From: Natrinema sp. SYSU A 869
GTDB lineage: Archaea; Halobacteriota; Halobacteria; Halobacteriales; Natrialbaceae
Reading direction: 5' to 3'
Assembly (NCBI RefSeq): GCF_019879105.1
Contig: NZ_CP082249.1
Span: forward strand, 3,782,001-3,846,000
Length of the DNA stretch: 64,000 nt
Positions 1 to 64,000 of this stretch are shown piece after piece (positions within the stretch are counted from its first letter, which is position 1; each line of letters begins with the position of its first letter). The translations under genes were made by a program, and so were the position numbers. Under the pieces are notes generated by a model. It had not been told where the DNA came from and searched no databases. It saw only the letters and a program-made list of their open reading frames with translations.

Positions 1-1
1 A

Positions 2-1347
2 CTCCTCCTCCGGCGGTACTTCACTGTCATGGTGCTCCTCTCTGTAGTCCTGGTAGCGACCGGTGGATACGCCGCATATGGAGCGTACGCGGACGACGGG
101 TATCGGACCGAACGCGAGGTGACCGCGACATGGACGCCCGAGACCGGCTTCGATCACAGCGCGACCGTCCAGAACGAGTCGTCCGTCTTCGAGACCGGCG
201 ACGTACTCACGAACCGACCGATATACTTCAGCCGCGTCGCGCCCGAACTGGACGGGACCTACGTCGTGAGCCACGCCGGCGATGTCGAGGCGGCGACCGT
301 CACCGTCGACCTCGCGCTCGAACTTCGGGCGGTCGAGGATCGAGGTGGTGAGTCGACGGTCCACTGGCGGGAGACCGAACCGCTTGCGTCGACGAGAATT
401 GCCAGCCTCGAGCCGGGCGAGCGGCAGGAGATCCCGTTTTCGGTATCCGTCGCAACCCTCGAGCGGCGTCTCGACGCTATTGAGGGCGAGCTTGGAGCTT
501 CACCGGGAACGACCGAGGTCGTAATCACTGCCGAGACGGAGATCGAGACCGCGACGGGTGACGAGTCCTTCGTTGATACCCGGACCGATACCCTCGAACT
601 CGAGCCGGGCGGGAATACGTATCGAGTGACTGCCAACCTCGCGGATGATCGCCAGTACGAGGCGACGAACCGCGTCCGGACCCCGGTTGAGTCGTCGCCG
701 CTCGCGAGCTATGGGGGGGGGGGGTGGTGCTGGCCCTCGGCGGGATCGCCAGTCTGGCGGTCTTGGGATGGGGGCGACATCGCTGCCTGTTCGCGGTCAC
801 GGCAGCAGACCGTGCTCGAGTCGAGTATCGACGAGCCCGCGCGGACTTCGACGACTGGATCTCCGCCGGGACCGTCCCCGAAGACGACGACCGGACCAGA
901 GTGACGGTCGAATCGCTCGCCGCGATCGCGGACGTAGCAATCGATACGGACCGGCGGGTAATCCAGATCGACGGGCCAACGTACGTCGTCCTCGTTGAGG
1001 ACGTCCGCTACGTCTACGAACCGCCGGCCGACGTGGCAGTGGCCAGCAGTGAGGATACAAGCGATCCGACCATTGGAACGGCATCGGCGACCGAAGTCGT
1101 CGCGGACGATCCGATCGACGCGACAGACCGGCACGCCGCGGATACGCAATCCGATGCGATCGACCAAGGCGTGACTGACGAGGCGAGCGAGCGGGACGTC
1201 CCCGACGAGTGGGAGTTTGGCGAACCGGCCGGAGATGCTGACCCCAGCGACGAATCGGATGACGATCCCGACGACTGGATATTCGACGATTCCTCGACCA
1301 TCGAGGAGGAGCGCGAGCAGTCTCCTCGTGAGCGAGAAGCGGACTGA
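2..1347 (+). pseudogene. DUF5305-type membrane protein, 5'-truncated by window edge and frameshifted at a poly-G tract
   Basis: The reading frame is already open at base 2, and the first visible ATG (29) sits inside a hydrophobic segment, so the true start lies upstream of the window. The first part reads as a membrane anchor followed by an extracellular beta-rich domain. At 713-724 there is a run of twelve G. The original frame then degenerates, while the frame entered at 724 gives a second membrane helix and an acidic cytoplasmic tail ending at 1347. This layout (helix, external domain, helix, acidic tail) is that of the haloarchaeal DUF5305 family. One extra G (13) or two fewer (10) would restore one continuous protein. 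Function is unknown; the family often sits near signal-peptidase-like genes. The assignment is from overall layout, not a search. Confidence 0.7.
713..724. repeat. Homopolymer G12 at a frameshift point
   Basis: Twelve consecutive G bases lie inside the coding region of the DUF5305-type gene, directly before its second membrane helix. Tract length decides the frame. It is a candidate slippage (phase-variation) site or a sequencing-length error. Confidence 0.9.
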
Positions 1348-1451
1348 CACCATCGAAGATACCCACAAACGTGTATAATGTCGTGTGTCAGTGACGGAAT
1401 TCGACGCACAAACACGAGGATTTTTATCGGCTCGGTGCCCTACTGACTTCC

Positions 1452-2963
1452 ATGACTGATGGGCGGGGCGAAACTCCCCGGCGAACAGGAATGACCGAAA
1501 AGTGCGGCGTCGTCGGCGTCTCACTGGACGGTCGAGACGCGGCACGACCGTTGTACTACGCGCTCTACGCACTCCAGCACCGCGGCCAGGAGTCAGCCGG
1601 GATCGTCACGCACGACGGCTTCCAGCAACACAGCCATGTCGAGATGGGCCTAGTGGGCGACGTCTTCGACGAGGACGACCTCGATATGCTCAACGGCTCG
1701 GCGGGGGTGGGTCACGTCCGGTATCCGACGGCCGGCTCGGTCGACTCCTGCTGTGCACAGCCGTTCTCCGTCTCGTTCAAGAGCGGCTCGCTGGGTCTTT
1801 CGCACAACGGCAACCTCGTCAACGCTGACGAGATCCGCGACGAACTCGCCGCTGTGGGCCACGCTTTCACCAGCGACGGCGACACCGAGGTCATCGCCCA
1901 CGACCTCGCGCGCAACCTCTTAGAGGAGGACCTCGTTCGGGCCGTCAAACGGACGATGGGGCGAATTCACGGCTCGTACTCGCTGACGATCAGCCACGAC
2001 GATACCATCCTCGGCGTACGCGATCCGCAGGGGAACCGCCCGCTTTGTATCGGGAAACTCGAGGACGGTTACATTCTCGCCTCGGAGTCGGCAGCGATCG
2101 ACACGTTAGATGGGGACCTCGTCCGCGACGTTCGACCGGGCGAACTCGTCGTCCTTCAGGAGGACGGCGCGGGTTTCGATTCCTACCAACTCGTCGAGAA
2201 CGAGAACACCGCTCACTGCTTCTTCGAACACGTCTACTTTGCGCGACCCGACAGCGTCATCGACGACACGCTCGTCTACGAGGCGCGGCGCAATCTGGGC
2301 CGCAAACTCTGGGAAGAAAGCGGCGTCGAGACTGACGTCGTGATGCCAGTTCCCGACTCCGGACGCGCCTTCGCCTCGGGTTACGCCGACGCCGCAAGCG
2401 AGACGACCGCCGACGGTGAGCCACGAGACGCGGACGACGACGGCGTCGAGTTTGCCGAGGGACTGATGAAGAACCGCTACGTCGGCCGGACGTTCATCAT
2501 GCCGACCCAGGACGAGCGCGAACGCGCGGTGCGGCTCAAACTCAACCCGATCAAATCGACGATCGAGGGCAAGACCGTCACCGTCATCGACGACTCGATC
2601 GTCCGCGGGACGACCTCGACCCAACTCGTCCAGCTCCTGAAGGACTGCGGGGCCGAAGAGGTTCACGTTCGAATCGGTGCCCCGGAGATCGTCGCCCCCT
2701 GCTACATGGGGATCGACATGGCCACTCGCGAGGAACTGATCGCTTCGGACAAGTCCGTCGCCGAGATTCGCGACGAGATCGCCGCCGACAGCCTCGCCTA
2801 CCTCTCGACCGACGCCGTCGCCGAGGTGCTCGGGAAGGAGCGACTCGACCTCTGTCTGGGCTGCGTAACGGGGGAGTACCCCTACGATATCGAGGGCGAA
2901 GAGACCGACCGCGACGTGAGTCGTCCCGACGTTGGCGAGCAGCCACTTCACGCGGACGACTAA
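1452..2963 (+). CDS. purF: Amidophosphoribosyltransferase (PurF)
   Basis: First committed step of purine synthesis: PRPP plus glutamine give phosphoribosylamine. The N-terminal Ntn glutaminase domain begins at MTEKCGVVGV; its Cys becomes the catalytic N-terminal residue after propeptide removal. The C-terminal phosphoribosyltransferase domain has the PRPP loop VTVIDDSIVRGTTS. A CLGCVTGEYP motif near the end, plus Cys in APCYMG and AHCFFE, matches the Fe-S-containing Bacillus-type PurF. The ATG at 1452 lies about 27 nt after a TATA-like TTTTTATC (1421-1428), consistent with a leaderless start and a 17-residue propeptide. The ATG at 1491 would leave only four residues before the Cys. Length is normal for the family. 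Confidence 0.95.
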   Translation: MTDGRGETPRRTGMTEKCGVVGVSLDGRDAARPLYYALYALQHRGQESAGIVTHDGFQQHSHVEMGLVGDVFDEDDLDMLNGSAGVGHVRYPTAGSVDSCCAQPFSVSFKSGSLGLSHNGNLVNADEIRDELAAVGHAFTSDGDTEVIAHDLARNLLEEDLVRAVKRTMGRIHGSYSLTISHDDTILGVRDPQGNRPLCIGKLEDGYILASESAAIDTLDGDLVRDVRPGELVVLQEDGAGFDSYQLVENENTAHCFFEHVYFARPDSVIDDTLVYEARRNLGRKLWEESGVETDVVMPVPDSGRAFASGYADAASETTADGEPRDADDDGVEFAEGLMKNRYVGRTFIMPTQDERERAVRLKLNPIKSTIEGKTVTVIDDSIVRGTTSTQLVQLLKDCGAEEVHVRIGAPEIVAPCYMGIDMATREELIASDKSVAEIRDEIAADSLAYLSTDAVAEVLGKERLDLCLGCVTGEYPYDIEGEETDRDVSRPDVGEQPLHADD

Positions 2964-3145
2964 CGAAATTTTGTTCTGCGCGAGCGGCGGCGCAACGCGC
3001 CTTGCTCGCTCGACAAAATTTCGATCAAAAGCACTCCTCCTTCCCCTCTGCTCGTTTCACTCGCACCGGGTCAGTCGTCGGCCCACTCGCTCACTGACTC
3101 GCGGCCATCGGCCGCTCGTCTTACCGCGGCGCTACGCGCCGCGCT
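2964..3145. repeat. Palindrome-rich spacer downstream of purF
   Basis: Directly after the purF stop lies a perfect 11-bp inverted repeat (CGAAATTTTGT at 2964-2974 with its complement at 3013-3023), with a GC-rich inner stem. Two compact hairpins follow: 3101-3115 (6-bp arms, 3-nt loop) and 3126-3142 (7-bp arms, 3-nt loop). The spacer separates convergent genes and could terminate both. The stacked hairpins also resemble repetitive extragenic palindromes. No reading frame here looks real. Confidence 0.7.
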
Positions 3146-3195
3146 TTCGTTCGCTCGCGGATGCAACGGTGTTCTCAGACTATGACCCGTGCAGA

Positions 3196-5019
3196 TCATC
3201 CTTGAAACGCCTCCGCGAACTCCGTCGGGAGTGTTCCGATATCGATTCCCCAGGCGATCGGCAGCCAGCCGAGCGCGACGAGCGTGATTAAGATAATTCC
3301 GATGACGTTCAGACCGATGCCGATCTTGGCCATCTGTGGCAACGTGATGTAGCCGCTGCCGAAGACGATCGCGTTCGGCGGCGTCGCGACCGGCAGCATG
3401 AACGCGAACGAGGCAGCGGTCGCGCCCGCGATCATTAATCCGAACGGATGGACGCCGATGCCGACCGCAACGCCTGCGAGGATGGGCATCAGCATCGCCG
3501 TCGTCGCCGTGTTCGACGTGACTTCCGTCAGAAAGATCGTCATCAGGACTACGGCGAACAGAATGGCGATCATCGGCACGCCCTCGAGGAGACCGAGCCC
3601 TTCGCCGATCCATTCCGCGAGGCCGGTATCGCCGAAGCCACTGGCGATCGCGAGGCCGCCGCCGAATAGGAGGATGACGCCCCACGGGATGTCGACGGCG
3701 TTGGTCCAGTCGAGCAGGAAGGTGTGGTTACCGTCTGCGGTCGTCGTCGGGAGCGTGAACAGGACCATCGCGCCGCCGATCGCAACGATCGTATCGGCGT
3801 CCTCGGGTGGTGCGACACCGAGGAGCGGATCGATCAGGCTGGCACCGATCCAGGCCGCGGCCATCCCGACGAAGACGACGGCGACCATTTTTTCCTGTCG
3901 CTTCATCGGGCCGAGTCGCTCGAGTTCGCGGTCGATCGTGTCCGCACCGGCGGGGAGTTCCTCGAACTGCGGTGCCACTGCCCGCGTGACGTAGGTGTAG
4001 ACTGCCACGAGACCGATCGCCGAGATGGGAACGCCGTAGAGCATCCACTCGGCGAACGAGACCGACTGGTCGAAGAGCGCGTCGGCCTGGCCCGCGAAGA
4101 GCACGTTCGGCGGGGTTCCGATGAGCGTCGAGACGCCGCCGACGGACGCGCCGTAGGCGATACAGAGCATCAGCGCGATGCCGAAGGAGAAATTGCCTTC
4201 GCTCGTGTCGACTGCGAGGTCGCTCTCGTCGACGAGGTCTGCGGTCTGGTAGATGACCGCGAGCGCGATGGGGACCATCATCATCACGGTCGCACTATTC
4301 GAGACCCACATCGAGAGGAACGCCGTCGCGAGCATGAACCCGAGGATGAGTCTCGAGGGTTCGGTGCCGACGGCTTTGATCGTCCGCAGCGCGATCCGGC
4401 GGTGCAATCCCCACCGTTGCATCGCCATCGCGAGGAAGAACCCACCCATGAACAGGAAAATCAGCGGGTGGCCGTACGACGGCGTCGTCTCTGCGACGGG
4501 CAACGCGCCGGTCAGCGGAAACAGGACGATCGGCAACAGCGACGTCGCTGGGATTGGGATCGCCTCGGACATCCACCAGACGGCGACCCAGGCCGTGACG
4601 GCGGCAACGGCCTTCCCCGCGGCGGACAGCCCGCTCGGCGTCGGCGAGAGGAAGATGAGCGCGAACAGGAGCGGGCCGAGGACGAAGCCGACCTTCTGTC
4701 GGAGGCGGTACGTGCCGCCGACGTCGAACGGAGAGCCGCCGTCGTCCCCGCGACTCCCGTCGCTGTCCGAACCGCCATCAGGGCCCTCCTCCCACTCACC
4801 GCCGGGATCGGTTTCGCCACCTCCGTCCGGATCGCGTCCGCCGTCGGGAAACACCCGTTGTGCGAGGCGTCGTTCCTCAGCCGTCAGATCGTCCATGTCT
4901 GCGATCATGGCCGGTGCGTCGAGCGCGAGATATGCCTTCGTCCGGGCGTTGACGATCCACAAGTACCGCCACAGCCGCCAGGTCACCGCTCGAGCGGTCC
5001 GCTCGCGTTCGGCCACCAT
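3196..5019 (-). CDS. SLC13 / DASS-family sodium-coupled anion permease
   Basis: A 607-residue integral membrane transporter of the divalent anion:sodium symporter family, which moves dicarboxylates, sulfate or phosphate. The two diagnostic Ser-Asn-Thr/Ser type motifs are visible (VSNSATVMMM and TSNTATTAMLMPI), each next to a re-entrant hydrophobic stretch. There are many hydrophobic helices from about residue 110 onward. The N-terminus carries a cytoplasmic extension of about 100 residues with a Gly/Asp-rich linker, unusual compared with bacterial members. I start it at 5019 (ATG) rather than at the longer frame because TATTTATAC (minus strand, 5047-5054) lies the right distance upstream. Substrate cannot be told. 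It is divergent from the tautomerase gene. Confidence 0.88.
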   Translation of the reverse strand: MVAERERTARAVTWRLWRYLWIVNARTKAYLALDAPAMIADMDDLTAEERRLAQRVFPDGGRDPDGGGETDPGGEWEEGPDGGSDSDGSRGDDGGSPFDVGGTYRLRQKVGFVLGPLLFALIFLSPTPSGLSAAGKAVAAVTAWVAVWWMSEAIPIPATSLLPIVLFPLTGALPVAETTPSYGHPLIFLFMGGFFLAMAMQRWGLHRRIALRTIKAVGTEPSRLILGFMLATAFLSMWVSNSATVMMMVPIALAVIYQTADLVDESDLAVDTSEGNFSFGIALMLCIAYGASVGGVSTLIGTPPNVLFAGQADALFDQSVSFAEWMLYGVPISAIGLVAVYTYVTRAVAPQFEELPAGADTIDRELERLGPMKRQEKMVAVVFVGMAAAWIGASLIDPLLGVAPPEDADTIVAIGGAMVLFTLPTTTADGNHTFLLDWTNAVDIPWGVILLFGGGLAIASGFGDTGLAEWIGEGLGLLEGVPMIAILFAVVLMTIFLTEVTSNTATTAMLMPILAGVAVGIGVHPFGLMIAGATAASFAFMLPVATPPNAIVFGSGYITLPQMAKIGIGLNVIGIILITLVALGWLPIAWGIDIGTLPTEFAEAFQG

Positions 5020-5046
5020 GTGCTCGATTTCTCCCACGAGCACGCG

Positions 5047-5054
5047 TATAAATA
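5047..5054 (-). promoter_or_regulatory. TATA box for the SLC13 permease gene
   Basis: TTTATA-type box read on the minus strand, centred about 30 nt before the chosen ATG at 5019. This is the typical haloarchaeal spacing for a leaderless transcript. Confidence 0.6.
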
Positions 5055-5071
5055 GTGGTCGCTTACACGGT

Positions 5072-5088
5072 CCCGTCGGCCCGACGGG
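5072..5088. promoter_or_regulatory. Perfect inverted repeat in a divergent promoter
   Basis: CCCGTCGG and CCGACGGG flank a single C, giving a 17-nt perfect dyad just upstream of the permease TATA box and before the tautomerase start. Position and symmetry suit an operator for a dimeric regulator, but no regulator gene is adjacent. Confidence 0.4.
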
Positions 5089-5124
5089 CAGAACGTACAA
5101 GCCAACGACCGGACAACTCGCGGT

Positions 5125-5514
5125 ATGCCCCTGTTACAGTTCGACACGACGCTGTCGCCGTCGGACGCGGAGAAGACCGCCTTCGCCGAGCGGGTGACGG
5201 ACTACTACACGACCGAGATGGCGACGACAGCGGGTCACGTCGCGGTGACGATCCGCGAACACGAGGCAGCCGACCTCCACCTCGGGCGCGCCGTCGAGGG
5301 ACCGCTGCTCTTTCTCGACGCCGAGATCCGCCGCGGCCGATCGTTCGAGCGGAAGCGGGCGTTCGCGCTCGCTGCCATGGAGTACGCCGGGGATACCTTC
5401 GACGTTCCCGACGAGAACATGAAGGTCGTCTTCACTGAACACCCCGGCGAGGCGATGATGGGCGTCGACCGCGTCGGCGGCGAGTGGGACGGCGAGAGCG
5501 ACGATTCCGAGTAA
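5125..5514 (+). CDS. 4-oxalocrotonate tautomerase-like protein
   Basis: A 129-residue protein beginning MPLLQF, which exposes Pro2 as the N-terminal proline base used by the tautomerase superfamily. Length and beta-alpha-beta pattern suit a fused or long-form member rather than the 60-residue 4-OT. The acidic C-terminal tail is typical of halophiles. The substrate is unknown. It is transcribed divergently from the SLC13 transporter, so a link between an imported organic anion and its tautomerisation is possible but unproven. Confidence 0.75.
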   Translation: MPLLQFDTTLSPSDAEKTAFAERVTDYYTTEMATTAGHVAVTIREHEAADLHLGRAVEGPLLFLDAEIRRGRSFERKRAFALAAMEYAGDTFDVPDENMKVVFTEHPGEAMMGVDRVGGEWDGESDDSE

Positions 5515-5721
5515 GTATAGAAGCCCGGCTGTCGGTCCGGGCGTGCTGTTGCAGTTGTCGGTTCGAGCCGCTGTTGCAATTGTCAGTCTGAACGCGACGG
5601 TCCGGACGCTGGGTTGATAGCGACGATCCGATTATCGGGCCGGTCGCGACGGGTTACCGTTCGATCGGCGACACGACTGAGCGCTGAAACCACTATCTGT
5701 CTCCCTCCCGAAGCGATTCGT

Positions 5722-6177
5722 ATGTACCGCGTACTGCTTCCAGTCGACGAATCCGAACCGCGAGCGCGGGCACAGGCCACCGTCGTCCGCGACCTTCCGG
5801 GCGCGACGACGGACGTCTCAGTCGACGTGCTTCACGTTCGCGAGGGCGAGTCGGGAACGGATGCTGAGTGGGCGGCGGGCGGGTTCACCGAGGAGTACGC
5901 TGCCGAGATGGAGCGGGTCACCGACGACGAGGCCCTTCCCGAATCGGTCGAGGCAGCGGTCGACGTACTGGACGCGAGCGACCTCAAGTGGACAATCAGG
6001 ACGGCAACCGGCGATCCCGCAGCGACGATCCTCGAGGCGGCGGCGGAGTACGATAGCGATGTGATCGTTATCGGCGTCCAGAATCGGTCGCCCGTCGGCA
6101 AGGTGCTCTTCGGGAGCGTCGCCCAGGCCGTGATACTCGACAGCGAGCGGCCGGTAACCGTCGTTCCGGCGACCTGA
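5722..6177 (+). CDS. Universal stress protein (UspA family)
   Basis: A 151-residue single-domain UspA protein starting MYRVLLPVDES. The C-terminal ATP-binding signature is clear: VIGVQNRSPVGKVLFGSVAQ, the G-2x-G-9x-G-S/T type motif, followed by the last strand PVTVVPAT. A longer in-frame extension upstream (to 5614) has non-halophilic composition and was rejected. The spacer before it (5515-5721) contains a direct repeat of CTGTTGCA-TTGTC-G at about 5545 and 5570, and nothing coding. Confidence 0.88.
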   Translation: MYRVLLPVDESEPRARAQATVVRDLPGATTDVSVDVLHVREGESGTDAEWAAGGFTEEYAAEMERVTDDEALPESVEAAVDVLDASDLKWTIRTATGDPAATILEAAAEYDSDVIVIGVQNRSPVGKVLFGSVAQAVILDSERPVTVVPAT

Positions 6178-6237
6178 ACGAACGCGAGTCAACGACAGCG
6201 ATCCGGTCTGTGTCAGCGGTTCCGATCGATCCCGCCG

Positions 6238-7014
6238 TCAGTCGTCGTCTCTCCATCGGTCGTCCCCGCGCTCCGTTTGCGTTCCGTCATCCGTCGCTCC
6301 CCACGACGGCTGCTCACGACGGTCGGTTTCGCCGGCGTCCGTCTCGGAGTGGGGCCGGTTCTCGAGGTAGACACGAGCATACGCGAGTTGGACGATCGGA
6401 CTGCCGATCGCGGTCAGGACAACCGTGGCGGCGAAGTACGTGAGAGAGAACCCCTCGTTGAGATCGGTAACGCTGAGATCGGTCGCGACGAACGCCACGA
6501 CCATTCCGCCGAGGAAAACGAACAGCCACGTGAGGGAGATGCCGACCAGTTTCGCGAGGTTTCCATCGGCGACAGTCCAACTCGTCTTGAGGCTCTCGAC
6601 CGCGTCCTGGTCGTCGATGACGCATGCGGGGAACGCGAGCGAGAGTCGAACGGCGAGATAGAGTCCCGGAAGCACGAAGAAGATCAGTCCGGCGGCGACG
6701 GCCAGAACGTAGACGACCGTCGCACCGAACAGCGATAAGTACCGCTGGCGGACGGTAGTCGATGCTCGAGCGATATCACTCGACGCTCCGCGCGCTTCCT
6801 GCTCGCCGATCACATGAGCGAGACCGTCGACGTATATTACGGCAAGGAAGGCAGCGACGGCGAAGAGCAACCCGAGGGTGCCGGGACTGTTACTGAACGC
6901 CTCCAGAAGCCCGTACAGGAGGAAGATAACGATCAAAACCGGATTTCGTCGGAGCCACTCGGTCGCCGCGACGAGGGTTCCGATTGACCCTTTTCGTCGG
7001 AGATGTTGTTCCAT
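6238..7014 (-). CDS. Multi-pass membrane protein (GDPD membrane-domain / DUF7847-like)
   Basis: A 258-residue protein with about five to six hydrophobic segments between residues 25 and 220 and a polar, Asp/Glu/Arg-rich tail. The region around LSLAFPACVIDDQDAVESLKTSW resembles the repeated motif of membrane domains related to glycerophosphodiester phosphodiesterase accessory regions. No catalytic residues are seen. The start at 7014 follows a TATA-like TTTTATATT on the minus strand (about 7038-7050). Function is unknown. Confidence 0.65.
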   Translation of the reverse strand: MEQHLRRKGSIGTLVAATEWLRRNPVLIVIFLLYGLLEAFSNSPGTLGLLFAVAAFLAVIYVDGLAHVIGEQEARGASSDIARASTTVRQRYLSLFGATVVYVLAVAAGLIFFVLPGLYLAVRLSLAFPACVIDDQDAVESLKTSWTVADGNLAKLVGISLTWLFVFLGGMVVAFVATDLSVTDLNEGFSLTYFAATVVLTAIGSPIVQLAYARVYLENRPHSETDAGETDRREQPSWGATDDGTQTERGDDRWRDDD

Positions 7015-7089
7015 ACAACATATTGAAGAAATATAGGCAATATAAAATACCCGTCTCAAAGATGGATACGGCGCTTCCGTCGCGGCGGG

Positions 7090-8313
7090 CTATCGGAGGC
7101 AGGCCGCTACGACCTCGAGCATGTCCTCGCCGCGGACCTCCTCGGCAAACAGCGGTACTCGACGGACGTCGGTACCGCGGAAGAGGTCCTGTGCCTCGGC
7201 CAGCGCACCCTGCTGGACGTCCCAGCGGCGCTGACAGAACTCGCAGTCCTCGAGATTTGGCTGCAGGAACTGCCCGTCGACGTCGTCGGTGACGTTTGAC
7301 AGTGGCTCCATCACGCGGTTGACGACAACGGTCCCGACGGGGATTTCGAACTCTCGAAGCTGCTGGCGCAGCCGCTTTGATTCGAAGACGCTCATCTCTT
7401 CGGGGACCATGACGATCCGGAAGTCCGTCCGCGCTGGATCACGCAGCGCGGCTCGCAAGCGCTCGATGCGCTCGCGCAGTTCCTCTAAGTCCTCGAGATC
7501 GCTGTCGTCGGTGCCTTCGTCACCGCCGAACATCCCCTTGACGCCGTCGAGCATCCCACTGATGCGCTGGCGGAATTTCATTAGTCGGCCCATCATCGTG
7601 TCCATAATTTCGGGGAGCTGTAGCAATCGAAGCGTGTGGCCCGTCGGAGCCGTGTCGACGATCACACGCTCGAAGCGCTCGTCGTCCATGTACTCGAGCA
7701 GGAGTTGCATCGCGGCGGCCTCGTCGGCTCCGGGCATCGCACCGCCGAAGAGGGCGTCCATTGGTGAGTCGCCGCCGAGCATGTCACCCAGGCCGCCGAG
7801 GGGGCCGCCCTCGGCACCCTCGCCACCGGGGAATGGGGACCCGCCGCCCTCACCGCCGGGGAAGGGCGATTCCCCATCTTCCCCCGCGCCCGGACCGCCG
7901 AAGGGGGTCTCTCCCGCTTCGATCGCGGCCTCGGGATCGATCTCGGCCGCGTAGAGGGGGATATCGTCCCGGATCCGGCCGGGTTCGGCCGGGATATCGG
8001 TCTCGAATGTGTCCGAGAGCGAGTGGGCCGGGTCGGTCGAAACGACCAGCGTTCGGGTACCGCCTCGGGCGCTGTCGAGGGCGGTCGCGGCCGCCATCGT
8101 CGTCTTTCCGACGCCGCCTTTCCCGCCGTAGAGGACGTAGTCGGGGCCGTCGATCGGCTCGTCCGACGGCTCGACGTCGATGGTCTCGCGCTCGTCCGTC
8201 GCCGCGTCGTCGACGGAGTCCGTCGGCGTTACCTCGATCGTGTGTGCGTCGTCGCTATCCCTGCTCGTCGTCTCGTCTTCCTCGTCGACCGGCTCGACGT
8301 CGATGCCGCTCAT
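7090..8313 (-). CDS. Get3/ArsA-family ATPase (TRC40-like)
   Basis: Deviant P-loop ATPase of the ArsA/Get3 family, involved in tail-anchored protein targeting or anion transport. From the ATG at 8313 the protein has an acidic leader of about 60 residues, then the P-loop GGKGGVGKTT, the switch I region STDPAHSLSD, the A-loop/switch II region VIVDTAPTGHTLRLL, and a C-terminal CEFCQRR Cys-x2-Cys pair that can bind zinc at the dimer interface. A Gly/Pro-rich low-complexity insertion (repeats of PFPGGEGGGS type) lies in the middle. A longer frame reaches 8466 (GTG at 8361 possible) and would overlap the aminotransferase gene. No arsenic genes are nearby, which favours a Get3-like role. Confidence 0.85.
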   Translation of the reverse strand: MSGIDVEPVDEEDETTSRDSDDAHTIEVTPTDSVDDAATDERETIDVEPSDEPIDGPDYVLYGGKGGVGKTTMAAATALDSARGGTRTLVVSTDPAHSLSDTFETDIPAEPGRIRDDIPLYAAEIDPEAAIEAGETPFGGPGAGEDGESPFPGGEGGGSPFPGGEGAEGGPLGGLGDMLGGDSPMDALFGGAMPGADEAAAMQLLLEYMDDERFERVIVDTAPTGHTLRLLQLPEIMDTMMGRLMKFRQRISGMLDGVKGMFGGDEGTDDSDLEDLEELRERIERLRAALRDPARTDFRIVMVPEEMSVFESKRLRQQLREFEIPVGTVVVNRVMEPLSNVTDDVDGQFLQPNLEDCEFCQRRWDVQQGALAEAQDLFRGTDVRRVPLFAEEVRGEDMLEVVAACLR

Positions 8314-8393
8314 ACGCGCCGGTTCCCCGTCCAGACACGAGTATTCGTCGGTCTCGGTTACCGGGCACAACGGACCCCTGTCGATCTCGCCGC

Positions 8394-9494
8394 TCACCCG
8401 AAATATGCCGCCAACCGTTGGGCTGCCTCTTCGACGCGCGGCGTGACGAGAGCGAATCGCAGCCATTCCGTCCGCGAACTTCCGAAGGCCTCGCCGGGCA
8501 TGCCGGCCACGCCGGCCTCGTCGATCAGCCGCTCGACGTTCTCGAGCGTCCCCGGATAGCCGTCGAAGTGCGCCATCACGTAGAACGAGCCGTCCGGGCG
8601 CGTGTACTCCGCTCCGGCGGCGTCGAGCGCAGCGGTGAACGTCTCGACGCGCTCGCGGAGGCGGTCACGATTGCGCTCGTTGTAGTCTGGGCCCGTCTCG
8701 CGCAACGCTTTCAGAACCGCGTACTGGCCGGGGCGAGTGGTGGCGACGTTGACCAGCATGTGGCGGCTCTTAGCGTCGTCGACGAGTTCTGGCGGGAAAA
8801 TCGCATATCCCACGCGAACGCCGGTGATCGCCATCGACTTCGAAAAGCCGTTGGTGACGATCCGGTGGGCGGAGTCGGTCTCGAGCGCGCTCGCGAACTC
8901 CCCCGAGAGGTCATAGTGGTCGTACACCTCATCGCTGATCAGGACGGCGTCGTATTCCTCGGTAATGTTGATTAGTTCCCGCATCGTCTCAGCGGGGTAG
9001 ACCGCGCCCATCGGATTGTTCGGCGTATTCACGACGATCGCGGCCGTCTCCTCGCTCGCGGCCGCGCGGACGTCATCGGGGTCCAGTTGCCCCTCGTCGT
9101 CCGTCGGGACGTACGATTGGGTCCCCTCGAGCATCGTTGTCTTTCCCGGGTAGTAGGGATAAACTGGATCAGTCAGCAGGATTTCGTCGCCGCTCTCGCG
9201 TTCGAGGGCCCGCGCCATCGCGAGGTAGTTCGCCTCGCCGGTCCCGTTCGTGACGACGATCTGACCGACGTCGACGCCTCGACGTGCAGCGATCTCCTCG
9301 CGCAACTCGAGTACGCCCTCACTGGGCGGGTATTGGAACCGATCTGGCTCGAGGTCGGCGTACTCCCGCAGGCCCTCGCGGAGCGCCTCGGGGGGCTCCC
9401 AGTCGGGGTTCCCACTGACCATGTCGATGACATCGCGGTCCGCCGCGTCCGCGTACTCCATCACGCGGAAGAACAGCGGCGTCTCGTAGTTCAT
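8394..9494 (-). CDS. PLP-dependent aminotransferase, class I/II
   Basis: A 366-residue fold-type I aminotransferase. Recognisable features are the NTPNNPMG cofactor-binding motif, the SDEVYDHY segment, the PLP-lysine motif NGFSKSMAITGVRVGY and the late conserved Arg in TEWLRFALV. The start MNYETPLFF at 9494 matches family N-termini. The frame stays open upstream, but that part reads through a degenerate repeat (9535-9571) and looks non-coding. Substrate (aspartate, alanine or aromatic) cannot be told. Confidence 0.88.
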   Translation of the reverse strand: MNYETPLFFRVMEYADAADRDVIDMVSGNPDWEPPEALREGLREYADLEPDRFQYPPSEGVLELREEIAARRGVDVGQIVVTNGTGEANYLAMARALERESGDEILLTDPVYPYYPGKTTMLEGTQSYVPTDDEGQLDPDDVRAAASEETAAIVVNTPNNPMGAVYPAETMRELINITEEYDAVLISDEVYDHYDLSGEFASALETDSAHRIVTNGFSKSMAITGVRVGYAIFPPELVDDAKSRHMLVNVATTRPGQYAVLKALRETGPDYNERNRDRLRERVETFTAALDAAGAEYTRPDGSFYVMAHFDGYPGTLENVERLIDEAGVAGMPGEAFGSSRTEWLRFALVTPRVEEAAQRLAAYFG

Positions 9495-9534
9495 GCGCGA
9501 GGTATGCGTCGTCGATCTCTTCGGTCTTCCTATC

Positions 9535-9571
9535 CCGATCGGCGTGTGAATTGTTTCAGTTGTTACTATAG
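9535..9571. repeat. Half copy of the 86-bp palindromic element
   Basis: Bases 9544-9571 match one end of the full elements at 48539-48624 and 60566-60651, with 24 of 28 positions identical by hand count to the 60.6-kb copy. Similarity fades inward to about 9535. The other half is absent. It sits about 40 nt upstream of the aminotransferase start. Confidence 0.65.
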
Positions 9572-9628
9572 GACTTCGAGCGTTCGAAAACGATGCAGTT
9601 TGATTCGGATCGCAGTCCGCGATCCTCG

Positions 9629-11080
9629 TTAGACGCGGTCCGAGATGCGGTCGATCGCGGCCGGCGCGTCGATGCGGCCGGTTCCGAGCCCCGACGTGTA
9701 CTCGCCGGAGAGGTCGACCGCGCTCTCCGTGATCGCCTGTTCGACGCGGCGCGGATGCAGATCGGGAGCGAGTTCGCGGAGTAGACACGCCAGACCGGCG
9801 ACCTGTGGTGCGGCCATCGACGTCCCCGAGAAGTATTCGTACTGTCTACCGTAGATTTCTTCGGGCACCGACGACAGAACGTAGTTCGTCGGAGCGGGAT
9901 ACTCGACGCGCGCCGGCTCTTCGCTCATGGTCTTGTCGAGCGTCTCGTAGCCGCCGCCGGGCGCGGCAACGTCGATCGTTCCGTCGCCGTAATTGGAGTA
10001 GTGGCTCCGCTTGTCTGTCGGGCCAGTCGCCGCGACGGTGATCGCATCGGGGATACCGGCCGGGAGGAAGTATCTCGAGTCGTGATCGAGGTCGACCATC
10101 TCGTTACCGGCCGCGGCCACGACCACGGTTCCCTGCTCAATCGCATGACTGGCTATCCGTCGAAACGCTGCGAACGACCGGCTGTCGCCGGGCCAGACCT
10201 TCCGGAGACTGAGATTGATTACATCGACGCCAATTTCGACCGCGTAGTCGATCGCGAGGAGCATGTCGGCGATCGTCGTGACCAGAACGCCGTATTCCTC
10301 GTCGATGTCGGACAGTTCGTCGTACACGTCGGTAGCGTCCTTATAGAACGCTGGGCGAAGCGGGACGATCGTCGCATCGGGTGCCATACCGACGATCCCG
10401 GCGTCATTACGCGGTGCAGCCGCGATCCCAGCGACGTGAGATCCGTGCCCGTATACGTCGGCGGCGACGGGTCGGGTTGCCGTCTTCGTCGGCTGGAGGA
10501 GCAGACTCGATTCTTCGGCGACGGTAACCTCTCCGACGCCCGTGTGAACGTGTCCGTTGCGAAAGAGACGACCGCGGTCGGCGTCGAGTCGCGGTTCAAG
10601 GTCCGGATGGGAGTGACTGACACCGGAGTCGATGACGGCGAGCGTCGCCCCCTCGCCGGTCGCGCGATCATGGGCCGCTTGCGCGCGTGTGAGTTGCTTG
10701 TCCCACTGGTCTTCGTACAGCGGTTCCGGTTCATCGCCGGATTCCCCGTCGGTCGCGGCAGCTTCCATCGTGTCGAGGACGAACGTTTCGTTCGGCACGA
10801 GTTCAATCGCGACCGCCGCCGCCCGAAGTTCCGCTGCCTTCTCGGCGGCACCCTGAACGATGAAGATCGATCCGTCGGCGAGTTCGTTCAGGATTTCGAA
10901 CCCGGCGCGTTCGATCCGACCGCGGAGTTCGGAATCGCCTGCCAAGACGACATAGACCTCCTGGTCGGCTGGCACCGACCGGTCGCCCGCGCTCACAGCG
11001 CCGACACTACCCAGTACGATACCGCCTTCCACGACTCGTTTCAGTACCGATCGCCTCGATCGTCCGCCTAACTGATTCAT
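9629..11080 (-). CDS. Tat-exported subtilisin-like serine protease (halolysin-type)
   Basis: S8-family peptidase of 483 residues from the ATG at 11080. The N-terminus has a twin-arginine signal (SRRSVLKR followed by a hydrophobic stretch to about residue 31). An I9-like propeptide (about 40-105) and the catalytic domain follow. The triad is visible as D151 (AVIDSGVSHSHP), H212 (YGHGSHVAGIAA) and S421 (FSGTSMAAPQVAG), with oxyanion Asn at about N326 (AAAGNE). The protein ends with the catalytic domain and has no C-terminal extension of the kind halolysins carry. A TATA-like TTTTATATT lies at about 11110-11120 on the minus strand. Expected to act outside the cell. Confidence 0.92.
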   Translation of the reverse strand: MNQLGGRSRRSVLKRVVEGGIVLGSVGAVSAGDRSVPADQEVYVVLAGDSELRGRIERAGFEILNELADGSIFIVQGAAEKAAELRAAAVAIELVPNETFVLDTMEAAATDGESGDEPEPLYEDQWDKQLTRAQAAHDRATGEGATLAVIDSGVSHSHPDLEPRLDADRGRLFRNGHVHTGVGEVTVAEESSLLLQPTKTATRPVAADVYGHGSHVAGIAAAPRNDAGIVGMAPDATIVPLRPAFYKDATDVYDELSDIDEEYGVLVTTIADMLLAIDYAVEIGVDVINLSLRKVWPGDSRSFAAFRRIASHAIEQGTVVVAAAGNEMVDLDHDSRYFLPAGIPDAITVAATGPTDKRSHYSNYGDGTIDVAAPGGGYETLDKTMSEEPARVEYPAPTNYVLSSVPEEIYGRQYEYFSGTSMAAPQVAGLACLLRELAPDLHPRRVEQAITESAVDLSGEYTSGLGTGRIDAPAAIDRISDRV

Positions 11081-11241
11081 TTTCCAACAGGTGTGGCCAC
11101 GTCGCTTCAATATAAAAGATTAATAATTCAACTATTTTCCGGACCATATCAATCGAGAGATCGTCTCCTTTCGATGGCGACCCGATTCTCGGATGCCGGT
11201 CGTCCATCGGTTTGACAACCCATCGGGGCGTTGCTCGAGCC

Positions 11242-11754
11242 ATGAACGACGACATCGATCGCAACCTGCCGATGGACGTCGCCGACGCACTGCGTGACGC
11301 CGAGGAGACCCTGGCCGTCGCCGAATCCTGTACTGGCGGGCTGATCGGCGCGGCAATCACTGCCGTCCCGGGTGCGAGTGATTACTTCGATTCGGGCCTG
11401 ACAACCTACGCCTACGATGCCAAGCGCCGCCACCTCGGTGTCAGTCGCGAGGCACTCGACGAGCACGGTGCGGTCTCCGAACCGGTCGCCCGCGAGATGG
11501 CACGGGGAGTTAGAGACGTCTCGGACGTGACGTGGGGCGTCTCGGCGACCGGGATCGCCGGTCCCACTGGCGGAACCGACGTGAACCCGGTCGGGACCGT
11601 CTACATCGGAGTTTCCTACGGGGCCCCATGGGGCAGCGAAGGGTCGTATGCGACTGTCTCCCGCTACGTCTTCGACGGCGACCGTGCGGCTGTTCGCGCG
11701 AAGACCGTCGAGTGGGCCCTCGAGGATCTGCTCGCCGAGATCGAGGCGCGGTGA
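11242..11754 (+). CDS. CinA C-terminal family amidohydrolase (nicotinamide-nucleotide amidase-like)
   Basis: A 170-residue stand-alone CinA C-terminal domain (PncC type), which converts NMN to nicotinate mononucleotide in pyridine nucleotide recycling. The family motifs AESCTGGLIGAAIT and SATGIAGPTGGT are intact. I chose the ATG at 11242 (MNDDIDRN) over the one at 11212 because it begins the typical halophilic sequence. The N-terminal CinA domain is not present in this window. Confidence 0.88.
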   Translation: MNDDIDRNLPMDVADALRDAEETLAVAESCTGGLIGAAITAVPGASDYFDSGLTTYAYDAKRRHLGVSREALDEHGAVSEPVAREMARGVRDVSDVTWGVSATGIAGPTGGTDVNPVGTVYIGVSYGAPWGSEGSYATVSRYVFDGDRAAVRAKTVEWALEDLLAEIEAR

Positions 11755-11832
11755 GTCCGGTCGAGATAAGCCCAAACGGCCGACACTCTCGAGAGAAAAC
11801 TATTCCGTCGTCGACTCCCCAGATGGGGCTAG

Positions 11833-12318
11833 ATGAACAAGAAGGGGCACGTGCTGAATGCCGTCTTATTGAGTATTGGACTTGGGTATCTACTCGAGCC
11901 AGCAGGCGATTTGGAGACGTTCAGAACGATCGCCATGATCGGTGTACCGGTTTCGCTCGGCGCACTGTTTCCGGACGTCGACACCGCCTTCGGCAAGCAC
12001 CGGAAGACGTTGCATAACCTGCCGATTCTGGTCGGCTTTCTCGCCTTTCCGTACGTGTTCAATAACCTCGAGTACGTCTGGATCGGCGTGTTGACCCATT
12101 ACGTCCTCGATATCGCAGGGAGCAAGCGCGGAATCGCGCTGTTCTATCCTGTTTGGAAGGAGGAGTTCGGACTCCCAATCGGCGTCGCGGTCAGCAGCGA
12201 GCGCGCCGATCTGATGATGATGGTAGTCACCGTCGCCGAACTCCTCCTCGTCGCGCTGATCGTCTTCGAGATTCCGCAGTGGGGCTTCGAGATAGGACGG
12301 CGGGCACTCGGGATCTAG
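11833..12318 (+). CDS. YdjM/DUF457-type membrane-bound putative metal-dependent hydrolase
   Basis: A 161-residue membrane protein with an N-terminal GHVLNAVLLS segment, an acidic LFPDVDTAFGKHRKTLHN motif and a later THYVLDIAGS. The His and Asp residues of these motifs form the putative metal site of the YdjM/LexA-regulated membrane hydrolase family. Three to four helices are visible. Biochemical function is unknown for the family. Confidence 0.75.
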   Translation: MNKKGHVLNAVLLSIGLGYLLEPAGDLETFRTIAMIGVPVSLGALFPDVDTAFGKHRKTLHNLPILVGFLAFPYVFNNLEYVWIGVLTHYVLDIAGSKRGIALFYPVWKEEFGLPIGVAVSSERADLMMMVVTVAELLLVALIVFEIPQWGFEIGRRALGI

Positions 12319-12391
12319 CTCGGCCGCCGCGGACGAACCGTCACCGTCAGTCTCGCAACGCGCCTCGAGCGGGACCGACATGACGTGATCG

Positions 12392-12661
12392 TCAGGTGTC
12401 GCCGCCAGCGGTGATCGACAGCTCGTTTCCGTTGATCTCGACTCGATAGTTGTCGACGGAAAACGCGATTTCGGGATGTGTCCCGGTGGTGACGACCGTG
12501 TCGAGCGCCTCTGGATTGATGTGCTCGTACATGGTCGTCCCGAGTGCCGTCGACAGATCGGTCGGCTCGACATCTTCGATGCCGGCGATGGCGTTGACGA
12601 CAGCAACGGTTGGCGTCGTACTCGACCAGGTGTATCGACCGGAGAACAGTTCTTCTGCCAT
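12392..12661 (-). CDS. HalOD1 output-domain protein
   Basis: An 89-residue protein (from ATG 12661) that reads as a single HalOD1 domain: VAVVNAIAGIEDVEPTDLST, then LGTTMYEHINPEALDTV and the terminal beta strands FSVDNYRVEINGNELSI. HalOD1 is a halophile-specific presumed output domain that often stands alone. No sensor or regulator gene is adjacent. Start at 12691 is possible. Confidence 0.85.
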   Translation of the reverse strand: MAEELFSGRYTWSSTTPTVAVVNAIAGIEDVEPTDLSTALGTTMYEHINPEALDTVVTTGTHPEIAFSVDNYRVEINGNELSITAGGDT

Positions 12662-12835
12662 GATTCGTCGTTCTATCCGACGGGGCGTCATCCTCCCACT
12701 TAGCTATAGTGTGACTAGACGGCTACAACCGATGGTTGTGTGGTCCGGCCACGCGGCGGGATACTCCCGTCTCGAGCGGTTCTAGAAGCGGAGACTAGCA
12801 AGGAGCCGTAAACGACGGAGAACGAGATGGAGATC

Positions 12836-13843
12836 CTATTCCCGATTCGGTGTCCACTCCTCGCAGGCGTCCATGTCGTCCATGGCCGTTTCGTGGCGGG
12901 CGCAGTAGGGGACCATCCCCTCTGAGGAGCGGACGTACTCGAAATGCGTACAATTTCCACAGTAGCGGTCCGTCGGCTCGTCGGGCGTCTCGGTCGACGA
13001 CTCGACGATTTCCGCGTCGTGGCCATCGCCCGATTCGAGCGGCGAGGTGATGTCCCTCGTCGCGGACCCGCCGTCACTGGTCGCGGCGCCAGCGGTCCGA
13101 CCGAGACTCGATCCAGTTCCGGTGTCGCTGCCACTCCGCGAGGACGCGGCCGACCGCTGCGAGGGTCGGCTATTCACCCCGTCACCATCGTACGAAAGCG
13201 ACGTGCCGCCGTTCGTGTCGTCCTCAGCGTCCGCGTTGGTCTGCGTTTCGACATCGCCGTCCGGCGTGCCCCCGAGAAAGCCGATGCCGCCCAGCCCGCC
13301 CGCATCGCTCGAGTCGTCGACTTCGAGGACGGTCTTGTTGTGGCGAGTAACGTTCATCTCGAGGTTACCGCCGGGATCGTTTCGCTGCTTGAACGTGGCG
13401 ACGGCGCTGAACAGACACCAGATTGCGGGCAAGAGTCCGAGCAGGTAGATTGCGGAGACCTCGAGCGTGAGTTGGTCGCTGCCGTAGCGCCAGTGTTCGG
13501 GGTAGGCGTGCCAGAAGAGCACGACGCCCAGTAGGCAGAGGCTCGCGCTGATCGCGGCCGCCGCCTGAACGCGACGGCTGGCTGGCAACACGACGAAGAC
13601 GCCGACGAGGACGATGGGAACGCTGAACCCGACCAACATGCCCGCGGCCCGGACGGTCGCGAACTGGGCGGACATGCCCCCCGAGAGCTCGACGGCGTAC
13701 CCGCCGAAGAGGTCAGTCGTCGCCACGAGTACGGCCACGACGGCCATGAATGCACCGAGCAACACGAGCGCCGTCCCCGCGTACAGTCGGCGACTCGTCA
13801 CCCCCGGTGCAGTCCCATCGTAGGCCTCCGTCAGGCTTGTCAT
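12836..13843 (-). CDS. Membrane protein with C-terminal zinc-ribbon-like segment (DUF7139-like)
   Basis: A 335-residue haloarchaeal protein. Four hydrophobic helices lie between about residues 20 and 150, then VTRHNKTVLEVDD and a long Ser/Gly/Asp-rich disordered linker. A C-terminal Cys cluster (CGNCTHF, then PYCARHE and CEEW) can bind zinc. The architecture matches proteins annotated DUF7139. Function unknown. Confidence 0.65.
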   Translation of the reverse strand: MTSLTEAYDGTAPGVTSRRLYAGTALVLLGAFMAVVAVLVATTDLFGGYAVELSGGMSAQFATVRAAGMLVGFSVPIVLVGVFVVLPASRRVQAAAAISASLCLLGVVLFWHAYPEHWRYGSDQLTLEVSAIYLLGLLPAIWCLFSAVATFKQRNDPGGNLEMNVTRHNKTVLEVDDSSDAGGLGGIGFLGGTPDGDVETQTNADAEDDTNGGTSLSYDGDGVNSRPSQRSAASSRSGSDTGTGSSLGRTAGAATSDGGSATRDITSPLESGDGHDAEIVESSTETPDEPTDRYCGNCTHFEYVRSSEGMVPYCARHETAMDDMDACEEWTPNRE

Positions 13844-13989
13844 ACCCGGCCGTTCGGCATCCCATCACAAAACGATACGTCAGACACACCTCGATTATTA
13901 GAGAGGTATCTCGGTGGCCGGCAGTCACTGGGTTCGGTGTGACTCGCTGAAACGAAAGCTTGAATCGCCGCCCTCGCAAACGGCCCGGT

Positions 13990-14277
13990 ATGAGCGACGA
14001 GGACGAGGACACGGAGCCGGCAGTCTCGCTCGGAGAACACACTCCCGTCGAGGGTGCACCGCTCGCCCGCGTGAGTTCGCGGCTAACCTGGCCCAAAGAG
14101 AAGAGCGAGGTCGACCGTCTCGAAGGCGACGCCGTCATTCGAACGCCCGACGGGCCACAGGAGCTCTCGACCGTCCTCAAGTCGGTCGACGAGACGTACT
14201 TCCAGCGCCACCAGGAGTTCGAGGGTCACGTCCGAGACGTGATCGGGACCGGACCGATTCCGACCGCGGACGAGTAG
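13990..14277 (+). CDS. DUF5789 family protein
   Basis: A 95-residue soluble acidic protein. The core RLTWPKEKSEVDRLEGD followed by IRTPDGPQELSTVL and DETYFQRHQEF matches the haloarchaeal DUF5789 family as I recall it. No known function. The next gene starts five bases downstream, suggesting co-transcription. Confidence 0.75.
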   Translation: MSDEDEDTEPAVSLGEHTPVEGAPLARVSSRLTWPKEKSEVDRLEGDAVIRTPDGPQELSTVLKSVDETYFQRHQEFEGHVRDVIGTGPIPTADE

Positions 14278-14281
14278 TAAC

Positions 14282-14974
14282 GTGGCCTCCGAGTCGGGAC
14301 GACGTGGCCGTTGGCTCAGCGATCACATGAGGCTCTCCTGGGTTCAGAAGTCGTTACTGGTGGGTGCCGTACTGACGGTGCTATGGATGCGACTGGTTCC
14401 CACTGATCTGACCCAGCGGGTTATCGTCGATGGTCTCCTCCTGATCGCGGGGCCGCTCGCACTTGGACTCTCCCACGGGAATCGACTCGGCTGGCGAATC
14501 GATCGTGTCGCGGTTCGGAACACGATCCTGCTCGCTGCGTTCGTGCTTCCGTTCTACATCGTCGGCTCGACGTTACCCACGATCCGCGCGTTCTATCCGA
14601 TCTGGGAGACGTCGGCTGCGCCGGCAGCGTTTGTCCCACACGCGATCAAACTCTTTGTCCTCGCGTTGGCCGCCGAGACCTACTACCGGGGCTTGCTCTG
14701 TGTCGGCGTCAAGAAACTCGGGTTCGTCGCGGTATTTATCAGCCCCGTCGTCTACATGTTCCACCACGCCTCGAAACCGCCCATTGAGTTCCTGCTGTCG
14801 GGGCCGACGGATGTCCTATTCGGTGCCGTCGACTACAAGTCGAACTCGATCCTCCCGTCGGTCGTCGCCCACGGCGGCGGACTCGTCTTGCTCGACTGGC
14901 TCGTCCTCCACGACCCGGTGTTTGATCCGGTACTCGTAGTGCGATTCCTCAAGTGGCTACCGGTCCCGGTGTAG
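14282..14974 (+). CDS. CPBP-like intramembrane metalloprotease homolog, divergent
   Basis: A 230-residue membrane protein with about six helices. Residues E132 and R136 (AETYYRG), H161/H162 (YMFHHASKP) and H197 (VVAHGGG) occupy the positions of the CPBP/Abi motifs, but the first Glu of the usual EExxxR pair is Ala131. Activity is therefore doubtful. The GTG at 14282 follows the upstream stop closely; ATG at 14327 is an alternative. Confidence 0.65.
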   Translation: MASESGRRGRWLSDHMRLSWVQKSLLVGAVLTVLWMRLVPTDLTQRVIVDGLLLIAGPLALGLSHGNRLGWRIDRVAVRNTILLAAFVLPFYIVGSTLPTIRAFYPIWETSAAPAAFVPHAIKLFVLALAAETYYRGLLCVGVKKLGFVAVFISPVVYMFHHASKPPIEFLLSGPTDVLFGAVDYKSNSILPSVVAHGGGLVLLDWLVLHDPVFDPVLVVRFLKWLPVPV

Positions 14975-15091
14975 TCGGCTCTCGATTGCCGGCTCTCATC
15001 GGGTCCCAGTGGCCGGTTCGTGCCCCCATGGCGACAGTCGAGGTTTTCGGGTCACCTATCGTATAAGGGACGGGGAAGCCAACACTTCCGT

Positions 15092-15529
15092 ATGGCACTT
15101 CCCATCGACCCGACGAAGATCGATCCGGCGGACTACGGCGAACATCGAGCGGTCCTCGAGATGGACCATGAGGAAGCCATTGAACACACCCGCGAGGTGT
15201 TCACCGAGGCGGGGTTCGGCGTGCCGGCCGAGTTCTCGCCCTCGGAACTGTTAAACGAGAAGGTCGACGCGGACCGCGATCCTTACTACGTGCTTGGGGC
15301 CTGCAACCCCGAGATGGCGGATCGAGTGCTGGACGTGACCGAACAGATGGGGGCACTGTTCCCGTGTAACGTCGTCGTCTGGGAAGAAGAACCGGGCCGG
15401 CAGGTCGTCTACCACGTCTCGATCATGAAAATCGCGCGCCTACTCGGAATCGCTCCCGACGACGAGAACTGGCAGGGGATCGTCGACGAGACCAGCGAAA
15501 TGGTCGACGAAGCGTACGCAACCCTCTAA
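15092..15529 (+). CDS. DUF302 domain protein
   Basis: A 145-residue protein starting MALPIDPTKI, about 27 nt after the TATA-like CGTATAAGG (15059-15067), consistent with a leaderless transcript. The DUF302 fold is visible in the central EAIEHTREVFTEAGFGVPAEF and the later YVLGACNPEMADRVLD and LFPCNVVVWEE motifs. Function unproven; the family is often near redox or sulfur genes. Confidence 0.85.
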   Translation: MALPIDPTKIDPADYGEHRAVLEMDHEEAIEHTREVFTEAGFGVPAEFSPSELLNEKVDADRDPYYVLGACNPEMADRVLDVTEQMGALFPCNVVVWEEEPGRQVVYHVSIMKIARLLGIAPDDENWQGIVDETSEMVDEAYATL

Positions 15530-15685
15530 CGGGGCACCTACTCGCCGCGACCACGTTGGACCGGATCGCCGTCCGGCCGCGCCGTCGCTCGATTCGACTC
15601 AGTCTCGGTCGGACGGACCGGTCCTCTAATTCCGAGAAACAGTAATAAATACCAACACTTATGTTTCAGTTCAAGACGTTGAAAT

Positions 15686-16759
15686 ATGGACGTCCGAACG
15701 ACGTTTCTCGCCCTCCTCGTCGCCGCCCTCTGCGGGCTCGCCGCCCTGCTGGTCCTCCCGCTCGTGGAGTACGTACTGGCGGCCTGTCTGCTCGCAGTCG
15801 TCCTCCGACCGGCTTACGAGCGACTCGAGCCGCAAGTTGGCCCGCGGTTCGCCGGACTCGCGTGTACCAGCATCGCCGTCGTCGCCGGCATCGTCCCGCT
15901 GCTCCTCATCTCGCTGGTCGTGCTCCGTACCGCCGTCTCGACCCTCGAGTCATTCGACGGGGGCCAGATCGTGGCGTACGGTCGTGACATCGCTCGAAAC
16001 GATCTGGGACTGGCCGACGAGTCGGTCGCCACACTCGAGTCCGTGATGCGATCGGAGCTCGAGGGATCGATTCCGGACGTCGCGGAACTGACGCTAGCCC
16101 GAACCATCGATATCGTGACGACGGGCATGGATGTCGCGGTCGGAGTGCTCGTCATCGTCTTTCTGCTGTACTATCTGTTGGTCGACGGTGCCGCGTTCGT
16201 CACCTGGCTCCGCGAAATTGCACCGCTCGATGCTGACGTACTCGACGAACTGTTCACGGAGGTTCACGACGTGACCTGGGCGGTCCTTCGTACTCATGTG
16301 TTCGTCGCGGTCGTCCAAGGGGTGCTCGGCGGCGTGGGACTCGCACTGCTCGGCGTCCCGTACGCGACCACGTTGGGGGTTGTTCTCATGTTCGCTGCGG
16401 TTCTCCCGACGGTCGGCGTCTGGCTCGTCTGGGGCCCAGTCACCGTCGCCCACGCGGTCTCGAGCGATCCCGTGCGCGCCGTTGTCCTGTTGGGATACGG
16501 AATCGCCGTGCTCACCGTGACGGATAACTATCTGCGTGCGTACCTCGTCGACCGGGGATCGGGTCTGCATCCAGCGACGGCCCTGCTGGGCGTCGTCGGT
16601 GGCATCTACCTCTTCGGGGTGGTTGGACTGTTCGTCGGTCCCGTCGTACTCGCGACGTTCAAAGCCTGCGTGACGGTTGTTAATCGGATCGAGCGGGTCG
16701 AGCCGGAAGAATCCGAGTCCAGTATCGACCGCGAGCAGACCTTCGTCGAAACGGAGTAA
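15686..16759 (+). CDS. AI-2E family transporter (PerM/TqsA-type)
   Basis: A 357-residue membrane protein with two hydrophobic segments at each end and a large polar region between about residues 90 and 140, the layout of the AI-2E exporter / PerM permease family. Conserved glycine-rich helices occur near the C-terminus (LGVVGGIYLFGVVGLFVGPVV). In archaea the substrate is unknown; some relatives exchange sodium for protons. It is convergent with the NhaC-like gene downstream. Confidence 0.85.
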   Translation: MDVRTTFLALLVAALCGLAALLVLPLVEYVLAACLLAVVLRPAYERLEPQVGPRFAGLACTSIAVVAGIVPLLLISLVVLRTAVSTLESFDGGQIVAYGRDIARNDLGLADESVATLESVMRSELEGSIPDVAELTLARTIDIVTTGMDVAVGVLVIVFLLYYLLVDGAAFVTWLREIAPLDADVLDELFTEVHDVTWAVLRTHVFVAVVQGVLGGVGLALLGVPYATTLGVVLMFAAVLPTVGVWLVWGPVTVAHAVSSDPVRAVVLLGYGIAVLTVTDNYLRAYLVDRGSGLHPATALLGVVGGIYLFGVVGLFVGPVVLATFKACVTVVNRIERVEPEESESSIDREQTFVETE

Positions 16760-16789
16760 GAGCCAGTGTGACCGCAATCGGCCTGCCGC

Positions 16790-18225
16790 TCAGTCGGCCG
16801 TCTGGACCTGCTCGGCGCGTCCGGTCGTCGGCACGCCGCGACCGGTCAGTGTCATCGCGAACAACACGAGCGGCGACAACAGCCCGAACAGGTAGAACGG
16901 CGCGTAGTCGAGAGTGGGAACGCCGGTCGCCGAGGCCATGAAGACGCCGCCGGCGTGCCACGGAATGAGCGCGCCGGTGGGGGTCCCGGCGGCTTCGACG
17001 GCTCGGGAGAGTTCGTCGCTATCGAGGCCGAACTCCTCGTAGAGGTTCCTGAGGGTCAGTCCGGGGAGGACAATGCTCATATACTGCTGGGCGGTGAGCG
17101 CGTTGATCAGGATCGCGGAGAGGCCGGTGCCGGCGATCAGGCCCCCGGAACTACGCACACCCTGCGAGAGCCGATCGGCGAGTACCGCCAGCACGCCGGT
17201 GTGCTCGAGGAGGCCACCCAGCGAGAGCGCGGCGACGACGACGGTGATCGTCCAGGCCGAACCGGTGAGGCCGCCGGTTGCGAGGAGTTCGTTCACGAGA
17301 TCGGCTCCGGTTTCGGGCGCGGTCCCGTTCATGAAGACCTCCCAGGCGGCGACGAAGCCGGAGCCCTGAAGCAGAATTGAGGTGAAGACCCCGGCGAAGA
17401 CGCCGGCCACGAGCGTCGGAAGCGCGGGGTAGCCATAGAGTGCGAGGCCGAACGTGACCACGAGCGGCAGGAAGACGAGCACGGAGAGGTCGTACGTGCC
17501 CGCGAGCGCGGTCTGGATTTCGGTGACGCGGCCAACCGGAATCTCGCCGCCAGAACGGAGGCCGAGCGCGGCGAATCCCAGTACCGTGAGACCGAACGCG
17601 ACGGCCGTGCCCGTTCGCATGCGGCGGATGTGGTCGTACAGCGGCGTGTTCGTCACACCGGCCGCAAGGTTGGTCGTGTCCGACAGCGGCGACTGCTTGT
17701 CGCCCGCGTAGGCACCCGAGATAACTGCGCCGACGGTCATCGGCGCGGGGACGCCGAGTCCCGCCCCGATCCCGACGAACGCGACGCCGAGCGTCCCGAC
17801 CGTCGTCCACGAGGAGCCGATCGAGAACGCGACGACCGCCGCCAAGATCGCCGTGACGGGCAGGAACACCGTCGGAGTGAGCAACTCGAGGCCGTAGTAC
17901 ATCATTGCCGGAATCGTCCCGGCGTCGACCCAAGTGGCGATCAGCGCGTAGATCGTAAAGAGAATCAGCAGCGCCTGTATCCCCATCAGGAGGCCATTAG
18001 AGATGCCATCGGAGAGTTCGGTCCAGCGATAGCCGAGGGAGCGACCGAACGCGCCGACGAAGACGATACTCCAGAGCAACGGAACGTGGGGGCCAGCCCG
18101 AGTACGGCCGACCCGATGGCGAGAAACACGACGACTGCGAGTACCGGAACGAGCGCGAGAGCGAACGATGGCCGTCGTTCGGGGTCGAGATCGTCGACCG
18201 TCGTCGGTGTAAAGTCGAATGTCAT
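16790..18225 (-). pseudogene. nhaC: NhaC-family Na+/H+ antiporter, one frameshift near its N-terminus
   Basis: The start MTFDFTPTTVDDLDP (ATG 18225) and first helix are in one frame, ending at LGLAP; the rest of the antiporter (HVPLLWSIVFVGAFGRSLGYRW onward) is in another. The switch falls at a run of five G (18089-18093, plus strand); one more base would join the two parts exactly. The downstream part has the NhaC features: many helices, SIGSSWTTVGTLGVAF and the DKQSPLSDTTNLA motif. It would exchange Na+ for H+ in the membrane. As it stands the gene is broken, by error or recent mutation. Confidence 0.82.
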
Positions 18226-18245
18226 CACCGGTGGTATGCACTTGG

Positions 18246-18254
18246 GGCATAAAA
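18246..18254 (-). promoter_or_regulatory. TATA box of the NhaC-like gene
   Basis: TTTTTATGC read on the minus strand, centred about 27 nt before the ATG at 18225. Confidence 0.5.
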
Positions 18255-18290
18255 ACTGAGCGCTTTATTACCTTAGTGTATGTTTTGCGG

Positions 18291-18325
18291 TACCAGTGAT
18301 CATATTACTGGTATAGTGACAGTCA
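18291..18325. promoter_or_regulatory. Inverted repeats upstream of the NhaC-like gene
   Basis: TACCAGT (18291-18297) and ACTGGTA (18307-18313) form a 7-bp dyad. Immediately beside it lies the small palindrome GTGACAGTCAC. They are about 70 nt upstream of the antiporter start and could bind a regulator. The remaining sequence to 18484 shows no gene. Confidence 0.35.
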
Positions 18326-18484
18326 CTTTCACGAATAGTTTGAAATGGCTGGGGCCCGAGACGGCCGGGCTCTCAAGAGAGACAGGGTTCGAGACGTGAA
18401 GTGAGCAGCGCGGGCCCGAACGGTGTCTGTCCGAAGCGCTGTTGGCCACGTTCGTAACTGCGACAATGGACGATCCGTCCCGGA

Positions 18485-19786
18485 TCAATCCAGGGTAGAG
18501 AAGGCACTCAGATTGGACTGCAACCCGGCCGCGAGTTCGGATTTGCGCCGCAATCGCGCGTAGGAAACTGGCAGCTGGGTCGCGACCTCAGAAACCGCTT
18601 CGTGGAAGGTTTCCGACTCGCCGTATCTCCCGTCGAAGGCGTTTCGAACGCTCTCGCGGACCTGCCAGACGCCAACCGGGGCCCAGTAGTCGTCCGACAC
18701 TTCCCGCAAAACGAGACACTTCGCCTGCCGGCCGATCGACTCGAGGTACTCGAGGACGCCCAGCCGGGCGGCGTAGTAGGCCCCCGCGGTCTCCTCGACG
18801 TAGCTCGAGCGGCCCTCATACCCTTCCGAGGCGCTGGCCATCCAGAGGTTGTCTTCGGGATCCGGGTTCCAGATGCTGCCGGGGGCTTTCATCTCGACGA
18901 GTTCGAACTCCCAGTTGCCCGGTGCGAGGACGATCCAGTAACGGTTGCCGACGTACTCGTTGGCCCAAACCTGCACCTCGTCGATGCTGGGCGCGTTCCG
19001 GATGCCCCCGCGCAGGAACTTCCCGACGGTGTCGTCGACGGCCGTGATCGACCATCGGGTCGGGACCAGCCGGCGCTGTTTCGTCTGTCCGAGCGCGCCC
19101 GCAGAGAGAATCGAATTGATCTCGTAGACGTCGAAGCCGCGCCGGTAGAGGTAGGTCATTGCCCCTTCGGCCTGCCAGTCGTCGTCCTCGAGGGTTTTCT
19201 TGACCGGTTGCGGAACGTGGGGGTTCTCCCGGAGGTCTGCGCCGCGAGCGCTGGCCCGGGGACCCCGCGGCGTCGCCACGTCGGTACCCGCATCGAGGCC
19301 GAGGTCGGGTTTGTCGTCCAGCCCGATCTCGAGGTCCACCGGCCGGTCGGCGATGGCGACCTCGCGCTGGACGCCGACGAAGCCGTCCCAGACGTCGTCG
19401 ACGTTCGGCGTCATCCGGCTCGCGATGCTCGGCGAGTCCACGTTCGCGCGCTTGCTCGAGTTCAGGAGTCCGGTTCGGCGCTGGAGCACGTCGTCGATCG
19501 CGTACCCCTGCTGGTACCAGTCGCCGTCGGTGACGTACTCCTCGGCGGCGTCCTCGTCGCCGACCGGAGAGAGCAGTCCGACGGGGATGTCCGGATAGTT
19601 CGATCGACCGACGAAGATCGAGGGGGAGGTCGAACCGACGAGGGTATCGCCGCTCAGCGCGTCGTCGAACTTTCGTTCGAACTCCTCGAGATGGTCCGTG
19701 ATTGCGTAGGACTTCTCCTTTGCGAGGCGGCGACGCTCGGCCTCCTCGTCGGGCTCTAAGTCCTCGATGTAGTCGTCGAGGCGCAT
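18485..19786 (-). CDS. nreA: DNA repair protein NreA
   Basis: A 433-residue protein of the archaeal NreA family (DUF650/DUF651), a PCNA-interacting factor linked to resistance to DNA-damaging agents. Family hallmarks seen are SPSIFVGRSNYPDIPVG, the RPVDLEIGLDD block and the long conserved central region (EFELVEMKAPGSIWNP). The last residues, QSNLSAFSTLD, form a PIP box (Q-x2-L-x2-F) for docking on PCNA. Full length. Confidence 0.92.
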   Translation of the reverse strand: MRLDDYIEDLEPDEEAERRRLAKEKSYAITDHLEEFERKFDDALSGDTLVGSTSPSIFVGRSNYPDIPVGLLSPVGDEDAAEEYVTDGDWYQQGYAIDDVLQRRTGLLNSSKRANVDSPSIASRMTPNVDDVWDGFVGVQREVAIADRPVDLEIGLDDKPDLGLDAGTDVATPRGPRASARGADLRENPHVPQPVKKTLEDDDWQAEGAMTYLYRRGFDVYEINSILSAGALGQTKQRRLVPTRWSITAVDDTVGKFLRGGIRNAPSIDEVQVWANEYVGNRYWIVLAPGNWEFELVEMKAPGSIWNPDPEDNLWMASASEGYEGRSSYVEETAGAYYAARLGVLEYLESIGRQAKCLVLREVSDDYWAPVGVWQVRESVRNAFDGRYGESETFHEAVSEVATQLPVSYARLRRKSELAAGLQSNLSAFSTLD

Positions 19787-19886
19787 TCACTCGACGTAGG
19801 ATGGGGACGGCTTTGAATGTTGAGTTCCGAGTATGGTCGCGACGCTGGTTGGTGACTGTCAGCGACCGTGGAAGATGTCAGAGGCT

Positions 19887-19919
19887 GAGGTTCGGTCGGG
19901 CGTCGGGCCCCCGAACCTC
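19887..19919. terminator. Hairpin between nreA and the histidine kinase gene
   Basis: GAGGTTCGG (19887-19895) pairs perfectly with CCGAACCTC (19911-19919). It lies 59 bases beyond the histidine-kinase stop and upstream of nreA, so it may end the kinase transcript. A regulatory role for nreA is equally possible. Confidence 0.3.
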
Positions 19920-19977
19920 ATTCCATCCTTCTCCCCGATCCGTAAAGTACCTGCAAGGGCGTTTTCAGGCTCAGAAA

Positions 19978-21378
19978 CTACGCCCGGAACTGGCGGTCGG
20001 CCGACTCGTCTCCCACGTCGACGTTCGTCACCTCGAACCGCGCACCGCCGTCAGTCCCGTCGGTAATGGAAATCTCCCAGTCGTGTCCGTCGATGATGTC
20101 CGTGACGATACGCAGGCCGAATCCGGTTCCGCGCTCGTTCGTGGAGTAACCGCTCTCGAAAACCGTGTCGCGTTCGGCCAGCGGAATTCCCGGCCCGTCG
20201 TCCTCGACGTAGAAGCCGTCCGGTAACGCGCCGACGGTCACTGTCACGGTCGAGTCGCCGTGTTCGACAGCGTTTCGGAACAGGTTCTCGAACAGTTGTG
20301 CGAGTCGGCTCTCGTCCCCCTGAACGGTAAGATCGTCGTCCAGACGGAGGGTTGCGGCTCCCGTCTCCACGTTCTGCCAGCATCGGTTAGCCAGGCTCGA
20401 GACGGAAACCGAGTCGATATCGCGGACGCCCTGGCCGTTCCGAGCGAGCGATAGCATGTCCTCCAGAAGTTCCGCCATCCGATCGAGCGACTCCATCGCG
20501 ATTTCGACGTGGTCGCTATCGGACTCCGCCGCAGCCAGTTCGAGGTGGCCGGTCGCCACGTTGAGCGGGTTCCGCAGGTCATGACTGACGAGACTGGCGA
20601 ACTCCTCGAGAGAGTCGTTCTGTCGTTGGAGCAGGCGTTCGCGTTCGACGCGATCGGTGATGTCTCGAAATACCCACAGCCGTCCGTAGTACGTCCCGTT
20701 GCCGGTGATGGCTGTCGAATAGCGGTCGAACACTCGTCCGTCTTCGAATTCGATCTCGTCCCGCGACGTTTCGGAGGGATGGTCATACAGGTATTCGACC
20801 CGCTCTCGGAACTCGTCGGGGTATTTCACTTGTTCTACGACCCGCTGGAAGACCGGCGTATCATCTCCGCTCTCGACGAGAGCAGTCGAGATGGAACCAA
20901 TTTCGGCGAATCGATCGTTGTACGTGACGATATCTCGGTTCTCGTCAACGACGAGGATCCCGTCGATAGTAGCCTCTTGTTGGGATTTTAGTACCGAGCG
21001 CTGGTACTCGAGTGCCTCCTCTCGTTGTTTTCGGTCGGTAATATCCTGAATCGTCCCATAGTGATATACCGTCCCGTCGATCTCGTTGCACGTCGTGACG
21101 ACCATAACCGGCGTCGATGTCCCCTCGACCTCGTGGCGCGTCTCGGCGACTCTCGTTTCACCGATCTCGAAGGAGTGCCAGTAGTCGTCGAATCGGTCTC
21201 GATCCAACTCCGGGTTAATCGTCCAGATCGGTCGTTCCTCGAGGGCGTCTCGAGTCGTCTCGAGGAGGGCCGCGTAGGCAGGATTGACGTATCTATACGT
21301 GCCATCGGAGCCGTAGACCGCGACTCCGGTGCCGACGGTTTCAACGATTTGTTCGAAGAAGTCGCCTGACGACTGCAT
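19978..21378 (-). CDS. PAS-domain sensor histidine kinase (orphan)
   Basis: A 466-residue soluble kinase without membrane helices. Two PAS domains are seen at about residues 8-115 and 125-240, each ending with a DITDR motif. HisKA follows with the phospho-acceptor H266 (SLVSHDLRNPLN). HATPase_c has the N box (NLFRNAVEHGD, about 366-374), G1 box DDGPGIP (393-399) and G2 box GTGFGL (417-422). No response regulator is adjacent, which is common for haloarchaeal kinases. Confidence 0.92.
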   Translation of the reverse strand: MQSSGDFFEQIVETVGTGVAVYGSDGTYRYVNPAYAALLETTRDALEERPIWTINPELDRDRFDDYWHSFEIGETRVAETRHEVEGTSTPVMVVTTCNEIDGTVYHYGTIQDITDRKQREEALEYQRSVLKSQQEATIDGILVVDENRDIVTYNDRFAEIGSISTALVESGDDTPVFQRVVEQVKYPDEFRERVEYLYDHPSETSRDEIEFEDGRVFDRYSTAITGNGTYYGRLWVFRDITDRVERERLLQRQNDSLEEFASLVSHDLRNPLNVATGHLELAAAESDSDHVEIAMESLDRMAELLEDMLSLARNGQGVRDIDSVSVSSLANRCWQNVETGAATLRLDDDLTVQGDESRLAQLFENLFRNAVEHGDSTVTVTVGALPDGFYVEDDGPGIPLAERDTVFESGYSTNERGTGFGLRIVTDIIDGHDWEISITDGTDGGARFEVTNVDVGDESADRQFRA

Positions 21379-21712
21379 TGCGGGTTATCTGGCGTTTCTA
21401 GTCCCCGGATTCGGTTATGTATATCGGCCACATATCACACGTTCAGAACTTGTCTCAGACGATATCCGTATGAATCGTCTCAATTGGGACGATAGAATAC
21501 TGTGACCGATGAATACGACGACCCGACGGTTCCGTTTGTTCGCCCACTCGACGGCTATCGAGTAACGATCAGTGGCGACAGGTATCGGTGCGGGTTCGGT
21601 CTGGACACCCAAACCGACCCGTGTCGCAAACCGCACATGTGCCACGGTATTCCCTGTCAGGGGCGGCCGTGCCTTGAAAAGAGTTAAAAACGGCGGGCGG
21701 GAAGGGAGGGGT

Positions 21713-21892
21713 ATGAGTACGACCGACGACCGAGAGACGCGCTCCTGCGTCTCCTGCGGGCTCAACATCGCGGGCACCAACGCCGCTGCGTTCAAGTGTC
21801 CCGACTGCGGCCAGCAGATCTACCGCTGTGCCAAGTGTCGCAAGCAGAGCAACCTCTACGAGTGTCCCGACTGCGGATTCACCGGACCATAA
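21713..21892 (+). CDS. Zinc-finger micro-protein of the HVO_2753 type
   Basis: A 59-residue protein with four CxxC-type pairs (CVSCG, CPDCG, CAKC, CPDCG) able to bind two zinc ions. It matches the haloarchaeal two-zinc-finger micro-protein known in Haloferax volcanii as HVO_2753, which influences swarming and biofilm formation. A TATA-like GTTAAAAAC lies about 27 nt upstream, consistent with a leaderless start. It sits eight bases before the aEF-1beta gene, as in other haloarchaea. Confidence 0.88.
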
Positions 21893-21900
21893 CGTCTCCC

Positions 21901-22167
21901 ATGGGAAAAGTCGCTGCCAAAATCAAGGTCATGCCGGACAGCCCCGATATCGACCTCGATGCGCTTCAGGAGCGCCTCGAGAGCGCCCTTCCTGAGGGCG
22001 CGAAGATCAACGGCGTCGAACGCGACGAAGTCGCGTTCGGTCTCGTTGCGCTCTACCCGACCGTGATCGTTCCTGACGGCTCCGGCGGAACGGAAACCGT
22101 CGAGGAGAGCTTCGCAGACGTCGAGGGCGTCGAAAGCGTCGGCGTCGAGAACGTCGGCCGTATCTAA
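21901..22167 (+). CDS. ef1B: Translation elongation factor aEF-1beta
   Basis: An 88-residue guanine nucleotide exchange factor for aEF-1alpha. The sequence [18 protein letters not shown], the central [20 protein letters not shown] and terminal [16 protein letters not shown] match the compact archaeal form of the family. Co-transcribed with the zinc-finger micro-protein. Confidence 0.95.
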
Positions 22168-22300
22168 CGCCGCCCGACGTTCGGTTTTAGCCGTTTCACT
22201 GGTACCACTCGAGAGCGGCGCATCCTGATCTGTGCGGTGCGAGACGGATCGTCGGACTCGATAGTCGAGTCGCTCGCGTTCAGTCGAGCGGAGCCTCCGG

Positions 22301-22729
22301 TTACTGCTCCCGGTTTGCGCCCAGATCGGCCTGTGAGACGATCTCCGCGCCGACCTGGGAGAGATCAACGGTCACGTCTTCGGTAACGGCCTTACTGATC
22401 TCGTCTAAGTTCCCTGCAAGCACCGTCAACACGTCGTCGGGATTAGTGTAGACCAGCATGTTTCCGTCCTGGCCCTCCGCGACGAGCTGGGTGTCGTTCA
22501 GGACGACCTGATCGTTCTGAATCGTCGCCGAGACGACCGGCAGTGCCGCTGGCTTCCCTGGTTCGTCGTCCTTGACTTTGCGGATGTGGACCGCGTCAAG
22601 GTCGATGACCTCCCTGTACTCCTTGATCTGTTCGGCGCAGTCGACCATATCGTTGAGGAGGGCGGTCCGCTTCTCGTTGCCGTGATCGCCGTCGAGGCAG
22701 TGCTGACAGACGCGGAGTTCGAGTCGCAT
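22301..22729 (-). CDS. Uncharacterised protein with N-terminal CxxC
   Basis: A 142-residue acidic protein (ATG 22729). The first residues MRLELRVCQHCLDG hold a Cys-x2-Cys pair, followed by an amphipathic helical stretch and a beta-rich C-terminal half. I do not recognise the family. It lies convergent to aEF-1beta and downstream of the MBL-fold gene on the same strand, separated by 139 bases. Confidence 0.65.
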   Translation of the reverse strand: MRLELRVCQHCLDGDHGNEKRTALLNDMVDCAEQIKEYREVIDLDAVHIRKVKDDEPGKPAALPVVSATIQNDQVVLNDTQLVAEGQDGNMLVYTNPDDVLTVLAGNLDEISKAVTEDVTVDLSQVGAEIVSQADLGANREQ

Positions 22730-22868
22730 TGTGCATCGGTTAGTGCCGGACACCGATGAGAATTCCGCTTCCGTCCGTTTCCGTTCCCATTCCTCTCCCG
22801 CGTTCGCATAGCGTCTCGTCGTGTCAAAGGGAGATCGGCTGCTGGAACGGGACTCTGGAACCGCCGAC

Positions 22869-23579
22869 TCACTCCCGTAACTGGCCGTAAATATCTTGAA
22901 TCCGTTCGGTCCCTTGGTCCACGTACCCGCCGTGATAGCAGACGGTGTGATCGATCTCAAGATCCGCCAGCGTCCCGACCGATTCGATCGCGCGACCCAT
23001 TGCTGGCGTGAAACGAGGCTTCGGGCCGGCGAGTGGTTCCTCACCGTCGGTTCCCTCACCGCCGTCTGCGACGAGCGCGTCGCCGGCGATGAGCAGATTG
23101 CTGTTTGGAAGGTACAGCGAGACGTGTCCGGGCGCATGGCCGGGCGTCGCGACGACCTCCATCGGCCCAGCGAGCGTCGGAAACCGGACCCCGTCCGTCA
23201 GTTCGATATCGACGTCGACAGGCGGATACCGTTCGCCGTCACCCTTGATCGGGTCTAACTCACCCGAAATGTACGGCGCTTCGTCGTGGTGGGTCGCGAC
23301 GACCGCATCGACTTGCTCGAGCAGGTCCGCGAGGCCGCCGGCGTGGTCCCCGTCGTGGTGAGTCAAGAGGACAAGCCAGATATCGGTGAGTTCGTACCCC
23401 AGCGACCGCAGATGGGTCCGAATACCCTCGAGGGAATCCTGCGGGCCAGCGTCGATCAGCACCGGGCCGCGCTCGGTTTCGACGAGCGTCGGAGTGATTG
23501 TGAACGTTCTCCCGCCGTATTCGACCGTGATCGGGAGCACGTGTACGCCTGTGTCGCGTTCGCCGTCGTCTGCCGACAT
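22869..23579 (-). CDS. MBL-fold metallo-hydrolase
   Basis: A 236-residue metallo-beta-lactamase-fold protein. The metal motif reads THHDGDHAGG, in which the second His of the classic HxHxDH is Asp, a variant common in this superfamily. Further ligands are the His of PGHAPGHVSLY, the Asp of IAGDALVAD and the terminal His in CYHGG. The start at 23579 (MSADDGERD) is preferred over 23603. Likely a hydrolase of thioester, lactone or similar substrates; specificity is not visible. Confidence 0.85.
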   Translation of the reverse strand: MSADDGERDTGVHVLPITVEYGGRTFTITPTLVETERGPVLIDAGPQDSLEGIRTHLRSLGYELTDIWLVLLTHHDGDHAGGLADLLEQVDAVVATHHDEAPYISGELDPIKGDGERYPPVDVDIELTDGVRFPTLAGPMEVVATPGHAPGHVSLYLPNSNLLIAGDALVADGGEGTDGEEPLAGPKPRFTPAMGRAIESVGTLADLEIDHTVCYHGGYVDQGTERIQDIYGQLRE

Positions 23580-23722
23580 ACTCGAGTTGTTCACGCTCCT
23601 CACAAAAGGAGTATTCGTCCGGTTTCGTTCCGGTTATCTTCGATATCTACGTCTACACCGTTTACTGGTTTAGTATGTTGGGCTGACAAAAACCTTTTAC
23701 TTTCCAGTCCGAACTATAGGTA

Positions 23723-24718
23723 ATGAATACGGAGTCGAAGTACCCTACTCTCGAAGTCGAGACGGACCCGTTTTCGAATGCACCGCGGCGGACGCTCTCG
23801 GAGACAGTTCGGCCGCTCGCCGACGCGTACGACGAACGGATTGCGGACAGGGACCGATCGACGTGGCGGTGGTTCGACACGGTCGAACCCGAATTCCGAC
23901 TGTCGTGTGTGGATGACGAGTACGGACGGCGCGTTCGCGACGCGAAAGTGCTTGCCACGATGTTTATCACTGTCATTGACGACGTCGCCGAACGCCACGG
24001 CGATCGGGCGACCCTCAAGGAACTGCTGTTGGTCCCGTTCGATTCCCGACCTGCCGATCCGACTCGAAAGGGCGTCGACGGGACGTACGTTCGATTCCAG
24101 CAGGAACTCTGGGACGCGCTGCTGGAGTGTTACGCGGCGAGTCCACGCGCAGACGAGTTCGCGGACCTGTTCCGGTTCGATGTCCGGCAGGCACTGCAGT
24201 CGGTCGACTACTCGGCACTGCTGGCCCAGTATCCCGGCCTCGCGGGCGAACGCGAGCTCCGGACGTATGACGTCTACAACATGATGCTCTTTCCGTTCGC
24301 TGATATCGACTTCGCCAACGCCCTCGCGTTCGAGCCCCGGGAGCTCTCGACCGTTCGGGACGTCGTCGCTCACGGCCAGCGAATGGCGCGTATCGGCAAC
24401 TGGATCGCCACTTGGGAGCGGGAACTCGCCGAAGGCGATTACAGTTCGGGCGTCGTGATTCGTGCCCTCGAGTCGGAGGTCGTTTCCCACAAGGAGCTCC
24501 GAGCGATCCGAACGGCGACGACCGACGCGACCGTCGACCCGGTGGTCGACCGGATTCGCGATTCCGGAATCGAAGCCGAGTTCGTCGACCGGTGGTGTCG
24601 CGAGTACGAGGCGGCCACCGAGTACTGTGACGAGATTGAGTCCATCGACGTCCGCGCCTACCTCGAGGGGTTCGAGCCGATCTTCCGCTCGCAACTCGCG
24701 CGGCGACCGTCGGCGTAA
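23723..24718 (+). CDS. Putative class I terpene synthase-like enzyme
   Basis: A 331-residue, largely helical protein. It has an Asp-rich motif DDVAE (residues 86-90, DDxxE type) at the end of a hydrophobic helix (ATMFITVIDD). An NSE/NTE-type triad N226-x3-T230-x3-E234 (NWIATWERE) lies about 140 residues later, the order and spacing of class I terpene synthases. An Arg (R180) lies exactly 46 residues before N226, the position of the pyrophosphate-sensor Arg. It would ionise a prenyl diphosphate using Mg2+. A TATA-like AACCTTTTAC (23691-23700) precedes a leaderless ATG. No prenyltransferase or P450 gene is beside it, so the product is unknown. Assignment is by motifs only. Confidence 0.68.
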   Translation: MNTESKYPTLEVETDPFSNAPRRTLSETVRPLADAYDERIADRDRSTWRWFDTVEPEFRLSCVDDEYGRRVRDAKVLATMFITVIDDVAERHGDRATLKELLLVPFDSRPADPTRKGVDGTYVRFQQELWDALLECYAASPRADEFADLFRFDVRQALQSVDYSALLAQYPGLAGERELRTYDVYNMMLFPFADIDFANALAFEPRELSTVRDVVAHGQRMARIGNWIATWERELAEGDYSSGVVIRALESEVVSHKELRAIRTATTDATVDPVVDRIRDSGIEAEFVDRWCREYEAATEYCDEIESIDVRAYLEGFEPIFRSQLARRPSA

Positions 24719-24779
24719 GGGCGTCCGGCGGTGTGGCGTCGCTCGCGTCAGTTACGCACGTATAGCGTCGGCGAGTCGA

Positions 24780-25946
24780 CTATGTGAGCACAGCGTCGAT
24801 TGCCCCCTCGAGGTCGTCGATCAAGTCGTCGACGTGCTCGATGCCGACGCTCGCCCGGATCAGGCTGTCCGAGAGCCCAGCTTCGATGCGCTCCTCGCGG
24901 GGAATCGCGGCGTGAGTCATCGGTGCGGGCTGTTCGATCAGGCTCTCGACTCCGCCGAGGCTCTCTGCGAGCGTGAACACCTCGGTATTCGAGACGACCT
25001 CGCTCGCCTCCTCGAGGCTCGCGTCGAGTTCGAAGCTCAGCATGCCGCCGAAGTCGTCCATCTGCTCGGCGGCGATCTCGTGGCCGGGATGGGACTCGAG
25101 ACCCGGATAGTAAACCCGCTCGACGTCGGGGTGATCGTTGAGGAAGTCGGCAACGGCGCAGGCGTTCTCGCAGTGTCGATCCATCCGGACGGGCAGCGTC
25201 TTGGTACCTCGAAGGACGAGGAAGGACTCGAAGGGACCGGGCGTCGCGCCGACGGAGTTCTGGTAGAAGCCCAGTCGCTCGTCGAGGTCTGCATCGTTCG
25301 TCAGGAGGGCTCCACCGACCACGTCCGAGTGGCCGCCGAGGTACTTGGTCAGCGAGTGCGAGACGATGTCCGCGCCCAGATCGAGCGGCCGCTGGAGGTA
25401 TGGCGTCGCGAACGTGTTGTCGATCGCACACAGCGCGTCGCGGGCGTGGGCGATCTCTGCCGCCCCCTCGATGTCGACGATCGACATGAGCGGGTTGGTG
25501 GGGGTCTCGAGCCACAGGAGTGCCGTCTCCTCGCGGAACGCCGCCTCGATCTCGTTGAGGTCGGTCATATCGACGAAGGAAAAGTCGATGTCGTAGTCCT
25601 CGTAGACTTGCGTGAAGATGCGGTGGGTGCCGCCGTAGACATCGTTGCCGGTGACGACGTGGTCGCCGGCCTCGAGCAGGTTGAGCACGGTGTTGATCGA
25701 AGCCATCCCGCTGGCGAAGGCGCGGCCGTGATCGGCGTTCTCCAGGCTCGCGAGGTTCGCCTCGAGGTCCGTCCGGGTCGGGTTCCCGGTTCGGGAGTAT
25801 TCGTAGCCGCGGTGGTCGCCCGGAGCATCCTGTTTATACGTGGTGTTCGCGTGGATCGGCGTCATCAGTGCGCCGGTCTCGTCGTCCGGTTCCTGGCCGG
25901 CGTGGATCGATCTGGTCTCGATCCGACGGTCAGAGTCGTCGTCCAT
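24780..25946 (-). CDS. Cystathionine gamma-synthase/lyase-type PLP enzyme
   Basis: A 388-residue trans-sulfuration enzyme (Cys/Met metabolism PLP family). Visible motifs are YEYSRTGNPTR, SGMASINTVLNLL, NDVYGGTHR, LWLETPTNPL, DNTFATP and the PLP-lysine motif SHSLTKYLGGHSDVVGG. It could act as cystathionine synthase, cystathionine lyase or an O-acetylhomoserine-using enzyme; these cannot be separated by eye. The start at 25946 is chosen because the upstream in-frame extension is non-conserved. The split methionine synthase at 33.5 kb belongs to the same pathway. Confidence 0.9.
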   Translation of the reverse strand: MDDDSDRRIETRSIHAGQEPDDETGALMTPIHANTTYKQDAPGDHRGYEYSRTGNPTRTDLEANLASLENADHGRAFASGMASINTVLNLLEAGDHVVTGNDVYGGTHRIFTQVYEDYDIDFSFVDMTDLNEIEAAFREETALLWLETPTNPLMSIVDIEGAAEIAHARDALCAIDNTFATPYLQRPLDLGADIVSHSLTKYLGGHSDVVGGALLTNDADLDERLGFYQNSVGATPGPFESFLVLRGTKTLPVRMDRHCENACAVADFLNDHPDVERVYYPGLESHPGHEIAAEQMDDFGGMLSFELDASLEEASEVVSNTEVFTLAESLGGVESLIEQPAPMTHAAIPREERIEAGLSDSLIRASVGIEHVDDLIDDLEGAIDAVLT

Positions 25947-26078
25947 ACCGTCCCCAAGGGGATCGAACGGGGTTACTCTTGCTCCGGCGGGCAGGTCATC
26001 GACGGCCCTGCCGACCGCGCCCCGGATCCGCACGTTCTCGATAACCGCTCTGTTCTCACGCTGTGTGATTCTCGAGAG

Positions 26079-26087
26079 AGTATATTT
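26079..26087 (+). promoter_or_regulatory. TATA box for the MBL (CMAH-like) gene
   Basis: AGTATATTT, centred about 27 nt before the ATG at 26111, fits a leaderless transcript. Confidence 0.5.
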
Positions 26088-26110
26088 GGTGGATTGTTAT
26101 TTCATTCCGT

Positions 26111-27469
26111 ATGCGCGTTCGACACGTCAAGTCGTCAACGGTCCTTGTCGAATCGGGAGACACATCGATCCTCTGTGATCCTTGGATCCTCGACGGTGCG
26201 TTCTACGGTGCTTGGGCCCACTACCCGCCGGTCAAACTCGAGCCCGAAGACTTCGACGTCGACTATATCTACATTTCGCATATCCATCCGGATCACTGCC
26301 ACCGGGAGACGCTCGAGCGGCTCGACTCCGACATTCCGGTCCTGATCCACGACTACAACTGGGACTTTCTCAGACACAACATCGAGGCCGCCGGATTCGA
26401 CGTTCGCGAACTGCCCCACGACGAGCGGATTCACCTTGGCGGTGACCTGCACGTGAACGTGCTCGCGTCGGATGACTGCGATCCAGAGGTCTGTGGCAAT
26501 CACTTCGCCTGCGCGTGGATGGCTGAAGACGCCAGCACACAAGGCGTCGACGGCTCGACCCAGATCGATTCCATGGCCGTCTTCGACGACGGCGAGCACA
26601 CCGTGCTCAATCTGAACGACTGTCGCTGGCCGATGTCCCGACACGCCGCCGGCCGAGTGAAACAGCAGTACGGCAAGATCGACCTGGCCATGTTGCAGTA
26701 CACGTTCGCCGGCGGCTACCCGCAGGGGCGGATCGACTACTCTCACGAGAAACTGCTCGAGGAACGCGACGACCGCCGGCTCCAGTCTCTAGAGAACGCC
26801 GTCGGGTTCCTCGAACTACTCGAGCCCGACTACTATATGCCCTTCGCGGGGAGTTACACGCTCGCGGGCGATCTAGCAGATAGAAACGAGTACGTCGCCC
26901 GGTCGACGCGAACGCAGGCGCGAGACTACTTCGCAGACGAGGATCGGGTCGACGACGACGCCGAGTGCGTCCTCCTCAATAGCGGCGACTGGTTCGATGT
27001 CGCTGCTGGCGAGCAGTCTGTCCCCTACGAGCCCGTCGATCCCGACGAACGGCAGGAATACATCGAGACCGAACTCGCGGACCGGGAGTTCACCTACGAG
27101 TCGGATCCGATGCCGACGCTCGAGGCGTTTCGGGAGTACGTGCCGGCGGCCTACGAGAACTTCGACGCGAAGCGCCGCGGGATCGGGTTCGAATCGGAGA
27201 CGGAGGTCGTCCTCTCGCTGGTCGACGACCACTACATGCGGTTTACGGCCGACGGCGGCGGACACGAGATTGTTGAGGGCCTACCGGAACGAACCGACCG
27301 GCGGCGAGTTCGGATGGAGATGGACCCCCGGCTGACGCTGCGAATTCTGAAGGGGCCGCGGTACGGCCACTTCAACAACGCCTACATCGGTTCCCATCTC
27401 GGTTTCTCGATCGAACCGGACATCTACGAACGGTCGCTGTTCTACGCGATGAGTTTCCTGCACGCCTGA
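26111..27469 (+). CDS. MBL-fold protein resembling CMP-N-acetylneuraminate hydroxylase catalytic domain
   Basis: A 452-residue protein with the motif ISHIHPDHCHRET (HxHxDH) and an N-terminal ILCDPWILDGAFYGAWAHYPP segment. The DPW-x-x-x-G-x-F-x-x-x-W pattern recalls the core of CMP-Neu5Ac monooxygenase-like and related UlaG/NAPE-PLD-type MBL proteins. The Rieske domain of true CMAH is missing. A C-terminal region of about 150 residues (GPRYGHFNNAYIGSHLGF) follows the MBL domain. Such proteins occur in surface-polysaccharide clusters, but no glycosyltransferases are adjacent here. Role unknown. Confidence 0.6.
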   Translation: MRVRHVKSSTVLVESGDTSILCDPWILDGAFYGAWAHYPPVKLEPEDFDVDYIYISHIHPDHCHRETLERLDSDIPVLIHDYNWDFLRHNIEAAGFDVRELPHDERIHLGGDLHVNVLASDDCDPEVCGNHFACAWMAEDASTQGVDGSTQIDSMAVFDDGEHTVLNLNDCRWPMSRHAAGRVKQQYGKIDLAMLQYTFAGGYPQGRIDYSHEKLLEERDDRRLQSLENAVGFLELLEPDYYMPFAGSYTLAGDLADRNEYVARSTRTQARDYFADEDRVDDDAECVLLNSGDWFDVAAGEQSVPYEPVDPDERQEYIETELADREFTYESDPMPTLEAFREYVPAAYENFDAKRRGIGFESETEVVLSLVDDHYMRFTADGGGHEIVEGLPERTDRRRVRMEMDPRLTLRILKGPRYGHFNNAYIGSHLGFSIEPDIYERSLFYAMSFLHA

Positions 27470-27760
27470 TATGCCGACTCAGACCGTCTCGGTGACGTGT
27501 CTCCTTCGAGACGGCAATCTCACACAGACGGTTGTCGTCCGAAACTGGCCGTCCGACGACCACCGAATTCATTGCAGTTCCCAGGCAGACGCAGGCGCAC
27601 TGACCACCGTTGAGATGCCATACAGCGCAAGAATTCGATCTCGACGGATCGAGTTCTCGTCAGGGTTCGCGGCTGGCGACGCCGTCCGAGAACATTGAGA
27701 AAAAGGGAGGCGGAATACGTGTGTTTTATAACCGTCACCGGACAAAGCGGTCGTACGACT
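27470..27760. other. Spacer upstream of L21e, no convincing gene
   Basis: A 75-codon frame starts one base after the previous stop (27471), but its composition is poor in acidic residues and it resembles nothing I know. The last 40 bases carry GTGTTTTATAACC (27721-27733), a TATA box for the L21e operon. Confidence 0.5.
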
Positions 27761-28069
27761 ATGCCGAAATCTAATGGCCCTCGTCAGGGAACCCGAAGAA
27801 AGCTCGCGAACGATCCTCGAGACCGCGGTACCTCGCCGCCACAGCGTGCGATTCAGGAGTATGAGGAGGGGGAGAAAGTCCACCTAAAGATCGACCCAAG
27901 CATCCCGGATGGTCGCTTCCACCCGCGATTCGACGGTCGCACCGGTGAAGTCATCGGCAAACAGGGCGACGCCTTCAAGGTTGAGATCGTCGACGGCAGC
28001 AAGGAGAAAACGCTGCTCGTGACCGCCGCCCACATGCGCGCACAGAACCAGGAAAAGAGCCGGATATAA
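27761..28069 (+). CDS. rpl21e: 50S ribosomal protein L21e
   Basis: A 102-residue ribosomal protein of the large subunit: [20 protein letters not shown], then [19 protein letters not shown] and [18 protein letters not shown], all typical of archaeal L21e. First gene of the conserved cluster L21e-rpoF-DUF655-rsmA-mscS-HemK2-like. The RNA polymerase subunit gene begins seven bases downstream. Confidence 0.96.
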
Positions 28070-28076
28070 CCGCAGG

Positions 28077-28433
28077 ATGACGATCTTCAAAGAGATCGTC
28101 GACGAGGAGTTCCTGACGGTCTCGGAGACGAAGGAGCTGCTCGCCGACATCGAAGCCGAACGTGCGATGGACGAGGATCGCGAGCTGCGCTACGAGCTCG
28201 CGCGAGCGATCGAACACGCGAACCGATTCGCCGTCCTCGAGCCCGAGGAGGCCCAGACGCTCGTCGACGACCTGCTGGACATCGAGAAGGTTGACGAGCC
28301 GACGGCCTACAAGATCGCTAACCTGCTGCCACAGGACCGGGACGAACTCCGGTCGGTGTACGCACAGCAGCGGTACTCGCTGTCGGGGGACGAACTCGAC
28401 GAGATTCTCAACGTCGTCGCGCAGTACGCCTGA
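28077..28433 (+). CDS. rpoF: DNA-directed RNA polymerase subunit Rpo4 (RpoF)
   Basis: A 118-residue stalk subunit (Rpb4 homologue) that pairs with Rpo7. The protein is nearly all helical, with the HRDC-like C-terminal half (KVDEPTAYKIANLLPQDRDELR, then YSLSGDELDEILNVV). Family-typical length and the conserved position after L21e support the call. Confidence 0.95.
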   Translation: MTIFKEIVDEEFLTVSETKELLADIEAERAMDEDRELRYELARAIEHANRFAVLEPEEAQTLVDDLLDIEKVDEPTAYKIANLLPQDRDELRSVYAQQRYSLSGDELDEILNVVAQYA

Positions 28434-28552
28434 GACGGTCGGCCGGAACGATATCGGCGTCTCAAGGGTGCGGATCGCCCGAAACCCTTCGTTGTCCGGT
28501 CGCCTGAAAGCGAGCCGACTCTTTAAGTACGCCGTCACCGTATTGTAAACCA

Positions 28553-29149
28553 ATGAGCGAAGCCGATGGCGACGAGACGGACGTTCGGCGCGCGGTTGTG
28601 TTGGACTACCTCGCACACGGTCTGTCGGACGACGGCCGACCGCAGTACGCAAAGTCACCGGCAGGCTACGCTGTCGGCATCGATGACTTCCAGCTCTATC
28701 AGGTCGCGTTCGACGAGGACGAGCGGCTCACGATCGGCAGCGAAGTCGTCGTCGAACCGCCGGCCGAACGCGACATCGTTACCGAGTGTCACCGCGTCGA
28801 GTACGAGGACCTCTCCTCAGGTGCCCAGTCGGAACTCGAGTACGTCGTTGCCGACCTCGTCGAGGAGAACGAAGAGCGGTTCGTCGACTTCTACAACGAT
28901 GCCCAGCCGATCACGCTGCGACTACACCAGCTAAACCTGCTGCCGGGGATCGGCAAGAAGCTCCGCAACGGCATCTTAGACGAGCGAAAGCGCAAACCCT
29001 TCGAGAGTTTCGAGGAGCTGTCCGATCGCGTCTCCGGGCTCCACGACCCCGATGAAATCCTCGTCGATCGCATTCTCGAGGAACTGCGCGACGACGACCT
29101 GAAGTATCAGACGTTCGTGGGTCGGCGCGAACAGGAACAGAACCAGTAG
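28553..29149 (+). CDS. DUF655 family HhH nucleic-acid-binding protein
   Basis: A 198-residue protein. The N-terminal beta-rich domain contains VVLDYLAHG and GDDF-like segments. The C-terminal part holds a helix-hairpin-helix (LNLLPGIGKKLRNGILDERK) followed by FESFEELSDRVSGLHDP. This is the archaeal DUF655 family, always found between rpoF and rsmA. A T-rich stretch preceded by GC-rich sequence (29205-29225) follows the gene. Confidence 0.92.
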   Translation: MSEADGDETDVRRAVVLDYLAHGLSDDGRPQYAKSPAGYAVGIDDFQLYQVAFDEDERLTIGSEVVVEPPAERDIVTECHRVEYEDLSSGAQSELEYVVADLVEENEERFVDFYNDAQPITLRLHQLNLLPGIGKKLRNGILDERKRKPFESFEELSDRVSGLHDPDEILVDRILEELRDDDLKYQTFVGRREQEQNQ

Positions 29150-29204
29150 CGCGGCTCGCTCGAATGTGGTCGCGAGTTTTCCCCGCTTTCCGTCAATGAG
29201 AGAG

Positions 29205-29225
29205 AGAGAGCGCGCGGACTTTTTT
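29205..29225 (+). terminator. Possible T-rich terminator after the DUF655 gene
   Basis: A GC-rich CGCGCGGAC run is followed by six T bases (29220-29225). Oligo-T tracts end archaeal transcripts. It is preceded by an AG dinucleotide run. The genes on either side are on the same strand, so read-through is also likely. Confidence 0.3.
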
Positions 29226-29320
29226 GCGAGTGATTCGAGCGACCGTCGGAAGCGAGAACCCGTAGCGAAAGGGGACTGCGAGACGGTGCGTTTACACCTG
29301 CCCCAGCCAAAGCGCCGGCA

Positions 29321-30160
29321 ATGAGAGATCCAGACGGACTGATCGCCCGGGCCGGCGTCCGCGGCGATCCGGACCGCGACCAGCACTTCCTCGTCGACGA
29401 TCGCGTGCTGGACCGGCTGCCGACCTATCTCGAGGAGATCGATGCCGATACGAGCCACCTGCTCGAGATTGGCGGCGGAACGGGCGCGCTGACTGACCGG
29501 TTGCTTGCGGTCGGCGATGAGGTGACCGTCGTCGAGCGCGACCGCGAACTCGCCGCGTTCCTGCGCGAGGAGTTCGCCGAGGAGATCGACGCCGGCGAGT
29601 TAACCGTGATCGAGGGCGATGCTCTCGAGGTCGAACTCCCCGACTTCTCGGCGTCGGTGTCGAACCTTCCCTACGGCGTCTCGAGCGAGATCGCGTTCCG
29701 GCTGTTTCCAGAAAAGAAACCGCTCATTTTGATGTTTCAACAGGAGTTCGCCGAGCGGATGGTCGCAGAGTCGGGAACGAGCGAGTACGGTCGGCTCTCG
29801 GTCTCGAGTCAGCACTACGCGGATATCGAACTCGTCGAGTCGATTCCCAAGGAAGCGTTTTCGCCGCCGCCGGCGGTCCAGAGCGCGGTGATTCGAGCGA
29901 TTCCGCGCGATCCCGATTACGCGGTCGAGGATGAGGAGTTCTTCCTGCGGTTCGTCAAGGCGCTGTTCACCCAGCGCCGGAAGACGATCCGCAACGCGAT
30001 CCGGAACACGGCGCACATTTCCGGGCTTGCGGAGCCTGAAGCGGTCGTCGATGCGGCGGACGAGGACGTGCTGAGAAAGCGGGCCGGTGCGATGGCTCCG
30101 GCTGAGTTCGCCGCGCTGGCCCAGCTTGCGAGAGACGTCGGCGAGCCTACTGACGGCTGA
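29321..30160 (+). CDS. rsmA: 16S rRNA (adenine-N6,N6) dimethyltransferase RsmA/KsgA
   Basis: A 279-residue SAM-dependent enzyme that dimethylates two adjacent adenines near the 3' end of 16S rRNA. Motifs visible are DQHFLVDD, LEIGGGTGALTDRLL (SAM site), VVERDRELAAFL, and the catalytic NLPYGVSSEI. The C-terminal helical domain (FTQRRKTIRNAIRN) completes the family architecture. Confidence 0.95.
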   Translation: MRDPDGLIARAGVRGDPDRDQHFLVDDRVLDRLPTYLEEIDADTSHLLEIGGGTGALTDRLLAVGDEVTVVERDRELAAFLREEFAEEIDAGELTVIEGDALEVELPDFSASVSNLPYGVSSEIAFRLFPEKKPLILMFQQEFAERMVAESGTSEYGRLSVSSQHYADIELVESIPKEAFSPPPAVQSAVIRAIPRDPDYAVEDEEFFLRFVKALFTQRRKTIRNAIRNTAHISGLAEPEAVVDAADEDVLRKRAGAMAPAEFAALAQLARDVGEPTDG

Positions 30161-30280
30161 TCCCGACCGCCGGCAAGGCGGGTCGGCCGCTCCGCTCGAG
30201 TCGTGTAGGTATACCGCGGAGAACGACCCAACCAACGGATACTCAAAGCTGCGCGGACGACGAACTCGAGAGACGAACGC

Positions 30281-31444
30281 ATGCTCGGATTCCTGACGCG
30301 GCTCAACTGGCTGTCGGAGCTGTTCCCAACGACGCCGCTAAAACTCGCGGTGTCGTTCGTCGCAGTCGGACTCATTGTCGCCGTGTTGCTCGCCTATCAG
30401 CGGGTTCATGCATGGATGGCCGAGCGAGTGAGGCCGCTGTACGCCGATGTCGTTTCGATGGCCCTTCTCATCAGCGCGTGTGCGGTCAGTACCGCCGTCG
30501 TCACGGGCGTTTGGGGTCGAACCGACGAGATCCAGCAGCTCTATCTGGACGACCCGAGCGGAAACACCGTTCCGCGCGCGATCTTTTCGTTCATTCTGCT
30601 CGTGCTGACGGTCATCGTGGCGCGGTTCGTCCGCCGGGTAATCGAGGAGGTGATGGACTCGACTGCGGTTGTCACCGAACACCAGCGGCAGGTCACCCAC
30701 CGCCTCTCGCAGGTCATCATCTGGTCGGTCTCGCTCGTCGTCATTTTAGGCATCTGGATCGAAGATCTCGGCAGCCTGCTCGTCGGGGCCGGCTTCCTCG
30801 GGATCGTCCTCGGGATGGCCGCCAGGCAGACGCTCGGAACCGTGCTCGCGGGGTTCGTCCTGATGTTCGCCCGCCCCTTCGAGATCGGTGATTGGATCGA
30901 AATCGAGGACGACGAGGGGATCGTCACCGACATCTCGATCATCAACACGCGTATCCGGTCGTTCGACGGGGAGTACATCATGATCCCCAACGACGTCATC
31001 GCCTCGAGCATGGTGACCAATCGCTCGAAGCGGGGCCGACTGCGACTCGAGGTCGAGGTTGGCGTCGACTACGGAACCGACGTGGAACGGGCTGCCGACC
31101 TCGTGGAGGACGCACTCGACGACATAGACGAGGTGCTGTCCGCGCCGTCGCCGCAGGTGGTTGGCAAGTCCTTCGGTGACTCTGCGGTCCTGCTCGGTGT
31201 GCGGTTCTGGATCGACAAACCGAGCGCCAGACGCTACTGGACGGCCCGGACCGCTGCGATCGATGCGATCAAGCGAGCCTTCGAAGCCGAAGACATCAAA
31301 ATCCCGTTCCCACAGCGCGAACTCTCCGGGCGGGCCGAGACAGGCGGGTTCCGGATCGCCGACGAGGGAACGACGACATCGTCCGAAGATACCGACGGCA
31401 AATCACGAGAACACCGCATGACGACACTGGAGAAAGACGAATGA
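30281..31444 (+). CDS. MscS-family mechanosensitive ion channel
   Basis: A 387-residue channel with four hydrophobic helices in the first 180 residues. The pore helix region is LVGAGFLGIVLGMAARQTLG and the beta domain follows (FVLMFARPFEIGDWIEIEDDEGIV, the MscS signature). A cytoplasmic alpha-beta vestibule and an acidic tail end the protein. Releases solutes on hypo-osmotic shock. The stop overlaps the methyltransferase start by four bases (ATGA), so they are co-translated. Confidence 0.93.
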   Translation: MLGFLTRLNWLSELFPTTPLKLAVSFVAVGLIVAVLLAYQRVHAWMAERVRPLYADVVSMALLISACAVSTAVVTGVWGRTDEIQQLYLDDPSGNTVPRAIFSFILLVLTVIVARFVRRVIEEVMDSTAVVTEHQRQVTHRLSQVIIWSVSLVVILGIWIEDLGSLLVGAGFLGIVLGMAARQTLGTVLAGFVLMFARPFEIGDWIEIEDDEGIVTDISIINTRIRSFDGEYIMIPNDVIASSMVTNRSKRGRLRLEVEVGVDYGTDVERAADLVEDALDDIDEVLSAPSPQVVGKSFGDSAVLLGVRFWIDKPSARRYWTARTAAIDAIKRAFEAEDIKIPFPQRELSGRAETGGFRIADEGTTTSSEDTDGKSREHRMTTLEKDE

Positions 31445-32013
31445 CGCTCGAGGATCGACGCGACGAGGAACCGGACGTCTACCAGCCCGCCGAGGACTCT
31501 CACCTGCTGGCCGAGGCGGCCTGCGAGCGCCTTTCGGGGGGCGAGACGGTCCTCGAGGTCGGCACCGGGTCGGGCTACGTCGCCAAACAAATCGCCGATG
31601 AGACGGACGTTCGCGTCATTGCATCGGATCTGAACCCCCACGCCGTCCGCCAGGCCAGCGCCGAGGGCGTCGAGACGGTACGAGCGGATCTCGTCTCGCC
31701 GTTCCGAGACGGGGCGTTCGACGCGGTCGCCTTCAATCCGCCCTATCTGCCGACCGATCCCGAAAACGAGTGGGACGACTGGATGGAGCGCGCGCTGTCG
31801 GGCGGCGAGGACGGCCGGGCCGTCATCGATCCCTTCCTCGAGCGCGTCGGTCGCGTGCTTGCGCCCGACGGGAGCGTTTACCTGCTCGTGAGCAGTCTGA
31901 CGGGGGCCGACAAAGTGGTCGAAGAAGCCGGCGAACACGGGTTCAGCGCCGTGGCCATCGCCGACGAGTCGTTCCCCTTCGAGACGCTGACGGTGCTCGA
32001 GTTGCTCCGATAG
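31441..32013 (+). CDS. HemK2/MTQ2-type protein glutamine methyltransferase
   Basis: A 190-residue SAM-dependent methyltransferase. The SAM loop VLEVGTGSGYVAKQI, acidic ASDLNPH and the catalytic NPPYLPT motif define the HemK/PrmC group. The short form without an N-terminal domain matches archaeal/eukaryotic HemK2, which modifies the GGQ glutamine of release factor aRF1 together with Trm112-like partners. Overlaps the mscS stop. Confidence 0.92.
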   Translation: MTLEDRRDEEPDVYQPAEDSHLLAEAACERLSGGETVLEVGTGSGYVAKQIADETDVRVIASDLNPHAVRQASAEGVETVRADLVSPFRDGAFDAVAFNPPYLPTDPENEWDDWMERALSGGEDGRAVIDPFLERVGRVLAPDGSVYLLVSSLTGADKVVEEAGEHGFSAVAIADESFPFETLTVLELLR

Positions 32014-32082
32014 CGGCCGAGATTCGAGCGGCGAGATACGTCATCAGAAGATTCTTTTCGAACGGGTGATAGGTTTCGGGGG

Positions 32083-33300
32083 ATGCCCTCCACTCGACGG
32101 ACGCTGCTGCGGTGCGTCGGCGCGACCGGTGCGAGCGTCGCGTTGGCGGGCTGTTCACAGCTCTCGCGACTCAGGGGACCAGATGAGCCGCCGCCGTCGG
32201 GCGTCGACCGTCTACCGGATCCCGGGAACAGCGCTCGCGGGGCCACTGGCGACTGGTCGACGTTCGGCTGCAACGCGGCTAACACCCGCGAGGTCGGTGA
32301 TGGCGAGGCCCCGGTCGATGGCGTCACCGAGCGCTGGCGCGTAGAGGTCCCACAATTCACCCATCAGGCACCCGTCGTCGCCGGCGGGCGCGTCTATCAA
32401 CCCGACGCGGACACGCTCCGGGTCCTCGACGCCGCCGAGGGAACGGAACTGTGGACGGTCGAGGGCGTCGGGACAGTGCCGCTGATCTGGAACGATGTCG
32501 CCTACGTTTCGACCGGGGCCGCGATTCGCGCGCTCGAGGCCGACACCGGCGAGCAACTGTGGGAACGGGAACTCGAGACACCCGGGCGAGTGACGGTGCC
32601 CTCGACGCGCGCCGGAGAGCAACTCGTCTGCGGCGCGGGGGAACGAGTCGTCGCGCTCGAGCCCGACGACGGGACGATCCAGTGGGACCGCGAGGTCTTC
32701 GGACAGGTCCAGGACCATCCTGCCGTCTTCATGGTACACTGGTTCGTAATCGCTACTCAAGCCGGGATGGTGTATCTGTTGGACAGGGACGGAATGGGCG
32801 GACGACGGTGGCAACTACCTGCCGAGCCGACGGCGCCGCCCAGCGCGGACACTGACTCGGTCTACGTCAACTGCAGAAACGGAACTACGTACACGTTGAT
32901 GGGCGATGGGGTTGGGCTCTCGGACTCGGGGATCAACTGGCGGGTCGATACCGGCTGGGCCGACCGCGGGATCGCTGTGGCCGACGATCTCGTCCTCGTC
33001 GCAAACGGGCAGGAGCTTCAGGCCGTCGATACCGAATCCGGAGAGCGGCACTGGGAATACGACATCGGTGACTGGCGACACACCGCACCGGCGTACGGTC
33101 GCGACACTGTCTTCGTCGGCGGCGATCGCCTCCACGCTCTGGACCCGACACCGGGAGACAGTCCAGGCGGCGGCCCTGCAGTCCGGTTCGAGCGAGAGTT
33201 CGCTGGACGCGTCGGCCCTGGACCGGTTCTCGACGACGGCACGATCTACGTCGTCGCGCAGGTCGACGACGAGACGTACGCCCTATTGGCACTGAAGTGA
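32083..33300 (+). CDS. Tat lipoprotein with PQQ-like beta-propeller repeats
   Basis: A 405-residue exported protein. The N-terminus has twin Arg (STRRTLLR) and a lipobox VALAGC, so it is lipid-anchored outside the membrane. The rest is a beta-propeller of PQQ-type blades: repeats such as LRVLDAAEGTELWTVEG, RALEADTGEQLWERE and ALEPDDGTIQWDRE. No metal or PQQ-binding enzyme residues can be assigned; such proteins often serve as scaffolds. A TATA-like TTCTTTTC lies about 30 nt upstream. Confidence 0.88.
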   Translation: MPSTRRTLLRCVGATGASVALAGCSQLSRLRGPDEPPPSGVDRLPDPGNSARGATGDWSTFGCNAANTREVGDGEAPVDGVTERWRVEVPQFTHQAPVVAGGRVYQPDADTLRVLDAAEGTELWTVEGVGTVPLIWNDVAYVSTGAAIRALEADTGEQLWERELETPGRVTVPSTRAGEQLVCGAGERVVALEPDDGTIQWDREVFGQVQDHPAVFMVHWFVIATQAGMVYLLDRDGMGGRRWQLPAEPTAPPSADTDSVYVNCRNGTTYTLMGDGVGLSDSGINWRVDTGWADRGIAVADDLVLVANGQELQAVDTESGERHWEYDIGDWRHTAPAYGRDTVFVGGDRLHALDPTPGDSPGGGPAVRFEREFAGRVGPGPVLDDGTIYVVAQVDDETYALLALK

Positions 33301-33529
33301 TACCGTGAACTCACGTTGCGATCCTCAGACTCGAGTTGGTTCGCTGCTTGATAGGGGACCGTCTCGGTCCCGTTTCCGACGGTCATTCCTCGGGTAGCCG
33401 CCACGTGGCACGTGTTCACGTCCGTCTCGAAACCGGACCACGGAATCGGCCGAACTCCGCAAAAATTACTCCAATGTATTAGTTTGGATGGAAAATATTA
33501 AGCGTCGGTATAGCCTATCCGGGCCTACG

Positions 33530-34533
33530 ATGACTGAGTACGTTTCGACCACACCGGGGCTGTATCCGCTCCCGGACTGGGCGAAAGACGACCTCTCGGA
33601 CCTCAAAGGTCACCAGAAACACGATCTCATCAGCGGCGACGAGGGTGAGGAATTACCGCGGCCTACGAGGAGGCTCGCGAAGAAGTGATCGGCGTCCAGC
33701 AGGACGCCGGCCTCGACCGCGTCGTCGAGGGCCAACTGCGTTGGGACGACATGCTCGCCCACCCGCTGGCCGTCGCCGACGCCGTCGAAACGCGTGGTAT
33801 CGTCCGCTACTACGACAACAACAACTTCTACCGAGAGCCAGTCGTCCAGGCCGACCTCGAGCCTACTGGCGATGTCGCGTCGGAGCTCGAAACGACCGCC
33901 GAACTGGCCCAGGGCGACGATCTGCAGGCCGTCCTCCCCGGCCCGTACTCGCTCGCGGACCTCGCAACTGACGAACACTACGGCGACGACGCCGAGTTCC
34001 TCGGCGCAATCGCGGAGTTCCTCGAGGGCGAGGTCAACGCCTTCCCCGACGTCGAAACGCTGTTCCTGCTCGAGCCCTCGCTGGTCGAGAACGTACCCGC
34101 GGACGGCGAAGACGAGCGAGCGAGTGAGGCAATTGACCGAGTCGCGAGCGCGACCGACGCGGACGTCGTCGTTCAGCCCTACTGGGGCGCGCTCGAGGAG
34201 AAGGTCTACGCGCACCTGCTCGACGCGGACATCGACGCGGTCGGCTTCGACTTCGTCGCGAATCAGGACGACAATATCTACAACCTTCAGGAGTACGGCG
34301 CGACGGACGACGTCGCACTGGGCCTCGCGGACGGCCAGAACACCCTCGTCGAGGATCCCGAAGCGATCCGTGACCGAGTCGAGTGGGTCGAAGGCCAGCT
34401 CGGCGTCACCGACTTCGAGACGGTCTACCTGACGACGAACACCGAGACGTTCTACCTACCCTACGGCAAGTACGTGGAGAAACTCGAAGTTCTAGCCGAA
34501 GCCGCGGACCTCGCGGAGGTGAAAGCAGCATGA
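33530..34533 (+). pseudogene. MetE N-terminal-like (zinc-free) methionine synthase partner, frameshifted
   Basis: The first 40 residues (MTEYVSTTPGLYPLPDWAK through ISGDEGEE) are in one frame, and the rest (EVIGVQQDAGLDRVVEGQLRW onward) is in another. The join is at 33651-33652, where AA would need to be AAA to read EEITAAYEEAREE. The protein is a MetE/UROD-fold barrel without the zinc-binding Cys residues, the partner of the catalytic half encoded next. Its stop overlaps the following start (ATGA). A single-base error in the sequence is the simplest explanation. Confidence 0.85.
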
Positions 34534-35606
34534 GCACGAACGAAAACAAAGATCAGTTCCGACCCGCAGATCACGAGAACGATAACTTCCTGCTGACGAC
34601 CGTCGTCGGCAGTTATCCCAAGCCCAAGTGGCTCAACCGTGCGAAGGAGCTCTATCAGGACGAGGACCACGGTTTCGATGAGGACGACTATCAGGAAGCC
34701 AAGAACGACGCGGCCCGCCTCATCACGAACGAGCACGAGCGCGCCGGCCTCGACGTCGTTGTCGACGGCGAGATGCGGCGCAACGAGATGGTCGAGTTTT
34801 TCGCCCACCGAATCGAGGGCTACGAGTTTAACGGCCCCGTCAAGGTCTGGGGACACAACTACTTCGACAAGCCCAGCGTCGTCAGCGAGGTCGAGTACGA
34901 CGAGAATTGGCTGGTCGACGAGTACGAGTTCACCGCTGAAGCGAGTAACCGCCCAGTAAAGGTCCCGATCACGGGCCCCTATACCCTCGCGAACTGGTCG
35001 TTCAACGAGGCCTACGAGGATGACGACGAACTCACCTTGGAGCTCGCCGACCTCGTCAACGAGGAGATCGAGAAGCTCGTCGACGCCGGCGCTCGCTACA
35101 TCCAGATCGACGAGCCCGCACTCGCGACCACGCCCGACGACCACGCCATCGTCGGCGAGGCCTTAGAGCACATTGTCGCCGATATCCCCGAGGAGGTCCG
35201 CATTGGTCTCCACGTCTGTTACGGCGATTACTCCCGCATCTACCCCGAGATCCTCGAGTTCCCGGTCGACGAGTTCGACCTCGAACTCGCCAACGGTGAC
35301 TACGAGCAGCTGGATGTCTTCAAAGATCCCGAGTTCAGCAAGGATCTCGCACTCGGCGTCTGTGACGCTCACATCGCCGAAGTCGAGTCAGTCGAGCAGA
35401 TCGAAGAGAACATCAAAAAGGGTCTCGAGGTCGTGCCGCCGGAACAGCTCGTCGTCTCGCCGGACTGCGGCGTGAAGCTGCTGCCCCGCGAGGTCGCCTA
35501 CGGCAAGATGGCGAACATGGTGCAGGCGGCCCGAAACGTCGAGGAAGACCTCGACGCGGGCAACATCGACGTCGAGCGCGGTGCGCCGACGCCGGCCGAC
35601 GACTGA
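34530..35606 (+). CDS. metE: Cobalamin-independent methionine synthase, catalytic (MetE C-terminal) half
   Basis: A 358-residue zinc enzyme that methylates homocysteine. Visible motifs: TTVVGSYPKPKW at the start, GEMRRNEMVEFF, YIQIDEPAL, and the zinc ligands in GLHVCYGDYSR (His, Cys) and SPDCGVKLL (Cys). The archaeal type has no folate-binding N-terminal half; the preceding gene supplies a related zinc-less domain. Starts inside the upstream stop codon. Confidence 0.93.
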   Translation: MSTNENKDQFRPADHENDNFLLTTVVGSYPKPKWLNRAKELYQDEDHGFDEDDYQEAKNDAARLITNEHERAGLDVVVDGEMRRNEMVEFFAHRIEGYEFNGPVKVWGHNYFDKPSVVSEVEYDENWLVDEYEFTAEASNRPVKVPITGPYTLANWSFNEAYEDDDELTLELADLVNEEIEKLVDAGARYIQIDEPALATTPDDHAIVGEALEHIVADIPEEVRIGLHVCYGDYSRIYPEILEFPVDEFDLELANGDYEQLDVFKDPEFSKDLALGVCDAHIAEVESVEQIEENIKKGLEVVPPEQLVVSPDCGVKLLPREVAYGKMANMVQAARNVEEDLDAGNIDVERGAPTPADD

Positions 35607-35812
35607 CGCGGTTCGCCACGTCGTTACGTTTATCCGGCGGTTCGTTGCCAGCTGAGGTCTCATCTGAGTTTTCTGCTCTACGATTTCCGTTTCGACGGCC
35701 GCATCCGTCTGTGCCTCGTGGGAGACGGTCACACGCATATTACGTCCGAAGACACTGTTGAATCAAGAAACAGGAGTTGGACACAAGTGTTACCTGGTAA
35801 CCTTCCTGTCCG

Positions 35813-35822
35813 ATAATATATA
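35813..35822 (+). promoter_or_regulatory. TATA box of the nitroreductase gene
   Basis: ATAATATATA, centred about 32 nt before the ATG at 35850, in an otherwise GC-rich context. Confidence 0.55.
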
Positions 35823-35849
35823 CATGGGTCGAGTTCGAAGAAACGGTCG

Positions 35850-36467
35850 ATGCAAGATTCTCTCGAGGCCCGACATGAACTGCGCGACGACGTCGCCGAG
35901 CATCGCGAACCAGACCACGACATCGATCCGCTGTTCGTCAATCGATGGTCGCCGCGTGCAATGACCGGCGAACCGCTCGATGAGGAGGAGTACCTCCCGC
36001 TGTTCGAGGCTGCCCGCTGGGCACCCTCCGCGTTCAACAATCAGCACTGGCGGTTTTGCTATGCGAGCCGTGAGGACGACGAGTGGGACACCTTCGTTGA
36101 CCTCCTGGGTGAAGGGAACCAGGCATGGGCGACCGACGCAGCCGTTCTCACAGTCATCGTCTCCAAGACGACGTTCGACCACAACGGCGAACCGGCCCCC
36201 GTCCACTCCTTCGACACCGGTGCGGCCTGGGAGAACCTCGCACTCGAGGGCGCACGCCGTGACTTGGCTGTCCACGGGATGGCCGGCTTCGATTACGAGC
36301 GCGCGGCCGAGGAACTCGACGTTCCCGACGGGTTCGCGGTCGAAGCAATGGTCGCGATCGGCGAGCGCGCACCGCCCGAAACACTTCCCGAGGAACTTCA
36401 AGAACGCGAGCAGCCGAGTGACCGCAAACCGCTCGCGGAAACCCTCCACCGCGGCGGCTTCGAGTAA
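35850..36467 (+). CDS. Nitroreductase-family flavoprotein
   Basis: A 205-residue FMN-dependent oxidoreductase. It has the early RWSPRAMTGEPLDEEEY segment, the FMN-contacting ARWAPSAFNNQHWRF motif and the later DTGAAWENLALEGARRDLAVHGMAGF block of the nitroreductase fold. Substrate unknown. Monocistronic with a good TATA box. The 297 bases after it (36468-36764) hold no gene I can support apart from the next promoter. Confidence 0.9.
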   Translation: MQDSLEARHELRDDVAEHREPDHDIDPLFVNRWSPRAMTGEPLDEEEYLPLFEAARWAPSAFNNQHWRFCYASREDDEWDTFVDLLGEGNQAWATDAAVLTVIVSKTTFDHNGEPAPVHSFDTGAAWENLALEGARRDLAVHGMAGFDYERAAEELDVPDGFAVEAMVAIGERAPPETLPEELQEREQPSDRKPLAETLHRGGFE

Positions 36468-36730
36468 GCCGCTGTCCTGCGATCCGATCGCTCGAGACTA
36501 CACTACAACTACTTCTGGAAGATCTACGCGGTTCGGCGGTTCTGCGACGTTGCGCTTCCGTCGAACCCGTCAGGTCACGGTCGGCTCGAGTCGTCGATTC
36601 GAATCGGTCAGTCTTGTTCCGTAATCGGGACCCGTTTCTTCCCGAGATGGCGCGGCTCTATTGGCTGGTGTAGGACTCCATTTTCGTTTCTCTCCCCATA
36701 CATATCGTATTTAGGATCTCGTGAAGGAAT

Positions 36731-36740
36731 ATTTATTAAA
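36731..36740 (+). promoter_or_regulatory. TATA box of the GH3 gene
   Basis: ATTTATTAAA, centred about 30 nt before the ATG at 36765. Confidence 0.55.
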
Positions 36741-36764
36741 TTCCGAGTTGTTATGTGTTATCGC

Positions 36765-39332
36765 ATGTCTGGCGATAGACCATCGAAATCAGAATCGGGA
36801 ACAGTCGACGAATCGCGGCGGACGTTCATGAAGGCGACTGGGGCAGCGACGGCGGCGTCCGCGGTCGGCGTCGGCACAACGGCCGTCGCGGCCGACCGCA
36901 ACGGGACGGACGTCGACGATATGATCGAGAACCTGACCCTCGAGCAGAAGGTAGGACAGATGACCCAGGTTGCGATCGACGAACCGGAGGAGGGGTTCGA
37001 TCCGGACGATCCGTACACCACTCACGATGACGTCGATACCATCGGCGAGCTGTTCACGGAGTACCATCTCGGCTCGATCATCAACGGGGGCGCGTCGGGC
37101 CCGACGTGGGACGGCGAGGAGTTCGTCGCGGGACTCAACGGGCTCCAGCAGTACGCCGTTGAGAACACGGACCACGGAATTCCGTTCCTCTGGGGTGGCG
37201 ACGCACTCCACGGGAACACCTTGCTCGACGGCTGTACGAGCTTCCCACAGCGGCTCAACATGGGTGCGACCCGCGACGTCGATCTGGTCGAGGCGGCGGC
37301 GACCCATACCGGGAATGAGATCGCGGCAATGGGTGGGCATTGGATCTTTGGACCGACGGTTGACGTGCTCCGCGACATGCGCTGGGGGCGGTACTTCGAG
37401 GGCCACAGCGAGGACTCGATGCTGTTGGGTGAACTGGGGAAGGCGCGAGCGCGTGGGTTCCAGCGGACTGGTCGCGTCGCCGCGACGGTTAAACACTTCG
37501 CCGGCTACGGGACGCCCAACACCGGCAAGGATCGCGCTCACGCCCGCACGTCGATGCGCGATTTCCGCACCAGACAGCTTCCGGCCTACGAGCGAGCACT
37601 CGAGGAAGCCGAGACGGTGATGGTCAACAGTGGGGCGGTCAACGGAAAACCCGCTCACGTCTCGCAGTGGCTGCTGACGCAGGTGCTGCGGGAGCGATAC
37701 GGGTTCGATGGCGTCGTCCTCACCGACTGGGACGACTTCGATCGACTGCTCTCCAACCACGAGTACCTGCCCGATACGGCGGAGGGCTGGCGCGAGGCGG
37801 TCAAGCAGGGACTCGAGGCCGGTATCGATATGCACATGTGTGGCGGGGAGACGCCGCCGACAGACTTCATCGAGACGACGATCGATCTCGTCGTGAGCGG
37901 CGAGATCGCCGAGGAACGCATTGATGAGTCGGTCCGTCGCATTCTCGAGCTTAAGCGCGACCTCGGTCTGTTCGCTCGGCCCTACGTCCCCGAGGACGAG
38001 ATCAGTGATCTCGTCGGCGGTTCACGGGACGTCTCCGAGCGACTCGCCAAGGAATCGCTAGTCCTGTTGGAGAACGAGGACGACGTTCTGCCGCTCGAGG
38101 GGTCGGACGATGTGCTGTTGACCGGCCCCGGAGTCGAGGAGGGGACGCCGAATCGATTCCTGATGCAACACGGGGGCTGGACGCTCGGCTGGCAAGGGAT
38201 CGAGGACGGTACCCTGACCGAAGACGGGCCGCGGCCGCGTCAGAACACGATCGCAGGCGAGCTCTCGGATCGACTCGGCGAGCAGTTCACCCACGTGCCG
38301 ACTGAGTTCGAGGCCGCGCCCTACGAGAGCATCTACGAGAACTTCGATAACGGGTTCTTCGACGTCACTGACGAGCAGAAAGCGGCGGTCGTCGACGCTG
38401 CCGACGCGGCCGACGCCGTCGTCGTCGTACTCGGCGAGGGCCCGCACAACGAGGGCTTCGGCGATCGCGACAAGATGCGTCTCCCCGAGGCACAGCGGGA
38501 CCTCGTGGAACTGGTCGCCGAGGAAACCGACGACGACGTTCCGCTCGTCGGTGTGATCGTCGCCGGGAGTCCGCGCGGGACCGACGAGACGTTCGACCGC
38601 CTCGACGCCGCCCTGTTCGCCGGCCAGCCCGGCAGCGACACCGGCGTCGCGGTCACTGACACGCTGTTCGGCGACTACAACCCCTCGGGACGGCTCCCGT
38701 TCACCTGGGAAGCCAACGTCGGCCATGTCCCCCTCTTCTATGACGACTATCCGCCGCGCCAGTCCATCGGTGCGGCGGGTGGGATGGTCCAGTACGAGTT
38801 CGGACACGGCCTCTCTTACACCGGTTGGGAGTACTCGGAGCTCTCGCTCTCGCGGGACACTGTCGGCAATCCCGCTCGGAACCCGTCCGTTACGGCTCGA
38901 GTTACCGTCGAGAACACCGGCGAGATGGCCGGCGAACACATCGTCGAAGTGTACAACACCGAGTTCTACGGGTCGGTGCTTCAGCCCCAGCGCCGGCTGA
39001 TGGGCTTCGAGCGAGTCGATCTCCGTGCCGGTGAATCTTCGACCGTCGACATCGAACTCGACCTCTCGACGCTCGAGGTCGTCCCCGGCGACGTACCCGG
39101 AAACCGGGCCAAAGTGGTCGAAGCCGGTGGGTACGAACTCTCGGTCGGCGACGAGACGACGACACTGACCGTCGCGAACACGGCGTCGATCACGGACCCT
39201 GAGCCGGTCCCCGGCCGGTACGACATCGACGGAAACGGCAGCGAGGACTTCGAGGACGTCATGACACTCTACCGCCGGCTCAAACGACGCGGTGACGCCG
39301 GGAAGCGTTCCTCTCCGCGAACGTACCGCTGA
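36765..39332 (+). CDS. Secreted glycoside hydrolase family 3 beta-glycosidase with dockerin-like tail
   Basis: An 855-residue exported enzyme. A Tat signal is clear (ESRRTFMKATGAATA). The GH3 N-terminal barrel includes FLWGGDALHGN, TVKHFAGYG and the nucleophile region DGVVLTDWDDF. The GH3 C-terminal domain (SLVLLENEDDVLPL, ADAVVVVLGEGPHNEGFGDR) is followed by a fibronectin-like domain (GHGLSYTGWEYSEL onward). The end, YDIDGNGSEDFEDVMTLYRR, resembles one calcium-binding dockerin/EF-hand repeat. It likely releases glucose or similar units from beta-glucosides outside the cell, about 4 kb upstream of a sugar ABC transporter cluster. Confidence 0.92.
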   Translation: MSGDRPSKSESGTVDESRRTFMKATGAATAASAVGVGTTAVAADRNGTDVDDMIENLTLEQKVGQMTQVAIDEPEEGFDPDDPYTTHDDVDTIGELFTEYHLGSIINGGASGPTWDGEEFVAGLNGLQQYAVENTDHGIPFLWGGDALHGNTLLDGCTSFPQRLNMGATRDVDLVEAAATHTGNEIAAMGGHWIFGPTVDVLRDMRWGRYFEGHSEDSMLLGELGKARARGFQRTGRVAATVKHFAGYGTPNTGKDRAHARTSMRDFRTRQLPAYERALEEAETVMVNSGAVNGKPAHVSQWLLTQVLRERYGFDGVVLTDWDDFDRLLSNHEYLPDTAEGWREAVKQGLEAGIDMHMCGGETPPTDFIETTIDLVVSGEIAEERIDESVRRILELKRDLGLFARPYVPEDEISDLVGGSRDVSERLAKESLVLLENEDDVLPLEGSDDVLLTGPGVEEGTPNRFLMQHGGWTLGWQGIEDGTLTEDGPRPRQNTIAGELSDRLGEQFTHVPTEFEAAPYESIYENFDNGFFDVTDEQKAAVVDAADAADAVVVVLGEGPHNEGFGDRDKMRLPEAQRDLVELVAEETDDDVPLVGVIVAGSPRGTDETFDRLDAALFAGQPGSDTGVAVTDTLFGDYNPSGRLPFTWEANVGHVPLFYDDYPPRQSIGAAGGMVQYEFGHGLSYTGWEYSELSLSRDTVGNPARNPSVTARVTVENTGEMAGEHIVEVYNTEFYGSVLQPQRRLMGFERVDLRAGESSTVDIELDLSTLEVVPGDVPGNRAKVVEAGGYELSVGDETTTLTVANTASITDPEPVPGRYDIDGNGSEDFEDVMTLYRRLKRRGDAGKRSSPRTYR

Positions 39333-39358
39333 ACGGTCGTCACCGCCAAACACGGCCG

Positions 39359-39955
39359 TCAGGCACGGTCGATACTGACCGACCGTCCGCCGCTGTCGAC
39401 GACGATCGTCCCGTCGCGGTGGACGACGATGCCGTACCCGAGCAGGGCGAGTTCGAAGAGTACGTCGCTTCCCGACCCACCGTCGCTTTCGAGCGATTCC
39501 TCGACGGCGAACGTGAGCGACTCGAGCGTCGGATCGCCGCCCGCGATCGCCTCGATCGTCGTCGCCGGGACGTCTCGGATCACGCCGTCGACGGTAAACG
39601 CGATCACGTCAGGTCGTGTATCGCTCGATTCCGAGCTGTCCCCTGCGACCGATTCGAGCGCATCGAGCCCGTCTCCGATAGCGTCCTCGTCCGGCGTTGC
39701 GACGCCGACATCGACGTTCTCGAGGCGAAGCGATGCCGGCCCCATCAGATCGATTGCTATCGGTTCCGCGTCCTCGACTGCTACCGTGATGCGGACGGGA
39801 TCCAGCGCCGCCCCCTCGAACTCGGCGAGCAATGCGTCGGTCACTGTCAGCTGTCCCTCGATGGTGACTGCGAGCCGATCGGGCGCTCGGTTCTCGATAT
39901 CAGTGTCGGTCAGATCGATATTCTCGTTCTCGTCGAGAGTGATTGTCACAGTCAT
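39359..39955 (-). CDS. Uncharacterised acidic beta-rich protein
   Basis: A 198-residue very acidic soluble protein (MTVTITLDENENIDLTDTDI onward), without membrane helices or cysteines. Repeated short beta-like segments (VRITVAVEDAEPIAIDL, DVIAFTVDGVIRDVP) are visible. I do not recognise the family. The start at 39955 removes a basic, non-halophilic upstream extension. Convergent with the GH3 gene. Confidence 0.6.
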   Translation of the reverse strand: MTVTITLDENENIDLTDTDIENRAPDRLAVTIEGQLTVTDALLAEFEGAALDPVRITVAVEDAEPIAIDLMGPASLRLENVDVGVATPDEDAIGDGLDALESVAGDSSESSDTRPDVIAFTVDGVIRDVPATTIEAIAGGDPTLESLTFAVEESLESDGGSGSDVLFELALLGYGIVVHRDGTIVVDSGGRSVSIDRA

Positions 39956-40126
39956 CCGATCCCCTCGGTACGTGACGATAGGGGCCGAGCGCGTGAAATG
40001 GTATCGTATAGCCCGGTAACTGCGCGGAAACGGTCTACGATGGTACACTGCGAAGCGCTACCGACCAGGCCGGTGAACGACCGCCCGTGGCACTCGAGAT
40101 CAGTGGTCTCGGCTCCGATTCGCGGG

Positions 40127-40966
40127 TCAGTCGTACGTGAACAGTCGAACGTCGCAGTCGGGACAGATCAACCTCTCGGCAGGCGTAGATCCGATTGGCG
40201 TCACCTCGCCACAGCAGGTCGACCGCGAGACGGTCAGGTCGCCGTCGCAGCGGGGACATCGATCGAGCAGCGACCGCAACGGGCGGCCGGCGGCGAGACG
40301 GATGGCTTCGTCGTCGATCCGGGACTCGAGGGCGCGGGCGGCGGCGAGTTCGGCGACGGCCACCGCTTCACCGAACGAGACACTCCGACCTCCGTCGCCC
40401 TCGAGACGGATGGCCGAGTCTCGACCGCGCCAGTCCCGACCGACCCGCACGTCGATCGACGGGTCGGTCAGGTCGTTCGCTTCGGCGGCGAGCCCCGCGA
40501 AGCCGAGATCGCGGAGACGGGCCATTTTTCGATGCCACTCGTCCCGGAACGATTCGTCGAGGGCGAGTTCCTCACCAGCGGGGACGACTACGCCCACCTC
40601 GAGCAGGGCGGTGACGACCGCTTCGCCGGTCGGTACGTCTGTCTCGGCCGTCTCGTCGGTCGCGATGCCGGTATCCGACAGCGAGCCGGCGTCGCGACCG
40701 GTGTGGTCGCCATGGTCGACGAACCCGAAGGGGAGCGCGGTGACCAGTCGCGGCGCGAACCGGGGCGTGTACGGTACGAGGTACCCGCGCAGCCAAATCG
40801 CGACGATACCGATGACGGCGACTGCCGCGGCGACGGTCCGGCGACCGGCGATCGTCAGGACGCCGACGCCGATCGTCAGCAGGACGCCGTTCGTGACCGT
40901 ACATGGCCAGCACCGATTGTCACCGGTGTACTCCGGCCGTCGGATCCATTCCGTCGTGTCGATCAT
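40127..40966 (-). CDS. Uncharacterised membrane protein with C-terminal zinc ribbon
   Basis: A 279-residue protein. Two hydrophobic segments lie at about residues 25-65, followed by a soluble region and a C-terminal Cys cluster (CPRCDGDLTVS, CCGEVTP, CPDCDVRLF) that can bind zinc. Family not recognised. It diverges from the TrmB regulator genes. Confidence 0.6.
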   Translation of the reverse strand: MIDTTEWIRRPEYTGDNRCWPCTVTNGVLLTIGVGVLTIAGRRTVAAAVAVIGIVAIWLRGYLVPYTPRFAPRLVTALPFGFVDHGDHTGRDAGSLSDTGIATDETAETDVPTGEAVVTALLEVGVVVPAGEELALDESFRDEWHRKMARLRDLGFAGLAAEANDLTDPSIDVRVGRDWRGRDSAIRLEGDGGRSVSFGEAVAVAELAAARALESRIDDEAIRLAAGRPLRSLLDRCPRCDGDLTVSRSTCCGEVTPIGSTPAERLICPDCDVRLFTYD

Positions 40967-41017
40967 ACAGGATCGGTTTCCGGGCAGTTACCTTGAATAT
41001 GGCTACCACAGTCACGC

Positions 41018-41037
41018 TTTTTTACAACGGGTGTTAT
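41018..41037 (+). promoter_or_regulatory. TATA box and overlapping TrmB-type operator, regulator promoter
   Basis: A T-rich CTTTTTTA (41017-41024) runs directly into ACAACGGGTGTTAT (41024-41037). The 14-mer shares the ACAAC start and TT-T end with 42409-42422 and 49841-49854. Here it lies downstream of the TATA box, where a bound regulator would block polymerase, suggesting autorepression. Confidence 0.45.
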
Positions 41038-41048
41038 ACTCAACCGAG

Positions 41049-41210
41049 ATGACTACAGGTAGAACGGATACCCGATCGACGGATACTCAACCACTGTCGG
41101 CCCGATCCGATCGGTTGCAGTCGATCCGCCAATGGGAGGTACTGGCTAGTGCGCCGACGCGGACGGAGTCGATCGAACGAGTACTCGCGGTGAGCGATCA
41201 TGGACGGTGA
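41049..41210 (+). CDS. Possible 53-residue leader protein overlapping trmB
   Basis: An ATG at 41049 lies about 27 nt after the T-rich TATA-like element, exactly where a leaderless transcript would begin. The frame runs 53 codons and overlaps the regulator start by 11 bases. The peptide (MTTGRTDTRSTDTQPLSARS onward) is not acidic and has no known motif, so it may be only the 5' leader of the regulator mRNA. Confidence 0.3.
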   Translation: MTTGRTDTRSTDTQPLSARSDRLQSIRQWEVLASAPTRTESIERVLAVSDHGR

Positions 41211-42276
41211 CGAACTGACTGCGATTCTCGAGGATGCGGGACTCTCACCGTATCAAGCAGACGCGTTCGTCACCCTGCTGGGGCTCGGGTCGGCATCAGC
41301 GACCGACATCGCGGGGGCCAGTGACGTCCCCGATCCGCGGATCTACGACGTCCTGCGGGGGCTCGAGGAGAAGGGGTACATCGAGACCTACGAGCAGGAC
41401 AGCCTCCATGCTCGCGCACACGATCCGGCGGACGTGCTGGCCGACCTCCGGTCGCGGGCGAACCGCTTCGAGACGGCGGCCGACGAAATCGAGGACCGTT
41501 GGAGTCGACCGGATCTCGAGGAGCACAAGGTGAGCATTGTCAAGCGCCTCGATACGGTCCTGACGCGGGCCGACGAGTTGATCCGTGCGGCCGATAATCA
41601 GGTTCAGATCGGGCTGACGCCCGCGCAGTTCCGTGACCTCTCGGACGCGTTGACGTCGGCCCACGAGTCGGGTGTCGATGTCAAGATCTGTCTGTTTCCG
41701 GAGATGGCCACGGACCCCGACATTCCGTCGGCGGAGGAACTGGCAAGCACCTGCACCGAAGCGCGGTATCGAACACTTCCCTCGCCGCTCGTGGCACTCA
41801 TCGACCGCTCGTGGACCTGCTTTTCTCCCCACGGCGACTCGACGAACGAGTACGGCGTCATCGTCAACGATCGAACGCACACGTACGTCTTCCACTGGTA
41901 CTTCCTCACTTGTCTCTGGGAGATCCACGACTCGATATACTCGGCTCGAGGGGACGAGCCACCGATCACGTACGTCGACCTCCGACAGTGTCTCCGGGAC
42001 GTCGAACCGCTGCTCAAGGACGGGGTGACGATTGAAGCCACCGTCTACGGGTTCGAGACGGACACGGGCCGCGAGGTGACACAGCGGGGAACGATCACCG
42101 ATGTCACTTATACGGGTCACTCGACGGGCGAGGAGCAGGAGACGCCGCTCTTCCACCTCGCGGGAAAGGCCTCGCTGACGCTCGCGACCGACGACGGAAC
42201 GTACACCGTCGGGGGCTGGGGTGCGATGCTCGAGGACTACGAAGCGACGCGGATCACAATCGAAGCGCTCGACTGA
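41200..42276 (+). CDS. trmB: TrmB-family sugar-sensing transcriptional regulator
   Basis: A 358-residue regulator. An N-terminal winged helix (LSPYQADAFVTLLGLGSASATDIAGASDVPDPRIYD region, about residues 15-75) and a short coiled coil (80-110) come first. The TrmB middle domain (QIGLTPAQFRDL, VALIDRSWTCFSP) and a C-terminal beta-rich sugar-binding domain (YVDLRQCLRDVEPLLKDGV onward) follow. TrmB proteins bind sugars and activate or repress depending on whether the operator is upstream or downstream of TATA. The ABC sugar transporter genes directly downstream are the likely targets. Confidence 0.9.
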   Translation: MDGDELTAILEDAGLSPYQADAFVTLLGLGSASATDIAGASDVPDPRIYDVLRGLEEKGYIETYEQDSLHARAHDPADVLADLRSRANRFETAADEIEDRWSRPDLEEHKVSIVKRLDTVLTRADELIRAADNQVQIGLTPAQFRDLSDALTSAHESGVDVKICLFPEMATDPDIPSAEELASTCTEARYRTLPSPLVALIDRSWTCFSPHGDSTNEYGVIVNDRTHTYVFHWYFLTCLWEIHDSIYSARGDEPPITYVDLRQCLRDVEPLLKDGVTIEATVYGFETDTGREVTQRGTITDVTYTGHSTGEEQETPLFHLAGKASLTLATDDGTYTVGGWGAMLEDYEATRITIEALD

Positions 42277-42408
42277 GTCGGCCGGTTCCCCGCTTCCGAC
42301 GTTTCGCGCGTTTCCTTCGTTCGGGGACTCCAGTAGTGATTGCACTGAGACGATCTCGAATCCTTCTCGTGGCGCTAATCGGCCGTTCTCGGCGCTCTCT
42401 CAAAATTA

Positions 42409-42422
42409 ACAACACCTGTTGT
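42409..42422 (+). promoter_or_regulatory. TrmB-type operator upstream of the transporter operon
   Basis: ACAACACCTGTTGT, near-perfect dyad (ACAACA / TGTTGT). It lies upstream of the TATA element at about 42433-42442, the position used for activation by TrmB-like factors. Confidence 0.5.
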
Positions 42423-42432
42423 ATACCACCAT

Positions 42433-42442
42433 TAATTATATT
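42433..42442 (+). promoter_or_regulatory. TATA box of the sugar-binding protein operon
   Basis: TAATTATATT-type AT-rich box, about 30 nt before the ATG at 42468. Confidence 0.5.
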
Positions 42443-42453
42443 ATGAATGAATA

Positions 42454-42471
42454 TCATATCTCATGATATGA
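42454..42471. promoter_or_regulatory. Perfect dyad overlapping the start codon of the binding-protein gene
   Basis: TCATATC and GATATGA flank TCAT; the right arm includes the ATG at 42468-42470. It could hide the start in mRNA or act as a second operator. Its sequence differs from the 14-bp TrmB-type site. Confidence 0.4.
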
Positions 42472-43937
42472 GTGATAACCACTCACATTCGGGTGACGGT
42501 ACCAACTCGAGCGTCTCGCGGCGGACGTTCGTCAAAGCAGCGGGTGCGAGCGGGGCGACGGTCGGACTCGCCGGGTGTATCTACGGCGACGAGGCGTCTT
42601 CGGACGCCGTCGTCTGGGGCTTCGACCCGAACGCCGCGGACGCGGTCGGCGACGAGATCGTCGATCTGGTCCAGGAGAGCGGGGCCGACGGGGTCGACAT
42701 CGACCTGCGAGCCGGCGACGAGGACACGGGTGCTCGACGGGACACGTACACGAACCTGCTGGGGGCCGACGAGACCCAACCCGACCTGTTCCTGATGGAC
42801 AACGGGTGGGTGAACGTCTTCATCCAGCGCGGGTACGTCGCGAACCTGAGCGATGAACTTGACGATGACGAACTCTCGACGGTCGAGGACGAGTACTTCG
42901 AGTCGTTCACCGCGACGGCTCGCGACCCGGGTACCGACGATCTGTACGGCGTTCCGATGTTCCCGGACTACCCGACGATGCAGTACCGCAAGGACTACGC
43001 GCGGGCGGCCGGCTACGACGAGAGCGACTTCGACCAGTGGGCGACCGAGCCGATGACCTGGCAGGAGTGGGCCGAGGTCACCGAGGAGATCGTCACGGCC
43101 TCCGATGCGAGCTACGGGCTCGCGACCCAGTGGGATCAGTACGAGGGCACGGCCTGTTGTACGTGGAACGAGGTCATGTCCTCGTTCGGCGGCGCGTACT
43201 TCGGTGGGCGGGACAACCTGTTCGGAACGGTCGGCGAACGAGACGTTACCGTCGACGAACCGGAGTTCGTCGAGGGGCTGCGGATGATGCGCACGTTCGT
43301 CGCCGACGAAGCGGACGAACACACGCTCGAGGATGAGTACCCGCTCGGGCTCGCCACGTCGGATATCACCTCTTGGACGGAAGAGGACGCCCGCGAGGCC
43401 ATCCTCGAGGGCGAAGCGGTCATGCAGCGCAACTGGCCGTACGCCATCAACATGAACGTCGACGAGGCCGACGACCCGGTCCCTGTCGAAGACTACGGCG
43501 CGATGCCGATCCCCTACGGCGTGACCGAGGACGAGGCCGCCCAGCCCGGCACCGGCGGGACGACGGCCGCGCTCGGCGGCTGGCACCTCGTACTCAACCC
43601 CAACTCCGAACGCAAGGAGGAGGCGCTCGAGGTCATCCGCGCCACGATGACCGACGAGTTCAACCTCGGCATGTTCGACCTCTGGGGCTGGATCCCGCCG
43701 AAGCCGGCCCTGTTCGACGCCGACGAGGTCGAACAGGCCGAGCCGATGGGCAATTACATGGACACGCTCCGCGTCGCTGGTGAGAGCGCGATGCCGCGTC
43801 CCGTGACGACCGTCTGGACGAACCAGTCGAGTCGCATCGCCGAAGAAGTCAACCTCGCCGTCGCCGGGGACAAGGTGCCGGATCAGGCCGCCGCTGACCT
43901 TCAGGACGGACTCGAGGACATCGAAGCGCAAGGATGA
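42468..43937 (+). CDS. Carbohydrate ABC transporter substrate-binding lipoprotein
   Basis: A 489-residue family 1 (MalE-like) solute-binding protein. The N-terminus has a Tat motif (SVSRRTFVKAAG) and lipobox GLAGC, so it is a Tat lipoprotein. The mature part has binding-protein features such as YGVPMFPDYPTMQYRKD and MTWQEWAEVTEEI. It captures a sugar outside the membrane and delivers it to the two permeases encoded downstream; its stop overlaps the next start by four bases. Confidence 0.93.
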   Translation: MSDNHSHSGDGTNSSVSRRTFVKAAGASGATVGLAGCIYGDEASSDAVVWGFDPNAADAVGDEIVDLVQESGADGVDIDLRAGDEDTGARRDTYTNLLGADETQPDLFLMDNGWVNVFIQRGYVANLSDELDDDELSTVEDEYFESFTATARDPGTDDLYGVPMFPDYPTMQYRKDYARAAGYDESDFDQWATEPMTWQEWAEVTEEIVTASDASYGLATQWDQYEGTACCTWNEVMSSFGGAYFGGRDNLFGTVGERDVTVDEPEFVEGLRMMRTFVADEADEHTLEDEYPLGLATSDITSWTEEDAREAILEGEAVMQRNWPYAINMNVDEADDPVPVEDYGAMPIPYGVTEDEAAQPGTGGTTAALGGWHLVLNPNSERKEEALEVIRATMTDEFNLGMFDLWGWIPPKPALFDADEVEQAEPMGNYMDTLRVAGESAMPRPVTTVWTNQSSRIAEEVNLAVAGDKVPDQAAADLQDGLEDIEAQG

Positions 43938-44947
43938 GCACCGAAGACCAGACGACTGGTCCCGCGAGGCGATCGAACCGCTCGGGACCGATCGTCGCGA
44001 TCACGCGCTGGATGGAGAACCTCGGCGAGACCGGGTTCGCGTACCTGCTGTTAGCGCCGGTGTTTCTCCTGTTGGGTGCGGTCGCGCTGTATCCGCTCTT
44101 GCGGACGTTCGAGCTGTCGCTGTATCAGAACGTGCTCACAGATTCGGAGTTCATCGGGATCGAGAACTACGTGCAGTTGTTCACCGGCAAGGCTGACCCG
44201 CAGTTCCCCGGGACGACTACGTTCCTCCCCGGCGTCAGCACCAGCGGGAGCTTCCCGTTCGTCCACTTCGACGGGCTGCTCCGGAGCGCGCTCGCGGTGA
44301 CGATCATCTTCACTGTCGTGAGCGTCTTCTTCGAGACGCTCATCGGCTTCGGACAGGCGCTGGTGCTCGACCAAGACTTCCGCGGCCGCCGATGGGTCCG
44401 CGCCGCGATCATCATCCCGTGGGCCATCCCGATCGTCATCCAGGGGATGATGTTCTTCCTGATGTTCCATCCCTCGGCCGGGTTCCTGACCGAACCGCTC
44501 GCTAATCTGGGACTCGTCCAACTGGACAACACCCTCAACGATCCCGTCAGTTCGCTGTTCATCATCACGGCCGCGGACATCTGGAAGACGTCGGCGTTCA
44601 TGGCGTTGCTCATCCTCGCCGGGCTCCAGAGCATCGACCGTGGCCTCTACGATGTCGCGGAGGTCGCCGGTGCCAGCAAGTGGCAGCAGTTCAAGCTGAT
44701 CACGTTCCCGCTGGTGTTGCCGACGCTCGGCATCGCGATTCTGTTCCGGACGATCGATGCGATGCGGATCTTCGGCCTCATCGACTCGGTGTCGGGCTGT
44801 ACGACGGTGCCGTCGTTGTCGTGTATGGTCGTCTCGACGTTCAACACGAACCGCGGCATGGCAGCCGCGATCGCGTTCGTCACGGCGGGAATCATCGCCA
44901 TCGCCGTGCTGGGCGTGATCTACCAGCAGTACAAGGAGGGATTCTGA
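43934..44947 (+). CDS. Sugar ABC transporter permease (MalF-type)
   Basis: A 337-residue permease with about six helices. The cytoplasmic EAA loop reads EVAGASKWQQFKLITFPLVLP. A polar extracellular segment (about residues 75-110) follows the first helix. Binds the ATPase through the EAA loop. Overlaps the binding-protein gene (ATGA) and is followed after one base by the second permease. Confidence 0.93.
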   Translation: MSTEDQTTGPARRSNRSGPIVAITRWMENLGETGFAYLLLAPVFLLLGAVALYPLLRTFELSLYQNVLTDSEFIGIENYVQLFTGKADPQFPGTTTFLPGVSTSGSFPFVHFDGLLRSALAVTIIFTVVSVFFETLIGFGQALVLDQDFRGRRWVRAAIIIPWAIPIVIQGMMFFLMFHPSAGFLTEPLANLGLVQLDNTLNDPVSSLFIITAADIWKTSAFMALLILAGLQSIDRGLYDVAEVAGASKWQQFKLITFPLVLPTLGIAILFRTIDAMRIFGLIDSVSGCTTVPSLSCMVVSTFNTNRGMAAAIAFVTAGIIAIAVLGVIYQQYKEGF

Positions 44948-44948
44948 A

Positions 44949-45965
44949 ATGGCAACGACGACCGATCCCGCGCCGGAACCGACGGAGATGGACGACGAAA
45001 ATGCGGGACCGCTCGAGCGCTGGACCAGCGGCGTCATCAGCGACCCGGACAAGCGCGGGCGGCTCTACAGGGCGCTGTTCTACGTCGTCACCGCGTTCTT
45101 CCTCGTGACGACGCTGTTCCCGTTCTACTGGCTTCTAGTACTGGCGCTGACGCCGAGCAGCGAGATCACGCGGGGCGGCTGGGACGTGTCCGTCCCCCTT
45201 CTCGGAGAGGTACCGTTCCCGACGCCGCAGGGGTTCAACGTCGCCGCCTTCGTGGAGGTATTCCAGCAGGTGCCGTTCCACCTCTACGTGTTCAACAGCT
45301 TCGTGCTCGCGACGGCGACGACGATCATCGTCATCGTCCTCGCGAGTCTCGCGGGCTACGTCTTCGGGCGTCTGGAGTTCCCGGGCCGCGGCGCGATGAT
45401 GCTTGCCATCCTGGCGGTCTCGTACTTCCCGCCGGCGGCGTTTCTGATCCCACTGTTCGAGGCGTTCCTCGGGAACCCGGTCGTGGTCCCGTTCCTCGGC
45501 GTCGAACTGTTCGAGCCGCCGCGGCTGGTCAACACGCCGGGCGCGATGATCATGCCCTTCAGCGCGCTGTTCCTCCCGCTGTCGATCTTCATTCTCACCA
45601 CCTTCTACTCGCAGATCCCGGACGGGCTCGAGGACGCGGCGCGCGTCGAGGGAACGACGCGGCTGGGCGCGCTGTTCCGCGTGATCATGCCGCTGTCGGC
45701 ACCCGGCGTCGTGACCGCGGCCGTGCTGACGTTCATCGCGGTCTACAACGAGTACTTCTTCAGCTCGATCATGTCGCTGCAAGACGAGCCTACCCAGTGG
45801 TCGCCACTGGTTGGCGGCATTCTGAGCTACCAGACCCAGTACACGACGGATTTCAACCTCATGGCAGCCGCCAGCATCGTCGGCGTCCTGCCGATGTTGA
45901 TCATCGTCATCGTTGCACAGGAAAAGATTGTCAGCGGACTGACCGACGGAGCACTCAAGGAGTAA
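44949..45965 (+). CDS. Sugar ABC transporter permease (MalG-type)
   Basis: A 338-residue permease with six helices and the EAA loop EDAARVEGTTRLGALFRVIMPL. The MalG-type C-terminal end (IVAQEKIVSGLTDGALK) matches family members that contact the ATPase. Second channel subunit of the importer. Confidence 0.93.
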   Translation: MATTTDPAPEPTEMDDENAGPLERWTSGVISDPDKRGRLYRALFYVVTAFFLVTTLFPFYWLLVLALTPSSEITRGGWDVSVPLLGEVPFPTPQGFNVAAFVEVFQQVPFHLYVFNSFVLATATTIIVIVLASLAGYVFGRLEFPGRGAMMLAILAVSYFPPAAFLIPLFEAFLGNPVVVPFLGVELFEPPRLVNTPGAMIMPFSALFLPLSIFILTTFYSQIPDGLEDAARVEGTTRLGALFRVIMPLSAPGVVTAAVLTFIAVYNEYFFSSIMSLQDEPTQWSPLVGGILSYQTQYTTDFNLMAAASIVGVLPMLIIVIVAQEKIVSGLTDGALKE

Positions 45966-45967
45966 CT

Positions 45968-47188
45968 ATGGCACGAGTACGACTCGACAACGTCACGAAA
46001 CGCTACGAAGACATCGTCGCCGTCGACGACATGAACCTCGAGATCGAGGACGGCGAATTCGTCTGCCTCGTCGGTCCCTCGGGATGCGGGAAATCGACGA
46101 CGATGGAGACCATCGCCGGCCTCACCAAACCGACGGAGGGAACGATCCGCATCGGCGACACCGACGTCACCAGACTCCCCCCGAAAGACCGGGGCGTCGC
46201 GATGGTCTTCCAGAACATCGCGCTGTTCCCGCATATGGACGTCTACGACAACATTTCCTTCGGGCTGCGGCTCCGGAAGTACGACACGGAGGAGATCGAC
46301 CGGCGCGTTGATCGCGCCTCCGACGTCGTCCAGCTCGAGGGAATGCTCGACCGGATGCCCGACGAGCTCTCAGGCGGACAACAACAGCGGGTGGCGATCG
46401 CCCGTGCGATCGTCCGCGAACCGGCCGTCTTCCTGATGGATGAGCCGCTGGCGAACTTGGACGCGAAGCTTCGCGTCCACATGCGGACCGAACTCCAGCG
46501 GCTGCACAAGCAACTCGACACGACGATCATCTACGTCACCCACGATCAGGCCGAGGCGATGACCATGTCGGATCGGATCGCCGTCATCAACGGTGGCGAA
46601 CTCCAGCAGATCGATCCGCCGCTGACCTGTTACAACGAGCCGGCCAACCGGTTCGTCGCTGGCTTCATCGGCTCGCCCTCCATGAACTTCGTCGAGGGTG
46701 AGCTGACCGAGGACGGGCTGGAGACCCCCCATTTCGACGTCGAGTTCGACGTCGACGGCCTCGAGGCCGCTTCCGACGACGCCGTCACGATGGGCGTCCG
46801 TCCCGAGGACATCTACCCCGTGAGCACCGCCGACTCGCCGGCCAGCGCATCGGCAGCCATCGACGTGACTACCGATGTCCTCGAGCCGATGGGCGACGAG
46901 ATCTTCGTCTATCTCTCGCTCGACGGCTCGAGCGGGGGGATGATGACGAGCGGCGAGGCCTCGACCGCGTCGAATCAACTGCTGATGAGCGTCAACCCCG
47001 ACTCGACGATCGCGGAGGACGATCGGGTCAGGGTCGAACTCGATCGGTCGAAGGTGCACCTCTTCGAGACGGCGTCGGGCGACGCGATCGCCCACGGGGT
47101 CGCCGAGTTGTCGGACTCGGCCGACCTGCCGGGACCGGAGGCGGAGAGCGCGCGAGCCGAAGCGGACTCGGGAGGCACCCATGAGTGA
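45968..47188 (+). CDS. Sugar ABC transporter ATPase (UgpC/MalK/MsmX-type)
   Basis: A 406-residue ATPase with Walker A GPSGCGKST, Q-loop VFQNIALFPH, signature LSGGQQQR, Walker B VFLMDEPLANLD and H-loop YVTHDQAEAMTM. The C-terminal TOBE/MalK-type regulatory domain contains MGVRPEDIYP. Powers import of the sugar. The stop overlaps the start of the next small gene by eight bases. Confidence 0.94.
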   Translation: MARVRLDNVTKRYEDIVAVDDMNLEIEDGEFVCLVGPSGCGKSTTMETIAGLTKPTEGTIRIGDTDVTRLPPKDRGVAMVFQNIALFPHMDVYDNISFGLRLRKYDTEEIDRRVDRASDVVQLEGMLDRMPDELSGGQQQRVAIARAIVREPAVFLMDEPLANLDAKLRVHMRTELQRLHKQLDTTIIYVTHDQAEAMTMSDRIAVINGGELQQIDPPLTCYNEPANRFVAGFIGSPSMNFVEGELTEDGLETPHFDVEFDVDGLEAASDDAVTMGVRPEDIYPVSTADSPASASAAIDVTTDVLEPMGDEIFVYLSLDGSSGGMMTSGEASTASNQLLMSVNPDSTIAEDDRVRVELDRSKVHLFETASGDAIAHGVAELSDSADLPGPEAESARAEADSGGTHE

Positions 47189-47384
47189 TCTCGTCCCGGT
47201 CGTCTACTACGGCGGCCTGCTCGTGCTCTACTTCTTCTGGATCTACGGGATCGTCTCGTTCGGTCTCGACCTGAAGAACAAGATCGTACCCGGAATCCAG
47301 CGGTATCGCCGCGGACGAAAACGACGCGACGAAAAACGAACACAGAATGATGAACGTTCCACCAAAGAAGAGCAGTTGTACTGA
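47181..47384 (+). CDS. Small single-span membrane protein of the ABC operon
   Basis: A 67-residue protein with one hydrophobic helix (about residues 5-30) and a strongly basic, then polar tail (RYRRGRKRRDEKRTQ). Its start lies inside the ATPase coding region, so it is translated as part of the operon. No family recognised. It may be an accessory subunit of the transporter. Confidence 0.7.
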   Translation: MSDLVPVVYYGGLLVLYFFWIYGIVSFGLDLKNKIVPGIQRYRRGRKRRDEKRTQNDERSTKEEQLY

Positions 47385-47435
47385 GCGCAGACGAGCCCCA
47401 GTCGTCCGAGGCAGCGACCGAAGGAGGGCCGATCG

Positions 47436-48554
47436 ATGACCGGCGAGTACGCGTCCGTTCGAACCGGTATCGTCGGTCTCGGAAACATCGGGCAACACCA
47501 CGCCGATCGGCTCGTCGACCTCGGCGTCCCCCTCGTCGGCGGGATGGACATCGAGCCCGACGCGCGCACCCGGTTCGCCGACCGATACGGTGTCGAAGTC
47601 TACGACGACTATCACGACCTCTACGACGCTGTTGATGCCGTCGTCATCACGACACCGAATAAGTTCCATGAGGAGTACGCCGTTGCCGCCCTCGAGCGCG
47701 ATCTCCACGTCCTCCTCGAGAAACCCCTTGCGCACACGATCGAGAGCGCGGAGCGGATCGCTGACGCGGCGGCGACCGCCAAGGGAACGCTCAAGATTGG
47801 GTTCAACAACCGGTTCCTGAACGCCGTCAAACTCATCAGAAACCGGGCCGAGCGCGGCGAATTCGGCGAAATCACGCACATCGAAGCCAACTACGTCCGT
47901 CGGCGCGGCGTGCCCAGCCGCGGCTCGTGGTTCACGCGCCGATCGGTCTCCGGCGGCGGCGCGCTCATCGATCTCGGCGTCCACGCGATCGATCTCTCGA
48001 TGTACCTGCTGGGCTATCCGGCCGTCGAGGAAGTCTCCGGGGTCACCCGGTCGGAGTTCGGCGATCGAGATGACTACGCCTACCTCGAGATGTGGGGCGG
48101 AGACAGCGGTCCGGACGGGTTCGACGTCGACGACTCCGCGAGCGCGTTCGTCCGCTGTGCGGGCGACCGCACGGTCTCGCTCGAGGTCGCGTGGGCGACC
48201 AACCGGCCGGCGACCCACGAGTTCGTCGTCCGCGGGACCAAAGCCGCCGCCCGATTCGATCTCCTTGAGGGCGATCTCACGATCCACTCGGCGAGCGCGG
48301 ACGGCCCCGATCACCTGCTCGATACGACCATCGAAACCCGCGAGAACGACACCCACACGGACGAACAGCGGGCGTTCTTCGATGCCGTCACGACTAGCCG
48401 CGATAGCGGCGGCGGCATCGAGGACGCGCTGACCGTCCAGCGGATCATCGATGGCATCTATCGCTCGAGCGAGGGCGGATACACCGTCTCACTGGGCGAC
48501 GGGAAACCTGACCCGCAGGGCAACCGCGAACGGTCGGACTATAGTAGCCACTGA
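47436..48554 (+). CDS. Gfo/Idh/MocA-family NAD(P)-dependent oxidoreductase
   Basis: A 372-residue sugar or inositol dehydrogenase. The N-terminal Rossmann motif is VGLGNIGQHHADRLVDLG; the catalytic-domain motif LLEKPLAHT carries the conserved EKP. The alpha-beta domain includes GALIDLGVHAIDLSMYLLG with the catalytic Asp/His pair. It probably oxidises the imported sugar or glycoside. The last residues (YSSH) and stop codon are contributed by the 86-bp repeat element that begins at 48539, so the original C-terminus was probably different. Confidence 0.9.
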   Translation: MTGEYASVRTGIVGLGNIGQHHADRLVDLGVPLVGGMDIEPDARTRFADRYGVEVYDDYHDLYDAVDAVVITTPNKFHEEYAVAALERDLHVLLEKPLAHTIESAERIADAAATAKGTLKIGFNNRFLNAVKLIRNRAERGEFGEITHIEANYVRRRGVPSRGSWFTRRSVSGGGALIDLGVHAIDLSMYLLGYPAVEEVSGVTRSEFGDRDDYAYLEMWGGDSGPDGFDVDDSASAFVRCAGDRTVSLEVAWATNRPATHEFVVRGTKAAARFDLLEGDLTIHSASADGPDHLLDTTIETRENDTHTDEQRAFFDAVTTSRDSGGGIEDALTVQRIIDGIYRSSEGGYTVSLGDGKPDPQGNRERSDYSSH

Positions 48555-48624
48555 AAGTCATTGCACATCTGATCGCACGACAGCGTTGCGATCAGTATGT
48601 AAATCGTTTCAGTGGCTACTATAG
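48539..48624. mobile_element. 86-bp palindromic MITE-like element, copy A
   Basis: Ends are perfect 18-bp inverted repeats (CTATAGTAGCCACTGAAA at the left). An inner 9-bp stem (CTGATCGCA / TGCGATCAG) is nested inside. The reverse complement matches copy B (60566-60651) at 76 of 86 positions by hand count, with no gaps. No coding capacity. It overlaps the end of the dehydrogenase gene. Confidence 0.85.
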
Positions 48625-48784
48625 CGCCGTCCGGCGTTCGATGAGCAGCGATCGATAGCCGTGGAGGAATGTCGAGCGTTCCCCGTCGGAACGGCTTACA
48701 TCGGCATGGATAGCGGCCAGCACGTTTATTTTAATTTATTACGACCGTGAAATTTATTGGTTGTGGGCGACTTGTCCGAACCGT

Positions 48785-49753
48785 ATGGATATCGGAGTAC
48801 ACACGCCACCGCTCGCGAACGAATCGGTCGAGGACGCGCTCGCATACCTCTCCGACGTCGGCGTCGACGCAATCGAACCCGGCGTCGGTGGCTATCCCGG
48901 CGACGACCACCTCGACCGTCGGGCGTACCTCGACGACGAGGACGCGCAGGCCGAATTGCAACAACTGCTCGCGGAGTACGACACGCGGATCAGCGCACTC
49001 GCGACGCATAACAACCCGCTTCATCCCGACGAGGAGCGGGCCGAGGAGGCCGATACCGAACTCCGCGAGGCGATCCGACTGGCCGCCCAACTCGAGGTCG
49101 GAACCGTGACCTGCTTCTCGGGACTGCCAGCGGGGAGTCCGACCGACGAGACGCCCAACTGGATCACCGCGCCATGGCCGTCCGAACACGCCGAGGCCCA
49201 CGAGTACCAGTGGGAGGTCGCCCTCGAGTACTGGAGGGACCTCGCCGAGTACGCGGACGACCACGGCGTTGACTTGGCCATCGAGATGCATCCGAACATG
49301 CTGGTGTATGAACCCCACGGGATGGCGCGGTTGCGCGAGGAAACGAACGACCGCGTGGGGGCGAACGTCGACCCCTCGCACCTCTACTGGCAGGGCATCT
49401 CGATCACCGACGCGATCCGCTATCTGGGCGAGCGCGAGGCGATCCACCACGTTCACGCCAAGGATACTAAGATCTACGAGGAGCAGGCCCGTGAGAAGGG
49501 AGTCCTGGATACGACGCCGTATGACGACGAGGCGAACCGGTCGTGGCTCTTCCGCTCCGTGGGATACGGCCACGACGAATCTCATTGGAAGGACATCGTC
49601 TCGACGCTCCGGATGGTCGGCTACGACGGTGCCCTAAGTATCGAACACGAGGACTCGCTGACCGGTTCTCGGGAAGGCCTCGAGAAAGCGGTCGACCTCC
49701 TCGAGCGGGCGATCTTCCGGGAGCGACCGGGCGACGCGTACTGGGCCGAGTAA
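48785..49753 (+). CDS. Sugar phosphate isomerase/epimerase (xylose isomerase-like TIM barrel)
   Basis: A 322-residue TIM-barrel protein of the AP endonuclease 2 / xylose isomerase-like family. Putative metal ligands are the Glu of DLAIEMHPNML, the Asp and His of NVDPSHLYWQ, the His residues of HHVHAKD and the Glu of LSIEHED. Such enzymes act as isomerases, epimerases or lyases on keto-sugars and inosose. A TATA-like AATTTATTG lies about 27 nt upstream. With the flanking dehydrogenases it could process a 3-keto sugar or inositol-type intermediate. Confidence 0.88.
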   Translation: MDIGVHTPPLANESVEDALAYLSDVGVDAIEPGVGGYPGDDHLDRRAYLDDEDAQAELQQLLAEYDTRISALATHNNPLHPDEERAEEADTELREAIRLAAQLEVGTVTCFSGLPAGSPTDETPNWITAPWPSEHAEAHEYQWEVALEYWRDLAEYADDHGVDLAIEMHPNMLVYEPHGMARLREETNDRVGANVDPSHLYWQGISITDAIRYLGEREAIHHVHAKDTKIYEEQAREKGVLDTTPYDDEANRSWLFRSVGYGHDESHWKDIVSTLRMVGYDGALSIEHEDSLTGSREGLEKAVDLLERAIFRERPGDAYWAE

Positions 49754-49840
49754 CCGTCGTGGGGCCGTAATCCGACACGACCTCGGCCCCGCTGCCCCTA
49801 CCGCGTCGGCGCAGCGCGATCGCCCTGACGGAAAGTTCTA

Positions 49841-49854
49841 ACAACTCCTCTTGT
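49841..49854 (+). promoter_or_regulatory. TrmB-type operator before the second dehydrogenase
   Basis: ACAACTCCTCTTGT resembles the 14-mers at 41024-41037 and 42409-42422 (ACAAC at the left, TTGT at the right). It lies 12 bases before the ATG at 49867, consistent with repression. The TATA box here is weak. Confidence 0.4.
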
Positions 49855-49866
49855 GAATGAATAGCC

Positions 49867-50994
49867 ATGACACTCGAGGTCGGCGTGCTCGGCTATCGGT
49901 TCATGGGCAAAGCACACGCGAACGCGATGGCGCGGCTGCCGATGTTCTTCCCGGACGCGCCCGAGATCGAACGCAGCGTCCTCGTCGGTCGCGACGAGTC
50001 AGCGCTGTCGGATGCCGCCGATCGGCTCGGATTCGAGTCGGTTTCGACCGACTGGGCCGATGTCGTCGACGATGTAGACGTTTTCTACAATCTCGGCCCC
50101 AATCACGTCCACCGCGAACCGTCGATCGCCGCACTCGAGGCCGGGACGCCGGTCTTCTGTGAGAAACCGCTCGCGCCGACGCTCGAGGAAGCCGACGTGA
50201 TGGCCGAGACGGCGCGCGCAGCGGGTGACGACGTACCCGCCGGCTGCGCGTTCAACTACCGCTTCGTGCCGGCGATCCGGTATGCGAAGCGATTGCTCGA
50301 AGCGGGTGAACTCGGCGAAATCCGCCACGTCCGTGGACGCTATTTACAGGACTGGCTGGTCGATCCCGAGGCACCGTGGTCGTGGCGCAACGACGAGGAA
50401 CTCGCGGGGTCGGGTGCGCTGGGCGATCTCGGCGCACACACGGTCGACCTGCTTCGATTTCTCGTGGGGGACGACGCCCTCGCGGGCGATATCGAACGGC
50501 TCAGCGGCCACCTGCAGACGTTCGTCGACGAGCGGCCACTGGAGGGCGAAGATGGTGAGACGAGACCGGTTACGGTCGACGACGCCTACTCCGCGCAACT
50601 CGAGTTCGAAAACGGTGCCATGGGAACGATCGAGGCCTCGCGGTTCGCGACGGGCCACAAGAACGACCACACGATCGAGATCCACGGCTCGAAGGGGAGT
50701 CTGACGTTCTCGCTCGAGCGCCTGAACGAACTCGAGGTGCTCCGCGAGGACAACCGCGGCTACGAGACGATCCTGGTCACCGATGAGGACGATCCCTACG
50801 TCGATCACTGGTGGCCGCCGGGCCACGTGCTGGGCTGGGAGCACACCTTCGTCCACGAGAACTACGAGTTCCTCAGCGCGGTCGCAAACGGCGACGAGTT
50901 CGAACCGAACTTCGACGATGGCCTCGCCGCCCAGCAGGTGCTCGACGCGATCGACCGAAGCGACGAGCAGGGCAAGTGGGTCAGCCTCGAGTAG
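49867..50994 (+). CDS. Second Gfo/Idh/MocA-family oxidoreductase
   Basis: A 375-residue dehydrogenase. The Rossmann motif is GVLGYRFMGKAHANAM; the EKP motif is VFCEKPLAPTLEEADVM. The catalytic-domain block GSGALGDLGAHTVDLLRFLVG contains the conserved Asp and His. It is a paralogue of the dehydrogenase at 47436 but clearly different, so the two may catalyse successive or opposite oxidation/reduction steps on the same sugar. Confidence 0.9.
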   Translation: MTLEVGVLGYRFMGKAHANAMARLPMFFPDAPEIERSVLVGRDESALSDAADRLGFESVSTDWADVVDDVDVFYNLGPNHVHREPSIAALEAGTPVFCEKPLAPTLEEADVMAETARAAGDDVPAGCAFNYRFVPAIRYAKRLLEAGELGEIRHVRGRYLQDWLVDPEAPWSWRNDEELAGSGALGDLGAHTVDLLRFLVGDDALAGDIERLSGHLQTFVDERPLEGEDGETRPVTVDDAYSAQLEFENGAMGTIEASRFATGHKNDHTIEIHGSKGSLTFSLERLNELEVLREDNRGYETILVTDEDDPYVDHWWPPGHVLGWEHTFVHENYEFLSAVANGDEFEPNFDDGLAAQQVLDAIDRSDEQGKWVSLE

Positions 50995-51517
50995 GCCGAG
51001 ATCGATGGCGTTCCAGATCCAGAGCGCTTCGCCCGAATCGTCGAATTGCTCTCGGATGTGACTCGAGTCTTCGATCCGAAATCCGACACGCCAGACGGTG
51101 GCGCGCTGTCGACCCGGCCGAACGAGAGTGAGCGAATCAGTTGCGGGAGCTGTGGTCCGCCTCGTCGCCAGTAACAGTGTGTAAGACACTGACAAAACGA
51201 GCGCTCTGCTCATACTGGCAGCAGGGAGTTATCACGTCCTTTCTAACCATTCGCTCGCGCGAGTTCATCCCGCGATTCACTGTTGTTCATCGCGGAACAG
51301 CACGCGCCACTGCATCGGATCGACAGCTGGTATGGAGCGGATGGTCGGCCGGCGCACCCATCGACTCGAGCGGTGACATTCCTCCCAGACGGACCGGCGC
51401 ATTCGTCGAGAGCGGGAGTCACCGTGGCGGCACACGATACGACCCGTTCCGACGCCCGACTGACGCCCGGTGCCTGACAGGATTTTTTGTAGCTCCGCTA
51501 AGAATATCTCGGTGGGA
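50995..51517. other. Spacer without a supported gene
   Basis: About 520 bases between the dehydrogenase and the SHOCT-like gene. On the minus strand around 51000-51090 a short stretch reads IREQFDDSGEALWIWNAIDL, which looks protein-like but has no start or boundary and runs on through the antisense of the dehydrogenase. It could be a gene remnant. Nothing else is recognisable. Confidence 0.5.
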
Positions 51518-51974
51518 ATGGACGACAGGATTCGAAAATTCATCGCCAACGAGAGCTGGCTACTGGTGGCGATCCTGACGTTCGCACTGACGAGTATTGC
51601 CGGAGTCGCCGGCCTCGGAGCGCTCGCGGGCGCGATCTCGATCGTCGGGTGGTTCCTGTTGACGCCGATCCTGCTGTTCTGGGGCGAGGAGGTCGCGTTG
51701 TTGCTCGAGGACGACGAGGCGCAACACCGAGACGGATGCCGGATCGGATCCGCTCGAGGAACTGAAACGCCGCTACGCGGCGGGGGAGATCGACGACGCG
51801 GAGTTCGAACGCCGGCTCGAGCGACTCGTGGCGGTCGACGAGATTCCGGACGACGCGATCGGTTCCGGGCCGGTCGACGAGCCGACGGACGCTGCAATAG
51901 TCGATGAGACGCCGGACGACGCGACTCGGACCGAACCGCTCGAGCGCGATCGCGAGCGGGAACAGGACCGCTAA
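51518..51974 (+). pseudogene. Small membrane protein with C-terminal SHOCT domain, frameshifted
   Basis: The start (MDDRIRKFIANESWLLVAIL) and two membrane helices are in one frame up to about 51715. The C-terminal part in another frame reads DPLEELKRRYAAGEIDDAEFERRLERL, a classic SHOCT (short C-terminal) oligomerisation motif, followed by an acidic tail ending at 51974. The two parts together form the typical haloarchaeal two-helix SHOCT protein, so one frameshift (one base too many or two too few near 51700-51735) is inferred. Confidence 0.75.
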
Positions 51975-52064
51975 CTGCGGGACCCTCGGCGACGACACCA
52001 CTCGCACTCGCTGATCGCCGGAGGCGTCGAGTATTCCCGGCTGGCGATCCAACGATGACTCGTT

Positions 52065-53069
52065 ATGGCTGCGGAGATGACTGCCTATGTTATCGAGGAG
52101 TACGGCGACCCGGACGTCTTCACGGAGACGACCCGCGAGGTCCCCGAACCCGGGCCAGACGAGATCCGCGTCGAAGTCGCTGCGTCCAGTCTCAACCCCG
52201 TGGATTACAAGATCCGTCAGGGTGCGCTGCCCGACTTCGCCCCCGAGTTCCCGGCGATCCTCCACTGCGACGTGTCAGGCGTCGTCAACGCGGTCGGGGA
52301 GAACGTCGATGCTTTCGAAGCGGGTGACAAAGTCTACGGCATGCCCGGTGGCGCTGGCCGACAGGGCTCGCTCGCCGACTACGTCGTCGGCCACGCCGGA
52401 ACGTTCGCCCGCGCGCCCGACTCGATCCCGCTCGAGGAGAGCGCGGCGCTGCCGGTCGTTGCGCTCACCGCCTGGGAGTTGCTTGCCGACAAGACGAGCG
52501 TCGACATCGGCGATGACGTGCTCATCTACGGCGGTAGCGGCGGGGTGGGCCACATCGCGGTCCAACTGGCCCACTGGTTTGGCGCGGACGTCACCGCCAC
52601 GGGCTCGAGCGAGGAAAAGCGCAACCTCGCAGAGAAACTCGGTGCCGACGCGACCGTCGATTACACCGAGACTGATGTCGAGACGTACGTCGACGAACAC
52701 GCCGGCGGCAACGGCTTCGACGTCGTCGTCGATCCGATCGGCGACGAGCATCTCGAGACGGCCTTCGAAGCGGTCCGGCCCTACGGTACCGTCGTGACGA
52801 CTGAGTCGAGTGCGGCTCAGGAGCTGGATCTCGGGCCCATGCACGCGAACTCGCTCGAGTTGGGCGTCGTGCTCGTCATCCTCCCCGTGCTACTCGGCGA
52901 GCATCAGGACTGGATCGGCGAGGAACTCGCGGACATCGCGGCGCTGGTCGACGATGGTGCCATCGAGCCATCCATCGACGATCGCTTCGCTTTCGACGAG
53001 GCCGCGGCTGCACACCGTCGCGGCGAGAACGGTGACTTCCGCGGCAAACTGTTGCTGGTCAACGAGTGA
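52065..53069 (+). CDS. Zinc-independent MDR oxidoreductase (NADPH:quinone reductase-like)
   Basis: A 334-residue medium-chain dehydrogenase/reductase. It has the GroES-like N-terminal domain (ASSLNPVDYKIRQG), the nucleotide-binding motif YGGSGGVGHIAVQLA and VTATGSSEEKRNLAEKLGA. The structural and catalytic zinc Cys residues are lacking, as in the quinone reductase branch. Starts at 52065 or 52077. Substrate unknown. Confidence 0.9.
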   Translation: MAAEMTAYVIEEYGDPDVFTETTREVPEPGPDEIRVEVAASSLNPVDYKIRQGALPDFAPEFPAILHCDVSGVVNAVGENVDAFEAGDKVYGMPGGAGRQGSLADYVVGHAGTFARAPDSIPLEESAALPVVALTAWELLADKTSVDIGDDVLIYGGSGGVGHIAVQLAHWFGADVTATGSSEEKRNLAEKLGADATVDYTETDVETYVDEHAGGNGFDVVVDPIGDEHLETAFEAVRPYGTVVTTESSAAQELDLGPMHANSLELGVVLVILPVLLGEHQDWIGEELADIAALVDDGAIEPSIDDRFAFDEAAAAHRRGENGDFRGKLLLVNE

Positions 53070-53184
53070 GCGCTCCGTTTCGGCCGACCGGGCGTCATGG
53101 CTGACCGACTGGGCGTCACGGCTGTTCGACTGGAGCCAACTCGAGACCGCACGGTCGACGCCGCCGGGACGAATCGCCAGTCGG

Positions 53185-53433
53185 CTACACCGATTCGATT
53201 TTGCTGACCGTGTGAATCTCGTCGTACCGGACACTACCCTCGCCCAGTGGTTGCCCGTCGATCTCGAGATAGCCCGGTTCGAAGTCCGTCAGTTCACCGG
53301 TGATATCCGTCTGGTGATCTTCCGTCCGCTCCTCGCTGCGAACCTCGATGGTCTCGCCGATCTCGAAGTGATCCTGAACGAGTGCTTTGGTCTGTTCCGT
53401 ATCGGCGTCCGGGGGAATCGTCAGGTCAGTCAT
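53185..53433 (-). CDS. Small uncharacterised beta-rich protein
   Basis: An 82-residue acidic protein (MTDLTIPPDADTEQTKALVQ). The sequence between residues 25 and 78 alternates short beta strands (DITGELTDFEPGYLEIDGQP) and resembles an Sm-like or small barrel fold, but I cannot name a family. It is divergent from the HD-domain gene. Confidence 0.6.
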   Translation of the reverse strand: MTDLTIPPDADTEQTKALVQDHFEIGETIEVRSEERTEDHQTDITGELTDFEPGYLEIDGQPLGEGSVRYDEIHTVSKIESV

Positions 53434-53543
53434 GGCCGGTTGACCGTAGCACGGCCACGCCGGTAGTAGTTCAGCAGGTATTCGCAACTCGAGGCTGCTG
53501 TGCTCGGACAACCGTTTTGTACGAACGGGCCCAACGGCGATCA

Positions 53544-54776
53544 ATGAAGATCATCAAGGACAGCGTCCACGACCACATTCAGGTCGACGGCATCGCCCGC
53601 GACCTGCTGGACACGCCGGCGGTACAGCGGTTGCGCCACATTAGTCAACTCGGAACCGTCTCCCTGGTTTACCCCTCGGCTAACCACACTCGCTTCGAGC
53701 ATAGTCTCGGGGTCTACCACCTCGCCTGCGAGGCCCTCGAGCGACTCGGCGTCGAGGGGCAGCAAGCGGCGCGAGTCCACGCTGCGGCCTTGCTCCACGA
53801 CGTCGGCCACGGGCCGTTCAGTCACAATATCGAGATGCTAACCTACCGCCGAACGGGGCGATACCACGACGACGTCCACGATCTGCTCGCGGACGGGGCT
53901 ATCGGGGACGTGCTGCGAGACCACGACCTCGAGCCCGAGACGGTTGCGGACTTGGTCGCCGGCGAGGGCCGGTTCGGCCAGCTTGTCTCGGGCGAGCTCG
54001 ACGTGGATCGGATGGACTATCTGGTGCGTGACGCCCACCACACCGGCGTTCCCTACGGGACGATCGATCACGGCCGGCTCGTCCGGGAACTGACCTTCGC
54101 CAACGGCGAACTCGTCCTCGACGAGGGCAACGTCCAGACGGCCGAGAGCCTGCTGGTCGCGCGGGCGCTGATGAACCCGACCGTCTACAGTCACAGCGTC
54201 GCCCGGATCAGCAAGGCGATGCTCCGCCGGGCGGCCGAACGGCTGCTCAAGGCTCCCGAGACGGACATCGACGCCGAGACCCTCCAGCGGATGGACGATC
54301 ACGATCTGACCGTCGCCCTGCGCTCGTGTGTGGAGACGAGCGAATTTTCTCGTCGGCTGGACCAGCGGGATCTGTTCAAACGGGCGGTGTGGGCCGAGAT
54401 GGACGACGTGCCGGGCGGGATCATCGAGGCCGATCACGCGGCGATTCGCGAGTTCGAGCGCGAGATCAGCGATCGAGCGGAGGTCGATCCGGCACACGTC
54501 ATCCTCGACGTGCCGAGTCGCCCGTCGATGACGGAGTCGACGACCCGCGTGATGGTCAACGGTGAGATCCGTCAGCTGGGCCAGCAGTCGCCACTCGTGG
54601 AGGCGCTGCGTGCAGCTCAGTACTCCCAATGGCGACTCGGCGTCTACTCGCCGACCGATCTGCGCGATCGAGTTGGCCGGGCCGCAGTGGACGTGCTCGG
54701 CCTGGACATCAACGGTGCGCTGGTCAGCGACGTCCGGGACGGGATGGACGCGACGTTGGATCAGTTCGTCGACTAG
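53544..54776 (+). CDS. HD-domain phosphohydrolase (dGTPase/SAMHD1-like)
   Basis: A 410-residue protein with an HD domain. The motif residues are seen in HTRFEHSLGVYHLA, ALLHDVGHGPFSHNIE (HD pair) and SGELDVDRMDYLVRDAHHTG (distal Asp). This layout is shared with SAMHD1 and bacterial YdhJ/dGTPase relatives, so a (d)NTP triphosphohydrolase role is plausible. C-terminal domain (about residues 250-410) is uncharacterised. Confidence 0.9.
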   Translation: MKIIKDSVHDHIQVDGIARDLLDTPAVQRLRHISQLGTVSLVYPSANHTRFEHSLGVYHLACEALERLGVEGQQAARVHAAALLHDVGHGPFSHNIEMLTYRRTGRYHDDVHDLLADGAIGDVLRDHDLEPETVADLVAGEGRFGQLVSGELDVDRMDYLVRDAHHTGVPYGTIDHGRLVRELTFANGELVLDEGNVQTAESLLVARALMNPTVYSHSVARISKAMLRRAAERLLKAPETDIDAETLQRMDDHDLTVALRSCVETSEFSRRLDQRDLFKRAVWAEMDDVPGGIIEADHAAIREFEREISDRAEVDPAHVILDVPSRPSMTESTTRVMVNGEIRQLGQQSPLVEALRAAQYSQWRLGVYSPTDLRDRVGRAAVDVLGLDINGALVSDVRDGMDATLDQFVD

Positions 54777-54904
54777 CGGTTCTCGGCGGCTGTAATAGCC
54801 GATTTCTCAGACGAGGTGGTCGGGGCAGCCAATCGGACCGGAGCAGTTCAGGGTAGCCGATTCAGGCTCGCTCCTTATCCCCATTCGATGGAGAGAACGA
54901 CGCG

Positions 54905-55114
54905 ATGAGTGAATTTGTGAGTCGTCTTTCGATCCTGCTCGTCGTAGCGACCGCGGTCGCCGTGGCACTGGTCGGCTGGGCTGGCGGATTTCTCACCGTC
55001 GAAGCGTTCGGCCGGTCGCGCTCCGCCGTGATCGTCGGGCTCTCCCTCCTCGTTCTCTCCGGACTGATCGCCGTCCTGTACGAACCGCTCGAGATCGAGG
55101 ACGAATCGAACTGA
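54905..55114 (+). CDS. Small two-helix membrane protein
   Basis: A 69-residue protein with two hydrophobic helices (about 8-30 and 38-60) and a short acidic tail. Family not recognised. It is 55 bases upstream of the amidohydrolase gene on the same strand. Confidence 0.65.
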   Translation: MSEFVSRLSILLVVATAVAVALVGWAGGFLTVEAFGRSRSAVIVGLSLLVLSGLIAVLYEPLEIEDESN

Positions 55115-55169
55115 ATCGGTGCCGGTCGGACCCCGAACCGTTGAAGGCGCTGACCGAGAACTGACGCGT

Positions 55170-56213
55170 ATGGAACGAACGGGAACGATTCTCCGCGGCC
55201 GCGAGTTCGAACCCGTCGAGGGACGGGTCGTCATCGACGACGACGGTTGCATCGAGGCCATCGAGGAAACCCCGGTCGAGAGCGACGATATCATCCTCCC
55301 GGCGTTCGTCAACGCCCACACTCACATCGGTGATTCGATCGCCAAGGAGGCCGGCGGTGGCCTCTCGCTCGAGGAACTCGTCGCGCCGCCGGACGGCCTG
55401 AAACATCGGCTACTCCGGGACGCTTCTCGAAACGAACTCGTGACCGCGATGGAGCAGTCGCTGCGATTCATGCAGCAAGCGGGGACGGCCGCCTGTCTGG
55501 ACTTCCGCGAGGGTGGCGTCGAGGGCGTTCGCATGCTCGAGGACGCCGCGGACGACCTCGCGATCGACGCGCTCTCGTTCGCTCGCGGCTCCGTCGACGC
55601 GATGCACGCCGGCAACGGGTTTGGCGCGAGCGGCGCGAACGACGACAACTTCGATCAGGAACGGACGGCGACCCGCGAGGCGGGCAAGCCGTTCGGCATC
55701 CACGCCGGCGAGGTCGATGAGAGCGATATCAACCCGGCGCTGGACCTCGATCCGGACTTTCTGGTGCACATGGTCCACCCCGAACAGGTTCACCTAGAGC
55801 GAATCGCGGACAGCGAGATTCCGATCGTCGTCTGTCCGCGTTCGAATCTCGTGACCGACGTCGGACTGTCGCCCTACGAGGAACTACACGAGCGGACGAC
55901 GCTCGCGCTCGGGACGGACAACGTGATGCTCAACTCGCCGTCGATGTTCCGGGAGATGGAGTTCCTGGCAAAGCTCTCGGAGCTACCGGCTACAGAAATC
56001 CTCCGAATGGCGACGGTAAACGGTGCCGAGATCGCCGACCTCGAGTACGGCCTGATCGAACCCGGACGGGAGGCCCGCCTGTTGGTCCTCGGCGGCGACT
56101 CGGACAACCTCATTGGCGCGCGGGACCCGGTCCGGGCCGTGGTTCGCCGAGCGGGGGTCGACGACGTTCGCGAGGTCGTCTCCGGCGCGGACGTCGACGA
56201 GAGCGCGAGCTAA
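55170..56213 (+). CDS. Amidohydrolase-family protein (chlorohydrolase/deaminase-like)
   Basis: A 347-residue TIM-barrel metal hydrolase. The metal motif NAHTHIGDS, the later HAGEVDES and the catalytic Asp in LGTDNVMLNSPSMFREM define the family. Closest in style to cytosine/SAH/guanine deaminase-like members. The start at 55170 (MERTGTILRG) is chosen over 55119, which would need a non-conserved extension. Confidence 0.87.
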   Translation: MERTGTILRGREFEPVEGRVVIDDDGCIEAIEETPVESDDIILPAFVNAHTHIGDSIAKEAGGGLSLEELVAPPDGLKHRLLRDASRNELVTAMEQSLRFMQQAGTAACLDFREGGVEGVRMLEDAADDLAIDALSFARGSVDAMHAGNGFGASGANDDNFDQERTATREAGKPFGIHAGEVDESDINPALDLDPDFLVHMVHPEQVHLERIADSEIPIVVCPRSNLVTDVGLSPYEELHERTTLALGTDNVMLNSPSMFREMEFLAKLSELPATEILRMATVNGAEIADLEYGLIEPGREARLLVLGGDSDNLIGARDPVRAVVRRAGVDDVREVVSGADVDESAS

Positions 56214-56231
56214 CGTCGGCTCAGGCCGGCG

Positions 56232-56732
56232 TCAGTCGAGTCGCTCGGACGTCTCCGCGTGTTCCCGTGAGAGTTCGACGTATCGGTCGGCCGTCGCCTC
56301 GAGATGGGGGTCGTCGATCTCCGTCTTCGGTTCCGCAGGCGTGCCGGCGACGAGCGTGGACTCGGGGACCTCGGTGCCCTCGGTGACGACGCTGCCGGCA
56401 GCGACGACCGCGCCCTCACCGACGTGAGCGCCGTCGAGGACGACCGCGCTCATCCCGACCAGCGCGCGCTCGGCGACGGTGGCGTCGTGGATGATGGCGC
56501 TGTGGCCGACCGTCGAGTACGGCGCGAGTTCGGCCGTCTCGTGGAGGACGGCGTTATCTTGGACGTTGGCTCCCTCGCCGACGACGATCGTCCCGTGATC
56601 GCCACGCAGCGTCGTGTTCGGCCAGACGCTGGCGTCCGCCTCGATGACGACGTCGCCGATGACGACTGCAGCGTCGTCGACGTACGCGGAGTCGGCTATC
56701 TGCGGTTCCATCCCGTCGAACGATCGTAGCAT
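56232..56732 (-). CDS. Gamma-class carbonic anhydrase family protein
   Basis: A 166-residue left-handed beta-helix protein (hexapeptide repeats such as IGDVVIEADASVWPNTTLRGD and VVGEGANVQDNAVLHE). The three zinc-ligand His positions are represented by the His in LHET, the His in VGHSAIIHD and the second His there. Likely a Cam-like carbonic anhydrase or a YrdA-type relative. With the beta-carbonic anhydrase at 60.8 kb interrupted, this one might be the remaining enzyme in this region. Confidence 0.87.
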   Translation of the reverse strand: MLRSFDGMEPQIADSAYVDDAAVVIGDVVIEADASVWPNTTLRGDHGTIVVGEGANVQDNAVLHETAELAPYSTVGHSAIIHDATVAERALVGMSAVVLDGAHVGEGAVVAAGSVVTEGTEVPESTLVAGTPAEPKTEIDDPHLEATADRYVELSREHAETSERLD

Positions 56733-57036
56733 AGCCGTTTCTGGCTCGAGAACCGTCTTGAAGGTGCCTATCGGAACCGACGCTGTTCGCACCGAACTGG
56801 CTCGAGTTTCGGTTGAACAAGTTATTTACTATGCCAAACAGACTCGAACATACTACTTACTACAACCAACACACTTTGGCACTATGGCTAATACCCAGCC
56901 CCGAAAATATGGTGCTGGCGGCATACTACCGTCCAGACGGACACCAGTTGCCGCCGTGTCATCCCCTACCCCCACCCCGAACCACTCCCCCGGTTCGGTA
57001 TCCCCCTTTCGCTTCTTGGTTCCGGGCCGTTCGAGC
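56733..57036. other. Spacer with an AT-rich segment, no supported gene
   Basis: Between the gamma-carbonic anhydrase and DUF3006 genes. It contains an AT-rich stretch at 56815-56900 (with TTATTTACTAT), which may hold promoters. A frame from 56884 (MANTQPRKYGAGGILPSRR) is possible but runs through the antisense of the DUF3006 gene. Confidence 0.5.
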
Positions 57037-57324
57037 CTACTCCTCGTCCCGATCGACGTCGGACAGTCGTTCCGAGAGTCGATCGAACCGTTCCCGCGTC
57101 AACTCCCGACGCTCGCGTTCGACCTCCTCGCGATAGGTGGCCTCGAGTAGGGTTTCCTCGTCGACGGTTACCTCGAAGACTGCACCCTCGTGTCGGCCGT
57201 CCTCGGGCAGCGTCTCGATGGTGACGATCCGCTCGCCGATCACGTCCCCGTCCGCTTCGAGCAGGAGAACCGCTGTCTCCCCGTCGACGATACGGTCGAG
57301 AACCGCGGTGTGTGTTTCACTCAT
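57037..57324 (-). CDS. DUF3006 family protein
   Basis: A 95-residue protein. The N-terminal half (AVLDRIVDGETAVLLLEADG) is the DUF3006 motif, a small beta-barrel-like fold, followed by a charged helix (EEVERERRELTRERFDRLSER). Function unknown; in bacteria the domain often accompanies MBL-fold ComEC-like hydrolases. Confidence 0.82.
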   Translation of the reverse strand: MSETHTAVLDRIVDGETAVLLLEADGDVIGERIVTIETLPEDGRHEGAVFEVTVDEETLLEATYREEVERERRELTRERFDRLSERLSDVDRDEE

Positions 57325-57429
57325 CGGGCATCGGGGTACGATACGTATGGCAGTGCCATCAATCAGTGGACCGCATCCGAGGGATACCCACCAACGTTTA
57401 CGGGCCCCGCCGGTGGAGTCGTCACCGGA

Positions 57430-57684
57430 ATGCTCGAGCTATATCAGGCCGAAGGCTGTCCACATTCCGGGAAGGTCCGAGAGAAACTTACCGACCTCGG
57501 CGTTTCCTACACCATCCATAACCCGCGACTGGTCAGCGGCGAGGTGCGCAACGAGCAGACCCACGCGGAACTGACGGAACTCGGCGGGCAGGATCAGATC
57601 CCGTATCTCATCGACACTGATCGGCAGGAGGCGCTCTACGAGAGCGACGATATCGTCGACTATCTCGAGGAACACTACGGCTAA
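57430..57684 (+). CDS. Glutaredoxin / GST N-terminal-like thioredoxin-fold protein
   Basis: An 84-residue thioredoxin-fold protein. The active-site motif is CPHS (GCPHSGKVREKL), a monothiol-like CxxS. The cis-proline region (QIPYLIDT) and the final helix (ESDDIVDYLEEHYG) match GST N-terminal/glutaredoxin domains. Haloarchaea use gamma-glutamylcysteine rather than glutathione, so the partner thiol is uncertain. Confidence 0.85.
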   Translation: MLELYQAEGCPHSGKVREKLTDLGVSYTIHNPRLVSGEVRNEQTHAELTELGGQDQIPYLIDTDRQEALYESDDIVDYLEEHYG

Positions 57685-57885
57685 CGGCGGGAGCGAGGAC
57701 CGCGGTACCGCTCTCGAGTACCGACGGACCGTCTCGGAGCGATATCGAGTCGGTCCCGTGATCGTCGTTGGCATCGGTTTCAGTGCCCTGTCTCTTGCGT
57801 GCCCGTCGCCGTCGACGAACCGGCACACCGTCTGGATGATGGTGAGAGGATGCTGGGGAACAGGACGGAGCCGGAGTTCGGAGCG

Positions 57886-58446
57886 CTACGCCAACTCGAG
57901 GGCGGTCCCGAGATCCGACTTAACGGTGTCGACCTTGCTGCGATCGTATAGCGCCGCGGCCGGGTGAAACGCCGGCACGACGGTCCGCCCCTCGCGCTCG
58001 AATTCCCGGCCGTGCAGGTCGGTGATCGTCTCGCCGGTCTCGAGTAGTTCGTCCGTCGCGAAACTCCCCAGCGGGACGAGCACGGCCGGATCGACGCGCT
58101 CGATCTCGGCCTCGAGGACCGGCCACCAGGCCTCGATCTCGTCGACGTGGGGATCGCGGTTCTCCGGCGGCCGCACCTTGACCAGGTTGGTGATGTACAG
58201 GTCCCGCCGGTCGTAGCCGATCGCCTCGAGCGCGCGGTCCAATTGTTGTCCGGCTTGTCCGACGAAGGGTTCGCCCTGATTGACCTCCTGCTTGCCCGGG
58301 GCCTCGCCGATGAGCATCACGTCTGCCGACAGCGGTCCGATGCCTGGAACGAATCGGTCGGGATCGAACTGGTCGTCCGGTACCGCCTCGAGCGCGTCCG
58401 CGAACACTGTCTTGAACTCCCAGTCAGTCGACGGCTGATCTGTCAT
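57886..58446 (-). CDS. Uracil-DNA glycosylase family protein (family 4/5-like) lacking cysteines
   Basis: A 186-residue protein with UDG superfamily motifs: GEAPGKQEVNQGEPFVGQAG (motif A), YITNLVKVRPPENRDP and the terminal HPAAALYDRS (motif B). Typical family 4 enzymes bind a 4Fe-4S cluster with four Cys; this protein contains no Cys at all. It may be a cluster-free derivative. Would remove uracil from DNA in base excision repair if active. Confidence 0.83.
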   Translation of the reverse strand: MTDQPSTDWEFKTVFADALEAVPDDQFDPDRFVPGIGPLSADVMLIGEAPGKQEVNQGEPFVGQAGQQLDRALEAIGYDRRDLYITNLVKVRPPENRDPHVDEIEAWWPVLEAEIERVDPAVLVPLGSFATDELLETGETITDLHGREFEREGRTVVPAFHPAAALYDRSKVDTVKSDLGTALELA

Positions 58447-58738
58447 CGCGGGGGGCTACGACCATCTTAAGGAAACACCTTTTCGCTGCGTATTCCGCCG
58501 TCTCATCCGATACATGACCGTACCAGCAGTCGAGTTCCAGTGTCGATCTCAACAGTCAGTCATCGACTTGAGCGGCGGCATACCAGGGTCGCCGACGTCT
58601 CGCCGACCGACCGCTCGCAACGCGTCGATCATCTCGACGCTACGAGTCCGTACCGCTCGAGTCCACACGAGACGGATCATCCGCGGGCATATGCATGCTG
58701 TATCGATTTCCCTCAACCAGGCGGAGGGTGAAGAACAG

Positions 58739-58900
58739 ATGGCATTCAAACCGCCGGTCAAGTGTCCGATCTGCTGTGACGTGCTCGAACTCGACCGGAC
58801 GCTCGAGGATCACCTCGTCGAGAACCACTCTCACGTCGAAGTCGCCCGCTACGTCGCCTCCCACTCCGACCAAGCCGATATTCAGCCGATCTCGGACTGA
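58739..58900 (+). CDS. C2H2-like zinc-finger micro-protein
   Basis: A 53-residue protein: MAFKPPVKCPICCDVLELD followed by RTLEDHLVENHSH. Cys-x2-Cys and His-x4-His arrangement give one classical C2H2 zinc finger. Many haloarchaeal micro-proteins of this size bind zinc. A longer upstream frame (from 58514) has non-halophilic composition and was not used. Confidence 0.72.
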   Translation: MAFKPPVKCPICCDVLELDRTLEDHLVENHSHVEVARYVASHSDQADIQPISD

Positions 58901-59009
58901 ACAGCGCCGCAGTCGACTACGGTACGACCGCCCCGCGCGGTAGCGATCGATCGAATCTATCCGAACCGTCGGCCGACCGTCTCCCAGGAGACGCCGGTTC
59001 GGTGGTTCG

Positions 59010-60446
59010 TTACCGTCGTCTATCGGCAACGCGCTCCTCTCCGGTCTCCTGGCTCACAACCTCGTAGAGCAGCGCGCGCCCGCCGTCAGCGGTCGGCCGC
59101 AAGATTCGCCCGAGTCGCTGCGTGAACTCGCGTTCGCTGCCGCTGCCCGAGAGTACGATTGCGACGTTTGCATCGGGTACGTCGACGCCCTCGTCGAGCA
59201 CGTTCGAGGTCGCGATCCGGGTGTAGGTCCCCTCGCGGAAGCGCTCCAAGATCTCCCGTCGCTCCGCGGCACCGGTCTGATGGGTGATCGTCGGGATCAG
59301 AAACCGCTCGCTGACGTCGTACGCGAGGTCGTTGTGGGCCGTAAAGACGATCGTCCGCTCGCCGCGATGGTCGTCGAGGATGTCCGTGAGCGCCTCGAGC
59401 TTGTTCTCACTGCCGAGCATGAGCTCTCGTGCGCGCTGGCGGGCGAGCAGTGCCTTGCGGGCCTCGGGGTCGTTGCCGGATCGCTTGACGAGTTCCTGGT
59501 AGTCCGAGCCGCTGCGCATGTCGATACCCGACTTCGCGAGGTAATCCGTGAAGATTTTCTGATTTCGCTCGTACTCCTCGCGCTCTTCGGGAGTGAGTGA
59601 GACCGCGAGTCGCTTAACGTCGTAGTTTGCGAGGTGATCGCCTGCGAGTTCGTCCACGTCGATCCGGTGGACCAGCGGTCCAACAATCTCCTCGACGACC
59701 TCGTGTGCCCCATCGGGCCGCTCGAACGTCGCGGTCAGCCCGAGCCGTGCCGGCACAGCGAGCAGCCGCGCGATCTCGCGATACCCCTCGCCGCCGAGGT
59801 GGTGGACCTCGTCGAAGACGACGCAACCGAACCGGTCGCCGACCGAATCCGCTTTGAGATACGCTGAATCGTACGTCGAGACGGTGATTGGCTCGAGGCG
59901 CTGTTCCCCGCCACCGAAGCGGCCGATCGGGTTTCCAAACTCGCGCTCGAGTTCGCGTTCCCACTGCTCGAGTAGGTCGATCGTCGGGACGACGACGAGC
60001 GTCGGGACCGAGAGCCGCTCGATCGCTTTCAACGCGATAACCGTCTTCCCGCTGCCGGTCGGGAGTTCGAGGACGCCGGCAGGCGCTCGCTCGACGGACT
60101 CGAGAGCGGGGCTGTCGGCCCACCGATCCGTTTCGAGCCAGGCCTCGAGCGCCGTCGCCTGATAGTCGCGGAGTTCGTACGCCGACCGGAGATCCGAGAC
60201 GGACTCGAGGTCGAGGACGCGATCGTCGACCGCGGCCGCTGTCGTCAGTAGTGCTGCTCGCAGGTCGGCATATCTGCCGGCCGGGACGCGCCAGCCATCG
60301 GTCCGTGGATCAGCCTCGAGATCCGGGACCGACGTTCGGATCGACGACGGCGAGACGGATGTGTTCTCGAGGCCATCGATCCGAATCGTCCCGTCCTCAT
60401 ACCGGAGTTCGATCGTCGTTGATTCGTCGGCTGAAGCCCGCGTCAC
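59010..60446 (-). CDS. XPB/Rad25-like superfamily 2 helicase
   Basis: A 478-residue DNA helicase from the GTG at 60446. The N-terminal DNA-damage-recognition-like region precedes YELRDYQATALEAWL. Walker A is LPTGSGKTVIAL, motif II DEVHHLGG, motif III LTATFERPDG and motif VI QRLGRILRPT. The GTG start is supported by a TATA-like CGTATATG (about 60470-60480, minus strand) at leaderless spacing. Archaeal XPB often pairs with the nuclease Bax1; no such gene is adjacent. Confidence 0.88.
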   Translation of the reverse strand: MTRASADESTTIELRYEDGTIRIDGLENTSVSPSSIRTSVPDLEADPRTDGWRVPAGRYADLRAALLTTAAAVDDRVLDLESVSDLRSAYELRDYQATALEAWLETDRWADSPALESVERAPAGVLELPTGSGKTVIALKAIERLSVPTLVVVPTIDLLEQWERELEREFGNPIGRFGGGEQRLEPITVSTYDSAYLKADSVGDRFGCVVFDEVHHLGGEGYREIARLLAVPARLGLTATFERPDGAHEVVEEIVGPLVHRIDVDELAGDHLANYDVKRLAVSLTPEEREEYERNQKIFTDYLAKSGIDMRSGSDYQELVKRSGNDPEARKALLARQRARELMLGSENKLEALTDILDDHRGERTIVFTAHNDLAYDVSERFLIPTITHQTGAAERREILERFREGTYTRIATSNVLDEGVDVPDANVAIVLSGSGSEREFTQRLGRILRPTADGGRALLYEVVSQETGEERVADRRR

Positions 60447-60847
60447 GGGACACAATCAGGGGAGGACGTACATATACGGTCGGATATTCGGCGGCTCGAG
60501 AAGGCTGTCGCAGCCGCTGACTGCCGTCGGTCGGCACCGACTCAGGGCAGCGTCCGTGGCGACTACTATAGTAGCCGCTGAAACGATTCACACACTGATC
60601 GCACAGCTGTCATTCGATCAGGTGTGCATTGACTTTCAGCGGCTACTATAGCGTGGCTTCACTTGCGTCGACTACCCGAGGACGATCGGCTTCGGGATAG
60701 GGTTCAGGTTGTCCGTCGCTGTCCGTGTTGATCGATTCTATCGCGTGAGGCTCCCGCCGTCTTCCGGCGGGCTACTCCCGTCATAGATGGTGGCGGTGGT
60801 TGCCGTAACGCCAATCATGATTGCTGGCACGGTATAACACACCGAAC
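60447..60847. other. Spacer with repeat element and hairpin, no gene
   Basis: About 400 bases between the helicase and the beta-carbonic anhydrase. Contains the helicase promoter, element B (60566-60651) and a hairpin at 60753-60771 (CCCGCCG / CGGCGGG, 5-nt loop). Confidence 0.7.
60566..60651. mobile_element. 86-bp palindromic MITE-like element, copy B
   Basis: Same length as copy A, opposite orientation, 76 of 86 positions identical by hand count. Terminal 18-bp inverted repeats are perfect (CTATAGTAGCCGCTGAAA). Compared with copy A, the A-to-G change in the left arm is matched by a T-to-C change in the right arm, so pairing is kept. Confidence 0.85.
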
Positions 60848-61801
60848 ATGGTGGAGCCGACTGACCAATCCGACCCAGACACTGGACAGGTGTTCGAGTC
60901 GATTGAAGAGCGAGTCGATCAGCGGGACGACTGGGCACGCCGCCGTCGAAAAGAGCTTCCCACGGATAAGCAGTTACTCGTCATTGCGTGCATGGACGAA
61001 CGAATCCCTGTCGAAGATGCACTCGGTATTTCCCTGGGTGACGCCCAAATATTCCGAAATGCCGGCGGGAAGGTGACTGACGATGTCATCCGAAGCGCCG
61101 CGCTGACCACGAACTTCTTCGACACGACGGAAATCATCGTCGTCAATCACACGGATTGCGGGATGATGAGCGCACTGGACGAGGCTGTCGCCGAAGGGCT
61201 CGAGGCCGCCGCTGGCGGTAGCCTCGACGATATCGATCTCAATCCCGCACTCCCCAGTTTAGATATTGGTGATGCCTCGATCGCCGAGTGGGTCTCGATG
61301 ACCGACGACATTGATGAGGCGTGCCAGGCCCAAATCGACTATCTCGAGGACCATCCGCTTATACTGATGAACAGGCGCAATACCACGGCCTTCAGGCCGT
61401 GAATACGCGCCGTAAGCTTGATTGTTCGACCCCACTATACACCTCTTGTGCGCGGAGAACTGGCAGTTGACTCGGTGTTTGCCACGGCGCGAGCCGAAAT
61501 CAAACAAGTGAGCCGACCGCGCCGACCGACACAAAACAAGACACCTCCGAGCCGTCAACGCGGTAGGAGTAACGGCTTCGTGGCAGAGCCAGCGCCGTCG
61601 GTCGCAAACCGTAGACTCCCAACCGTCAGGATTGACCTGCCCGGCCAACACCGGGTGGGAGGCCCGCGTCTTTAGGCGCGGGAGGATGTCACTCCAGACG
61701 AGGTCTCCGTCCACGGCTACATCTATGAAGTCGAAAGCGACGCCCTCCGCCGCCCTGGCGAACGGATATCTGAGCGGATCAACACGCGTGTCTCGGAATA
61801 A
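60848..61801 (+). pseudogene. Beta-class carbonic anhydrase interrupted by an insertion
   Basis: The first part (60848-61362) encodes most of the enzyme, with zinc ligands in CMDERIP (Cys, Asp) and NHTDCGMM (His, Cys). The last codons before the break read DHPLI. After a 330-bp insertion (61363-61692) the frame resumes with PDEVSVHGYIYEVESDAL to the stop at 61799-61801. Removing the insert gives exactly 208 codons in frame, with the split falling inside the Ile codon. As it stands the protein would end 40 bases into the insert and lose its last helix and strand. It would have hydrated CO2 to bicarbonate. Confidence 0.88.
61363..61692 (+). mobile_element. Transposase-less IS200/IS605-like element (PATE-type) inside the carbonic anhydrase gene
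   Basis: About 330 bp with no coding frame. The left part carries the perfect hairpin CACGGCC-TTCA-GGCCGTG (61384-61401). The right end carries CCCGCG-TCTTTAGG-CGCGGG followed by AGGATGTCAC, the hairpin style of haloarchaeal IS200/IS605/IS1341 (TnpB) elements. There is no target duplication, as expected for this family; the left flank ends in CTTAT. Excision would restore the host gene exactly. Confidence 0.82.
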
Positions 61802-62161
61802 CAGACGTCCATCCCGCGATTTCTGTCCTTGTCGATCTGTTCACGATAGTGACCGATATCCGCTCTTCGATGAGTGAGCGTCGAAGCGTGCTGAATTCCC
61901 GCTCCGTATTCATACTGTCGGACAGAACTAGTTGACTATCGATCGCTGAATTCGTCTGTCTCTAAAGTCGACGGACGATCTTTCGCAGTCGAATCTGCAG
62001 TGACCTCTGTCCGACAGTATCACTACGGCATACAGAGCCCCTCCGTAATGGGGACCATCCGCAGGAATCAGGAGGCATGTGTAGTGACCGCTCTGCTCAG
62101 CAACTTGATCACGGATCCGGGTACCTCAACCCTTTTATTACCGCTGTTCGTTGACTGGCAT
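61802..62161. other. Spacer with a 109-bp inverted-repeat element and the grpE promoter
   Basis: About 360 bases without a gene. It holds the element at 61912-62020 and, near its end, CCTTTTATTA (62131-62140), a TATA box about 27 nt before the grpE ATG. Confidence 0.7.
61912..62020. mobile_element. 109-bp element with 15-bp perfect terminal inverted repeats
   Basis: ATACTGTCGGACAGA (61912-61926) and its exact complement (62006-62020) enclose 79 bases with no reading frame. Layout is that of a MITE. No target-site duplication is obvious. Confidence 0.6.
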
Positions 62162-63274
62162 ATGAGCGAAGACGAGGGCACGGACACGTCAGCCCAGGGT
62201 GTCCCGTCCGCGGAGGAATCCGACGACGGCGAGACGGCCGACGTGGATCCCGCGGCGTCGACGGATGGGGAATCGGAACCAACTCCGGAGTCAGACGACT
62301 CGAGAGCAGCATCTGCGAACGCGGACGTCGATACGTCCGAGGGAGCGGCTAACGCGGATCCAGATGTCGAGACGACTGCGGACACCGAGGACGCGCCCCG
62401 GGAAGCACCCGAAACGAGCGCGGACATCCAGCAGGTGCTCGATCGGGTTACGGAGTACGACGACGAACTCGCCCGCAAGGTCAGTTCCATCGTCGAGGAG
62501 GCCCGCGATCTCAACGGGACCGTCAAACACCAGCGCGAGGAACTCGAGGACCTCACGGAGCGCATTGAATCCCAGGCCGAGACCATCGGTGACCTTCAGG
62601 ACGAACTGGACGAATACGAGCAGGCGATAGACGAACGCGACGCCCAACTCGAGGAGCACGAAGAGGAGATCGAGAACCTCGAGAGCCGGCTCAAGCGAAA
62701 GCAGGCGGACTTCCAGAACTACAAGAAACGCGCCAAGAAGCGCCAACAGCAGATGAAAGACCGCGCCACTGAGGACCTCGTCGAGCGGCTCATCGGCGTC
62801 CGAGACAACTTAAAGCGGGCACTCAAGGAGGACAGCGACGATGTCGAGACGCTCCAAGATGGCGTCGAGATGACGCTTCGGGAGTTCGACCGGATTCTCG
62901 AGGACGAGAACGTCTCCGAGATCGAGCCCGAACCCGGCACCGAGACCGATCCACAGCGTCACGAGGTCATGATGCAGGTCGACAGTGACCAGCCAGAGGG
63001 GACCGTCGCCGACGTCTACACGCCCGGCTACGAGATGGGTGACAAGGTCATTCAGAACGCTCAGGTGACGGTCTCGAACGGCGAACTCGCCGAGACCGAC
63101 GGCGATGGCCCCGCAGAATCGGCCGGACAGGGCGACGAATCTGACAGTAACGAGACCGACGGGGCCGACGACGACTCGTCGGATGCCGACGCCGAGGACG
63201 GCGAAGCGATCGAACTCGGCGGCGAAGTTGACGACGACCGCGAGGACGCCCCAGCGGACGAAGCTGACGAGTAA
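62162..63274 (+). CDS. grpE: Nucleotide exchange factor GrpE
   Basis: A 370-residue GrpE, co-chaperone that releases ADP from DnaK. The acidic N-terminal extension of about 85 residues and an acidic tail of about 60 residues are haloarchaeal additions. The core has a long coiled coil (about residues 90-190), then [19 protein letters not shown] and the beta-wing ([30 protein letters not shown] region). Start MSEDEGTD follows TATA CCTTTTATTA at leaderless spacing. Precedes dnaK. Confidence 0.95.
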
Positions 63275-63430
63275 CGCGAACGGAATTTGTCGAGCCGTCG
63301 ACGCTCGTGGCCCCGGCGACGGCTCGAGAGAGCACCGGATTGACACTGGTTTTCACTCTGATTCAACTGTCGCGAGCGCGGCTCTAGAGCGGCGTGCCCG
63401 GATTTTATTCGGCTCTGCTGCTCAGCTAGT

Positions 63431-63440
63431 AACCTTTAAA
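63431..63440 (+). promoter_or_regulatory. TATA box of dnaK
   Basis: AACCTTTAAA, about 30 nt before the ATG at 63468; separate from the grpE promoter, so dnaK can be transcribed alone. Confidence 0.5.
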
Positions 63441-63467
63441 ACAAAGTGCGCACAATACCCGTCCACG

Positions 63468-64000
63468 ATGGCGAGCAACAAAATTCTCGGAATCGACCTG
63501 GGGACGACGAACAGCGCGTTCGCGGTGATGGAAGGTGGCGATCCGGAGATCATCGTTAACGCCGAAGGCGAGCGGACGACGCCCTCCGTCGTCGCCTTTA
63601 CCGACGACGAGCGACTCGTCGGGAAACCGGCGAAGAACCAGGCGATTCAGAACCCCGAAAAGACGATTGCCTCGATCAAGCGCCACATCGGTGAGGATGA
63701 CTATACCGTCGAGATCGAGGGCGAGGAGTATACGCCCGAAGAGATTTCGGCAATGATCCTCCAGAAGATCAAACGCGACGCCGAGGACTATCTCGGCGAC
63801 GAGGTCGAGAAGGCTGTTATCACGGTCCCCGCCTACTTCTCCGACCGACAGCGCCAGGCGACCAAAGACGCCGGCGAGATCGCCGGCTTCGAGGTCGAGC
63901 GCATCATCAACGAGCCGACCGCTGCGTCGATGGCCTACGGCCTCGACGACGACTCCGACCAGACCGTGCTCGTCTATGACCTCGGTGGCGGCACCTTCGA
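63468..64000 (+). CDS. dnaK: Chaperone DnaK (Hsp70), 5' part only
   Basis: The first 177 codons of Hsp70, cut by the window end. The ATPase domain motifs [16 protein letters not shown] (phosphate 1), [20 protein letters not shown] and YDLGGGTFD (phosphate 2) are present. With grpE upstream it forms the usual archaeal chaperone cluster; dnaJ probably follows beyond the window. Confidence 0.97.

Follow-up and report, generated by a model that had tools for sequence, protein, structure and literature searches.

Archaea are isoprenoid-based, yet are hardly known as makers of cyclic terpenes, and a single gene of the haloarchaeon Natrinema sp. SYSU A 869 raises the question of whether it encodes an enzyme of this kind, a class I terpene synthase. 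The gene lies at 23723-24718 (+) of the window, by which we mean the whole stretch of 64,000 nucleotides of contig NZ_CP082249.1 that was analysed. Its ORF begins with ATG, has no internal stops and specifies 331 aa followed by a stop codon; the codon-position GC is consistent with a genuine gene, and dN/dS relative to six relatives is approximately 0.14-0.25. The gene is thus real and under purifying selection, and its description as class I terpene synthase-like draws on a match to PF19086, an AlphaFold model and a fold search as well as on dN/dS. There is one copy in the genome (5.67 Mb, three contigs searched), and the closest named relatives are Natrinema, Haloterrigena salina and Natronorubrum texcoconense. 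The preliminary description regarded the gene as standing alone with its own promoter, and this agrees with what we find: the flanking genes are both on the opposite strand, and a TATA-like box, CCTTTTA (23693-23699, +), is situated 24-30 bases 5' of the ATG, with an AT-rich box at a roughly equal distance from the ATG in relatives. The spacing of the box suggests a leaderless or short-leader transcript.

The case for a class I enzyme began with three short motifs, a DDxxE, an N-x3-T-x3-E and an Arg 46 residues before the Asn. The putative aspartate-rich Mg-binding motif is present as DDVAE at residues 86-90 (23978-23992, +), and the putative Mg-binding motif of the NSE/DTE type is present at residues 226-234 (24398-24424, +), where the sequence N226-W-I-A-T230-W-E-R233-E234 provides the predicted ligands N226, T230 and E234. 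Conservation was evaluated in a set of 72 sequences, comprising haloarchaeal relatives at 25-90% identity. D87 is present in all 72 and D86 in 68 (N in the other 4), every sequence has E or D at position 90, and the second motif has N, S/T and E in 72/72, with either T or S at position 230. The invariant residues include N226, W227, W231, R233, E234, D239 and R223 in and around the second motif, together with D87, R43, W48, W50, D196 and R212. The three motifs occur jointly in 0.23% of 200,000 shuffled sequences with this protein's composition, a frequency that is non-negligible genome-wide, and the pattern taken alone would therefore be suggestive but short of proof; the DDxxE and N/T/E motifs are not a matter of chance, however, because they are kept in all close relatives and nearly all of the distant ones. 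DDxxD/E occurs once in the protein and the second motif is NxxxTxxxE, so that the FARM and SARM pair of polyprenyl diphosphate synthases is not found, and a Pfam search with the protein gives no match to PF00348.

Family profiles and structural comparison both point towards terpene synthases. The protein matches PF19086 (Terpene_syn_C_2) with 26.8 bits (gathering cut-off 23.7; E 5.2e-6), residues 80-250 aligning with positions 4-177 of the 199-position profile, and 53 of the 72 relatives match it at E<=0.01. Matches to TetR and further weak Pfam matches fell below the cut-off and were set aside, and there is no NCBIfam match. A sequence search of solved structures with the protein gave marginal matches, all of them terpene synthases, and in the alignment with aristolochene synthase DDLLE is opposite DDVAE and NDIYSYEKE opposite residues 226-234, with Arg180 matched by an Arg in the same helix region. 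The AlphaFold (AF2) model, built from the 72 sequences, has a pLDDT of 93.4 and a pTM of 0.91. Comparison of this model with known folds, which had been proposed as a check, gave the predicted alpha-helical terpenoid fold, terpene synthases being matched over residues 1-330 by both Foldseek and VIA-align. The first nine Foldseek matches are all terpene synthases, VenA and T-muurolol synthase ranking at the top and the others being hydropyrene synthase and 10-epi-cubebol synthase. Nearly all of the 50 matches listed by VIA-align are likewise terpene synthases, at Z scores of 19.6-21.7; they include bornyl diphosphate synthase (Z 21.7, 286 residues aligned, 3.4 A rmsd), taxadiene synthase (Z 21.6, 264 aligned, 3.0 A), T-muurolol synthase (Z 20.8, 269 aligned, 3.2 A) and LrdC (Z 20.8, 266 aligned, 3.2 A), with identities to solved terpene synthases in the structural alignments of only ~7-18%. 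In the model DDVAE is at the C-terminal end of helix 65-91, the 226-234 motif is on helix 205-236, and Arg180 is at the end of a helix (176-181), just before a break. This arrangement of motifs on helices is that expected for class I terpene synthases, and the DDVAE and 226-234 motifs probably face one cavity, for which the helix positions and the alignment with aristolochene synthase give indirect support.

The third motif has fared less well. Arg180 (24260-24262, +), at the position of the pyrophosphate-sensor Arg, does lie exactly 46 residues before N226, but it is not a feature of the family: among the 72 sequences position 180 is R in only 14 and W in 23, with L, Q, E or other residues in the remainder, and those with R are scattered on the family tree. 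Because the position is occupied by W, L or Q even in proteins 76-82% identical, we have dropped Arg180 as independent evidence for a class I enzyme. We also compared the protein with published lists of type I features (PMC8450962; PMC5082573). It has the aspartate-rich motif, the three NSE metal ligands and the NSE K/R, and matches the consensus ND(L,I,V)xSxx(K,R)E (PMC8450962) at every position but the second, where Asp is replaced by Trp in 72/72. It is without the Pro 21 residues before the DDxxD motif, the residue following the NSE triad is Ser rather than Asn, and the C-terminal RY dimer, a common though variable feature, appears incomplete, with R322-S323 at what is probably the equivalent of R-Y in a subset of relatives. 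Such departures are compatible with activity, since the active sesterterpene synthase SmTS1 has NQ in its NSE motif, thus lacking the NSE Asp, and Gly at the sensor-Arg position (PMC8450962); RF replaces the RY dimer in one characterised synthase (PMC5082573). The family resembles bacterial and fungal class I synthases such as those for T-muurolol, selinadiene, epi-isozizaene and aristolochene (PF19086) in its full-length, alpha-only fold of about 330 aa, with DDxxD/E near residue 90, N-x3-S/T-x3-E near 230 and K/R before the Glu. Identity to these enzymes is about 10-17%, and the invariant Trp in place of the NSE Asp and the variable sensor Arg, together with the incomplete RY dimer and the Ser for Asn after the NSE motif in this protein, set the family apart as a divergent subfamily.

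The immediate surroundings of the gene indicate a simple history. Upstream and divergent is a gene for a metallo-beta-lactamase-fold hydrolase (PF00753; 22869-23603, -), which is a neighbour in 23 loci, and downstream and convergent is one for a Cys/Met metabolism PLP enzyme (PF01053; 24780-26033, -), also in conserved synteny. In three congeners lacking the synthase these two genes adjoin one another, approximately 90-100 bases apart as against 1.18 kb here, and we therefore conclude that a single gene has been gained or lost. The hydrolase gene is present in 9/9 congeners without the synthase, and we regard its position as conserved synteny and do not propose it as a pathway partner. Membership of an operon or gene cluster was considered for this genome and rejected, as the conserved neighbours occur also without the synthase, and so was a mobile or viral gene: a search of viral contigs with the family profile found no relatives, and the congener site is one of simple presence or absence with no mobile gene seen. 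There are no tailoring enzymes adjoining the synthase gene, and the P450 genes of this genome are located away from it.

The family is widespread, and most of it lacks annotation. Within the taxonomic family of the host, a single-sequence search found the synthase in 51 of 125 genomes, and a profile search found it in 121 of 391 Halobacteria-class genomes, representing 39 of 86 genera. A wider family profile reaches other families of the phylum, with matches in 39 of 393 genomes at E<=1e-4; PF19086 was discarded as a census tool, as it recovers only 5/393 at E<=1e-5. Several of the matched genomes outside the Halobacteria carry mcrA and are thus methanogens (G720 among them), including Methanosarcina-like organisms. 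In their more distantly related proteins the motifs read D-D-x-x-D and N-x3-T-W-x-(R/K)-E. No Pfam family matches the Methanosarcina-type protein, yet its model (pLDDT 89.1, pTM 0.89) matches Sat1646 with a Z score of 23.6 (257 aligned, 2.7 A) as well as many other terpene synthases. In phylum members that are neither methanogens nor Halobacteria one homologue is incomplete and one is degenerate, the latter (L160:9501-10268, -, in the non-methanogen genome G502) having lost both metal motifs. Six homologues on haloarchaeal plasmids each bear the annotation 'hypothetical protein'. No bacterial relatives were found in a single genome-contig scan, the peptide patterns of which reach close relatives only.

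Taken together, the predicted fold and the motifs make it probable that the product is a class I terpene synthase with a single (alpha) domain, from a divergent subfamily of archaeal enzymes. In the predicted reaction D86/D87/E90 and N226/T230/E234 would hold Mg ions, which would grip the diphosphate group of a linear prenyl substrate and trigger its departure; the hydrophobic helical barrel would guide the resulting carbocation to a terpene that is cyclic or rearranged in some other way. The substrate would most likely be C20 GGPP or C15 FPP, or possibly C25 GFPP, drawn from the haloarchaeal pools of prenyl diphosphates for lipids, carotenoids and quinones; matches to polyprenyl synthases point to prenyl-diphosphate-synthase genes in three or four regions of the genome. 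Catalysis itself, the length of the substrate, the cyclic nature of the product and a role as a dispensable specialised metabolite are what we infer from these comparisons, and the presence or absence of the gene among congeners and its patchy spread would suit an enzyme of specialised metabolism.

Against a terpene synthase count the low identity to solved enzymes, the non-conserved sensor Arg, the changes in the NSE motif and RY dimer, the Ser for Asn after the NSE triad, and the lack of adjoining tailoring enzymes. The class I fold is also common to prenyltransferases, given that the matches listed by VIA-align for the model also include GGPP synthase (Z 19.8), the prenyltransferase DabA (Z 20.0) and the prenyltransferase domain of a copalyl-diphosphate synthase. 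An enzyme that ionises a prenyl diphosphate with both motifs and transfers the prenyl group to an acceptor in the manner of DabA, with no cyclisation, could also explain the altered pyrophosphate-binding residues if these reflect a different second substrate. We nevertheless consider this unlikely, since chain-elongating prenyltransferases have a second DDxxD where this protein has a motif of the NSE type, no acceptor-pathway gene recurs beside the homologues, and prenyltransferases do not figure in the first nine Foldseek matches. Similarly improbable, in our estimation, is a class I lyase that forms a linear product of the isoprene, linalool or farnesene type, or that uses a pre-cyclised diphosphate as does Sat1646. 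The matches of the model to isoprene synthase (Z 20.8) and Sat1646 (Z 20.5) are in its favour, as is the finding that the pimarane-type diterpene synthases Sat1646 (E 0.059) and Stt4548 (E 0.56), neither significant alone, are the only solved chains picked up by the family profile; both share with the family the pattern R-(I/L)-x-N ... RE...GD around the motif, but retain the NSE Asp (NDLAS and NDVAS) where the 72 sequences have Trp. Sat1646 and Stt4548 act downstream of a class II enzyme, whereas no match to SQHop_cyclase_N is found in this genome; this leaves no obvious source of copalyl diphosphate, led us to reject partnership with a class II cyclase, and favours a linear substrate over a pre-cyclised one.

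The genes beside the homologues raise a further alternative. In other haloarchaea genes for PAS, histidine kinase or Bat proteins occupy 12 of 80 immediate-neighbour positions as against 12 of 490 positions at least three genes away, a seven-fold enrichment (odds ratio; Fisher p 1.8e-5, in lineages that are not independent). By Pfam, 11 of 73 immediate neighbours have a PAS domain and 7 of 73 BAT/HTH_10, and among 73 distant control genes no PAS family has two members. A gene for a PAS-PAS-HisKA_2 histidine kinase is directly upstream on the same strand in 6/6 Methanosarcina-type loci. This enrichment and the methanogen kinase are what would be expected of a non-catalytic or signalling protein of the terpenoid fold acting as a partner of PAS/Bat sensors, but that is the least likely of the rival readings, and we think it very improbable. 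Metal-binding residues, needless for a non-enzyme, are kept across the 25-90% range of identity and in methanogens, the neighbours in this clade are metabolic, and regulators adjoining biosynthetic genes are ordinary.

A Mg-dependent class I terpene synthase remains the reading that we prefer, and the new elements are the subfamily itself, how widely it occurs and its regulatory surroundings. The preliminary description held that archaeal terpene cyclases are very rarely characterised; this stands in so far as we found no characterised archaeal or haloarchaeal terpene synthase in the open literature, but has to be qualified, as the family is widespread and, to judge from its title, a dedicated preprint of 2024-25 (Samusevich et al., bioRxiv 10.1101/2024.01.29.577750; cited in PMC12797696) deals with archaeal terpene synthases in terpenoid biosynthesis. 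Archaeal terpene synthases as such would appear from that title to be known already, and the topic is what the preprint visibly shares with this analysis. 'Terpene' clusters have also been reported for haloarchaeal genomes, in a study that did not demonstrate class I synthases (PMC8600319). New relative to the literature that can be checked are how widely the family occurs, its presence in methanogens, the combination of an invariant NSE Trp and a sensor Arg that varies, and the frequent proximity of PAS/Bat genes. It is tempting, albeit speculative and rather doubtful, to see here a phylum-wide archaeal branch of class I terpene synthases, shared by haloarchaea and Methanosarcina-like methanogens, that binds pyrophosphate in a way of its own (with Trp in place of the NSE Asp and no fixed sensor Arg) and is switched by PAS/GAF/Bat regulators to make an archaeal terpenoid for the response to light, oxygen or redox state. 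With members in about one-third of the Halobacteria-class genomes sampled, and in methanogens too, the family would point to a terpenoid metabolism that has been overlooked. It supplies salt-adapted enzymes for assay, its natural variation is a test of which pyrophosphate-binding residues an enzyme can do without, and genetic tests may be possible in tractable organisms, Natrinema and Methanosarcina among them.

Several further features of the loci deserve mention. PAS/GAF/Bat-HTH_10 or PAS-kinase genes adjoin 12 haloarchaeal homologues (L088, L089, L092, L094, L095, L096, L102, L105-L108 and L112; about 6500-13600 in each), and the methanogen kinase is at L161:10670-12211 (-), with equivalents in L162-L166. 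In the window itself there is a PAS-domain sensor gene at 19978-21378 (-), 2.3 kb from the synthase, in a position that is not conserved among relatives. A wHTH regulator adjoins the homologue, mostly on the same strand, in L053, L054, L057, L086, L087, L101 and L108, that of L101 having HVO_A0261_N and FilR1_middle domains. Cytochrome P450-type genes, possibly for tailoring enzymes, lie within approximately 2.5 kb of four homologues (L046:7097-8458, L102:11992-13662, L116:7392-8747 and L117:11658-12929). Finally, some haloarchaeal genomes, such as G214 and G273, contain three divergent paralogues (L119, L120 and L124; L099-L101), which hints at several products.
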